This document shows, in pieces, positions 1-64,000 of a stretch of DNA of 64,000 bases; within the stretch, counting starts at the first letter, position 1; each line of letters opens with the position of its first letter. A program made the translations under genes and the position numbers. The DNA is from Struthio camelus. Lineage: Eukaryota > Chordata > Aves > Struthioniformes > Struthionidae. The stretch is taken from the NCBI RefSeq assembly GCF_040807025.1, contig NC_090946.1:79420641-79484640 (forward strand). The letters are read 5' to 3'. The notes below the pieces were generated by a model. It did not search any database, had not been told where the DNA came from, and worked only from the letters and a program-made list of their open reading frames with translations.

Positions 1-3000
1 CTAAGTGACTTCTAATGATAAAATAACCTTTCCCTCCCCTCCCCACCAGGACATGCAGTGATAATACAAGAAAGATTTTGTACATTGTTTAGCTTACACA
101 GCCATCTGGCACTTCTGCATTTCAGTAGCCTTGAACATTGAAAAAACAATAGATAAACAGTCCTATCTTATCAGCAACCTGGAGAAGTTTAACTCCGTCA
201 GAGTACATAGGATTAACCAAGTCACTATAGCTCTTTTATGGTTTCCATCTTCATTACCGATCATATTCCTCAAAGCTTTCCATTGTTGTACACTCTCAAC
301 CAGGCTGTTCCTTATCTCCTTTGTATTTGTTTTAGCTGTGAAATACTTAACTCCAGCGATGGCATCCAGCCTCCATACCGGAAGGATGCTTCTGGGGGAT
401 GGAGACACAAGAGACACACGCTGAGAAGAGGTATGCAATGTTTTAACCCAAAATACAAATTAAAAATTACTGAAAGTCCTGTCTATGCTAGGGGAAAGGA
501 TGCTCTTTTCAAATGGGAACTCAAAGCTCCTGGCCTAACTCAGTTACCAGCCTATTTGACACTGATGAACTATCACCTAATACCACTCTACTAAGCAGCC
601 TCTTCACCTGCTGTTGCTAAAGGGGATAAAAATATATCTTACTTAGAGTATCCACTCCAAACAATCCCCGGAAAAAAAGCATTAAGTTGGTCTCAACTCA
701 AAAATGGTTTATGGTTGAATCCAGCATTTGTTCTGGGATTAATTCCTGCTCCCCTCCTCCCCATGGCGGAGAACCATGAAGGTTTGAGCCTGTTGGAAAC
801 AGATGTGATTTCCTTAAGACTGTGACCTAGTCTGGGAACCATGAAAACCGCTGCAGGATGTTTTACCTATCGTACTAAAGTGGATAGGGATTTTAAATCT
901 GTTACACTAGGGAGCTTTCAATGTAAATTCCTGTTTCCACACAGTAAATAACAGAGGATGTAAAGGTATACTGAGATAAAAACTCTCCAGGCTTTGTTTC
1001 CAACCACTGGTCGTATCACAAGGTTGCTATTATGCATTTTAGACTAGATCCCGTTAAAGCTGGGTGCTTACAAATGTGATGCTCTAACATCTAGCTGTTC
1101 GGTATCAGGCTGCCAGAGTGGAATGTAATACCTGGACTTGGGCACCTTGCTTCTCCATTTAAAGCCTGGAGGGTGTTAGACACCTCACAAGGGCAAGTGA
1201 AAAATCCCACACGGTGCACAGAGACCTGGTCGCAGGAAGCATCTAAAAAAGGGATATTACTAAGCTTGCCCTGCAGAGCCAGAACGTCGGTGTTTCTGTC
1301 AGCTCGGGATCCCAGGCGTACACAGGTGCGTTTCCGAGGCTACCAGGGCTTGTTGAAAGAACAGAGCCAGGTTTCCATTTTCTTCTTAACGCTGTGAGCT
1401 GCAGAGATTGCATTTGATGCGGTTCCTTGTATGTACTAAGCCGGATATTAGAGCAAACACGCCAGAAAGGGAAGGTTCTCGCCATGCTCTCTTTATCGTG
1501 GTGAGAGTCCAGACGTTATCTGCTACCTGCCTGGACGCAGCCCACAGCTGACGCCAGGAGATCAGGGTAGTGGTGCAGTGCTGCACACGCACTCATCTGC
1601 TGACAGCGGCTTTTCTCGAACGCTCAGAAAGTGGCAAGCATGTGACTCTGTGGGCTACAGCTTTACAATTCCGTTTGCGCGAAAGGTCACCAAAAATATA
1701 TTCAGAAATGCTAATTATTTCAGAGCACAGTTTGGGGATGGATTCCCCTACACACTCTGTATTGCCCTCCAGTAGGGTGCATTTATGCAGGGATAGGGAG
1801 AATTACCCTTAAAATGAACAATATCCCATGTGAATGAATTCAAGGAAGAGTAGGAAGAGCAAGTGAGCAGATTTCCACATAGTCTTGGTACAAAATGTAT
1901 CTGGTAATGACAGTTATATTGTCAAGAAACAGTTGAATCCAAATGGGTTCTCAAAGCTCCAGTGGCTAAGATAAAGGCATAATATCATATTATCATCAGG
2001 AGTGGATGAAAATGACACATTTAATCTTTCAGGCATGTATAATATCTGTAAGGGATAATGACTTTATACATTCACGTTGCCTGTTTATCTATATTAAACA
2101 GTAACGTGTTTATTCCTCTTAACAATAAAATCAGTAGCAGTCATAAATTGGGCTGAAAAAAATATTACTGCTGTGGTTTATTTTAAAGTGACATTGGAAT
2201 TCTTTACAATCAGGGCATTGCTCAAATACAAAAAAACCCTTGCAGTGACCTAGATAGTGTTACTGGAAGGTGTAATCGCAGGATGTTAAGTAAACCCATT
2301 CTGGCTTTAACCTAGCTAGCTCCGGTAACAATACTAGCGAAGATGCGTGGCAGAGCCTCGGCTGGTCGAGACCCCAGCCAGGCACTCGGGTTACTTGCCG
2401 GCGTTGAAGTCTGAAGTCCTGCTGTGTTATCACTGATGTTGTTATTTGAGCCAGTTAGATTAAAGCCTAGGCATTACTGCCGTCACGCTCCCTAAATTCA
2501 GGATCAACAGCCACACGAGTGGAAATCAGCACAGCGAAGGTTTCAGGCTATGCACCCTGAGGAGCAAACAAGGGTTGTTTCAATGGACAGGGATTCCTCA
2601 GATTCGGGCACAGAATAAGGGAGAAAAAAGGATTTTTGGTTGGAAGGAAGACACTTCCAAACTCGTTTTTTTCTGAAACTGTTGGTTTTAGCATGACCCA
2701 AATTAATTGGACCGTATCCTGATATCCTAAGGTAGAACTGTTGAAAGCCCTCCAATTCCACTGATTCAGGGAAAAAAAGGGAGAGTAACAAAAAGCAGCA
2801 AACCCACCGAACCTTCATCGCCTTGGACTAAGTGGGCAGACTGGTCAGATCCCTACAAATACCAACTACCGTAGCTCTGCTGTTTAACTGGACTTTTTTG
2901 GGTACCATTGGGGAATGCGGCGCAACGGCTGCCAATAAACAGGTCCACGCTAATCTTTTATTGTCTTATAAGACGTTAATGATTTGAGCATGCGTTGGGA

Positions 3001-3660
3001 TTCTCCAGGTTTCCAAACCTTTGCCATCTGCCGACGCAGGGAGATGGAGGGTGACGTTTCTTCGACTGCTCAATTTTCTGATGCACGGAGCCAACCTTAC
3101 ATGACGCAACGATGTTCCCCACAGTGAGAAACCGTTCCGCGCCCTGACTGAATGGTCTTTAATAGCCTTTTTTGGTTGTTTGCTTTCTTCATCCTCTGTG
3201 ATCATGTGCATATGAAAATGCACTGACAATTTAGAAATTAATAGCTCGCTGCTCTTCAAAGCCTCGTAGAGCTTTCCCCTGATTTGAAAGCGGGCGTTAC
3301 GAAGCACACTGCAATGCTGTACCGAGCTCCTGCATTTTCACACTGCTTGCAGGGGAGGGTTGCCCTCTCCTCCTCCTTCCTTGGCCATTATGCCTACTGC
3401 TTAGCAGTTTCCTGTTTGGCTATAGCCTTTTTTTTTTTTTTAAACACGCTGTCTACATTTTTGCAGTGCCACCAAGTGGCTGGCTTTTGCACTAACATTT
3501 TTGCATTTTATTTATTTATCTTGCAGATTTTTTATAAACCAAAAAAACCCCAATCTTCCACAAGTCACCTCTGCAAAGCAGAGAGTCGGTATGATGCAAG
3601 TACAGCAGGAAACAGGGGATGCGAGCGTTTGGGCACATAAGGTGCAAGTATTAAATGTGG
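1..3660. other. Left flank, no gene recognised
   Basis: AT-rich DNA with only short open frames (all under 120 codons, overlapping on both strands, no family recognised). There is a T-run near 3429-3442. By synteny with other amniotes the next gene to the left should be FBXO34, but no F-box-like exon is visible here. I see nothing I can support as a gene, RNA or mobile element. Confidence 0.5.
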
Positions 3661-3778
3661 AGGGTGCGTAATATGCTGTAACCGCCAGCCAAGGCTTTTC
3701 GACCCCGCCGCGCCACCGTACAGCGGGGAGCCGCGCCCCCGGGAAAGCCAGGCCGCGCGCAGGCCCCTCCCCGCACAC

Positions 3779-3940
3779 CCAATGAGCGGCAAGCGGGTGG
3801 GAAGGAATTTCAGAGCAGCCAATGGGAACCAAGCACGGCCGATGCCGGCGACCAATAAACAACCCGCTCCGGGTTTGCCAATCAACGGCCGGCTGGGAAG
3901 GGACCAATGGGAACCCGCGGGCAGGCCGGGGCTGGCCAAT
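3779..3940 (+). promoter_or_regulatory. Array of six CCAAT boxes (NF-Y type)
   Basis: CCAAT occurs in the same orientation at 3779, 3819, 3852, 3878, 3904 and 3936. Start-to-start spacings are 40, 33, 26, 26 and 32 bp, close to the roughly 30-bp spacing typical of NF-Y arrays in G2/M promoters. Each box sits in a slightly different context (CCAATGAG, CCAATGGG, CCAATAAA, CCAATCAA), so this looks like convergence or old duplication and not a recent tandem repeat. NF-Y binding is inferred. Confidence 0.8.
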
Positions 3941-3958
3941 GAGCGTCGTCAGGTGAGA

Positions 3959-3964
3959 TTTGAA
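3959..3964 (+). promoter_or_regulatory. CHR element TTTGAA
   Basis: TTTGAA, the canonical cell-cycle genes homology region, lies 18 bp after the last CCAAT box and just upstream of the presumed start site. In known late cell-cycle genes the CHR binds the DREAM complex in G0/G1 and MMB/FOXM1 in G2/M. No clear CDE is seen at the usual 4-nt distance upstream. Function here is inferred from position and from the nature of the downstream gene. Confidence 0.65.
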
Positions 3965-3984
3965 AGTGAGCCGCGGCGGTAGTA

Positions 3985-4050
3985 GCGGCGCAGGGTGGGG
4001 CGGGGCAGCGGCGGCTGAGGAGAGCGGGAGCGGCGGGGGGGCCGCCGCAG
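3985..4050 (+). other. DLGAP5: DLGAP5 exon 1, non-coding (5' end uncertain)
   Basis: A GC-rich leader ends at GCCGCAG followed by the donor GTACGG at 4051. No ATG precedes it in the exon. The transcription start is not visible directly; I place it shortly after the CHR element. Confidence 0.5.
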
Positions 4051-6953
4051 GTACGGCGGGGCCGGGGGGCGCGTGAGGGGAGGTGACGGCTTTAGAGCAG
4101 CCCCAAGGAGTTCGGGGGGCGGGCGGGAGGTCTCAGCTGTTCCCGGCGGCTCCTTCTGGGAAGCACCGGGTCCTTCCGCGCCGCCAGCAGCCGCTTCGCC
4201 CAGCCCCTAAACCTGCCCAGTTTTCTTCCTTGAAAAACACCTGTGCTGCCCGCGGCCTCGGCTCTAGGTTGGTGCCCTTCCGGCTAGAGCGGGAACTACT
4301 CGCCGCTTTGTTTTTCCTGTGCAAACTATTCTTTCGGTTCTTTCCTCTCCCTGTTTTGTTTTTGGGTTTTTTTTGTTTATTTTTTTTTAAGTCCTATAAA
4401 TCTTCAACTTCAGTTCTCAGTCTTTCCATATAAGCCCCCCGTCCCTTTCCTGCTACTAATCTTTGCTTGCCTTTGTTCTAGTTTAAATTTAATTTTTCTG
4501 GGGTGAGGTGCTGCTCAGAAACCATAACCGGAAAAGAAGAGGAGATGGGTCTTTTGGTCCCGAATACCAAACGACGGTTAGAGAAAAAGCTTTTAGTCCT
4601 GAGCATGTCATTGGTTTGTGACGAGCCCAGAGAGACCACGGCTCATCTCTTGTGTAGTATTACTTTTGTGGACTTGGGTCGTGAGCTGATGATGCATGTT
4701 ATGAAAAAAAGCAGGAAACTCCCTCTACCTCTGTTTTCTTTTCAGGTTTCAGTTGAATTCTTCTGGAGAATTACTTACTGTGAAAGGTAGATCACTTGCT
4801 CTTGAGGCTTATCAGGGGCAGAAGGACTTAGGTGGGTCTTTACTATAACAGCTAAGAAAATATTGTGGTGCGTATTTAACACTTTGGGGGAGGGGGGGAA
4901 TATTCTGTAAATGTATTGTATTTATCAAAATTTAAGGTAAATGCAGCTTTCTGTAAGCTTTTCTGATAGAAAGCTGGGTATATTCAATGAATATGGGTTA
5001 TGTTACCTTCCTCCAAGGCACTGATTTGCAAACTTGTACAAGCACTCTGAAAGGGCCTTTGCTATGCTAGGAGCATGTTTAAGGAGTCCCAGACACAGAA
5101 TTTATCTGCAAGTCTGGCGAGGATGAGCGTTCGGAGTTGATGCCGGTTGCTGCTTTTGGGAATGATTTTTTTCCAGTGGACACAAAATTCCTGCTCCTTC
5201 TAGGAGGCAGATAGAAAGTCATTAAGAAAACCATACTGGTTTTTTGATGAATTTCCATAACACCCTTGGAACTACTACTAAAATCAGTCCAAAGATTATA
5301 TTTGGAATTCCTCAAGAATTAACCTTCCTTTTTCACCTGTGTGTGTAAACAGGGACAAGTATGACGTATGAAGTGGAGTCCAGCTAGTCTGATCGCTTGC
5401 AATCATTATTAATTAACTGTCATTAATGAATTGTTGCAAGTTGGAATGCATTAATGGATGGAATATAAGATGCTTGACACTCACAAATCGGTGGCACTGA
5501 CGTGCACATGTTCCTCTAGAATTGTGTGGAAGACATCCAGTCTCTGACTTGAGAGCTTTAAGCTGAGTTTTGCTTCTATTCCTGTTTGATAACTTACATT
5601 TCCATTGACCGTTTTCCCTCCTGCAGCGCTGAATATATTGAAAAAAGAAGCAAAACTTACCCTTTTAGATTTCTGGATCGTATATTATCACCAGTCTCTA
5701 TTCCAAGCACTTACAGATGATTGTGCGTGTACTGTTGGTGCTATGCAAATACTTGGTTCATGAATACTGCGTTGAAGTTGGCCGCAAGGAGCTGCCGCTG
5801 CCAGCAGCAGCGGTGTCTAAACAGCCTTTGTCTGTATCCCTTTGTGGGGTAGCTCAGATCCTGTCCTTTGTTGCTGTTTCTGTAGATATATGCAGCTTAA
5901 GAATACGTTACTATTTATTTTTGTCCTCTTTGTTTATTTTGGTACTCTTTCCCCCCTCTCCTCCCGCAACATTTAGAGTATTCAGTATTCAGCTAGATCT
6001 CTGGTCTTTTTCTTTGCTTGAGATGGTGGGGTTTTTTAACTAGGAGCAGATAATGAGGTTTTTGACTTTAAGAAGTCCTGTGCATCCCTATTCAAGGCTG
6101 ATCTCAACCCAGTTCTCTTCAACTTGCTGTCTTGAAATTAAGAATCTCAGTAACTGACCTGTAGTTGGCTATTTATTTTAGCTGTGTCACTATTACTTAT
6201 TCTGAGGCTGTTTTCTATAAGTAATGGAAGATGAGATTTCAAGAAGACCCTGATTAAAGTGGCAGACAAGATAAGGCCAACTACAAGAACAGAGTACTGA
6301 TTCTGTCCTCTCTCCAGGAAAAAAGCATGAACCCCCTTACCCTCAACAAGGCAGGCTTCAGTGGGATGCAGCAGGTGGAGCGTTATGCAGGGCTGTTAGC
6401 ACGATAGTGTGAACAGGCCAACTAATGCTTACATCAATTATTCCACAGGTTAAAAAAGGTAGGGAGAAATCCTATGTGAAATCAACATAATTGTATTGCA
6501 GTTGCATCCGGGAAGCTCAGTTAGGAAACAGTGCCAAGTACTCCGCATGACAAAAACGTCCTGCCCTCGGATAGGCTGTAAACTAAACGCTCAGTGGCAA
6601 TGCTGCTTCCAAGTATTGTCCTACAACTTTGTCATTTACTTGTATTTTCCATGTTAAGGAGACAAGCGTGTTGGAAACAGACTAGCCAGCCAATCCCAGG
6701 CAGTGACAAAGCCTACCCTGCTAATTCTGTGTCAGACTTGTTGCTGATTTTTAACTAAGCAGCCCCTTAGATACATAAAATATGGGGAAAAAAATGAAGA
6801 ATCATTGCTGAAACTGTGAATTATGTTTTCACTGGTACACATACAGAAATGAAAAACTGAAGTCTTTCTTTGTTAATAAAATGCAAACTCTGTTGAAAAT
6901 GGCAAAAACAGAACATGACAGCTTTTTTCCTAATCATTATGATTTTTGTGCAG
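4051..6953 (+). other. DLGAP5 intron 1
   Basis: About 2.9 kb between the leader exon and the first coding exon, moderately AT-rich, with no recognisable repeat family. One possible cassette exon, 4746-4785, is bounded by a strong pyrimidine tract plus CAG and by GAAAG/GTAGAT, but nothing else supports it. Confidence 0.5.
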
Positions 6954-7204
6954 GATAAACAAGATGGCAGCTACATCCCAGTTTGCCAGTCGATACAAAA
7001 AGGACTTAAGTACGGAAACCCTCAGAACAAAAGTTGCACGCAGGAAATCAGTGCTTCAAAAGGAGAACAGACACAAGTTATTTGAAAAGAGCAGGCAGTT
7101 TGGATTGGCAGATGTCAATGTTCAGCTATCAAAAGACAGGGAAATTTCTCAACTAAATGAGACAAGTGAAATGTGTTCTCAAGAGAACAGCCATGTGAAG
7201 CAGA
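6954..7204 (+). CDS. DLGAP5: DLGAP5 exon 2 (start codon 6964)
   Basis: Acceptor TGCAG before 6954 and donor GTGAGT at 7205. Ten leader bases precede ATG. Encodes residues 1-80 with [12 protein letters not shown] and the KEN box. Ends in phase 1. Confidence 0.93.
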
Positions 7205-10200
7205 GTGAGTAAAGGGTTGTTTTCAAGCTTTTTATTGTTACAAATTTCATTTAACAGATTTAGTAATATAATCACGGGAACCTAACTGTAGTTAGCATTT
7301 AATTTCATGTGTTTTAAGATTTAAAAAGCAATGACTACCAATTCTGCTAACTGTAAAGTAAAAAAAGAAAATAAAGTCTAATGCAGCTTTATCCTCCTTC
7401 ACTGCTCCGGTTGTGTGGATGAGGCTTTGCTATGATTTGTCTGGAGTAGTTAAAGAAGGAATGCGTTTTGCTATTAATATTTAACGGAAAGTGTCTTAAT
7501 GATAGCTTTGTTCAGGAAGTGAATAATCCTGATCTAGAATCTCTTCTAGTATATTACTGATACCTGTCATGTGTGTAAAGTACGCTTAGAAATGATTAGT
7601 GCATATTATATTTTAAAGGTTGGTAATTCTTTATACCTGCTGTTTCCTCCCAGAAAACAGGACCTGCACAAACTGAATTTTGCATCTCTAGCTTGTCTGG
7701 CTACTTACGGCCTAAGGAATTAAGTTAATCTTTAAACAGATTATTAACAAATTTCTTCAGGAATATTTTCACCTTTAGAATTTTGAAAGAGGAAAATCAC
7801 TGGAGGAAAGAATGAAATCACTATATAAGCATGTCAAATACAAAATTAATAGAAATTGCAACTTCGTTATCTTCAATACATTTTAACTTAGAGCAGGTTT
7901 TTCAGACGGACGCGTAATTCCACCTGGCTTCATTTCAAGGATTTATTCTTTCCCATAACTTCTGCCTCATTCGTTCTCCTCAGCCTGAGGCAGACTTTAC
8001 TCTTTGGTGTCTAAATCTGACCTAACCTTCAGCTTTCAATGGTGTTAAAAATGTTTTAATAGAGAAACTTGTACAAATGACTAAATAAGTATGCTTAAAG
8101 CATTAACTTTAATACTTTAACCTTGCATGTACAGTCTTTTCACTGTAAAACTGATCTGAACTTACAGTATCCGTGAGATCCAGATTTAGGGAGATGTATT
8201 TGCAAGTTGAATTTTATTTTTCAATACCCTTCTTCCAGTGGGAAGGGTTAAAACAATGCAGAGCTTTAAGCTTTTGGCGAGCTGATAGAGCACATGTATT
8301 TGTCTTATAAGACTTCAATTGAAATTTGTAAGCACAAACTCTAGACAGTGAGTCTTACGCTCTTTAACTTATCCAAGATACAAAAGTAACATACTAAGTT
8401 CTTTGAAATTTTCTGACTTGTTCATTATTGTTTGTTGAAAAATATCTTCAAGATTGTGTTAATCGTCTCTCTTCACCGTTTCTGCAGAACAGCCTACAAA
8501 TGTAGCCATGAAGAGGAATCTTGAACGTAAGGAAATGCTCCAACGCTATAAAGAGGAAAAGGAACTTAGAAAACTTAAAGAACAAAGAGAGAAAGCAAAA
8601 AAGGGCGTATTTAAAGTTGGGTTGTATAAACCTACTGCACCTGGTTTCCTTTCACTTGTACCCCAAGATCCTGTGACGGTCAAACCTAAGGAGAAGGTAA
8701 TAAGCATAACAATTAAATATCTAAAATGGAGTATATGAAATACATTATATTAACATTTATATACAACATTGTGTTATGTGAAATTAATTAAAACATTTCT
8801 ACAGTAAATGCTTTATAAATATTTTTATATTAGTTTCGTAAGGAAGATATTATATTATTCTGATTTAAGGTGAAGGCATTTGACTTGGTTAATCATGGGA
8901 CAGCTTAATGACAATAAGGGAGTAATTCGGTTTATTCTCAGTTCAAAAACTATAGTGGTTCATCACAAATGCAACAGATGAATTCTTTTAGAACTTGTCT
9001 TGTTCCAATTTAGCTCACTTGACTTTGAAAGTCTTTGAAATTACTCCCTTTATTCATTTTAACTCTCAAATGCAGTGCACGGCCATGTTGCTTTTCATAC
9101 GTTAGTCATCTTGTCTGCTCTAATAGTAATGGGGGGCACAAGGAATATGTTAACTCCTGTTTCTTTGGGAATGCTTCTAGGCAGCTCCTACTTCCTCTGG
9201 GAGGATTACTCGATCGAAGGCCAAGAATCAAGCAGAAAAAACAGTGACATCAGCTGCATCCAAGCATTCTACGGTTTGTCTTGTATATACTTCAGGGAAT
9301 AAATTGGGAGAAAAGGATGTAATTATCCTTCAGACCGTAACTTGTGGCTATATGCTTGCCTGTTGAGTGCTCTCTCTGAGCAGGCTCTTCTGGTGAGAAA
9401 GGGCGGTAAAGCTTATAGCGAGCTGATAGATCTTATTGTGCTGGCTTGAGCGTTGTGCTGAACTGAGCTACAAAGAGTTTAATAAGGTCAGTGCAAATAG
9501 GGAAGAGTTCACTGGTCTTCCAGATCACTTTTTCCATACAAAGTATTGTTGTAGTCCCCTAGGATTACAAGTAAGAGTAGAGATAGAGGTGAGACTGAAG
9601 TTATGTACTTTGTTTGAGATGCCATTATTTTTGGCTTGCGGCTCAAGAGCAGCGTTGCTGGCACAAATCCAACCTGGCCTATAGAATAAGCAGTGAATCT
9701 GGAATACAGATAATCTGTCACCAATGCAGGTTATAAGAAATCAATTCTTTTCCTGGATCACGTTCTAGCTTCAAAAAGCTGCGGGCAACACAGCAAATTA
9801 ACTACATTCTTAAATGTTTTTACAAAACAGGTGTGCTTTTGTTCTGAAAGTAGGAAAGAACACTTGTTTTTAATGTTTGACCTAAAAATATTCTTGTATG
9901 TTAAATTGTATGCCACTTAAATTATATACCTGTTTAAAGATGAGGATTGAGTTAACCCTATGGGATATCAATTTGTGACTCCTCAGAGTTTATAAAATGA
10001 CAGATCTAGTGCCCAGAACTGCAGAAATCCTATTGATTTTGTGAATTAACATTTTAATTTCACAGAGATCAAATGAAACTAAGTTTTAAAAATTCCAAAA
10101 TATTTCATATATTAATGTACACAAGATGGCCATTGCTGAACTGACTGCTTTCAAAGTGTCAGATACGGGTCTGTTGATTTTATTTTGTTGGTGAATTTCA

Positions 10201-13200
10201 TCAGCAAGAGGGTTTTTGCCTTGCGTTTTCCATACCATGCTTAGTAATATCAGTGTGTAAAACCAGTGGCTAAAAGTTGATGTTAGCATATAGCATTTTT
10301 GCAAAGTTTTGTTTCATTTTTATTTAAAGCCTTATAAGTGGAGAGCTATGTTGCTGAGATGTGATTATTGTCGGTATTGCTCATGATTAATTTTTACTGC
10401 TCAGGGTAGCATTTAAAGTCAGAAATATTTCAATGTTGGCATATTTTTTCTGTGAATCTTGGCAGTCTCTTTGTTATTCCTTGTATAAAAAAAAAACAGA
10501 GTTTCTGAGGAATTTCACCTTTTCTTGTAGGTTTGTGCCACTGGGCATAGTGCACGCTCTACACAAGCAGGACGTAAACAGATGGGTGCAGACAAAACAA
10601 CTGAAAAAGAGAAAGGTATGAATGTAGAATGATCCCTACATCCGAGTCTGCTAGGATACTCTACTGTTTTGTTCTTCTGAGTCCAATAGTTGTCAGATTA
10701 GGGGAGGGATGCAGGGAACAAGCAAGAATTTTTAGGATGACCTCATTTCTCCTGAGGGCAGCAGCTGACAGACTATGAAGCATGCTGCTCTAGCTATTGC
10801 ATATACTTATTGCCTCTGAAGGCTTTGGAAAATGGAACTTGCAGGATGCTTTATGCAGTTTTGGTTACTGATTACGCATGCCAGGAGAGGGAAAGGAAAA
10901 AGGTCAGCCAGGACTGTGTGATTGCTAACCGCCTCAGCAGCTGGAGCTGTGCAGACCTTCCTGTCTGTTGTGTTTGAGAAGAATATCGCATGTAGTAGCT
11001 GCTACTCATGTATAGTAGCATGCTCTTCATGTATAGAAGAGCAACTTTACCGGGAAAGCTTAAGGAGTACTGATACAAATCAAATACAAATTTTCCTTGG
11101 TGTTGTGAGTAGCCTGAGAAATTGGAATGAAGAGGAAGTTGACTGAATAAAGAGTAAATGCGTTCAGTGAAGCCTTCTCTCTCGCGCAAAGCTGCTGTTG
11201 TCAAGCATTAGCCGTTGTCTAATTCACAGGAAGCATTCAGCCTACAGATCTCTCACCCTTATTGCTTTGACGCCTTCCTCTCTCCTTGGTCACTTGCTTC
11301 CTTGGTCCCTTGTTGAGATATTTCCAGTTGAGACTTCTTTAAATTTGATAGTCCCAAAATAGTGTGTGAAAATTGGTGTTGTTAGAGCTCTTCTCTATTG
11401 CAGCTTCATAAGATTATGTATTGTTTTCATTGTCTTGGAGCAGAATTTAAAGCCCTTCTGATTATGACTATCCTGCATACAAGTTAGCTGCCATGTTCAT
11501 TCCTGTGTGTTATTTGTCTATCTCCAGAGTTTGCTGAAAGTGAATAAGTGATCAGTTTTGCCCAAGAACTGCTTAAATCAAGACTGTGCAGATGCATGTT
11601 GAGTAACCAAAAAGAAAATTGCTAAGTAATGGCAATTAAGTACAGAATAGCTTTAAAGGCTCGGTCTGAATGAATTTTGGTTTCCTTGTGTAACTTAACA
11701 TTGAGAAGAGTTTGGAAAAGAACAGGTTAAAGAGCCAATTGATGGAGCACATTGGCATATAATGTTAGCAGATAGGAGTCCAGACTTCTTATACACACTA
11801 ATACAACTGGGTAAATGTGACTGTGGCCTGTAGCTAGTGGTGTCCCCCAGGGGTCAGTACTGGGTCCAGTCTTGTTCAATGTATTTATTCATCAGTGAGC
11901 TGGATGAGGGCACAGAGTGCACTCTCAGCAAGGTTGCTGATGATATGAAACTGGGAGGAGTGGCTGACACACCAGAAGACTGTGCTGCCATTCAGAGGGA
12001 CCTGGACAGGCTGGAGAGCTGGGCAGAGAGGAACCTCCTGAAGTTCAGCAAAGGCAAGTGCAAGGTCCTGCACCTAGGCAGGAATAATCCCATGCACCAG
12101 GACAGGCTGGGGGTTGACCTGCTGCAAAGTGGCTCTGCCGAGAAGGACCTGGGAGTGCTGGTGGACAACAAGTGAAGCATGAGGCAGCAGTGTGCCCTTG
12201 TGGCCAAGAAGGCCAATGGTCTCCTGGGGTGCATCAGGCAGAGCGTTGCCAGCAGGTGGAGGGAGGGGATCCTGCCCCTCTCCTCAGCCCTGCTGAGGCC
12301 TCCCCTGGAGTACTGGGTCCACTTCTGGGCTCCCCAGTACAAGGGAGACATGGCGCTACTGGAGAGAGTCCAGCGGAGGGCTCCAAAGATGATGAGGGGC
12401 CTGGAGCATCTCTCCTGTGAAGAAAGGCTGTGAGAGCTGGGCCTCTTCAGCCTGGAGAAGAGAAGATTGAGAGGTGATCTCATCAATGTGTACAAGTATG
12501 TGAAGGGAGGGTGTCGAGAGGATGAGGCCAGTCTCTTCTCCGTGGTGCCCAGTGATAGGACAAGAGGCAATGGGCAGAAACTGAACCACAGGAAGTTCCA
12601 TCTGGAGATGAGGGAAAACTTCTTGACTGTGAGGGTGACAGAGCGCTGGAACAGGTTGCCCAGAGAGGTAGCGGGGTCTCCTCCGCTGGAGATATTCAAA
12701 ACCCGTCTGGACATGATCCTGGGAAATATGCTCTAGAGGACCCTGCTTGAGCAGTGGGGTTGGACTAGATGATCTTCGGAGGTCCCTTCCAACCTAAACC
12801 ATTCTGTGACTGCGTTTGGGACTAGCTGCTTTGATGAATGACAAATAATTTCCTCTGTTTTCACATTAAAAACAACCCCTTCTATATCTGACTAACTGTT
12901 GAACTTTCTGTGTGATGATTCCGTTAACTTTTTAAACCAACAACCTGTGCAACATTTGTTAGAGGAGGAGGATACCTTTGATCAGAAATTCTTTCTGATA
13001 GCACAGTGATATACATGTCTTAGGCAGATATGTCTAAGTCACGTGGAATATTTATGCCAACATAAGATATTCAGTAATTTAGAGTGAAATGACTCACGTC
13101 ACTAACTTAATTAAATCAGCAAGCAGCAAACCTTTATTTAAATACATTTCAGTCATGCCTTCAGTGAATACTGAAAAGATCGGTTATCAGTGTTTGCTAT

Positions 13201-16200
13201 AACAATTAAAACACTTCATTTACAAAAAATTATCATCCACTAGACTTGATAATGTTTTTGCTGAATCAAGAATGTGCATTTATATGCATTTAAACACTAG
13301 TATGAAAACGTTAGAGAAGTAAACATGAATAAATCGAATGTTAGTTATTTATGTAATATTTTTTTTCCGAGTTGTCAAGCTGCATTTCTGTGGAGGCTAG
13401 CATTACAATAAAAACAGAAATAGCATTTAACAGTAACCAAGTCAGGCTACCAGATTTCAGGTAGGTATTGAAAGGGAGGGTATGAAATCAAGGGCTTGTG
13501 TGAAATTTTTCTGTGCAATAGAACGCTATCATTTTTTTGAAGGAAATTAGAAACAGCACTAACATACAAAGATGTAAATGATTGAAGTAGGGAATACAGT
13601 ACATTAACTGGAGTCATATTCTATAAAATGTATCAGGGATAATTCATCTTCCATTTAAAAATACTTTATCAAATTACATTAAAATCAAATCTTAGAGTAT
13701 TTTCATGTCATGACTGGGACATTGCTTTGTTACACAGAGGTTCTGTTTAAATTTCCAGCTGTGCAAACAGCTGTGACAATTTACTGCTCTCGAAAATTTC
13801 ATCTGTAAAATAGGAGTAACTACTGTCTAAGATTGCAGAGAACACAGAAAAGGGTTCCTTATGCTGTGCACATGGCACCTAGTACAGTGGTATCGTGATC
13901 TTATCAGGGTCCTGGCGGTACTGTTGTACAACAGTTGTCAGTCAAGAGCCATCCAAGCTCTGCCTCGATGCCAAGAATGAGCTGTGCTGTCCATGTTTAG
14001 CACTGTTTGCACAGAGCTGATAAAAACTACCCCCACTATTGGTTCCCGCAAACTAATGCAACTGATAAATGATAATGGACTCTTCTGATGTCTACAAAAC
14101 CTAAACTCTCAGTGATATTATTTGAATGTTGCTCCTTAGCAAGCTTTGAAATCTCTGAAATTAATATTTCTTATAGTGTTGCAGTCTGCAGTCCAAACAG
14201 TGGCAAATGTAAGAATCACCAGAGCAGCCTCCTCTGCAGCTAGACAGATGCTGAAAACCACTACTGCAGCTGGTAAGTGAGACAGTAAATGTGCTCCTGC
14301 TTGTCGAGCTCTGTCTTGATAAGTAACTGCTCAGCATAGTGTGCTGTAAAGACCATGCCCTGGCTAGTGCTAGCTAGTAAGCACTGGAAACAACATATGG
14401 ATGTTTGTGCTGCAGTTAAACTCGTTATCAGATGATATACTGAGACAGCTCTATCTTTAGGATCTTGCTTGCATCTCAGGCACTCTTTTGTGATGTAGAA
14501 ATATATCAGCTTGTTCTAAAATGTCTTAGCACACTGCATTCTGCTGTGTGGTTGTCTGTTTGGAATAGTTAAAGACTGCATGTAAATCATGCCAAACTGT
14601 CATGTAAGAAATGAACTAAATGCTCCATCACTAAGACTCTCATCTGGAATCTCTGTTGCAATGTTTAAATCAAGATGTTGAAACCAGCACTGGACAGTTT
14701 CCCACAAAATCCCTCAGTGTGGAGTATCGATATCCATATGGTAATTACAGCCTGAAAGAACAGAAACAGAACTGAGTAAAGGTTTGCCAATTTGATGTAT
14801 CGCTATTTTGAGGATACGTGATTAATAGGTCTGTGATCAGAAACACGCATCTCTGCAAGACATGAAAGCCTGTGCTCTTTGGGCCCGGAATTTCTTTTCA
14901 TCCATGTTTGTCTGTTTACCAGAACAGGGGAACTTGATGATTACTGAAAGGGAAATTTTTAGTATATGTTTTGAATTTTTTGCAATGTGCTTTTTATTAC
15001 ATATGACAGAAGTAAAACCCTAGGCTTGAAAGTACAGCTGTCATAGCAGTGATTTCAATCTACCAGTTGCCCACCATATAGAAATTTAAAAATCTGCGAT
15101 CAGACTGATTTGACAGTATCTCTTCAGCCTTTGAGGAAGTAAGATACTTCTTGTTTTTATCATTTCTGTGGTGTACACCTTAAAATAGAGCTATATGATT
15201 CTCTATATTTATAAAGCGTTTAGCTTCTCATATAGGTATAATGTGAATATATGACAACTTCTAAAGTGACTTAATCTGATTTCCTTTCTTGGTTATGTCA
15301 TTTAATGTGCTGTTAAATCCTAGGACAGGTTTTTTTTATATGAACTTAATTAGGTGTCTGCCTTCTAGCCGCCTCCCACTCAACCCTCACAGTTGCTCCC
15401 TCTTTTTAACGGCTAGTCTGTTTTTATGGCACTTCTTGGTGAAAGATCATCTTAATTGGATGCTTCTTTGATCTTCTGGAGTTTCTTTTGTTCTAGGAAG
15501 CCAGCCACAAAGAAAGACAGCAAATGTAGGAAAGCAGAAGAAGGCAGTCAAACCTGACATCATGGAGGTAGGGAGTTTTGTGTTTGAAATGGAAAAGCAA
15601 TAAAACAGATTTAAAAGTGAATAATGAACTGTAGTATGTTGGTGCCTGATCTAAAGTAGATTACACTGTTTGGAGTAATTTAGCTGTTGGATTGCTTTTT
15701 TGTTTGTTTTCATGTTAATATTATTATCTCTTAGAGATCAAGAACTCTGGTTCCAGTCAGACTCTAAAAGCCAGATGTAGGCAAGGTCATTCTCACAGCA
15801 ATGCTTAAAATCAGTCATTTCTGCTTGATTGGATGGTGCTTCATTAATACAAGTATGTTCTCGAGTAGTTGTTCAGGTAAAAAGGAAGTTGTACAGTGTT
15901 TTTTATGTGAAGGAAATATATAAAATTCCAAAGCTTGTGCTTGCGAATAGGTGCTAACTGTTCACAAGAATCTACAGGTTACTACAGCTGAAGGTCACAG
16001 ATTTGAAGAACATGTTCAAATGTGCATGTGCTCTCTGTTCACAAATCTTTGCTTCAGCGAGGGGCACAGGTGGTTATACAAGTCTACAGACCCATCAGGT
16101 TCCTTACATATGCAATTCATAAACAAAAGGTGACAGGCCTGTTTAAGCTAAATGCAGTGAGCTTCACTGATATCAATTAGTTGAATGTTACACTGTTAAA

Positions 16201-19200
16201 GGACTTTTAAAATGTGTTCGTAAGAACTTGATTTAAGTAAAATGTAAGCACAACTAAATTGCTATTAAGGAAAAAAGCAACAAAATGTTCAACTACAACT
16301 GTGCTCAAGTGTGCAAGTAATAGAAAATTCACTGGTAAGCCAGATTTTAGGAGGAAGCTGTATGGATTTATATTGTCATGTATTTTCAAATTTGGTATGC
16401 TTACAGGGATGACTTGATTACTGATCCTCAAGTTTTGACTGATTTAAATGAGAGAAGATGATCTTAGCTGAAATATCTCATAAAAGTCTGATGCTTAAAC
16501 TAGTAAGCAAATGGCTTGTACAGTTTGCTGTTTTTAGCTAGTGTTTGTAAATGTTGTGCAATTCATTCCTCTTTGACAACAGGCTCTGAATTAGATGGTG
16601 CTTAGGTAATTGTGTGGGACTTCAGAAGCAGAAAAATAAAAGCATTTTTAGGTTTGAACCTCCAAAAAGTCCAGCAAATATTGAATCCTGCAAGATAGAT
16701 AGATTTACAATAATTGAAGGCACACATTCTGGTTTCCAGTGTTACTGCTCTAACAGCTCTTTTCTACATCAACTTAAGAGATTGCAGTATGAGAACTTGT
16801 GGTAGTCCTCCAACACAGATATCCAAAAAACCTGTCTATATATTCATGCGTTGATAGCCCTGTGTAAGAAGCATCGTCTTTTCTTGTTCCTTATGCTCTG
16901 CTATCCCTTCTTGCCTAGTGTCTCCCCCACACCTCCCATCTCTACTCCTATTTCAAAAACTGCAACTATTCTCTAGTATCATCCTAAACTGTGCTGTAAG
17001 TGCATGCCAACACTGACAGGAGGCTAACTGCTGAAGTGCAGGCATTTATCTTGGCTCGGGTAGATACCCCTTCACAGGCAGCAATTACTTTGTATTTACC
17101 AGTTGGTAAACACTTGCTGTAACCTCAGTCATCTAGTCACAAGTAGTGTATTAACATTTGAATTCAAGGCTCACATGCCAAGCAAGGTTATCTAAAGTAT
17201 TACGAGATTTTCGGTGGATTGAAGATGCATATTTTCTTGAAAGACAGTCTAAACTCTTTTGGCTGATTCGACTAATATTATCTCAATACTAATATCTTAA
17301 AAATGCATTCTATATGACTGTATAATCACTCATCTCACAGGAATTTGGACTCAACTTACTAACTTTCCCTCCTCTTTGGACTAAGTTCTGTTGTCCTAAC
17401 TGCACTTGTGCTCTCCTTCCCTTGAACTGCATTCCTCACCTATCAACTTATTTTAGCTTGTTCTTCAGTCTTTGGTTTGCAATATCTATATAAGCTATGA
17501 ATATTCAATAGGCCTCGTTGAATTTGGTGCCAGCAACTCTGCTCTTGAGCTTATCACCCAAGCATTTTGTTCCCAGCAAGTGGTAAAAAGCACTTCATTT
17601 TAATTACTGCTCTGGTAGGCCAGGTGTTCTGCTACTTCAGCCCCTTCAGCGGATTGTTCTTTTCCTCACACTCAAGCGCTACCCCAGCTGCTAGAATGGT
17701 TTGCGAGCGTCACATCCAGTTGGGCCGACTGATAAATCAAGAGTTCTGTATGTGTGTTCTGTTGTAGAAGGCTACGTTCTAGAAACTGTTCCCTTCCTGA
17801 TAGCTTTCTGACAGTCACATTAGAGTTCAGTGTGTGCCTGTAGTAGGCATCAGAGTCATTTGATAACACAGTGTTCACTTTGTCTATTTTGTGCTGTTTT
17901 AGGTACTTCCTTTTAAGCATGAAGTAGATCAAAATGCTCAACTGGATCCAGTGGTGGAAGATTCTGTAGCTGATTCTAAACATTTAGCATCAGTAGAACT
18001 TCAGCAGGAACAGACGTCAGTGGAAAAGGAAAACGTTTTGCTGACCAACAGTTCTTCCCCAGGGAGAGCTAGAACACGCTCTTTTGCACCTCAGAACTTT
18101 GTGTTTCAGCCGCTAAATGGATTAGCAACCTACAAGGTCACACCCATGACTCCTTCTAGGGCAAATGCATTTTTGACACCTGATGCCTTCTGGGATTTTT
18201 CAGAAACTTCAGTGTAAGATTCTTTCTCCTAATGGCCTAAAACGCTAGGGAACCTTTTTGTGCTGCTACAGAAAACATCGTCTTTTTATAAGGACATTGC
18301 ATGTGTAACAAATTGTTCTGATGTTGAAACACCTGATGATTGCTATCTTTACCCAACCAAACGTGGGCATAACATAATGGCAAAGAAAGCTGTAATCCAT
18401 AATCTTCTCTATGCTGTAGAAGTAGAGCAGCTCAAGATAGTATATATCAAGGACTGTGCTGTGTGTATATATATATAAACACACATACATGTATACACAC
18501 ACATACATATGTACTCAGCTGTACTCCCTTTAAATGGAATAGTTTGAATTGTGTAGTGTTGAATGTAAAATAAGAGAATTCAAAACTCAGCTGTGCAATG
18601 TTGTGTGGTGTTGGCCATATATGGTATCAGTTTCTCAGTGTGTCTTAACATGTATTCTCATTTCCAGTAACACAGCTGAAAAATCCAGAGAAACTAAAGC
18701 ACAAGAGCCTAATTTTAAAAGTCAAGTTGTGCCTGCTGGTAAAAGCATTCAAGAACAGGAAATCATTGCAAGTTTGAAAGCAGAAAAAGGTATAAAGCTC
18801 ATATTTAGTTTATCATTCTGTATTTTTAGTTTTTACCAGATTCTGAACAAATATCTGTCTATTATGTTTTTCAGCATGTGAATTAGCTGAGAACACCTCC
18901 ATTCAGAGATCAAATGAAACAACCTCTGTTTCTACAGATACGACAGCACTTGGAACAAAGTCAGATGATTTAAGAGAGCAGGAGCACAATGTGCTCTATT
19001 TCAGGTTTGTGTTCATTTGTTTCACTTTCTTGCTTTCTGTTTTGAAATCCTTCGCGTGAGTAACAGGATATCATGGAAAGATTAGCTTATGATAGTTGAT
19101 GTCTGTCAGGAGTGATCTGGATAGGCACTCGTTCCTGTCTTCCCTTTGGAATTGTTAGTGCAAGAATATAAATTTCTGGAGATTAGCACCTTATCCTAAG

Positions 19201-22200
19201 GGACGCAAGCTTGAGAACAGTAATGTGGAAATTGCATCTCAGAAGCCAGCAAATTAAGCAATTTAATGACTTCTACTCAAAAACAGTGAAAAAAACTTTT
19301 GCTTTCTTTGAAAGCAAGAGGATACTAATCAATACTGACAGTTACAAGTGGTGACAGCAGTTAGAATATTCTCCAAAAATTTTTTTCACTATCCCTTTAT
19401 TTTTAGAAACATTCTTCAGTCTGAGACTGAGAGGCTGATATCTCACTGCCTCCAGTGGGATGGAAAATTGGAGATGGACATTCCAGAGGATGGTAAGACC
19501 AACCTTGCAATAGGCTCTAGAAGGGATTTTGTGGCAGTTGGAGGTGACAGAGGAAAGTACCACTATCTAATTAAGTTTGCCAAATGGCACTGTCTAGAGC
19601 ACATAGTAAAAGTTGTATTGGATAAGGTGTAGAGTTGTACCTGTCCGAATATAAAAAGCTTTGCTTCATCTCCTGATGCTAAAACTCGCATATAGTATTT
19701 GATGTGATGGGAGCTGATAGTGAAATGAATGGAGTGCCTATCAAAACTAGTGTCTTTCTGTTGTCAGTTCTAAGTGTATTTAAGTGCACAAACTTTAACC
19801 AAGCTAAAAGATTTTTAAATAAAATCAGGACTTAATATAGAACAAGTATTTGTGTCTGAGAGAATGAGGAAGCCTTATTAATGCTTTATCTTAAAGGCTT
19901 ACAGAGATAGTAAATTGGTTTGGAAATGGCAAGTTTAGAAGAGTTCGATTAATAAGTATGCTCCATAAGTGTTGTATTGCAGGTATGGAGTTGGTTCAAG
20001 CAATAAAGAAATTCCAGACTTTCTAAATACTTGCATCAATTGTGAATTGATGAATTATTTGCAGATTTACTTTCTTTATTGTTTTCTTCTTACCGTCAGC
20101 TAAAGATCTCATTCGCACAACAGTTGGTCAGACAAGACTGCTCATAGCAGAAAGGTTTAAACAGTTTGAAGGACTGGTGGATAACTGTGAATTTAAACGA
20201 GGTGAAAAAGAAACAACGTGTACAGATTTGGATGGGTTTTGGGATATGGTCAATTTTCAGGTATGTACTTGCATGTTAACCTAGAGAATAAAGAACGTCT
20301 AAAATGGGATTATTTAGGTGTAACTTGAAACTGGTTTTCACTTGAATATTCAAATCCTGGTATTTTCTATGTAAAAAATGCAGGTCTCTGTTTAACACTT
20401 TCTCATAGAGGATAGTACTAGCTGGTATACTGTGATCACTATGTAGTGGGCCAGGGCATCTCTTGTGCCTTCTCATGGTTTGTGTGCCTTGGTTTTCTTT
20501 GGAATGAAGGTGCAAGCAAATGGCGTGCAGGTAGGACTAATTCTGTTTGGAGTGAGGATATGGTCACTGTCCACTTGGACCAAAAGCTGGGAAACATTCC
20601 TGAATCTCGCCTGAAAAGTAGGAGTCTTATGCCTGCTGTATGAGAATAAAGCAGAAACTGCAATAGCATTGTTTAAAGGAGAGCTAGGTGATGGGAAATC
20701 TTCTCCTGTTCTAAGGAGATGCTTCCATTGGCTTCAGAATGAAATATAATGTTCTAAATGATCCAAAAGTCTCTCCTTAATAGCATTTGTGCATCAGTAT
20801 TCAACAAAGGAACTTGTAACTGGTTAAATCAAAGGCAGAGATGCATTTGATGTTGATTCAACTCCTATTCGTAGGTCTTGAATTTCTTCAAGAAAGTAGT
20901 TGGGTTTGATCTGTTTCTGAAACATCAGATGTTTGTAGGGAACTTTGCTAGAACCAGTAACTTGAAAAGCATGGCTTACCTATGTTTACTATATTGCTGC
21001 GGGCAATTAAAGTTTCTCTTGAGCATCCTTTTCTTTTTCCTACTACTCAGAGTAACAGAATTGCTAACTCTCTTCCTGTTTTTGCACTCATTGTGTATTT
21101 GCATCTTCTGAGTTTTGGGGAAGTTGTAAAAGGCTTATTACTTCAGCGACTGGTCTGCTGTGAAGAAGCCTTGTATGGTCTTAGTAAATGAGACAAGTGT
21201 CTTCATTATAAAGGCTAAGGAGAAAGACTGACACACTAAGTATTGGTCAGGGAGCAGGTAATACTGCTAGAGCTAGCTTGCATCCCTGTCTGCAGGATGT
21301 CATGAACAAGCAAAGAGTGCATCGAGCAGCTGTTGAGGTGGCCGGAAGTTTAAAAGAGCAAACAAGTTGGCACAATGTCTTTCCTGTGTAATGGAAAACT
21401 CATGCTTGTTTGGTTTAAGAACGATTATACGGTGTGTTCTTTTTCATTCCTTAAATATGACCATTATCAAATTTTTAACTCTACGTTCAGCACAAGAGGA
21501 GGCTGTAAACCAGCTCCTTAATTATAGATGTTGGATTTGTTGAATGTTTCTATACTTCCCTCATTACCCTTTAAACTAGAGAAATGAGACCAGTCTGATC
21601 TTGTCATCTAATCTGAAGCTTATGTATGTTAGCATGTAACTTCTTGTCAGCTGTATGAGAACATTTAATAGTTTGTATTGGTTGGTGGTTTAGTCTGCTT
21701 CTGTACTTGAAAAGTGCCTAAATGCACAATGTGCTTAAACTTTATCCTAACTTAATATGCTTAAACTTTATGCTTAAACATAAGTCATCTGACTTTGTTA
21801 AATGCTATTCTATTGTGAATCTGATGCAAGTCTCACATATTAAACCTGGACTTTTCTGGGATTTCCAATAGATTGAAGATGTGAATAAAAAATTTGATAA
21901 TCTGAAGAAGCTTCAAGATAATGAGTGGCAACCACTTGATGTGCCAAGCAAAGGAATTATCAAGGTATAAATAACTCCTAAAGAGTGTCTCATATGGCAT
22001 CAAAATGCAACGTGTTGAGATATCTCAAATAACTAGTAAGCTATTGCCATAATGAAGACTCTTCTTTAAGGCTTTAGAAGAAACTTCTCTTTCTTATCTG
22101 GTATTCGTTAGATGTTAATGATGATGTTTAAAAATTGTTGTGATGTTAGCTGCCTCTTCCTGCTGAGAAAATTAGAACTAAGAATTTACAGTCACTCCCT

Positions 22201-25200
22201 TGGGAGTTGCCGAGTAAGGCAAGTCTGTTAAATGTAGAATAGAAATTTACTCTTAAGATGTTTTTAAAAAAAAAAACTCTGTGATCCACTGGTGTTGGTA
22301 CTGACTTAACTGAAGAAGAAACTCTACACAGCAATTTGACAGTGACTAACAGTTTTAAGCAATGAGTGCTAAACTAATATTGGTGCCCGTTAGGGCATTA
22401 GTACCACAGGTAGCGTTAAACATCTAACTCTCTAAGCATGCACGAATCTGATGCTGCCCAAAATAAGCTATTGCTTATTGCAAAGTAAGCTATAATGTAA
22501 GCTATTTTATCTACTCTTTGACTTGGAATATAGAATCATTTCTAATGACTGAACATAATCATATTTGCACGGCCTAAACGCTGACCAGTTCTTTGAGACT
22601 GCTCAGCTAATTATAAAAACGATATGAAGGCCTATAAGAAACTCTAGGCAGAGGAAACTAAGTGGAATGTAGTCCATGTCAACTGAGCATACATATCAGA
22701 ACCTACACATGATACGAAACACTACACTTCTGGAAAAAATGGTTGCCAGAAGAAAATTCACGGGGTGACCGGTGTCCGTCTTATGTCCCTGCCACTAGGA
22801 GTCCCTATATTCCACTGTTCTCAGGCCTCTAAAGGAAGAATTTTAACTGGAGTTCTTAGAAAAACAGTTGCGCTGAGTATTTCTGACCTGCAGGCTTCCT
22901 GTGAAAATTCCTTAACGTTGTTGGCACAGACTAGCCTTTATAGCTGAATGGCAGTACAAGACATTCTGGAGGTGAGCAGAGATCTTGTCTCCAGCATGTC
23001 TGTTGCCTGTTGCTGTCCTTGTGTGTGGCCAGCAGCTGCAGTAGCCAGCAGCCACATAGATATTTGGATGTAATTGCCCCAACTGAAGCTTCCAGATGTG
23101 ACCAAACTTTCTTACAATTTCAGAAAAAGACTGTTCCAAATGGGGTATCCAAACCAAAGCTGGGAGCGGCTGGAAGAACTGCTGCCCGAAGCCGGCTTGC
23201 TGCTATAAAAGCAGCTATGAGGGATAAAATGAAGCATGAGGGAGCTGCTGATTGTACACACCAGGAGAAGCCACCAGAAGTAGAAAAAGTGGTTTTTGAA
23301 GGAGGATTTTTTAGAGTTGAAAGCCCTGTGAAATCCTTTCCAGGTAGGTGAGGCTTAATCTTGATTTCTGTGACCTGGAACTCCTGAAGAGACCTGAACA
23401 AGCTGATTGAGGAGGAATTACGCTGTTTATACTGGATGCTGTTGTTTCCCTCCAGTGTTGGGTAGAATTAATGTTTCAAGTCAAGGTTAATTATGTCAGG
23501 GAACCCAGCAAACTGTTCTACCTGGATACTTTGATAGGAGTATGGCAACATTATGTCTGCTTAGACAGAAATGTGAAAACAGCTGATACGTGGTGGTTCA
23601 GCATTTGGTTAGCTATGAAGTTTTAATCTGAGTATTCCCAGACTTAGCTGACAAGCTGTTCATCAAGATCAGTGTATGTTAATGTCCTTTATTTAATCTC
23701 TTGCAGTACTGTCAAAGCTGCAAATAAAATATGCCGGTCTTCATGTTCATCAAGATTGTAATGTTTCAGTCTGCTAGAAAAGCTGTTTAATGGTTTTCTT
23801 GAGCACACACTCAAAATATAATTTTATTTTCAGCATCTTATTGCAATCTCTGTGAAGCCAGTGTTTTCAGTAATCCTTGATTCTTGGAGAGTCGTTCGAC
23901 TTCCTTCCATTTCTGGTTCTCAATCTGACTTTGAATTTTCCAGTTTGATTTTTGTGTAGACTTTTTTCCTTATCGCAAGACTAGTGACTTTTTAAATATG
24001 CTTGCTGTTAGTACAAAAGAGCTTCTGAAAAGGTTTGAGCAGCATTGGCTTTAAGCTCTGTTAGACAACTGATTATAAGGAGCAATTATGTATCTATGTC
24101 TTTTTTTACTTCTATTAACATTTTTGAACGTGAGAGACTTAATAAAGACAACTTACACTGTGTGGACGTTTTAATATGAACAGCAAATCTCACTATATCA
24201 GGTTCTTTCTGAAGGAATAGTCATTACTAAATTTCTTAATTTGAGTTGAGATAGTTTTGTGACATACTGATTTGCTCTTGTCATTTTTATTCAGTTTTGC
24301 TGGCAGTGTATGTAAGATTTCAGGTTATCATTTGTATAAAACACTTCAAGTAGTAGAAACTAAACAATGTTTCTAGCTAGAACCCTAATAAGCAGTTGAT
24401 TTCATCTTCTGTAAACTGCTGTAATAACAAAACATTAAACACTCTTTTCAGGCTTGCTTTCAAAGACACCTCGTAGATCTTCCCAGTGGACTTCTGAAAA
24501 ACTAGCAACTCCGAGATCTTCCAAGAGAGCTTTGCTTCAGAGCAATCTTTCTGCTCTGTGTAACCCTGAGGATACAACTGCCAAACAAACGCCAGCACTC
24601 AAAGACTTTCATGCAGCACAAAATTTGAAAATACAACAATTTCCCACTAGAAAACCTCTCCCGGGTGGTTTTCTTGAACAAAGGTAGATATGTTAAGGCA
24701 ACTTGCAATTAACTTTTTTCTACGAATAATTTTATAATTTTAATTGAAAGAATTAATATTAATGCCCATTAAATGTTACCTTCCAATCTGGTAGGGATAA
24801 AGATTGCTAAGTCTTTGTTTCTTTTCCTTCCCTCAAATAAATGTTAGAACTTTGCTTCTCAAATGTAATTTCTGTTCTGGAGTAGAAGTTTATTTTTTGC
24901 CCAGAAAGTCTGAGGGGGCTGCCTAGTGCCAAGCAAGGAAGCGTAACTGCAGGACAAATTATCAAATCAGTTGGCCTAAGTCAAAACCTGTAGAAAACTT
25001 GAAAGAGTGAAAACACTTCTGTTTCTCTTTCAGCATTTCCCAAGTTGCAGAAGAACATCGTCCTGTAGCTGGCACAGCAGAGGGAACCAGCGTAAGTCAT
25101 GTACAGTTCATGTGTATGCTTTAAATACCTATTTCTACTATTAACAAAAAATATATATTTACCTCTTATGTGGTATGTGTCTTGGATTTTGATTGTCCAT

Positions 25201-28200
25201 GCAGACTTGAGTGTGAGCTGCTGGATGTCACACGTGGTACTGCAAAACACTTCTTTTTGTCAGCAGCAGTGTCTTTACATAATGCTTCACTTCTTACTGC
25301 AGCAGTTCTAAACACCTGAGAAGTCCTGCAGAGATGAAACCCCCTTGGATCTTACCTAAGGTCGTTTGGGCTGCACTGTTCAACGTTTGTAAACTAAATT
25401 TAGTTTTCTACTTGGCATGCAAACATGGAAATACCAGCAGCTTGGAGTACTTCTCTTGCATTGAGCTGAACTCTTGTCAGGAAATAGAGTTCAAACTTTC
25501 TTGCCATCCCTTCAGGATAAGGGTGCCCAATCTGGATTTTCTGGTTTGGCAATTCTTTTTATTATGCTTGACACTTGGATTTCTGATCAAGTCCTCGTCA
25601 AGATGTCTTCTGTATTCCTCAGGCTGGTGCTTTTGCCTTCTCGGTATAGATGTAGATAGGGATTGGTTCCTGGGCTGCAGTTTTTGGGCCTCCTCTAGCC
25701 CTTTGGGAGTTACCTTTTGGAGCTCCTGTTGGCTACTATATGACACTTGTCACCTGGGCAAGCAATGCTCCTTGAAGTCCGCTACCTGTCTTCCTGGTGT
25801 GGGTTTTTTAAATGCTTTGGCATGTGGGGACCATGGCTGAAGGCAGCAGCAGCACATAGGTCTCTGGGTCCTCATGTTGTCATAGGTGGGCTTTGGACTG
25901 TTCTATTGCTTAAAGTTATAGCAAGAGCATTGTTAGTAATACAAGTACTAGAGTTCAGAAATCCATGCCCTGAAATACGAGGACTTCATGACATGCTTAC
26001 TTTTGAGGGCTTGTAGCCATTAAAAATAGGAATGTGGCCTCTGTAGTTCAGATGATGCTGTGTTAGTCAGCAAAGGCCAGCACTTTGGAGTTCAATAATC
26101 ATCCTTTAGTACTGTTGTTAGAAGTGTAGCATCTTAATTTTTGTTTGCTATAGCCTGGACCTGTGCAGCACTACAGCAGCTTTTCTGGGGCCTGCTAGCA
26201 TTCCAGCAGCTGCCATATTCCTGCTATTGACTGCCAATTCTGTTGTATTGATTTCCCTTTTCATCTGTCCTATTTAGAAACAGGCAGATATGTTCTTGTT
26301 TGTTTGTATCAGCCTCATATACATAAATGTCAATGAACAGCATTCTCTTCCTTGGCTTCTAACTCAGCTATACTGATAGCCCATCTTTATTCAGAATCTA
26401 ATATACAAAACATCTTGCTGAATGAATTTGCTCTTTTTCCTTTTACTTCATTCTTTCCCTGTCACATGAGAAGTTTCTTGTTGGTGATGACCCTCTTTGG
26501 GGAAAATTGTGAGAATCTTTAACGTTCAGTATTACCCATAGATTTTTCTTGAGGTGAAGTCTCATTAGGAGAATATTTATCATCCTCAACAATTTTTAAG
26601 CACTTCAGTTAAGTTCAAAATCTTCTTTGAGGTGGAAGAACTTCCTTTATACTCTCTTTAAGAGATTGTCAAGCTTAAGAAGGTATTTGGGAAAAGTTTA
26701 TATGAAGTAGATCACAGCTTTGTCCTGCATGTCCTTTGTACAGTGTCCTGCATTGAGTCTCCATCTCTCCTGAGTTGTCCTTGAAAACTGTAAATGAGGT
26801 ATATGGACTAGGTTTGACCTAACCAGTGATGTGCTGGTTTCTGCAAGCTCGCATCCCGTGAACGCCCTGGCTATCTTTTCAACTTTGTGCTTCTGCATCA
26901 ATAGCTGACAAACTTTCTTTCAGTGCAGACAAAACAGAGAATAAGAAAGCTTCCCAGTGTCTTAAGTACTGCCTTATGTCCTTCTTATTTCACTGATGCT
27001 GCTCCTTTCGTTCTCTGGGAAACAAATATAGCTGCTGCTGACATCTTTAGCCTCACAAAGAGTTAGGAACAGTTAAAATTCCTGTTTTTCAGATGCTGGA
27101 AAATCCTGACAGTGAATCAAAAGAAATGGATGGCATGGAAGAGATGGAACTATATGCCGCAGAACAAGGACAAGATATTGTCATGCGCAGTCCAGAGAAG
27201 GACATCTGCACAGAGACTAACTTGGCTCACTCTGGAGAACCAAAAATACCACACCCTAAGCCAGGTGCATATCTTAACGCTGTTCGGTGTAATTTATGTA
27301 GTATTGCTGGGGCCTCATGTTTATTTTCAAGTCTTATGGTACTCTAGGTATTAATTTTTGAAAGCATTTTCATTTGTGTAGTTTTGTCAATCTATGTATG
27401 CTTGTAGCACAACCTACCTAGCATTAGCTAGCATGACTTACGCAGGCTGCGTGTGTTTAGCAGACAGCGCCCCTCAGATTTTTTTGGGGTTGTTTTCCTC
27501 CAATATGTGAAGTAGAAAGCTGGTAAAAAGGTTTGCATTAGAAGTAAATGCAGACAGTTCAGTTTTTCCTCATAACTGCAGAAAACCATACAGCTTTTTC
27601 CAGCATTAGCAGCAGACTAATTTTTTAAAATATTGAAATACTTTTATTTTTCAGATGCTTTGTGTAGTGATTTCACGTGCACTGGTAGAAATCCTTTTGA
27701 TATGGTAAGTTGCCCATTTGTTTGTAGTACTGTGAACCTTTCCTACAGAATTAGTCATTACATAGAGAAAATTAAACTCTATAAGAAGATGTTATCAAGC
27801 CAATTCATACAACTTATTCTAATAAATACCGGCCATGATTCCTCTCTCCCTGCAGTGGCTCAGACTGTTGTTCCTTATTGCACAGGTTGATCATAGGATG
27901 AATCAGACATTTGTAACAGAAGCATATGACCGATTCTTATCAGATTGATCCTTTAAATCATATTCCTTGTGTGTTTCCTTGTAAATATTTACTAACATAA
28001 TCTGTTTGAACTGGCTGGTTTTTTCCTTCTACTTTCTTATGGGAGTTTTCCAGGTCTTTGCATCTCTGGTTTTAACACTTTAGCTTTGAGAGCTGGAAGT
28101 AAGCTTCAACAGAAAAAAGCAGGTGTACAAAGACTTTCAAAACTGCTTAAAGAATTTGGATATCCAGTTTCCTCAGGCTCTTGTGAAAAATCCTTTCTAA

Positions 28201-28921
28201 AATACGGATTACTGCTTTATGTATTGAGTGTCTTCAGAATACACCACCTATTCATTTCTTATTTTATGTCTGGAAATAAGCTTGTAGCATTTCTGCTAGA
28301 AAGTCATGGTATTGATGGTGGTGTATGGTTTGGAACTGTCTGTTGCTTTGGAGAAGGGTTACAATGGTAGTTATTGTCACACATAAGCAAGTGTATCGTA
28401 GTATTTTTACATCTACTAAACAGCTGAAGGTTTAAGGAACATTTTCGGATCTGCCTGACAAAGTTGCGCTTTGCCTTAATCTTGCCTCTTCTAAAACTGT
28501 TATGTATTCGCAGTATTGAATAAGATGCAGTAGAATTGCTTGCTTCTCCTGTACCTTTGTCAAAAACACTTCCTGCTGTTTTTATCCTGTGATTTCTGCA
28601 TGGCCTCTCAAGTATACAGGCGTCTAACGTGCATAAGCAGTGGCCTGACAGTAATTACCGTTGGTTTGGTGTTTATATAGATGGCACTAGAGAAAGGGAA
28701 TTTGCTATTAGCTTCTCTTGTGTTCTTGCGGTGCTATGTTTTGTAGAACGGATAATTGTTACTTGAACGCTTACTTCACACTTTAATTCCCCCCACAGCC
28801 GGCGACGCGTGGTGAGCTTCCCTTCACTCCAATCAAGAACAAAGCCCAGAAGTTTGCAGCAGCTGAAACATTCAGTGACCTCATTGTATTTTCTCCCCTT
28901 TCTCCCTCTGGGGAAAAATGA
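6964..28921 (+). CDS. DLGAP5: DLGAP5 (HURP), mitotic spindle protein; joined coding exons 2-19
   Basis: Eighteen coding exons (listed singly) join in consistent phase to 2553 nt, giving 850 aa; the human protein is about 846 aa. DLGAP5/HURP binds and stabilises kinetochore microtubules near chromosomes as a Ran/importin-regulated spindle factor. What I see: an N-terminus [10 protein letters not shown] like the human start; a KEN degron at residues 33-35 inside QKENRHK; a basic, charged helix at about 85-115 ([20 protein letters not shown]), the microtubule-binding type; the conserved RITRSKA and VTPMTP blocks; the GKAP homology region from [11 protein letters not shown] (about 452) through LDGFWDM to about 635 (FFRVESPVK); and a C-terminus in FSPL like human. 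Start is the first ATG in exon 2. All introns are GT-AG; donors of exons 4 and 10 are weak GTTTGT. The promoter suggests G2/M expression. Confidence 0.95.
8488..8696 (+). CDS. DLGAP5: DLGAP5 exon 3
   Basis: Acceptor TTTCTGCAG, donor GTAATA. Encodes the charged helix [18 protein letters not shown] and FKVGLYKP, which match the human microtubule-binding region closely. Ends in phase 0. Confidence 0.95.
9181..9273 (+). CDS. DLGAP5: DLGAP5 exon 4
   Basis: Acceptor GCTTCTAG; encodes [17 protein letters not shown], corresponding to human residues around SSVRITRSKA. The donor GTTTGT is weak but keeps the phase (0), and the next exon continues in frame. Confidence 0.85.
10531..10615 (+). CDS. DLGAP5: DLGAP5 exon 5
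   Basis: Acceptor TTTTCTTGTAG, donor GTATGA. Encodes [20 protein letters not shown], resembling the human stretch that ends in VSDKEKK. Ends in phase 1. Confidence 0.85.
11825..12812 (+). mobile_element. CR1 LINE, 5'-truncated 3' fragment (intron 5 of DLGAP5)
   Basis: The sequence starts inside the reverse transcriptase ([10 protein letters not shown]-like at the left edge, with [11 protein letters not shown] where the family has FADDTK, so the catalytic YADD/FADD is changed). It runs through the RT C-terminal region ([46 protein letters not shown]-like) and the short 3' UTR, ending in an ATTCTGTGA repeat-type terminus at 12801-12809. At least one frameshift/stop (TGA at 12173-12175) breaks the frame. 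Same strand as the host gene. 5' truncation and lack of target-site duplication are normal for CR1 in birds. Confidence 0.93.
14177..14272 (+). CDS. DLGAP5: DLGAP5 exon 6
   Basis: Acceptor TTTCTTATAG, donor GTAAGT. With the split codon it reads [18 protein letters not shown], the counterpart of human VVQPV...LRMTRSA. The AG at 14180s is ignored because only the upstream acceptor keeps phase. Confidence 0.87.
15497..15567 (+). CDS. DLGAP5: DLGAP5 exon 7
   Basis: Acceptor TTGTTCTAG, donor GTAGGG. Encodes a short basic segment, [19 protein letters not shown]. Poorly conserved, but splice signals and phase (1 in, 0 out) fit. Confidence 0.82.
17903..18213 (+). CDS. DLGAP5: DLGAP5 exon 8
   Basis: Acceptor GCTGTTTTAG, donor GTAAGA. 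Contains the strongly conserved block [15 protein letters not shown] followed by [17 protein letters not shown]. Ends in phase 2. Confidence 0.95.
18460..18515. repeat. TG/TA/CA microsatellite with dyad symmetry
   Basis: GTGTGTATATATATATA is followed by AACACACATACATG and TATACACACACATACATATG. The TG half and CA half could pair across the TA core as a hairpin or cruciform. It lies in DLGAP5 intron 8, about 150 bp before exon 9. Confidence 0.8.
18668..18789 (+). CDS. DLGAP5: DLGAP5 exon 9
   Basis: Acceptor CATTTCCAG, donor GTATAA. Hydrophilic linker ([14 protein letters not shown]..., ending SLKAEK). Ends in phase 1. Confidence 0.85.
18875..19004 (+). CDS. DLGAP5: DLGAP5 exon 10
   Basis: Acceptor GTTTTTCAG. 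Linker rich in Ser/Thr ending in VLYFR, which begins the GKAP homology region. Donor is the weak GTTTGT. Ends in phase 2. Confidence 0.87.
19407..19492 (+). CDS. DLGAP5: DLGAP5 exon 11
   Basis: Acceptor TTATTTTTAG, donor GTAAGA. Encodes [14 protein letters not shown] and [12 protein letters not shown], near-identical to human. Ends in phase 1. Confidence 0.95.
20100..20260 (+). CDS. DLGAP5: DLGAP5 exon 12
   Basis: Acceptor TACCGTCAG, donor GTATGT. Core of the GKAP domain: [29 protein letters not shown] and [13 protein letters not shown]. Ends in phase 0. Confidence 0.96.
21872..21964 (+). CDS. DLGAP5: DLGAP5 exon 13
   Basis: Acceptor TTTCCAATAG, donor GTATAA. Encodes [14 protein letters not shown] and NEWQPLD, matching human IEDVIHKFNNLIKLEESGW. 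Phase 0 both sides. Confidence 0.93.
23124..23343 (+). CDS. DLGAP5: DLGAP5 exon 14
   Basis: Acceptor TACAATTTCAG, donor GTAGGT. Encodes [20 protein letters not shown] and [17 protein letters not shown], strongly conserved. Ends in phase 1. Confidence 0.95.
24452..24683 (+). CDS. DLGAP5: DLGAP5 exon 15
   Basis: Acceptor CTCTTTTCAG, donor GTAGAT. Ser/Thr/Pro-rich with two TPR(R/S)S-type sites; a likely phosphorylated, disordered C-terminal segment. Ends in phase 2. Confidence 0.9.
25034..25091 (+). CDS. DLGAP5: DLGAP5 exon 16
   Basis: Acceptor TTTCTCTTTCAG, donor GTAAGT. Encodes [20 protein letters not shown]. Short and variable, but phase (2 in, 0 out) fits. Confidence 0.82.
27093..27264 (+). 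CDS. DLGAP5: DLGAP5 exon 17
   Basis: Acceptor CTGTTTTTCAG, donor GTGCAT. Encodes [20 protein letters not shown] and RSPEKD, matching human EGMELN...DVLMSSPEKN. Ends in phase 1. Confidence 0.92.
27655..27704 (+). CDS. DLGAP5: DLGAP5 exon 18
   Basis: Acceptor TTTTTCAG, donor GTAAGT. Encodes [14 protein letters not shown], matching human LNCSNPF. Ends in phase 0. Confidence 0.88.
28799..28921 (+). CDS. DLGAP5: DLGAP5 exon 19, terminal coding exon
   Basis: Acceptor TTCCCCCCACAG. Encodes [20 protein letters not shown] and ends [11 protein letters not shown] with TGA at 28919-28921; human ends ITFSPLQPGEF. The 3' UTR follows. Confidence 0.93.
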   Translation, partial: PATRGELPFTPIKNKAQKFAAAETFSDLIVFSPLSPSGEK

Positions 28922-30080
28922 AGAGTGACTTGAAATTCAAAATGTGTAAATTCTATTGATGAAAAAACATAGAGGATATCAGAGATAGTCTGCTACCTCT
29001 CAACTGTGTTCTGAGTGAATATCTGTAGTATTTTATAGTTGAACTTATATTTTGTAACATTTTATAGTGCAGGCATTATGCACTGTGATTACGGCTGTAT
29101 AGAAATAGCAGTGTGTTTGCTGGTTATACTGCTGTAGCCAATGATTGTATACTCTGACTCCAACCTGAAATATTTTTATTTTTGTATAGTTTCATGTTAT
29201 TCCTGTCTACTTCAAGTTGTAAAATTATTCATCTTTAGGCTGTTCTCTCCACCTGGTCTTTCTTACCTCATGAATTATTTTCTTAGAGAGATGGCTACTG
29301 GATTAGCTGGACCTGTGCCCTCTTCCTGATGGGAGGGCACCTGCTGGGAGTAAGAGTTGCCCTGCTACTGATCCTGAAGTGCTGTTCCATATTCTACTGC
29401 TGTCACCAGGGTGGTGTTACTCCCTTGGGCTCTAGTATTCTGTGCATTAACTGTGCTTAATCCCCCGATCTGACAAGCTTTGCATATAATACTTTCTTGT
29501 TACAAGGTGGTTACCACTACTTGCTTTGTAACAGTAGAAACAATTTTTCAGGAAAAGGATTTACAAGTCAGGTAATCTTTTCCCTGCAGTATATTAAATA
29601 GGGTTTTTTGTTTTGGGGGGGAGGTTTTTTTTTTTGCTTTTCAGCAGGTACCTGTGTCCTTCAAACCAACCTCCATTTGCTCTCTTCCCTTTTTTTCAGC
29701 TGAAGATCTCTTAACCTCTTTCTCTGAAAACTTGACATGTTATTGTCAGCCTCTGCTTATTCCTTACGTATTCTCTTAGCTGGATTAATATATTCACATA
29801 TAGGGAACATGCAGGTCACTAAGTAAATATAAAGAATAAGTTATTGGCGTACCTTCAGCTGACATATTTTTAAGAAATACCTGACTGGGCTTCTTCTTGC
29901 AGTGATGATCTTAGTGTAATGCACATTCTTCCCCCTAGCCTTTACTGTAAACCCAGTGAAGGTAATGCAAATCCCTCAGTCTGTAATCTTTCACAGCAGA
30001 AAGCATTGCCGCTACACTACAGCTGGGGGAGCTTGTCTGATTTAAGATCTAACCTGGAAATTGTGTACCTATTACACTGA

Positions 30081-30086
30081 AATAAA
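30081..30086 (+). terminator. AATAAA, candidate DLGAP5 poly(A) signal
   Basis: First canonical plus-strand AATAAA found after the DLGAP5 stop, 1.16 kb downstream. Distance is long for this gene, so confidence is limited. Confidence 0.35.
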
Positions 30087-31300
30087 ATAGAGGAAGCTGA
30101 CCTGACTTGGTGTTACTGTGCTGGAATCAACTTTCTTCAATCGTAAATGCGGTTTTTATGAATAGTCTCAAAAAGCTAGCTCTCACCGACTTGCTTTTTC
30201 TGTTCGCTCTTCAAGCCTGTGCAATGAATAGTGGTAAGGAGGGAGTTCTGCCATCTGACGTATGCGTGCACGCCCATGTTAGCAATGTGCTGGTCTAGGC
30301 CGCTGGTTCTGCTGGAAATGTGAACACTGTGCTTGTTGTAATATGGCAGTTCCAAGCATAAATGGAGTGACTGTTATATAAAAGGGTGAGACGTGCCAAA
30401 GATCCTTGGAAACTTCAGCAGTGGCTTATTGCACCACTCTTGTTTTGCAGACAAGACTAGATCAACAGTGAAGGGAACATACTTTAATCACCAGTCTGAC
30501 TCATGAGCTGAACTTGCCAGTAAACTTCCTCCCCACCCTCAAACCGGTCTTGACTGACGTGGAAGCAATGAGGCGAGGGAGCACGAGGCCTGTGGCCTGT
30601 TTAATGGGGTATGTAATGCTCGTACAAAGTGGATATTCTGAGAGGAAAGTGTGTTCGGGACATGCTGGTCTGGGCCACCCCCTGCAGCTCTGACAGCAGA
30701 ATGGGCCTATGAAACGGGAGAGCAGTAACTTTCCTAGCCACGATTGCCTGGGAGGGTGGGGGGTGGATTTTGCTCCCTCCTAATTTGGCTTTGAACCCAA
30801 CGCTGAAGTTCCTCATTCTGGTCAGGATCAGGGGCCTCTCTCGTTTTCCCTGTTTTCAGCGTTTCCTAGTGGACAACTTCAGTGAGGTGACACTTCTGTG
30901 AATTATGCACAGCCCCTTCACAGCCTGAGCGTGCAGCTCCTGCCCTTGTGCTCCCCTGGGGACTGAACTGCCCTTCTCTACGTTGATTCCTTCAGTGGAA
31001 AGGCAATAACAGTGCTCTATCCAGCAGAGGCTAAAAATACCAACTACTGGCTGGTACTAGGTAGGGTGCAGGATTTCCACTCTACCTCACAGGACCACTA
31101 GCCACATGGCACGGACTGCTTTCCCAAGTACTTGTCTTCTGGCAGATCAGAAATGGCTCCTATTCATTCTCTTTTGGCAATGAGCTTTTCTCATTCTCTA
31201 CTGCAAAGATTCAGGTACTTCCATATTTGAACTTTGAACTTGCTGGAGGAGCTTGTCCTCTGGTATCTTACAGAAAACAAATTTTACTTCCAAAGTATAT

Positions 31301-31306
31301 TTTAAT
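31301..31306 (-). terminator. ATTAAA, candidate LGALS3 poly(A) signal
   Basis: Minus-strand ATTAAA lies 84-89 nt after the LGALS3 stop codon. This is the second most common vertebrate signal and gives a compact 3' UTR. Confidence 0.55.
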
Positions 31307-31389
31307 TAAATGTAGTAAAAGGATTCATGCAAGAAGGCACTTCTGTTACAGCCATATTAAAAGCATGAAATTATGTGACAACACCTTAG

Positions 31390-31545
31390 TTATATCATGG
31401 TAGGCATAACGCTGGTGAGAGAGATGTCCCCAGCAATGCAGAGTCTGGTGATTTCATTCAGTCTCTTCTCCCGGTAGTTGTACTGCAGCAAGTGAGCATC
31501 ATTGACTGCTACCTTGAAGTGATCCACCTCACAAAGGATCTGGAG
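31390..31545 (-). CDS. LGALS3: LGALS3 exon 6, terminal coding exon
   Basis: Acceptor TTATTTCAG; encodes [20 protein letters not shown] through TMI with stop TAA at 31390-31392. Phase 0 in. Carries the last CRD strands. Confidence 0.95.
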
Positions 31546-34115
31546 CTGAAATAAAGACACCAGATTAGACAAAAGATAAATTCTAGATTTGTTGCAGTTT
31601 TAAGGCACAAAATCGGACTGAAAACAAGCAGGTCTGGCACCTGGTGAAGGGCTGCTGCCAGCCGAGTCCAGCCTGGTGGTGTGTAGGAGTAGGAGCTGGT
31701 ACAGCAACTGTCATTTGCAAAAACAGTGATGGTCTTTGCCTTCCCAGAAGCCCTCATCTACTCTTTCTCCTTGACAATTTAGCTAAGCATCTCCTCATGA
31801 CTACTGCAATGTTTTCAGGTTGCAGTGCCCAATGTTTCACGGTGAGAGCTGCCTTCTCACCATGCGTTGAACCCACTCTGCAGGAGAAGCAGCTCGAGAA
31901 GGGTTGTTGGCTGCTCTCCCTGCAGGCTCTTTGGAGACCTAACTGATCTGAAGCTGACTTACCCTAAATAGAGGGGAAAAAAATGCCTTATGGAAACCTG
32001 TTAAACAACTGCTGGAGCATGGCAGCGTAAATGGAGAGCATTTAAAAGTAGAGAGGGAGAACATAAATAAGCAGAAATTAAATCTCAGGCATCTTCCTTC
32101 TAAGAGGGAGCAGATTCGTGTGGGAAAGCATCAAGGTCCTTATAGTTATTCCCCACCTCGTTACACAGCCCTGATGAAACAACTCTGCCAGCATGTGGTA
32201 GGGGTGCTGCTGGCACGTTAACAGCATGTTGGTGCCACCAGGACATAACTTGCAGGTGGATTTTCGAGTTACCGCTCTCAGAAGACACACATCTAAGGGG
32301 CCCAGCTCCACCAGCCATGTGGGATCTCCAAGTCCCAGCTTTGGGGCTGACGCAACTTTCTGCCCAGACGTCTGCAGGGATAAAGAGCTACAACGCCTAA
32401 CATGCGGCAGTGATGGTGTCGAGTCAAATGAGGGACTGGAGTGGCTGAAGGCTTCTGTAATAAACTGCTTTTACAAGCAGGTAGAGAAACTGCATTTTTC
32501 AGACAGGAGAAAGGGTGTGTCTGTCCGTCTGTCATGTACCGAACAAATTGGCCCTTTTGGGTGTGGTTAAGGGGTTTGAGGGGGTTTTTTTTGCGGTTAC
32601 CTTGAAGGGTTTTCCAGCTTCAAAGGGAAACCTAGGTGCCGTTCTCTCCTCCTTTCCCCAGTTGTTCTGCAACATTGAATTACAGACGATGACTTTTCTG
32701 TTATCCTCGTTGAAGCGGGGATTAAAGTGGAAGGCAATATCGTGCCCTCGCTTGAAATCCAGGGAAAATCTGCAACGACAGCAAGGGTTTAGCCGCTTTT
32801 GCCGCGAAAGCCCCGGCCTCTGTTACAGGGCCTGCCGAAAGCAGCGCTGCGCCCGCAGGGCTGCTGCTGGGTGCTCGGCGCCCCGCTACCTGTTTGGTTT
32901 TGCGTTCGTCGTCCCCGTGACGGTTATGAGCATCCGCGGCATGAGGCCCGCCTGCAGCGGCAGCTCGAACGGGACTTTCTGGGAAAGAGCAGGGATTTGG
33001 CGTTGGCGGGAAGGCACGTTAACATACAGCCAAAGCCCAGGGCTCGGGCGCGGGCTGGGGGGGGGGTCTCGAGGCACAGCAGGAGGCTGTGGCTTCACAA
33101 CATCCCGGCCCATCGCTCGCGTGTCCCCGCAGAGCCCCCCCTCCCCGCGCCACCAGGGTGACGTGGTGCTTGGCCGCCCGCAGGCCCCCGTGAGCCCACG
33201 GAGGTGTTCGGCTCCCGCTCGGGGCCCCTCGACCCCTGCGGCCAAGCACGGCTGAAACCCGACGGAGCCGTTACCATCGATGCGGCCCGTCCCTCTTGCG
33301 GAGGAGACGGCCCGAAGCCAGGGCCGCTGGGCGGCTGCGCCGGGGCAGGACAGGGCCCTGGTCCCGCTGGCGCTCCGGGGAACGCTCCGGGTGCTCCAGG
33401 GAACGCTCCAGGTGCTCCAGGATACGGTCCCGGTCCTGCTGGTGCTCCAGGATACGGCCACGGTGCCCCCGGATAAGCTCCCGGTGCTGCCGGCGGCCCC
33501 GGGTAGGTCCCCGGCGGGCCCGGATACGCCGGGAAGGCGCCGGGGGCCGGCGGCGGGTTGCCCCAGGCGGCCGCGGGCCAACCTTGGCCCGGGGGAGCGC
33601 TGGGGTTCGGGCTGTTCCCGCTGGGCAAGGCGTCAGAAAGCTGCACGGGCAGAGGAGGAGGGTTAGGAAGGAGACGGGAGGGAGCGAGAGGAGAGCCGGG
33701 AGCGAAAGCTGGGCGGCCGGCGGACGCGCTCCTAGCTGCCGGCGGCGGGGAGAGCGCCGTCTCAAGCGGCTCTGGGTTCGTTTGGGAGCGGGACGCTCCG
33801 GCTCACGAGTCCCTGCGGGTCCCCCGACCGCCGCGGGCTTTGGGGCAGGGTCTTGCCGTCTTTCGCGGCCGGCATCGCACGCCAAACGCGGCCACGCAAG
33901 CGTCCGTGAGCAGCTAACGCGATTTGAGGTTTCCAGGAAGTGGCTTAGCGGTTAGCGTGGGTCTAACTAGGTCGGGGAGTTAGGCAGGGTAGCAAAGACT
34001 AGTTCTCGTTTTTGCAATAGTCCCTCCACTTCCGTGCAACGCAACAGCGACGGGCCCGGCTTTTTTTTTTTTTTTCCTTAAAAAAATCAGTACTTACGGA
34101 GAAACCGTCTGCCAT
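31390..34115 (-). CDS. LGALS3: LGALS3, galectin-3; joined coding exons 2-6
   Basis: Five coding exons join in phase to 265 codons plus stop; chicken galectin-3 is similar in length. Galectin-3 is the chimera-type galectin: a Pro/Gly/Tyr-rich N-terminal part for self-association and one carbohydrate-recognition domain for beta-galactosides; it acts in cytosol, nucleus and, by unconventional secretion, outside the cell. What I see: [14 protein letters not shown] at the start, [10 protein letters not shown], then about ten P-G-x-(Y/F)-P-G-type repeats to about residue 128, then the CRD with [14 protein letters not shown], the sugar-binding HFNPRF, the V..N and NNWGKEER residues all intact, and the C-terminus [17 protein letters not shown]...TMI. 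There is no signal peptide, as expected. CRD exons are 89, 169 and 156 nt. Upstream sits an 8-kb minisatellite. Confidence 0.95.
32601..32769 (-). CDS. LGALS3: LGALS3 exon 5, core CRD
   Basis: Acceptor CGTTGCAG, donor GTAACC. Encodes [19 protein letters not shown] and NNWGKEER, the sugar-binding residues. The loop after EER (TAPRFPFE) looks one residue longer than human (QSVFPFE). Confidence 0.95.
32890..32978 (-). CDS. LGALS3: LGALS3 exon 4, start of CRD
   Basis: Acceptor CTTTCCCAG, donor GTAGCG. Encodes [19 protein letters not shown] then [10 protein letters not shown], phase 0 in and 2 out. Confidence 0.93.
33275..33640 (-). CDS. LGALS3: LGALS3 exon 3, N-terminal repeat exon
   Basis: Acceptor GCCCGTGCAG, donor GTAACG. 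366 nt, phase 0 both ends. Encodes [23 protein letters not shown] and the Pro/Gly-rich repeats of the PGAYPGAP and PGAFPGAP type. GC-rich, as expected for collagen-like coding. The donor after GCATCGATG gives a clean join to KVPFE. Confidence 0.9.
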
Positions 34116-34119
34116 CTTC
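34098..34119 (-). CDS. LGALS3: LGALS3 exon 2, 22-nt exon with start codon
   Basis: Acceptor TTATTCTAG, four leader bases, then ATG at 34115-34113 and MADGFS, then donor GTAAGT. Human galectin-3 begins MADNFS. Too short to be found by ORF scanning; found from the conserved start and splice signals. Confidence 0.9.
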
Positions 34120-34342
34120 CTAGAATAAAAAGACGAAGGGGCGGTCAGTCGTTTTTATCAGCTGCCACCCGAGAAAAAAACCCAGCGCTGCAAAGCCGCA
34201 GATCCCAGCGCCGCGGTCTGAAGCGAGGGGCACGCGACCGGCCTGAGAAAGCCGGGGGCGACCAGCGCCAGCAGCGGCCGCGGGACACGAGCTGGCCTCG
34301 TCTCGGCCGGCATGCGCCGAAGTAGAAAGGGCACCGGGCTGA

Positions 34343-34789
34343 ACGCCACCACCACCACCGGCACTGCTACCACTGCTGCCACCACCGCCACCACCACCAC
34401 CGGCACTGCTACCACCACCGCCACCACCACCACCAGCACCGGCACTGCTACCACTGCTGCGACCACCACCACCACCACCACCACCGGCACTGCTACCACT
34501 GCTGCCACCACCGCCACCACCACCACCAGCACTGCTACCACTGCCACCACCACCGCCACCACCACCACCGGCACTGCTACCACTGCTGCCACCACCGCCA
34601 CCACCACCACCAGCACTGCTACCACTGCTACCACCACCGCCACCACCACCACCAGCACTGCTACCACTGCCACCACCACCGCCACCACCACCACCGGCAC
34701 TGCTACCATCACCACCACCACCACCACCACCACCACCAGCACTGCTACCACTGCCACCACCAGCACCACCACCACCACCGCCGCACTCA
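34343..34789. repeat. GGT/ACC-rich minisatellite in LGALS3 intron 1
   Basis: About ten units of 39-42 bp. On the plus strand each begins GGCACTGCTACCACTGCTG or a close variant and continues as a run of ACC/GCC triplets. On the LGALS3 sense strand this is a long GGT-rich tract. Because all units are multiples of three, several frames stay open over the whole array (poly-Thr/Ala, poly-Gly/Ser, poly-Val), which are not genes. Confidence 0.92.
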
Positions 34790-35016
34790 GCGCAGCAGCC
34801 AGGGGCCGCGCAGCCTCGGCCGGGGCCGCGCAACGAGCATCGTTTCCTCCCGACCCGCGGCCCGGGCACGGGGGGGACCCGGCCCCGGGGGGGCAGCGGG
34901 GCCGCTCCGACGAGCTGCGGCCGGAGCCGGCACCCGCCGCGACAGGGCGGCTGGAGGCGGCGCTGCCACCGCCTGCGGGTCACCCCAGACCCCCGGCCCG
35001 GCCCGGCGCCGCTCAC

Positions 35017-35220
35017 CTGCGGGCTGCGCTCCCGGCGGCCCCGCTCCGGCTGCGCCTCCGCTCCGGCTCCGCTCCCGGCGGCGGCGGCGGCGGCTCCTGT
35101 CCCCGCCCGCAGCGGGGCGGCCCCGGCGGGTCCCGGCCCGGCGCGGGGGGAGCGTCGGCCCCGGCGGCGCCTCCCAGCGCCCGCTCCGCCCCCGGCCCGG
35201 CCCGGCCCCGGCTGCCCGAC
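35017..35220 (-). other. LGALS3: LGALS3 promoter and non-coding exon 1 (5' end uncertain)
   Basis: On the minus strand GCCCGCAG is followed by a textbook donor GTGAGC (35016-35011), so exon 1 ends at 35017. The 200 bp upstream is very GC/CpG-rich with GC-box motifs (GGGGGCGGAG, GGGCGGGGAC) and no TATA box. All of it lies between the donor and the edge of the 24-bp array at 35224, so core promoter plus exon 1 must fit in that interval unless an upstream alternative first exon exists. Confidence 0.6.
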
Positions 35221-35223
35221 AGC

Positions 35224-38200
35224 TCGGTACTAACCCACCGCCCAACCCCGGTACTAACCCACCTCCTCACCCCGGTACTAACCCACCGCCCCACCCCGGT
35301 ACTAACCCACCTCCTCACCCCGGTACTAACCCACCGCCTCACCCCGGTACTAACCCACCTCCTCACCCCGGTACTAACCCACCGCCTCACCCCGGTACTA
35401 ACCCACCGCCCCACCCCGGTACTAACCCACCTCCTAACCCTGGTACTAACCCACCGCCTCACCCCGGTACTAACCCACCGCCCCACCCCGGTACTAACCC
35501 ACCTCCTAACCCCGGTACTAACCCACCGCCTCACCCCGGTACTAACCCACCTCCTAACCCCGGTACTAACCCCCCGCCCAACCCCGGTACTAACCCACCG
35601 CCCCACCCCGGTACTAACCCACCGCCTCACCCCGGTACTAACCCACCGCCCTACCCCGGTACTAACCCACCGCCTCACCCCGGTACTAACCCACCTCCTC
35701 ACCCCGGTACTAACCCACCGCCCCACCCCGGTACTAACCCACCGCCTCACCCCGGTACTAACCCACCGCCCAACCCCGGTACTAACCCACCGCCTCACCC
35801 CGGTACTAACCCACCTCCCCACCCCGGTACTAACCCACCGCCTCACCCCGGTACTAACCCACCTCCCCACCCCGGTACTAACCCACCGCCCAGCTCGGTA
35901 CTAACCCACCTCCCCACCCCGGTACTAACCCACCGCCCAACCCCGGTACTAACCCACCTCCTCACCCCGGTACTAACCCACCGCCCCACCCCGGTACTAA
36001 CCCACCGCCCAACCCCGGTACTAACCCACCGCCTCACCCCGGTACTAACCCACCTCCTCACCCCGGTACTAACCCACCGCCCAACCCCGGTACTAACCCA
36101 CCGCCTCACCCCGGTACTAACCCACCGCCCCACCCCGGTACTAACCCATCTCCTCACCCCGGTACTAACCCACCTCCTAACCCCGGTACTAACCCACCGC
36201 CCCACCCCGGTACTAACCCACCGCCCAACCCCGGTACTAACCCACCGCCTCACCCCGGTACTAACCCACCTCCTCACCCCGGTACTAACCCACCGCCCAG
36301 CTCGGTACTAACCCACCGCCTCACCCCGGTACTAACCCACCTCCTCACCCCGGTACTAACCCACCGCCCAGCTCGGTACTAACCCACCTCCTCACCCCAG
36401 TACTAACCCACCGCCCCACCCCGGTACTAACCCACCGCCTCACCCCGGTACTAACCCACCTCCCCACCCCGGTACTAACCCACCTCCTCACCCCGGTACT
36501 AACCCACCGCTCCACCCCGGTACTAACCCACCGCCCCACCCCGGTACTAACCCACCGCCCAACCCCGGTACTAACCCACCGCGCTAACCCCGGTACTAAC
36601 CCACCGCCCAACCCCGGTACTAACCCACCGCCCAACCCCGGTACTAACCCACCGCCTAACCCCGGTACTAACCCACCGCCCAACCCCGGTACTAACCCAC
36701 CGCCCTAACCCCGGTACTAACCCACCGCCCAACCCCGGTACTAACCCACCTCCCCACCCCGGTACTAACCCACCGCCCTAACCCCGGTACTAACCCACCG
36801 CCCAACCCCGGTACTAACCCACCTCCTAACCCCGGTACTAACCCACCGCCCAACCCCGGTACTAACCCACCACCTCACCCCGGTACTAACCCACCGCCCT
36901 AACCCCGGTACTAACCCACCGCCTCACCCCGGTACTAACCCACCTCCTCACCCCGGTACTAACCCACCGCCCCACCCCGGTACTAACCCACCTCCTCACC
37001 CCGGTACTAACCCACCGCCCTAACCCCGGTACTAACCCACCTCCTCACCCCGGTACTAACCCACCGCCCAACCCCGGTACTAACCCACCGCCCCACCCCG
37101 GTACTAACCCACCGCCCAACCCCGGTACTAACCCACCGCTCCACCCCGGTACTAACCCACCGCCCAACCCCGGTACTAACCCACCGCCTCAACCCGGTAC
37201 TAACCCACCGCCCAACCCCGGTACTAACCCACCGCCTCACCCCGGTACTAACCCACCGCCCAACCCCGGTACTAACCCACCGCCTCACCCCGGTACTAAC
37301 CCCCCGCCCAACCCCGGTACTAACCCACCGCCCAACCCCGGTACTAACCCACCGCCTAACCCCGGTACTAACCCACCGCCCCACCCCGGTACTAACCCAC
37401 CGCCTCACCCCGGTACTAACCCACCACCCAACCCCGGTACTAACCCACCGCCCCACCCCGGTACTAACCCACCGCCTCACCCCGGTACTAACCCACCGCC
37501 CCACCCCGGTACTAACCCAACTCCTCACCCCGGTACTAACCCACCGCCTCACCCCGGTACTAACCCACCGCCCCACCCCGGTACTAACCCACCTCCTCAC
37601 CCCGGTACTAACCCACCTCCTCACCCCAGTACTAACCCACCGCCCCACCCCGGTACTAACCCACCGCCCTAACCCCGGTACTAACCCATCTCCTAACCCC
37701 GGTACTAACCCACCGCCTCACCCCGGTACTAACCCACCGCCCCACCCCGGTACTAACCCACCTCCTCACCCCGGTACTAACCCACCGCCTAACCCCGGTA
37801 CTAACCCACCGCCCAACCCCGGTACTAACCCACCGCCTAACCCCGGTACTAACCCACCTCCTCACCCCGGTACTAACCCACCTCCTCACCCCGGTACTAA
37901 CCCACCGCCCTAACCCCGGTACTAACCCACCTCCTCACCCCGGTACTAACCCACCTCCCCACCCCGGTACTAACCCACCGCCCAACCCCGGTACTAACCC
38001 ACCGCCTCAGCCCGGTACTAACCCACCGCCCTAACCCCGGTACTAACCCACCGCCCTAACCCCGGTACTAACCCACCTCCCCACCCCGGTACTAACCCAC
38101 CGCCCAACCCCGGTACTAACCCACCTCCTCACCCCGGTACTAACCCACCGCCTAACCCCGGTACTAACCCACCGCCTCACCCCGGTACTAACCCACCGCC

Positions 38201-41200
38201 CCACCCCGGTACTAACCCACCGCCTCACCCCGGTACTAACCCACCTCCCCACCCCGGTACTAACCCACCGCCTAACCCCGGTAGTAACCCACCGCCTCAC
38301 CCCGGTACTAACCCACCGCCCAACCCCGGTAGTAACCCACCTCCTCACCCCGGTACTAACCCACCGCCCTAACCCCGGTAGTAACCCACCTCCTCATCCC
38401 GGTACTAACCCACCGCCCAACCCCGGTACTAACCCACCGCCTAACCCCGGTACTAACCCACCGCCTCACCCCGGTACTAACCCACCGACCAACCCCAGTA
38501 CTAACCCACCTCCCCACCCCGGTACTAACCCACCGCCTCACCCCGGTACTAACCCACCGCCTCACCCCGGTACTAACCCACCGCCCCACCCCGGTACTAA
38601 CCCACCGCCCAACCCCGGTACTAACCCACCGCCCCACCCCGGTACTAACCCACCGCCCTAACCCCGGTACTAACCCACCTCCTCACCCCGGTACTAACCC
38701 ACCGCCCCACCCCGGTACTAACCCACCGCCTCACCCCGGTACTAACCCACCGACCAACCCCAGTACTAACCCACCTCCCCACCCCGGTACTAACCCACCG
38801 CCTCACCCCGGTACTAACCCACCGCCCCACCCCGGTACTAACCCACCGCCCAACCCCGGTACTAACCCACCGCCCCACCCCGGTACTAACCCACCGCCCT
38901 AACCCCGGTACTAACCCACCTCCTCACCCCGGTACTAACCCACCGCCCAACCCCGGTACTAACCCACCGCCTAACCCCGGTACTAACCCACCTCCTCACC
39001 CCGGTACTAACCCACCTCCTCACCCCGGTACTAACCCACCGCCCAACCCCGGTACTAACCCACCGCCCAACCCTGGTACTAACCCACCTCCTCACCCCGG
39101 TACTAACCCACCTCCTCACCCCGGTACTAACCCACCGCCCAACCCCGGTACTAACCCACCGCCCTAACCCCGGTACTAACCCACCGCCCAACCCCGGTAC
39201 TAACCCACCGCCCCACCCCGGTACTAACCCACCTCCTCACCCCGGTACTAACCCACCTCCTCACCCCGGTACTAACCCACCGCCCAACCCCGGTACTAAC
39301 CCACCGCCTCACCCCGGTACTAACCCACCGCCCAACCCCGGTACTAACCCACCGCCCAACCCTGGTACTAACCCACCTCCTCACCCCGGTACTAACCCAC
39401 CGCCCAACCCCAGTACTAACCCACCGCCCAGCTCGGTACTAACCCACCTCCTAACCCCGGTACTAACCCACCGCCTCACCCCGGTACTAACCCACCGCCC
39501 AACCCCGGTACTAACCCACCGCCCCACCCCGGTACTAACCCACCTCCTCACCCCGGTACTAACCCACCTCCTCACCCCGGTACTAACCCATCTCCTAACC
39601 CCGGTACTAACCCACCGCCCAACCCCGGTACTAACCCACCGCCCTAACCCCGGTACTAACCCATCTCCTAACCCCGGTACTAACCCACCGCCTCACCCCG
39701 GTACTAACCCACCTCCTCACCCCGGTACTAACCCACCTCCTCACCCCGGTACTAACCCACCTCCTAACCCTGGTACTAACCCACCGCCCAGCTCGGTACT
39801 AACCCATCTCCTCACCCCGGTACTAACCCACCGCCTAACCCCGGTACTAACCCACCGCCCAACCCCAGTACTAACCCACCGCCCAGCTCGGTACTAACCC
39901 ACCTCCTAACCCCGGTACTAACCCACCGCCTCAACCCGGTACTAACCCAGCGCCCTAACCCCGGTACTAACCCATCTCCTAACCCCGGTACTAACCCACC
40001 TCCTCACCCCGGTACTAACCCACCGCCCCACCCCGGTACTAACCCACCTCCTCACCCCGGTACTAACCCATCTCCTAACCCCGGTACTAACCCACCGCCC
40101 TAACCCCGGTACTAACCCATCTCCTCACCCCGGTACTAACCCACCGCCCCACCCCGGTACTAACCCACCGCCTCACCCCGGTACTAACCCACCGCCTCAC
40201 CCCGGTACTAACCCACCTCCTAACCCCGGTACTAACCCACCGCCCTAACCCCGGTACTAACCCACCTCCTAACCCCGGTACTAACCCACCGCCCAACCCC
40301 GGTACTAACCCACCGCCTCACCCCGGTACTAACCCACCGCCCCACCCCGGTACTAACCCACCTCCTCACCCCGGTACTAACCCACCGCCCCACCCCGGTA
40401 CTAACCCACCGCCCCACCCCGGTACTAACCCACCGACCAACCCCGGTACTAACCCACCGCCCAACCCCGGTACTAACCCACCTCCTCACCCCGGTACTAA
40501 CCCACCGCCTCACCCCGGTACTAACCCACCGCCCAACCCCGGTACTAACCCATCTCCTAACCCCGGTACTAACCCACCGCCTCACCCCGGTACTAACCCA
40601 CCTCCCAACCCCGGTACTAACCCACCGCCCCACCCCGGTACTAACCCACCGCCCAACCCCGGTACTAACCCACCGCCCCACCCCGGTACTAACCCACCTC
40701 CTCACCCCGGTACTAACCCACCGCCCAACCCCGGTACTAACCCACCGCCCCACCCCGGTACTAACCCATCTCCTCACCCCAGTACTAACCCACCGCCCAA
40801 CCCCGGTACTAACCCACCGCCTCACCCCGGTACTAACCCACCGCCCTAACCCCGGTACTAACCCATCTCCTAACCCCGGTACTAACCCACCGCCCCACCC
40901 CGGTACTAACCCACCGCCCAACCCCGGTACTAACCCACCGCCCAACCCCGGTACTAACCCACCGCCTAACCCCAGTACTAACCCACCTCCTCACCCCAGT
41001 ACTAACCCACCGCCCCACCCCGGTACTAACCCACCTCCTCACCCCGGTACTAACCCACCGCCTCACCCCGGTACTAACCCACCTCCTCACCCCGGTACTA
41101 ACCCACCGCCCAGCTCGGTACTAACCCACCTCCTCACCCCGGTACTAACCCACCGCCCCACCCCGGTACTAACCCACCACCCCACCCCGGTACTAACCCA

Positions 41201-43287
41201 CCTCCCCACCCCGGTACTAACCCACCGCCCTAACCCCGGTACTAACCCACCTCCTCACCCCGGTACTAACCCACCGCCCCACCCCGGTACTAACCCACCT
41301 CCTCACCCCGGTACTAACCCACCTCCCCACCCCGGTACTAACCCACCTCCTCACCCCGGTACTAACCCACCGCCCCACCCCGGTACTAACCCACCGCCTA
41401 ACCCCGGTACTAACCCATCTCCTAACCCCGGTACTAACCCACCTCCTCACCCCGGTACTAACCCACCGCCCCACCCCGGTACTAACCCACCTCCTCACCC
41501 CGGTACTAACCCACCGCCCCACCCCGGTACTAACCCACCGCCTAACCCCGGTACTAACCCACCGCCCCACCCCGGTACTAACCCACCGCCCAATCCCGGT
41601 ACTAACCCACCGCCCAACCCCGGTACTAACCCACCGCCTCACCCCGGTACTAACCCACCGCCCCACCCCGGTACTAACCCACCGCCCCACCCCGGTACTA
41701 ACCCAACGCCCAACCCCAGTACTAACCCACCGCCCAACCCCGGTACTAACCCACCGCCTCACCCCGGTACTAACCCACCGCCCCACCCCGGTACTAACCC
41801 ATCTCCTAACCCCGGTACTAACCCACCGCCCAACCCCAGTACTAACCCACCGCCCCACCCCGGTACTAACCCACCTCCTCACCCCGGTACTAACCCACCG
41901 CCCTAACCCCGGTACTAACCCACCTCCTCATCCCGGTACTAACCCACCGCCCAACCCCGGTACTAACCCACCGCCTAACCCCGGTACTAACCCACCTCCT
42001 CACCCCGGTACTAACCCACCGCCCCACCCCGGTACTAACCCATCTCCTAACCCCGGTACTAACCCACCGCCCAACCCCAGTACTAACCCACCGCCCCACC
42101 CCGGTACTAACCCACCGCCCAACCCCGGTACTAACCCACCGCCCTAACCCCGGTACTAACCCACCTCCTCATCCCGGTACTAACCCACCGCCCAACCCCG
42201 GTACTAACCCACCGCCTAACCCCGGTACTAACCCACCTCCTCACCCCGGTACTAACCCACCGCCCCACCCCGGTACTAACCCATCTCCTAACCCCGGTAC
42301 TAACCCACCGCCCAACCCCAGTACTAACCCACCGCCCCACCCCGGTACTAACCCACCGCCCAACCCCGGTACTAACCCACCGCCCTAACCCCGGTACTAA
42401 CCCACCTCCTCATCCCGGTACTAACCCACCGCCCAACCCCGGTACTAACCCACCGCCTAACCCCGGTACTAACCCACCGCCCAACCCCGGTACTAACCCA
42501 CCGCCCCACCCCGGTACTAACCCACCGCCCAACCCCAGTACTAACCCACCTCCCCACCCCGGTACTAACCCACCGCCCCACCCCGGTACTAACCCACCGC
42601 CCAACCCCAGTACTAACCCACCTCCTCACCCCGGTACTAACCCACCGCCTAACCCCAGTACTAACCCACCGCCCCACCCCGGTACTAACCCACCTCCTCA
42701 CCCCGGTACTAACCCACCGCCCCACCCCGGTACTAACCCACCGCCCAACCCCAGTACTAACCCACCGCCTCACCCCGGTACTAACCCACCGCCCTAACCC
42801 CGGTACTAACCCACCGCCCTAACCCCGGTACTAACCCACCGCCCAACCCCGGTACTAACCCACCGCCCCACCCCGGTACTAACCCACCTCCTCACCCCGG
42901 TACTAACCCACCGCCCCACCCCGGTACTAACCCACCGCCCCACCCCGGTACTAACCCACCGCCTCACCCCGGTACTAACCCATCTCCTAACCCCGGTACT
43001 AACCCACCGCCCCACCCCGGTACTAACCCACCTCCTCACCCCGGTACTAACCCACCGCCTAACCCCGGTACTAACCCACCTCCTCACCCCGGTACTAACC
43101 CACCGCCCAACCCCGGTACTAACCCACCTCCTAACCCCGGTACTAACCCACCGCCTCACCCCGGTACTAACCCACCGCCCCACCCCGGTACTAACCCACC
43201 GCCTCACCCCGGTACTAACCCACCTCCTCACCCCGGTACTAACCCACCTCCTAACCCCGGTACTAACCCACCTCCTCACCCCGGTAC
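35224..43287. repeat. 8-kb minisatellite, 24-bp unit, about 335 copies
   Basis: One uninterrupted head-to-tail array. On the plus strand the unit begins GGTACTAACCCACC and ends in a variable 10-base tail such as GCCCCACCCC, GCCTCACCCC, TCCTCACCCC or GCCCAACCCC. A 25-bp variant with GCCCTAACCCC recurs and shifts the frame. 8064 bp at 24-25 bp per unit gives about 335 copies. Seven internal units and the left edge carry a CAGCTC variant. Larger duplicated blocks are visible (241 and 265 bp). The minus strand is G-rich with four G-runs per unit. The 8-residue RWVSTGVG-type peptides in long frames here are by-products of the 24-bp period. Confidence 0.98.
41911..42392. repeat. Higher-order duplication (2 x 241 bp) within the minisatellite
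   Basis: Ten units (nine of 24 bp, one of 25 bp) starting with the rare CCTCATCCC variant at 41911 recur at 42152, exactly 241 bp later, and begin again at 42393 before diverging. The variant order within the two full blocks looks identical. Confidence 0.85.
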
Positions 43288-43880
43288 CCAGCGGGGGAAG
43301 GCGGGGGGGGAAATCCCCGGAGGTGGCACACCCCCCTGGCTCCGTCAGTGCGTCCGCCAGCCTCCTGCCCTCCAAAGGCCCCGACCGCGGCCGGCTGCGA
43401 GCCCCCCCGCCGCTGGCCTTGCCCCGCGCGCACCTCCCACCGTGGACCCCCCACCCCGGCAAGCTCCACGTTTCGAAAAGCCGAGGGGGCCACCGACGTC
43501 GCTGTTAACCGCCGTCGCAGGCCGCCCATGCCTGAATCCAGACTCCGGCTCCCTCTTAAGCCCCTCGGCTGCTGCTGCTGCTGCCACCCCCGGGGCCGGG
43601 AGCTTCTCCGTAGGGCAGCGGAGCGGCTCCAAAAAAAACCCAGAAGCCCAAGGGCAGGCTCCGTGGGGAGGGGGGGACGGACACGGACCCGCCGGCCACG
43701 AGCGGCTCCCTTGAGCCGTGACCTCGTCCTCCTCCTCCCGGGCTGGGGAAGGGCGCCGCGGTCCCCCCTCTCCGCAGCCGCACCGAGGGCATCGCAGCGG
43801 AGGCAGGCGCGACCGCTTCAGCGGGAGCAGACGGATGTCCTCCCCGCCAAACAGCAACAGGGAAGTGCCAACAGCTGAAT
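43288..43880. other. GC/CpG-rich block on the far side of the array
   Basis: Strongly CpG-rich with GC boxes and long frames on both strands caused by base composition. No family is recognised and no convincing donor/acceptor pair is seen. It may be the outer half of the LGALS3 CpG island, or hold an alternative first exon. Confidence 0.5.
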
Positions 43881-44400
43881 AACCTGAGCCCTCAGCTTGC
43901 GACAAAGGCTTGGGTTTAATTACAAGCTAGCTAGCACTTTGGGCTTAACGAGCACTGAAACGGTAACTTTTATATAATTGCATGTAGCTGTACTGTAGCA
44001 TTTAAAACAAAGCCGACCAGACTGACACCAGAGCGCTATTTCCCTTCCCGGCGAACAGGCTCTCCAGGCGCACACCTTCAGTGCACCGCTGCGCACTGAA
44101 ACAGGGGCCACAACAGACGCGGACGAGGACCTGCTGGAGCCGCACCGAGGCCTCGCACCGAGGCTTTCCAAGGGCCTCGCACCGCTTCGCGCGGCCCGGC
44201 GAGTCTCGACTTGCTCGGTTTTTTTTTTTTTTTTTCCCCCGCAGCAACTTCTGCTTATTCCCGACAGAGCACAACCCACAACTCCGGCTTTGGCAGCTTC
44301 CTCCTCCCAGAAACAGCGCACGGGTGCAAAAGCGCCGCTCAGACGCCTCCCTCCCGCTCTCCCGGCGCTGGGCCGATGGCAATCCCGCCCCAAAGGCAGG

Positions 44401-44465
44401 ATATCTATAGCTGGTATACTATATCTATAGTATATCTACATCTGGTATACTCTACCTGGTATATA
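44401..44465. repeat. Short imperfect TATA-rich repeat
   Basis: CTGGTATACT recurs as CTGGTATACTCTACCTGGTA, interleaved with ATCTATAG/CTATAGTA palindromes. About 65 bp, AT-rich within GC-rich surroundings. Confidence 0.6.
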
Positions 44466-46859
44466 GGCTAAAGGAAGATTTGCAAAAGTCCTAGAAACCC
44501 CCCTCCCAGCTTTGAGCCTAATATTTCCTACCTCCTCTTGAGCTGCACCAAGAAAGCTCTGTGCAGCCCACTGCGTGGTGGCCCCTTAATAAAGGATCTT
44601 TGTCCTAACGTTACTAAACAACTGGACGACAAATCCCACCAGTGACCCCCAAATGCCCGTGCACACGCCTGCTGGGGGAAGACACCAGCTACATGTGAAA
44701 CGCAGGTGCTGTCCTCGCCGAGCTGATCGGCGGCCTGTTGTCACCGAAAAGAGGAGCTCCGGGCACTTTCCTTGGCCGTGCTCACCCCAACGTGCAGCAC
44801 ACCAACTCAACCTTGCAGGAAACTAATCCAGCCAAAAAATCGGAGGGGAACAGTGTGCTCCGTTGCAGGAACGGGTTGAATCCTTTTTCCCTACCGCAAA
44901 AGCAGCACCCAAAAGAGCGTACGGCCCCTTGGGTGCAGTTAGGCAAGGTGAAGAAAGCGGGTGAAGGACTTGCTCTGGATCACACAGCTAGCCTGGCCCA
45001 GAGGGCTTCTCGCCTCCCGCTGGCCACTGCTTTCCAGGCACGGCTCGGGTATAAAGCAGGGAACGCCAGCCGTAGTCGCCATGGGAAAGCTGCCGGGCAA
45101 CGGGAGCGAAGGGCCCATTCGATGCTGCCCAGAGCAGGCTGGCTGGCAGGAAGACGGGAAAGCCAAGGAAATCCAGGGCAGCTCAGACTGATGCGCCTGC
45201 ACGGCCAGCTCGGCCAAAGAGCTAAGCTCGTAACAACTTTATCACAGCAATTTGTGGCTTGTGCCTTAGCTCAGGAGATCAGAAGAGATAGGAAGAGTTT
45301 CATAAGAGCTGCCGGCAGGCTAGCAGACTTTGCTCCTTTCCTGCACTGCTGCAGATACTTCTGTCCTCCACAAAAATCCTCGTAACTCTTATGTGAAACC
45401 TTAAATCTTAGCCAGGTTTAGTGTACGGCATACTCGTCTTCATCCTGTAGAAGTCAGATTAAACGCAGTCTAAGTCTGGGCAGCAAAGATGCAGAATTAC
45501 AACGCCGTCTCGCACCCCGGACCAAAGAAGGATGCTATGCGAGGGCTCGGCCGCATGCGGGATCTGCCCCAACCCCAGGTCCCGCTGCCCGCTCCAGGAG
45601 AGCGGCTGGGCTCACCCCTGGACCACCACCCCCTGCACTGAGAGTCAGAAAAAACACGTTGGGTTTCTTTTTTTTTTTTTTTTTAAATAAATTTATCAAG
45701 GGTGCAACTGTAACATCAAAATACTAAAAATTGGATACAGTCTTCTCTGTTGGGAAAGATTTGTCAAGAAAAGAGGATCGGGGAGGGCGGTGAGAGCAGC
45801 AGCAGTGCCCTCTGCTGCCCATGGCAGCCCGCGGCTGTGCAGCTACCAGCTCGTCGGGCGCGAAGGCCAGTCCAAACCCCAAGGGTGGAACTAGAGAAGA
45901 CGAGGCTTCGCTTTTACACAAGAGCCCCTGGCTTATTTATCCAATACGTGGCTTTCTTTTGAATCGTTCAGAGCACGCTTACAGGGACAGAGCAGTTTTT
46001 GCTCTCTCTTTGTAGCAAACGACCACCTGTACAGACGCCAAGAAGACGTTGCAAAGACGACCATCACATAGGCAGCCACAGCGATGAACCTGCTAATCCA
46101 ATAGTGACCATGCTCCAAGCTGTGCTAGGTATCTCATGTGACGGTGCTCAGCTTTCCAAGCAGTAAAACGGGGAGAGCATCAGGTTTGAAATCCAAACGC
46201 GAAAGAATACAGCGGAAGCTGCTAAGACTCAGGAATATCTGCATTTAAAAAGCTTTCAAGACAATCAACTCTGACAGTCTCTCCTTGAGGTGAGCCAAAG
46301 AATTTGAGTTTTATGCAGTATTGCACCCCGTGAGAATAAGCCCTGGGATGTTAAAGCATTAATTCTTCCCACTTCTAAGCAAACTTAAAATAGGATATTC
46401 TGCCACCTTCTCTGTGCTGGAGGGCATCACCCTATCGCTGAAGAAAATTCAGAGGAGCTACCTACCAGAAAGCACACGACTCAAAACCACAGCTAGCCCT
46501 GCCGAACAATTTCTGTTGTTCAAAGCATTATATAAAGCTCTGCATGCAATGCAAGTCAAGCCCATTCTTGGGAGAAGACACAATAATACAGTTTTGCTTT
46601 TCGTGATCTGTTAACAGCTTAGTAAAGCGGAGTCTCCTGACAGAGCACTGCCTTGTTAGCACAGACTGCGTTCCTAACAACTCCTGCAGAAGCCATTAAC
46701 TTACCACAGATAACACTGCATTAATTAGCCAGAAAAAGCCCAAGAAGTCACAAGTGAAATTTGCAGTCATTTGCCACCTTCTGGCTTAGTTTTAAGAAGG
46801 GATGAACTCCACGTTTGCTTTTCAATTAAACGTAGGACACCACATTTCTTAGAAACACC

Positions 46860-47100
46860 AGATAATTGAGGTGGGAAGGGAGCTCAGGAGGTCTCTAGTC
46901 CAACCTCCTGCTCGAGGCAGGCTCAGCTCTGAGGTCAGAGCAGGTTGTTCAGGGTCCAGGCTGGTCTGAAAAACCTCCAAGGACGGAGACTGCACAACCG
47001 TGCTGGGAAACCCACTCCAATGCTTCACTGCCCTCACGGTGAAAGAGTTTCTCCTTGGATCCAGCCTGAATTTCTATTTTCAGTTAATGCCCTCTACAGT
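46860..47100 (-). mobile_element. CR1 LINE fragment, diverged
   Basis: Reads as the reverse complement of a CR1 3' end: TCTAGTCCAACCTCCTGCTC, then AGAGCAGGTTGTTCAGG, AAAACCTCCAAGGACGGAGA, and CCTCACGGTGAAAGAGTTTC, all typical of avian CR1 3' regions. It may continue, more diverged, to about 47290. Confidence 0.85.
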
Positions 47101-49699
47101 CAGTGGAGAAGTATATTCCTCTGGGGAGCATTTTCTAGATGAGCTTCTTCCCCTGGGCCAGGACCTGCCCAAGACAAGTCTCCAAACCAAGTTCATGGTC
47201 CAATTTACATTTCTTTCAGCAGCAGCTGTTTGCTCTGCCCCGTTCAGTGCTTCGTCAGTCTACACTGAATTATATCAAAGTTATCTGGTTTAAAAATAAC
47301 TGAGAAAGAGAGAGAGGCCGACACACTGTTGGAGCCAGCACTGCCACCACGAGAAACTAATTCACTGGCCAATGGCACAGCTTGATGAAAGCGTTTAAGG
47401 ATTAGGTGCTATTAAAAAACAAAACAAACAAAACCAAAACACCCTCCCCTAACCTCTACCACAGAAAACTGCACTTGCACGAGCAGGTAAGATCCTGCCA
47501 AGAGAACAGAAATTCAATCCATGAGCATGGCATGAGCAAATTAGAAAGGGGACAGAAATTCAGACATTTATATTTTACCTCTTAAATGGCTCATTTAACT
47601 AGAACACACCCTTTAAAAAAAGTCTCAACTCCACAACTGACCTTGTCTGTGTTATTACGGACAATCCCTTTTCGCTTAACCTAGGTGTCACCCATGAGCC
47701 ACTGCATAATGGGATACAAAGTCTTCACGCTTCTGTCTTTACGACGATAAAACGCATCCAACTGAACAACCACTCCTCCTAGGAAACAAAGCACCTGCTT
47801 CACCTCCTCCTGCCCTCAGCCACCGGGCTTTAACAGCGTACCGCCTTCACAGCGCCCGGGCCGCTCAGAAGGGCTGCGGTGACCGAAAAAGAAAATCTTA
47901 ACCTGCTGTCAGCAGCCCAAGATGGAAGGTGCTGGTGGACAAAGGGGGTGGGTTAAATATTCCTAGATTAAGTTAACTCAAGTTCAGCTGAATTGCAAGT
48001 GCAGAGGAAGGTTTATAGTTAATTCTTCTGCTGCACCTACCTTGGAAAAGTAATTCGGAAAACTGGATTCAAGACAGATGTTTAAATATTTCATTTTCTA
48101 TCTAGCCTTTATCCTTCAGACCACGAACTTTAGTAATGCGAGCTCTCCTAACACCTGAGCAGCACAGCAACCAAGGTATCAGCTACTCAAGGGGTGGCTC
48201 CACAGAGCAAGCTCATTGCTCTGCTCTCAGCCTCACAAGTACCCATACTCAGCCGCAGCGGAGCGGTTCTGGGGTCGAGCCCACTCATTCTCTTTCTCCA
48301 GATGTCTTGGGGCTAAACATTAAACGTATTTGTCTATTACGGTGACAGTCAGCCTTGCAGGACGTCCTAATTGATTAGGAGTGTATATTAAAAGTTGAAT
48401 TAGCATTTCTTGATTTGCCAGATCCCACTTAACATCCTAAACTATCACTCGCCTGGGTAAAAAAAGGGCTGTCTGACATCTACAGATAATATGAACCGTA
48501 TTCTAATAATTGGCATTTTGTGCTTCCTTTCTGAAACAGGAAAGGTACTATTATGAAAAAAGAAAAGTTTTGCCCTTGTTTAGATGCCTGTGACCTCTTG
48601 CTATGCGGAGAGTAAAGACAACCCTCCTATCAATATCCTGCTCTTCGGAGAGCCTTGAGGCAGATCTGTGCACCCAGCCCATGCACACAGAAGGATCTCA
48701 GCTTGCCTGCAGAGAGCGTGGGCTCCTGTCTTGGCAAAAGTAAGCCAGAACATACCTATGCCACAGATCCAAGTAACACACAAGGACTCGTATAGCTTTG
48801 TAAATCCTCCGGAGTATTTTTTTTTCCAAAACTGAATACTTCCTTAAGAAGTATGTAGATACATATAACCTGTCAGAAGTCCCCAAGAGCAAAAAGATTG
48901 ATCGAAATTATTCAGGTCTGCAGGCTAACAAGCAATTAATATTCTTGGGTCAACACATCCACATCTTCACCTCTGCAAGAGGAAAAGAGTTGCCTGTCTG
49001 CTAAGGACAAGTGACTGTTCATTCAAGATAGTCTAGAGGTGTGGACGATCCCACAGCTAAACACTGTCTGGACAGAGTACCATTTTGTTTTCTAAGCCTT
49101 AAAGACAAAGATTTTTTCAATTTCCCAATTATTCTGGTCACTCCTGCAATTTTTACTTTCCGGAAAGGGTGAAGGTGTGAAGAGAGGTGAGCAGTGCTGG
49201 CCAGCCCAACGCATCCCTTTCTGCAAGCCACAACGTACACAGAACGTAAGCGTACAGATTAGCGGTGCTCATACTTCACAGTTCAGACCACTGCCAAGCC
49301 TAAAGTTTCTCACAAACTATTATCCACCCTTTCCCATCGACTTTTAAATTGGAATAACCATATAAAAACATAGATTTGCAGGTCACTTACCATATCCTCA
49401 TGGATCAATCTAGCACAGGAATTGTCCAGAGCCCAGGGAGAACAGGTGGAAACAAAACCAAACCAAACCACCCCTCTTCCCATCTAAAAAATGAGCCCCG
49501 TTCCTCCTCTATTACAAGGAGGAGCTTATCTTACTTTCCTTTGCAAAGGAGGCAGTGTGTCAACAGGCAGTATCTGAGGCTAACGTGCTAGGGTATAGCA
49601 ACGGTCGCATCCACGCTTAATATGCCTTAGGCAGAGGCTGCGAAAGTCACAAAAGGAACAGGAAAAACACTCACAGAAGTCAAATAATTTTGGTTTTAT

Positions 49700-52478
49700 A
49701 TTCAGTCTTTGCAAATCAAGGATGTCCTATTTTTACTATTCATTCAAGGCAAAAATCTACACAAGCATGTCAAAAGCAGTAATTGAAGAACAGTAAACAC
49801 AAGTCTTGAAAATACGTTTAATGTCTAATCTTATACAAAAGTGACAGCATTTTCAAAAAAATATCAAATCCTGTATTTATAGCTTCTCACTATCATACAG
49901 CAATATTTGTTTCATCTAAAGAAAATACAGCAGCAGGTGATAATCTATACTTTAAAGATGTGATTGCTTATATTTCATATTGTAAACAAATGCGGTATGT
50001 CAATCTCAAAGCACAAGTCAAAACAAACTTCTCAGCAATTTAACTCAAATGATGCATAGAAATGTACAAATTCCATTGCAAAAGCTTCAGGCCAGAAGTT
50101 GCTCACACTTGACATAACATGTGATAAAGTTACTACACGGTATATAGTGACAACTTGAGTTTTTACACAATAGATTAACAGGTATACCCTTTTCACTGCT
50201 ATGCAAAGAACTTTGCTCACAAAAACAAAGGGGTTATGAAACAGTTTTCATGACCGCAAGAAATACGAATATACATTGAAAAAACATCCCATATATACTG
50301 AATTGTAGCCTAACCGTTCCAGTAATAAATCCTGCCTATTTCAGGAAGAACCTAGAAGTCTAGTTACTTTTACAAATCCCCTTTCCAAAATTCATTATTT
50401 GCTATGTTCACTTTGTCCTTTTCTTCCTCTTCCCTTTCCCTGCAAAGACAAGGACCAGTGCAATTTCAAACTGGAGTGCTGCTGCTACGTGTTCCATTCA
50501 TTTGAAATAAATGTTTCTCCATCACACTGATTTATCAACTAAGGCTGCAGGTATCAAAAAGCACTTGAGCAGATGTGGTCAGTGGTCTATCATTGTTACT
50601 TTTATCAGTCTTGCCAAGATCTAAGCCAAGTCTGTTGTTTGGGAGGAGGGGAGCTTGTTTAAGGTTAATGAAGACTTCTACACGTTTTTCAGGTTCTGAT
50701 TTCTAAGGACACAGATGCTAGGATTTAGGCTGAGATGTTAAGTATTTTTTGTTCAGCTCCGCTATCATCTCCCTAAAACCCTACTACCTTTGCTACTAGT
50801 TTTTATGGCAATAGATTAAAACAGTCACAGCTAAGTTGAACTGCTTTCTGCTGCAAAAACATTGCAGGACTTTGCCATAAAGGCCAAGCCAAGCATCACC
50901 ACCAGGTCACCCCACTCATTTTAAGTAGTCCATTATATGCACGCAGGAAGCCATGATAAGGTATGGGAAGAGAATTAACTTGCTTTCACAGTTCCATGAT
51001 ACAAAGATTCCCTAATGAGCTACCATGTTAAGTGACATTTCTTTCTAATTCTACCTACAGAGACTAAGTTAGGATATCCTCAGCTGAGGATAAAATAAAC
51101 TTTCCATGGTCAAAGTCTAAGCTATGAAGTACCACAAAGAATTCCAAAACTCCTCACTGACGCATGGGTATATGTTTTGATAATGCTAAACTAGCATTGC
51201 AATAAACCCCTGACATGCTCTTTGCACAGATATGGCAAGAATATGAAAACTTACTGCAGTGCCCCTTCAGAAGAGGGACAGCTACACAGCAGTGCACAGG
51301 CTTCTACACATTCAATTACTCCCAAATTAAACTTACTCAGTGAGGTATGCAGACACCTAGCTGAGAACACAGGACTTGTCCACATCACTGTATTCAATGG
51401 AGTCCCAATGAGACTGGCTCGTTCTCAACTGTGGCAATAACAACGATACAAAGGATCCTTGTAGCTGACAGAATTAAATGCAAAAAGCTGTGGGGAAGGG
51501 AACTGACAGACTTAATTTTTTTTTTTTTTTTTAAAAAAAAAGATCTTTTAAGCTCAAGTTCAGTTTCCAGGGACTCTGAAAAAGTCTGCTGAGTTTTCAC
51601 AACCCAGCAGCAAGGTCAAATTTTCAATGACTAGAATCCACATTAGAAATAGGGAAGTACCTTACTTAAGTGGGAATCAGTTTCTCTTTACATAGACCAA
51701 GCCAAACTTCCAACCACCACAGAATGAAAACTCGCAAAATCATGTCCTCATTTGCATGCATAAAACTCACATTTGTTGATTCAAAGTTAACTGCACATCC
51801 AGGTATTTTAGTTGCACATAAATGCCTGTTTGTGAACGCGAACAGTGTGCAGACAAGTCAGACCAAGTATTTCAATGCGCATCTTCTCTGCTGTAGTCCC
51901 AGACTGAGCAATTGTTTTGAGTATATACAAAATGCTGAGAAAACCTTCAAGTTCACATGCTCTGTCTCTTTAGTTTGAATTACTGTAGCATGTTCAAAAA
52001 GTTACATTTCTTGACAAGAATCTTGAAATACACTTTTTATTGACATTTTAGAATAACCTGAAAATAGACAAAATATGACCATCCATCCATTCAGCGACCA
52101 GCACAAGTCTGGCAACAAAACTTAAAGCATTCATGGAAATTTAAGAACTAACAATTTGTATGTCCCTGGGCCCGATTTTTTTTTTTTTTTAAATAATCCT
52201 TACTTGGCAATTCCCAGTTTTCCAAGCGGAATACTTGCCAAAGTAAGAACCACAGGTTTTAGTTTATTTCTGCTCTTCACAATTCACTTTATTAAACCAA
52301 ACAACTACGCCAGCATATGAGCAAGTTAAATTTATGCAAATTGCTCCTTCATACCTCAAATGCACATACAAGAGGCAAGTGTTCTTCATAGCCCCAAACA
52401 TTACTGAAACAAAAACTGTAAAAATCTAAGTAGTGGATGAAGGTGGAAAGCTACAGTACTTTGTTGCCCAGAACGTAT
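49700..52478 (-). other. MAPK1IP1L: Probable MAPK1IP1L 3' UTR (end not resolved)
   Basis: The terminal exon continues past the stop at 52479. The minus strand here is U/A-rich without frames. AATAAA signals on the minus strand lie at 52288-52293, 52263-52268 and 52036-52041, giving short UTR options of about 0.2-0.45 kb. The human transcript is recalled as having a long UTR, so a distal end near 49.7 kb is possible. Confidence 0.4.
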
Positions 52479-54240
<1,762 letters not shown>

Positions 54241-55689
54241 TTTGCTGAAAAATAAGGTAAAATAAAGTGAAAAATCACTGAAAAGAATCAAGGTATTTCA
54301 AGCAAGTGCTCCCAAGACAAATTCTACATTTGTTTCATTCAAATTGTAACAAATGTCTACGTGGTGGCACCTCTCAGCAGTGATTGTTTTAATGACTAAG
54401 ACCCACAGAGATATGGACTACCCTAATACTCTCTCTTTGACACAGGTCTTACAAAAAGGCAAAAGCTTCAGCTTCTACCTGTTTCACCTTAGACAAGACC
54501 AATGCACAATGCGAGTGAGTCAGAAAGCACACACAAAAAAATATTCCAAATACTCATACCAAGTAGGCAGCCTACCCTGACAGCGATGCCTCTACAGTAT
54601 TCAAGGTCTTCCCTAAACTGGGACTCAGGAAAGGGAAGGCAGACCGTTTGCAGGTGAAGCTAACGCACCTAAGACAAAACATGGTTAAATCCCCATGCAA
54701 ATGCTCTTTCAGAAGGAGAAGAGCCACGGTTTGCTGAAGCTTCATTCTCCAAGGGATTTAACACACATTAAAAACAGTAGAAACTGTTTCCTTGCACTGA
54801 CTTCAGCTAGCTGACCACAACTCTGAGTGTAGACATGGCTAAGAGAGACTAGATCTCATTAATGAGTACCTAATTTCTAATCACTCAACATTTAAATGCT
54901 CAAAACAGGGACCAATGAGCCAGGAGCCATCTTTTCACCAAGGCAAGTACTGCATCCATGGTAGCTTTCCAAAACTTCATCAGGATGAAAACTGACTGGC
55001 CTTGTCAGGCTTTATGAGCCACATAAAAGGGCAGTGTCACTAACCTGAAGTTACATTTGGTTTCACTAAGGAGCAGGCTGACAACAAATACTGACTAAAG
55101 ATGAAGAACTCTTGAAAGGGTGACCAAGAGCAAGTGAAATAGGTGCAGACGCCTCTACGCAGCCAGAAGCTTTAAGGGGAGACGGTAGGACACGCATATG
55201 AACATAAGAGGAGGAAAAAAAAAAAAAAGAAAGAAGCAAAACAAGTCAAGAATACAACACTATCGCCAACCTGAACCCAAGAAAAAAAATCACCCTTCTC
55301 AGTAGTTTAAAGATGGGGAAGATGAATTTTAAATCAGTAGTGACCAATTGGAAAGAACAAGAACATGGCACTTGCCCTAACAGTCAAGCTACTCTAAGCT
55401 CAGAGGCTTCCTAAGCGGCAGGCAGTTGCTATGTATTTAATAGCTCTCAATAGACTTCTTTCCCACAGACACGTCTAGTTTCCCCTCTTGCACCCACATC
55501 CTTTGGCGAGCAACTCCACAGGGCTGTTATTTCTTACACAAAGCAGCAGCTCCTTTCTTGCACTAAACCGAGGTCTTACTAGTTTCATTTGATGCCCCTT
55601 TATTCTTGTATTTGAGGAAATAAAGTCAACCTACTCTTATCCACCCTGCCCATGCTGCTACTACTCAGTAGATTTTTAACATTTTATCT

Positions 55690-56200
55690 TTTAATTGCGT
55701 CTTCTCCAGGCTGAGATCCAGCTTACTTCATTGGCCCTTGTGCAGACACTATTCCACACCTTTGACCATTCTCACTGCCTCTCTTTGAGGCTTTTCCAAT
55801 TCTACTATATCTTCCAAGAATGGACACAGAAAATTCAAGATGCGGGAGAATCACTGATTTATATAGTTTCATCATTATATTCTGGTTTGTCCTCTATTTC
55901 CTTTCTAATACTTCTTAATGTTTGATCTACTTTTTGATCACTGCTGAACTGACTTTTGTGAAAATATTTCATTCCTTAGTGTTAAGGGTCAGCCTATCAT
56001 TTAATATATGAAATTATATGCACCACTTCACATTTATCTACTCTGAATTACACAGCATTTATCTACATTGAATTATAACTGCTATTACCTAATTCACACT
56101 TTCCTGAGTGCCTTCACATCAGCAAGACATTGCACATCTATCTCACCTACCCATTTATTTATGGCGACACTGAATAGTCCTGATCCCTGTGGAAATCCAC
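55690..56200 (-). mobile_element. Old CR1/L3-like LINE fragment
   Basis: Reads like the reverse complement of an ancient CR1/L3 3' region: CTTCTCCAGGCTGAG at the left, GAATGGACACAGAAAATTC (where the family reads that a second factor was an indirect-type variant), TTTGATCTACTTTTTGATCA and a CACTTCACATTTATCTAC stretch. Diverged; family call is from pattern memory only. Confidence 0.5.
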
Positions 56201-58725
56201 CGAATTTCCAAAACTACACTTAATAAGTTGGATAAACCTTTTAAGAAACACATATCTACTCCCAAAGGTCAAACAAAATTACTGCCGTGGTGCACAACGG
56301 CTAAATGCATGAAACCAAAGGTTTGTTAAAGCTCCCTCATCAGCTTGTAACAGCAGTAGTTCCTTCAAATAAGCAGAGACAACTGAATCTTTGTACTTCT
56401 TCAGTTCAGATCAATGACCATTTGTTTGAAGTTGAGAAACCAACCAGACTAGAGCAAAAAAGCCTGTTTTCTGCTCCTGATACTCAGAGCTCAGTTGTCT
56501 GCGAGATACATCTACAAGAAAGAAAAAAGCCCAATTTCTCTTCCAGAGATAACTGCTTATGTTAAAAATGTTCATTAGTTTCTGAAATGAAGCATGCTCA
56601 ATACCGATCAGAAGTTGAGTCTGTGCTTTTCAGTGGCATTGTAGTTCAATTCACTTAAACACAGAAGCTATTTGAAATAAACTACAAAATATAGGAATTA
56701 TTAATATAGAGAGACAATTTATAAAAAACTTTACATAAATGTGCATGTAGATTTATTCACGTGCAAAAAAAAAATAAATAAAGCTTAGCAAAAAGCAACA
56801 CCAAAACAGGCCAAGAGAACTATCTCTTCTTTATGCAGGTGGAGATGAAGAGAAGGGATGGGTAAGACCAACTGAAAAAACAGATCTACAGGAGACTGAA
56901 AAAAAGCCTATAGAAAAAGCTAAAACATATGCTGCAAGGGAGAGAAAGAAGAAGAGAGACAAACCTAAAGGAGAGCTCAGAAGAAAATCCCATGATCTGT
57001 CACAGAAGTGACAGAGTACTACATTCAGGTCAAAGTGTGGATAATACAGTTTAAACAGGCCTGCTTGCAAAACATCGACAAATATCCCTGATATTCGTCA
57101 ACAGATAAGTTCAAAATATTTCTTTGCCATGAAAATTATGGAAACAACTCTGCTGCACGACAATATTGGGGAAAAAACTGTAGCTAAGCATAGCCTGTAA
57201 TGAGCTTTAGTTCCTTTTTAATTTGGCAAGGAGAGTAGAGCAACATTTGGCATAACTGAGCCAATGCCAAGCATGTCAAGGATCCTCTTGCAGACAGAAT
57301 GGCCTACTTCGAGGACGTTTTTAAACGCACATTTACCATTTAATCCATGTACTGCCATCTTTATTTCATAAGAAAATTGAATGTACTGTTAGATGCATTA
57401 AGGCATCAAAAGAACTAATTTGTACTTAAAATCTAAAAATCCATAAGCCATTCAAGTTGCTGAGCACTGGTATAAAGAATTTCAACCAAAACCCTACAGA
57501 AGTACCACACACAACAGTATTGACCAGGCATTTATATGCTCACAAATGATGAGACTCACTGGGAATACTGCCAGACAGAACACCTCCACGTAACTCTACT
57601 TCAAAGCTGCTGATCATGCAGGAAATAAAAAAAAACCCACAAACAAAAAAAACCAAACCACAGGACAATGCTGTCAGTGGTGTGTTGATCTGAATTTTTC
57701 TTTTCTTTTTTTTTTTTTTTTTAAGAGAAGGCAGAGTTAATGTAAATGGATTTTCATTTTCTCTTTAAGTTTGCCTGTACGCTTTTTTTGAAGAGCATCA
57801 CAAAAGCACTAATATGTGCAGAGAAAAAAAAATTAATGTAACTGACTTTTTTGCCACCCTACATTGCTACATCCAAATTCTATTTCAAATTATTCTACCC
57901 TAGAGATTGGGGATGACAGTGGTGAAGAGGGGCAAGTGGGAAGATGGGTTCAGGAGATTAAACAACTCAGCAGGGAGTTGAAAGATTACAGTTTATAACG
58001 CTGCCAGTTCTGAAGTCCTGCTTCCATCCACTTTGCTGCAAGATAAGAGTTCCTCTGTTTTCTGAAGGCCGCTGCCCCTGGAAACATCCTCTGCTTTCCA
58101 GAAGCACAGAGCCTGCCAGCTCCAGATCAGCTGTTCAGGGCCACCATTTCTCAGCCACCTCTGAGAACACATATGGCCAGAAAAGTCAAGCTGAAGTGAG
58201 AGAAAGAGATGACCGATGTTTTCAAAAAAAGCATCTAGGAGCAAAATGTTTCTCTTCCATTAACCTGACAAGTGACAAGAGGGCTAACGCACAGACTTCT
58301 ACTGCACCTACTCAGAAACCATATATAGCACAACCTTTGGACAAGAGTCCATGGACTCCTGGATACTGGGAACTACTCCTGAGAATTAATTAATAACAGG
58401 TAGCTAAGACAAGTAAATCTGTTGGGATCTACACTGCAGAAAGGTTGAGAAGCCCTACTACACAGCACTGATAATCTCCTATTCTACCAACAGTGTTCAA
58501 GACCAACTGAAATACATAGAAGCATGGTGCTACATGCAACAGGCTAAATCCTTCCATTTCCAAAATAAAACAGTTCAATGCTTTTAAGCTATAAGCCCTT
58601 CTCTGATCATATCCTACCCAAAGGAAACAGAGAGATGTAGTAACGTTTCCTCCATGCTTTGCCCTCTTTGGCTTTTATCCATCATCAATCCCTAATGACC
58701 ACAATAAAAATGAACTGTCTAAAAC

Positions 58726-58755
58726 TTTTTTTTTTTTTGGGGGGGGAGGGGGGGG
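58726..58755. repeat. Homopolymer block T13-G8-A-G8
   Basis: Thirteen T, eight G, one A, eight G on the plus strand, so C8-T-C8-A13 on the MAPK1IP1L sense strand. G-quadruplex-type run in intron 1; length likely to vary between individuals or assemblies. Confidence 0.85.
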
Positions 58756-61152
58756 AGCGGCTAAAAATACCCCAAACAAAGTATCAACTGCTTTCACAAT
58801 TTTTTTTTGAATTGCATGATATTTTTTGAACGCTCGATGTGCCAGATTTAGTTCCTGTCTACAAGATTCTCTCTCAAATACAGAAAAATGCTTTCTACAT
58901 GCAACAACTCTGCTGATATAAGCTGCATTTCCACTGGGTGGCATGCCTCTATCAGCAAAAAGGTTCTTTTGTCACTGTAACATGACTAATTCCCTACCAG
59001 CATAACCTCATCTACAACAAGATTTCTGCCCACATAAATATAACTACCAACATAGCTATACCGATAAAATGGAAAAGAGACCAAATCTTTGACAGCTTCT
59101 AAGTGTTTTCCAAAATATGCAAATTTCTGCAGCTTCTGCCTTCAGTCATTAAGCACCAACATGTTTTACTTGTCCTTTCCCTATCTTTAATGCCTTCTTG
59201 GAAGCCAGGTTTATCCAGCTGTGCACTATGTGATCATTCAGTCTGACCTGCAGAGGTATTTATTCTCCAGATGAATAACACTGATACACAGATGAGAAAG
59301 AAAAAGCAGTCATCAGATCACTGGTAGCTATTTTAGATTTGATGATCTTCTTGCCCTTTCACAGGTCTACTTTGATCGAAAGGGCAAGAGTAGGATTTAG
59401 TTTTTAGATTATTTTCAAGACAGATTTAATTAAGAATGACAACAAAGCGTGATGCATGTCTGTGCAATCACTGGAGATCATCAACTACAAGAAAAATAAC
59501 TCTTTAAAACAGAGGTTTTAAATGGTTAAGAACTGCAAAATTTAAAGCCAGAAAGAACTACAATCTGTTTCAGTTTTCCACGTACGACAGGCCACTCAGT
59601 TTCACAGCTACCTCCCCACCAACACTGGACCTAATCACTTCAGATGGTCCATCCATTTGTGATGTGGTGACCCAAAACTGCAAAACATGCATGACTTCTG
59701 AGGTGGCTTGCTTGTCTGCCAGCTGTGGTATAAAACCAATAACATTTCTCTTGTCCACACTACTCCCACACCGTGAGTCTTGCAGAAGACACATAGCTCA
59801 CAATAGCAGCCCACAATAATAAAGACGCATCTTCCATATGATTGCATCTACACTTCCTTTGGATGTCACAGAGTCCATTTTCATGCTATCCTCACTTTAA
59901 AAAATATGCTTTATTTCTAATTTCTAGCTTTAGCTTCCAACTACCAAATCTTCAAAAGTCTTCCTGAACTAGCTGTAAGAGCTATTTAAAGAATACCTAT
60001 GTTCTCCTCTGACAGAAGCTACATACTGAGCAATTAAAAGCTTTTTTTTTTTCTGGACAAACTAAGCAGACAGACCCTGAGGGTAACTATTCCACATCCT
60101 CTCCAATTGTGCCTTTCAAATGCATAACAGCACCAAAATTGCTTGCCAGATCCCAGTTCTAGTCTCAACAGTAACCAGTAGAAAATATGAACTTTTCCAC
60201 TACTTTATAGAGCTTCTTTTCCAGGATAACTGGTTTTCCAGGATACCAGCCACATCTAAGGAGCGAGGCTGTACCTTTTTCATCTTGATTTGGCACTGTT
60301 AAGATGCACTTTCCTTGAATGAACTTAATGCTTTCCAGGATTGGCCTAATATTTACCACACATCTTGGCATCATTCACAGGTCTTGGGATTGCAGCCTTT
60401 GAGCTTTTTCTGTGGTTGTTTTAAAAAGCTGCAACAGCCTTTGCTCTCACATCCACTGACAATGAAGTTGAATAGCATCAGATCAACGCCGTTTTCCATG
60501 GAGATCCAGTAGAAACACTGAGCTCTCCCCCACAGATGAAATCTGCCATTTAAGCAGCTCTCTCCCCAGGCAATATGTTCTTCGATACAGCATTGCACTA
60601 GCTTGTCCAATAAGCCAGCTACCTTACAAAATTTAAACATGCTGCATTTCATGAAACGAATAAACATGCCCACAAGCGATGGAAAATAGACTCGCCAAAG
60701 ATTTTCTCCAGCAAGGAAGAATTTTGGAGCTAAACAGTCATTGACATCACGCACGCTCATTTAGACAGTCATTTACAGGCATTTCGCACACAGGAACTAG
60801 CGATATGTTTCACCCGGTGACGACACACTAAATACCACCATTACACAGAAACCGTTTCAGGCGCATCCGTTCACCCCAGCGCGCCGCCGCCGCCAAGCCG
60901 ACCCCGCACAAGCGCAAAGCCCCGGCGGCCGGCAGGAGCCAGCTGCGCCACGAAACCCCGCGGGGGAGCCGAGCCGAGTCCGTTTCCCGCCCGGGCCCCC
61001 TGCCCGCGCCGCCGGGCAGGGCAGGGCCCGAGGGCCGCGGCGGGGCGGCACCGCCCGCCCTCCCCGGGGATGCGGCGAGGCCGGGAGCCCCCCCGCCTCC
61101 CCCTTCGCTCGCTCAGGGGCCGGGCCCGGGCGGGAGGGGCCGCCGCCGCTAC

Positions 61153-61260
61153 CTGTGAGGGACGGAGGGATGGAGGGAGGAGCGCGGCGGCGACGCAGGC
61201 CCGGAGCAACCGGCCCGGCAGCTGCACCGCCACCCTCCGACGCCCAGGCGGAAGCGGAAC
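61153..61260 (-). other. MAPK1IP1L: MAPK1IP1L exon 1, non-coding (5' end uncertain)
   Basis: Minus strand CGTCCCTCACAG followed by donor GTAGCG (61152-61147). The exon has no in-frame start leading into exon 2. The start site is placed just below the TACGTCA element by inference. Confidence 0.5.
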
Positions 61261-61383
61261 TACGTCACGCACCCCACTACCCAATCAGCACCCTCCACTT
61301 CCACCTACCGGAAGGTCACGTATTCCTTAGCCCCGCCTCCCCAGGGGGACGGCCCCGCCCTCTCCCCGCCCACACCGCCGCGG

Positions 61384-61456
61384 GTCACGTGACGACGCGC
61401 CCTCCTCTCTCCTCCTCCCCTCCCCCCCCGCCTCAGCGGGGCGCCGCGGTCACGTG
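61384..61456. promoter_or_regulatory. Pair of CACGTG E-boxes
   Basis: Palindromic GTCACGTGAC at 61384-61393 and CACGTG at 61451-61456, 65 bp apart, each preceded by GT. Such sites bind USF, MYC/MAX or MiT/TFE factors; which one cannot be told. Confidence 0.6.
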
Positions 61457-61829
61457 GCGCCTCTTCCCGCCGCCCCACGGCGGCCCCTAGCGGGAGCGGC
61501 CGGCGGCCGTTAGCGCTGAGGGGAGGCGCCGCCGCCCCAACGGCCGCGGCTCGCGCGCGGTGCCGCCACGGGCCCCTTTCCCCCCTCCCCCCCCCAGCCC
61601 AAACCCTTCCTCAGGAAACCGAGAATCGGGAAAACCTCACCAAAGTGACTTCTGCCTCCCGCCGGGGGTGTTTCCAGTGAGAGGAGGGACTTTTAACTCC
61701 TGCCTCCCCGCGCTCTGCTTTTCCCCTCGGCGAGCGCGGAAGCCCCCCGCATGGCGGTCGCGGCTGCGTGGCCGAGCTACCCAAAAGAGCCAGTTTTAGC
61801 GTTGGCCTTTGGGACCTGAAAGACGGTTT

Positions 61830-63130
61830 GCGCACCTGAAAACTTGGCAGGTTTTCCAGGTTTTCTGATAAAAGACCCTACCTCTCCCTACCTACCTACC
61901 TTCTCCCTTCAGACCGTCACGGCCATGACGGCTAAATACATACCGTCGTTTTCCTGCCCTGCCCTTCCCAAACTGTGACGCGCTTTTCAGCGCCGTTATC
62001 CTGCCTGCTTCCGAAAGGAGAGGGAAAAACCACCAGCAGGAGCAGGCCCCAAGGGTCGCAGTCGCCGCGACAGGCAGGAAAGTGCAAATATTTTTACTGA
62101 AGCAATTTATTTGCGCAATTCATACTACCTAAACAATTTACTACACACCCGGTCCCGTGATGGTGTGAAAAGCCAGTTAATCCTCTCACTCGGAATATTA
62201 TTAAATCCCGTGGAAAACTCAGGCTGACTTCACAGCTCTTTCGCAATCGCCTTTTCAAGTGTCCGGCGATCACTGACGCTCGGTCCTTGTGGAAACACCA
62301 CCTCTGCCTTGGCCTCGCTCGGAAAAGTGAGCGAATAACAGCGAAATGCATCTTCCGCCCATCCCAGGCGGCTGCCGCGGGGCCCTCGGCTGCCGTCGCG
62401 CCGCGGTGGCAGCGGGCGTCCCCTGAGCATGCCCGCTTCTTCCTGCACAGTCTGGTCGTTAGAAAGCTTAATTAACGAGCACACATGTGGCTAAGGCGGG
62501 TTATGATGCCTCACCTTACGTATCAAGCTGGGACGGTGACGGCGCTTTTAATCAATAACCTCGCCAGCCGTCCTTGCTGTTAAGACCATCTGACACGTCG
62601 TAAACGTGTCCCCCTTTCTGCCGAAACAAAGGGTTGTGCATTTTCTTATAAATATTTGTTTGTGTACACAGTTTTCGGCTTGCTCGGGCAAATGTGTTTC
62701 TTCATCTGCATGCATGTATACGCTGAAGGTTGTAAAAAGAGCTGCAAATGCAACTTCACTTGGTCTGTGTACGGCTGATCCAGTCGGTGCAAGCAACAGC
62801 ACTTGGGGGTCCTAGCACCTAGCCCTGGCCACATGCTGCTGGAAGACACTTCCTTGTTCATTCTCAATATGTAACGGGAAAAAAAGGGTTGAAATAGCAA
62901 ATTTATTGCTGGCCTGCAGCTCTCAAGCAAGACAATGGCAACCGCGCAGAAGCAACTTGGCTCCCAGTTAGTAAGAGGCGTTATTTTCCATGCCTCCATT
63001 ATAGGACCTGTGATGATATTACTGAAATTATTCAGAAAGACATGTGATAATACACATGCCACTTGTTTATCACAGGTCCACGCTGCAGGACATTGCAAGC
63101 ATATGCAACTTTTGTTTTTCTTTAGAGTCA
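61830..63130. other. Right flank, no assigned gene
   Basis: Mixed composition. A CpG-rich minus-strand open stretch at 62230-62484 is followed by a minus-strand AATAAA at 62106-62111, but no family is assigned (see findings). Elsewhere only short frames. By synteny SOCS4 should lie beyond the right edge. Confidence 0.4.
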
Positions 63131-63139
63131 AATATATAT

Positions 63140-63660
63140 ATATAGGTTGGAAAGGACCAGTCTCCCCTTCAGAATAGGGTTAGCTTTGAACTCTGTTCAG
63201 TTGCCTTTTGAATATCTCCAAAGATGGAGATTGCACAACATCCCTGGACGGTCAGCCCGGTACTTCAGTGCTATCATTGTGAAGCATTTGAATATCTCCA
63301 AAGATGGAGATTGCACAACATCCCTGGACGGTCAGCCCGGTACTTCAGTGCTATCATTGTGAAGCATTTATTTCTTGTACTTAGTCAGACTTTCCTGCTG
63401 CAACTGAGAAGCATCTGTCTGCTCTATAACCCCCTAGGTAGCTGGAGACAGCAATTAGAGCCATCCTCCCCTTCTCTTCTCCTAGCTAAAAAAAACAAAT
63501 TTCTCAGCCTCTTTTCATATGTCATGTGCTCTAATCCCCTAAGCACGTCAGTGGCCCTCCTCTGAGCTCCCTCCAGTTTGTTGACGTCTCTCGTCTTTTA
63601 ATGGCAAAACTGGGTACAATTGTCTACCTTAGCCTTTCTGAATTTGGGAGGAAAAGACCA
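63140..63660 (-). mobile_element. CR1 LINE copy with internal duplication
   Basis: Starts at the left with the CR1 3' end in reverse (GGTTGGAAAGGACC), followed by GAATATCTCCAAAGATGGAG and TTGCACAACATCCCTGG, typical CR1 text. Further right CCTCCTCTGAGCTCCCTCCA fits more 5' CR1 sequence. It carries an 80-bp tandem duplication. Confidence 0.8.
63207..63366. repeat. Two tandem 80-bp copies inside CR1
   Basis: The block 63207-63286 is repeated at 63287-63366 with no difference that I can see; both begin TTTGAATATCTCC and end GTGAAGCA. Both are followed by TTT, consistent with slippage or unequal exchange at a short TTT match. Confidence 0.95.
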
Positions 63661-64000
63661 ATAGACAATACTTAAAGTAAGCTTTGAATTATGCATTTTA
63701 AGCAATATCATGACCATTTGTGAGTACACTGTTGAAGGATATACCTTAGTCTCGCTGGGAATGTGGGAGCAGAGACAATGACAGTGTTTGTACCTTTCCT
63801 ACCGGATTTTCAATTATATATCATTGTATTTCAGCTTCTGGTCCCCAACAAGTCAGAATTTAGTGCTTTTCAGGGATAATAATAGAGATCTCGAGATGTG
63901 ACAAACATCAGAGTCAGGAAACTTTATCACACCCAAAAGGCTGTGCATACCACAAACAAGATATCCAGAGGAACAATAACAGTATGCTTTTTGTATCGCC

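Follow-up and report, generated by a model that had tools for sequence, protein, structure and literature searches.

The window analysed here, 64,000 nucleotides of the Struthio camelus genome, contains an 8-kb tandem array immediately upstream of the inferred start of LGALS3, and it raises the question of how such an array arose and what it may do to the gene. TRF reported 335.2 copies of a 24-bp period with 90% match over a total of 8,063 bp (score 12536), which agrees with the approximately 335 units over 8 kb described in the initial annotation. The array occupies positions 35225..43287 of the plus strand; with a 24-bp unit repeated head to tail, it falls within the 10-60 bp range of minisatellites. 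Its plus strand is C-rich, while the minus strand, which is the sense strand of LGALS3, is G-rich.

Parsing anchored 335 units, which fall into 38 types once the final partial copy is trimmed: 303 are 24 bp long, 24 measure 25 bp, seven measure 23 bp, and the last one runs on into the partial copy. A 17-base unit pattern (no more than one mismatch) matched 335 times in the window, against a mean of 0.00 in 100 shuffles. The same pattern gave 343 matches in the whole 1.45-Gb genome, 335 of them inside the window, so the unit is confined to one place; the reversed-pattern control gave 17 matches genome-wide. All seven units of 23 bp share the ending CAGCTC with the left edge of the array, which fits the local sequence as the source of growth. 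The longest internal duplication (41881..42478, plus strand), found by exact-repeat analysis, is an exact 357-bp repeat at a lag of 241 bp, or 10 units; the duplicated run comprises 14 units, whereas no run exceeded 6 units when the unit order was shuffled 60 times.

The array is rich in CpG (o/e 1.13). The CpG at the junction between units reads CA at 17 and TG at 4 of the 334 junctions, and private changes of this kind rank with the most frequent ones; some methylation of the array in the germ line is therefore possible, a point against the reading proposed below. We examined the strand bias of this decay as a possible R-loop trace; P was 0.007 for units (17 vs 4, inflated by duplication) and 0.057 for distinct contexts (11 vs 3). 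Unit positions 2-11 form an invariant block, GTACTAACCC, which covers 10 of the 22 positions compared and holds only one of the 13 distinct non-CpG allele changes in 24-bp units (P about 0.005, worked by hand). However, when C positions alone are considered, the block has 1 of 11 allele changes for 4 of 13 C positions, and since this gives just P about 0.1 (also by hand), we do not claim constraint on it.

The flanking gene is LGALS3, which is encoded by the minus strand and is intact in both its coding exons and its splice sites. Its exon 1 donor, CAG/GTGAGC, is cut at 35017/35016, the exon ending at 35017, and is the sole minus-strand site with at least 8 of 9 donor matches between 33.5 and 46 kb. 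It is followed by the coding part of exon 2 (MADGFS, 34098..34115), exon 3 with a PGAYPG-type repeat region (33275..33640) and exon 4 (32890..32978), both with hand-read ends, exon 5 with the galectin domain PF00337 (32601..32769) and the coding part of exon 6 through the stop (31390..31545), all on the minus strand. Intron 1 carries a second G-rich minisatellite (34344..34780, minus strand; 42 bp x 10.4 copies by TRF), which has looser similarity to arrays elsewhere in the genome. The upstream neighbour is MAPK1IP1L, whose coding exon (52936..53661, minus strand; PF15822, E 3.4e-102) has the same orientation as LGALS3.

The array is separated from the exon 1 donor by 207 bp (35018-35224, minus strand), close to the approximately 200 bp noted initially. 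With a GC content of 0.89 and a CpG o/e of 0.97, this interval probably represents the core promoter and/or exon 1 sequence, and we infer that LGALS3 transcription starts there, beside the array; the array thus has the position of a promoter VNTR, a few hundred bp upstream of the probable gene start. A scan of 35000-35230 for bacterial promoters and terminators found nothing, although bacterial models have no bearing on a bird promoter. Provided that exon 1 is used in this way, the array lies upstream of it and would not be read by LGALS3 transcription, while upstream antisense transcription of the array would yield C-rich RNA.

It is also important to note that the array sits inside a CpG island. 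A single CpG-island-like run (32700-44200) takes in the array, which is bordered by the core promoter at one end and by about 900 bp of island at the other; this far part (43288..44200) has been put 8 kb from the core promoter by the array. When the flanks are joined in silico, the island is continuous: both 500-bp flanks are CpG-island-like, and windows of 500 bp to the left of, across and to the right of the join have GC of 0.84, 0.81 and 0.74 and CpG o/e of 0.90, 0.90 and 0.77. A 264-kb neighbourhood contains seven tandem arrays longer than 150 bp. A CpG-island-like flank is present on one side or more in six of them, compared with 9.8% for random points (binomial P 5.5e-6), and on both sides in three, compared with 4.5%. 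Counted as clusters, four of five have such a flank (P 4e-4). This comparison is post hoc, the arrays have a GC-rich context in common, and several lie in one island. Moreover, CpG-island-like windows are not rare elsewhere (56 of 460 windows in ten 5-kb samples across the genome, all from three of the ten), which counts against an origin read from the neighbourhood.

Taking as observed the size, single location, unit variants, 10-unit-lag duplication and CpG-island position of the array beside intact LGALS3 coding exons, we put a probability of about 0.62 on the following reading: within the CpG island of the LGALS3 promoter a GC-rich minisatellite private to this locus has grown, and any effect that it has on LGALS3 would be chiefly mechanical and combinatorial. 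Its growth would have come about through repeated unequal exchange, gene conversion or slippage during replication, in germ-line chromatin that is presumably open. In birds, according to excerpts from PMC11703093, recombination hotspots go together with start sites that lie in CpG islands, and we suppose that the array arose because promoter islands are such hotspots in these animals, which lack PRDM9. In the one haplotype of one genome examined the array has its present length, which would be expected to vary between birds. All that lies beyond about 200 bp upstream would be displaced to a distance of 8 kb, and the array would add tens of SP/KLF-type sites, not hundreds of classic G-quadruplexes. 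If the array affects LGALS3, spacing and SP/KLF-type sites are a likelier route than classic G-quadruplexes. Keeping in mind the intact coding exons and splice sites, we expect the array to have either almost no effect or a mild modulating one.

Such sites were counted as motif strings, although within a tandem repeat a single unit decides all. CCGCCCC occurs 59 times in the array against a shuffle mean of 22, and CCCCACCCC 73 times against 13, while a looser generic KLF-type string, CCNCNCCCN, shows no excess (184 against 197 in shuffles). Neither MAZ-type CCCTCCC (shuffle mean 24.6) nor EGR-type CCGCCCMCG (shuffle mean 1.7) occurs in the array. The generic KLF-type counts and the missing MAZ-type sites speak against the proposed reading. 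The KLF/SP, MAZ-type and EGR-type strings are those that we take to represent these factors, not ones derived from a motif library. In mouse, KLF3 is reported to repress Lgals3 (cited in PMC7286919).

The initial annotation had seen in each unit G-runs of the form GGGGTGGGGCGGTGGG, and in the array hundreds of classic G-quadruplex motifs in phase. This picture does not hold. The GGGGTGGGGCGGTGGG form is present in only 59 of the 335 units (types C and J, matching the CCGCCCC count), and on the G strand of the array the canonical motif (G3+N1-7: four runs of at least 3 G, loops of 1-7 nt) has no match, against about 57 (46-71) in 100 composition shuffles; classic G-quadruplexes in phase are hence rejected. 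The zero is not a strong sign of avoidance, since 86-94% of tiled permutations of the four commonest units (5,000 each) likewise lack the motif. Relaxed rules do match, with 308 two-tetrad (G2 L1-4) and 205 long-loop (G3 L1-12) motifs. The array has a mean G4Hunter score of 1.32, 80% of 25-nt windows reach at least 1.2, and four G-runs of at least 2 are found in 306 of 335 units, most commonly in the pattern 4-2-2-3 (136 units), then 4-3-2-3 (85) and 4-4-2-3 (73).

Such relaxed potential makes it tempting to suppose a regulatory VNTR whose length and unit make-up would tune galectin-3 through G-quadruplex and i-motif on complementary strands, by analogy with the insulin-linked ILPR. The likening of this giant GC-rich minisatellite, abutting the inferred LGALS3 promoter, to the insulin VNTR was well placed: the ILPR, with unit ACAGGGGTGTGGGG located 363 bp upstream of the INS start, is among the closest cases, and its action as a promoter element has been put to the test (PMC12852952, in part). 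Both repeats are GC-rich and strand-asymmetric, and each lies within a few hundred bp of a gene start, on the upstream side (for LGALS3, the inferred start), with short spacers breaking the G-runs and several unit variants. In the same excerpt, the activity of ILPR reporters tracked i-motif rather than G-quadruplex stability and required both structures, which speaks for such tuning. The two repeats differ in unit and length (24 bp and about 335 units in LGALS3), and tiling the ILPR unit gives a much more G-quadruplex-prone sequence (G4Hunter 2.29, against 1.38 for the LGALS3 array). The absence of the canonical motif across 8 kb, the lack of MAZ-type sites and a position upstream of the inferred start, where LGALS3 transcription would not open the array, make us regard this alternative as unlikely.

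No better are the prospects of a second alternative, a spacing or silencing expansion that would be a natural counterpart of the CSTB dodecamer, separating upstream elements and lowering LGALS3 output or shifting its start. The human CSTB repeat of EPM1 (Unverricht-Lundborg) is likewise a C/G-rich promoter minisatellite close to the start, about 175 bp upstream; as far as excerpts from PMC9655992 go, healthy people carry 2-3 copies and patients 30-80, and more than 30 copies lower promoter activity, altered spacing being among the cited causes. The short distance from the array to the donor and the split island favour this comparison. The LGALS3 array differs from the 2-3 healthy copies of CSTB in that about 335 units stand next to an intact gene in an assembled genome. 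Against this alternative, the coding exons and splice sites are intact, so LGALS3 is probably still expressed in some form, and the CpG-rich array may itself serve as part of the island.

That the assembler inflated or collapsed the copy number is very improbable. The assembly does represent one haplotype, but the window has no N, all 501-bp stretches of the array are unique and no exact repeat exceeds the 357 bp given above, which makes the array tractable for long reads; moreover, each 48-unit block contains rare unit types. The idea of a transcribed or coding array, as part of the LGALS3 first exon or a repeat protein, can hardly be entertained: one plus-strand frame of the unit reads GTNPPPHP and the array is overlapped by stop-to-stop frames, the longest of 661 aa, but the 23- and 25-bp units shift the frame repeatedly and none of the listed frames spans the array throughout.

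Two further motifs deserve a comment. TACTAAC, which we take to resemble the yeast branchpoint, has 332 copies on the plus strand of the array, and we found no support for an antisense splice-site role. The array is not an interstitial telomeric repeat of head-to-tail TTAGGG/CCCTAA: its 8 kb hold 397 CTAACCC heptamers but only 23 CCCTAA, so each 24-bp unit contains about 1.2 of these heptamers rather than a series of hexamers in tandem. The Jeffreys-type fingerprint core, presumably GGAGGTGGGCAGG, is matched only partially; the G-strand of T-type units has GGAGGTGGG.

Overall, the array is a large new case within a known kind of repeat, that of the INS ILPR and the CSTB dodecamer, and its 335 copies are unusually large for that kind. 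Among the best matches listed from open-licence PMC literature, there was no prior report of a bird LGALS3 promoter repeat. The unit lies within the 11-60 bp range of ordinary chicken minisatellites, of which galGal4 has 12,310 arrays (1.27% of the assembly), denser on some small chromosomes, according to parts of PMC4992247. The human minisatellites CEB1, CEB25 and HRAS1, GC-rich tandem arrays as well, are reported to stimulate gross chromosomal rearrangements in yeast; a portion of PMC3486850 describes them as subtelomeric, with stable in vitro G-quadruplexes from CEB1 and CEB25, not HRAS1. The LGALS3 array has no canonical G-quadruplex motif, and it lies about 5.2 Mb from the contig end.

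We speculate, though with little confidence, that promoter CpG islands of birds, as hotspots without PRDM9, are nurseries in which GC-rich minisatellites private to a single locus arise. That of LGALS3 would then be an extreme tolerated case, with the island split, its upstream part 8 kb off and galectin-3 output dependent on allele length: a healthy counterpart of CSTB. Were the neighbourhood pattern to hold throughout the genome, it would tie the origin of promoter minisatellites to the recombination hotspots of birds. If array length varies, the locus would offer a natural dose series for how much displacement of upstream DNA is tolerated by a CpG-island gene, here one involved in inflammation.

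The 24-bp minisatellite beside the galectin-3 gene LGALS3 occupies 35225–43287 of the window (C5:79420641–79484640 in a 1.45-Gb assembly of 262 contigs) and is G-rich on the minus strand, the sense strand of LGALS3. It far outscores the rest of the 13 rows returned by TRF for the whole window, with a period of 24, 335.2 copies, 90% matches and a score of 12536. Cutting at GTA[CG]TAAC yields 335 units (303 of 24 bp, 24 of 25 bp, seven of 23 bp and a final unit merging into a partial copy), which, with the last one trimmed, fall into 38 types; the four commonest (58, 55, 52 and 43 units) account for 208 of the 335. A 17-base unit pattern with at most one mismatch matched 335 times in the window versus a mean of 0.00 over 100 shuffles, and as a repeat the array exceeds composition. 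TACTAAC, the yeast branchpoint consensus, occurs 332 times on the plus strand, almost once per unit. In one plus-strand frame the unit translates as GTNPPPHP, its third codon positions being variable; a coding reading is disfavoured by the frame-shifting units of 23 and 25 bp.

The galectin gene lies on the minus strand. Joining its exons by hand gives a peptide that matches structures of galectin-3 (best E 1.7e-62); exon 5 matches PF00337, and coding exons 2–6 occupy open frames and carry GT/AG splice sites read by hand. Upstream, the neighbouring gene is MAPK1IP1L (PF15822, E 3.4e-102), likewise on the minus strand. On the other side, a plus-strand frame at 6943 resembles the DLGAP5 N-terminus, and three plus-strand pieces gave no Pfam match; the arrangement is presumably the human gene order. 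On the minus strand, the interval 33.5–46 kb contains a single strong donor, CAG|GTGAGC at 35017/35016, so the 207 bp at 35018–35224 would have room for both exon 1 and the core promoter, and we infer that transcription starts within them. This putative exon 1 has arrays G-rich on the sense strand on either side, the second being a 42-bp minisatellite in intron 1 (34344–34780, 10.4 copies, G-rich on the minus strand).

CpG-island-like windows run continuously from 32700 to 44200, array included (CpG o/e 1.13). With the array excised in silico, GC is 0.84, 0.81 and 0.74 and CpG o/e 0.90, 0.90 and 0.77 in 500-bp windows to the left of the join, spanning it and to its right, respectively; the flanks are therefore one island, and the array lies inside it, with about 900 bp of island put 8 kb upstream. 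Junction CpGs between units are intact in 313 of 334 cases (17 CA, 4 TG), which fits a young or a weakly methylated array, both being compatible.

The array is confined to this place. All of the at least 143 genome matches to a 72-base array query fall within it, and the unit pattern has 343 genome matches versus 335 in the window (reversed control, 17). The right and left flanks each match the genome once at full length, the remaining matches being partial (1 and 43), and thus one haplotype is represented in the assembly. Every 501-bp stretch of the array is unique, which speaks against a tangle in the assembly.

The longest exact internal repeat measures 357 bp at a lag of 241 (10 units; 41881/42122), and 14 identical units occur in a row at lag 10 versus at most six in 60 shuffles. 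Unit diversity is uniform along the array (0.84–0.89 over seven blocks). All seven 23-bp units end in CAGCTC, which is also found at the left edge of the array (GACAGCTC/GGTAC). We read this sharing as a putative trace of the founding local sequence, while it could instead stem from later exchange between the edge and the interior. The array probably grew by recombination or slippage within an open CpG island, and its length is probably variable. In birds, recombination hotspots are preferentially located at start sites within CpG islands (excerpt of PMC11703093).

In the 264 kb around LGALS3 (75 N), the array alone exceeds about 1.1 kb, the next being a 1,099-bp cluster of merged rows. Arrays were counted here above 150 bp, with overlapping or close TRF rows merged (n = 7). 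In six of the seven, one or both of the 500-bp flanks are CpG-island-like, versus 9.8% of random points (P = 5.5e-6), a statistic whose cut-offs were set after the list had been seen and in which GC-rich arrays and islands share context; with neighbours merged, the count is four of five clusters (P = 4e-4). The exception, at 63207–63369, has no CpG-island-like sequence among its 500-bp flanks. It consists of an 80-bp piece, which we take to be part of a CR1 LINE, duplicated exactly in tandem; presumed CR1-like frames also lie at 11.8–12.7 kb of the window. In ten 5-kb samples from elsewhere in the genome, the longest array measured 331 bp, save for one sample (L043, C30:2000001–2005000) consisting entirely of a tandem satellite with a 471-bp unit, and 56 of 460 windows were CpG-island-like, confined to three samples.

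Relatives of the intron 1 array occur on many contigs, mostly at 66–82% identity among the 40 of 85 candidates that were scored. Two of them, in other stretches of the genome, have GGT/GGC-type units and a GC skew of about 0.7: one of 2.1 kb (L032:2978–5046) beside sequence with GC 0.79 and CpG o/e 0.99, and one of 3.2 kb (L033:1352–4518) beside sequence with GC 0.53–0.60 and CpG o/e 0.87–1.03. Among the matches listed, C40:69306077–69306384 and C41:88769886–88770193 share identity and query range; our guess is that these large, late-numbered contigs are the sex chromosomes. Minisatellites are common in birds, with 12,310 arrays making up 1.27% of chicken galGal4 (excerpt of PMC4992247).

The initial annotation had described a giant array in which each unit carried one G-run string forming a classic G-quadruplex (G4) motif. 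The giant array stands and the observation was largely right, but the string occurs in 59 of the 335 units, and the canonical structure fails by the standard rule: G3+N1-7 gives 0 matches on the G strand versus 46–71 in 100 mononucleotide shuffles. We thus reject a field of classic G4s. Gaps between runs of at least three G are mostly 8, 4, 9, 1 or 2 nt, and no more than two in succession are 7 nt or shorter. Relaxed rules give 308 two-tetrad motifs and 205 motifs when loops may be as long as 12 nt; G4Hunter reaches at least 1.2 in 80% of array windows. RNA folding with quadruplex terms predicts a two-tetrad structure for 11 of the 14 commonest unit types, RNA energies being for DNA a hint only.

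Any effect on LGALS3 would probably come from spacing and added SP/KLF-type sites more than from G4. Excerpts of PMC13144414 describe a GC-rich minimal promoter (-97/+52) for human LGALS3 that contains Sp/KLF-type sites, and state that removing upstream segments alters promoter activity. At CSTB, an expanded GC-rich promoter repeat can lower transcription (excerpt of PMC9655992), and the insulin ILPR can act via paired G4/i-motif structures (excerpt of PMC12852952). The array holds 73 CCCCACCCC sites, and the report of KLF3 as a repressor of mouse Lgals3 (excerpt of PMC7286919) makes them worth testing, no more. Overall, the array adds a very large new member to a known kind of repeat, and regulation of ostrich LGALS3 by it is putative.
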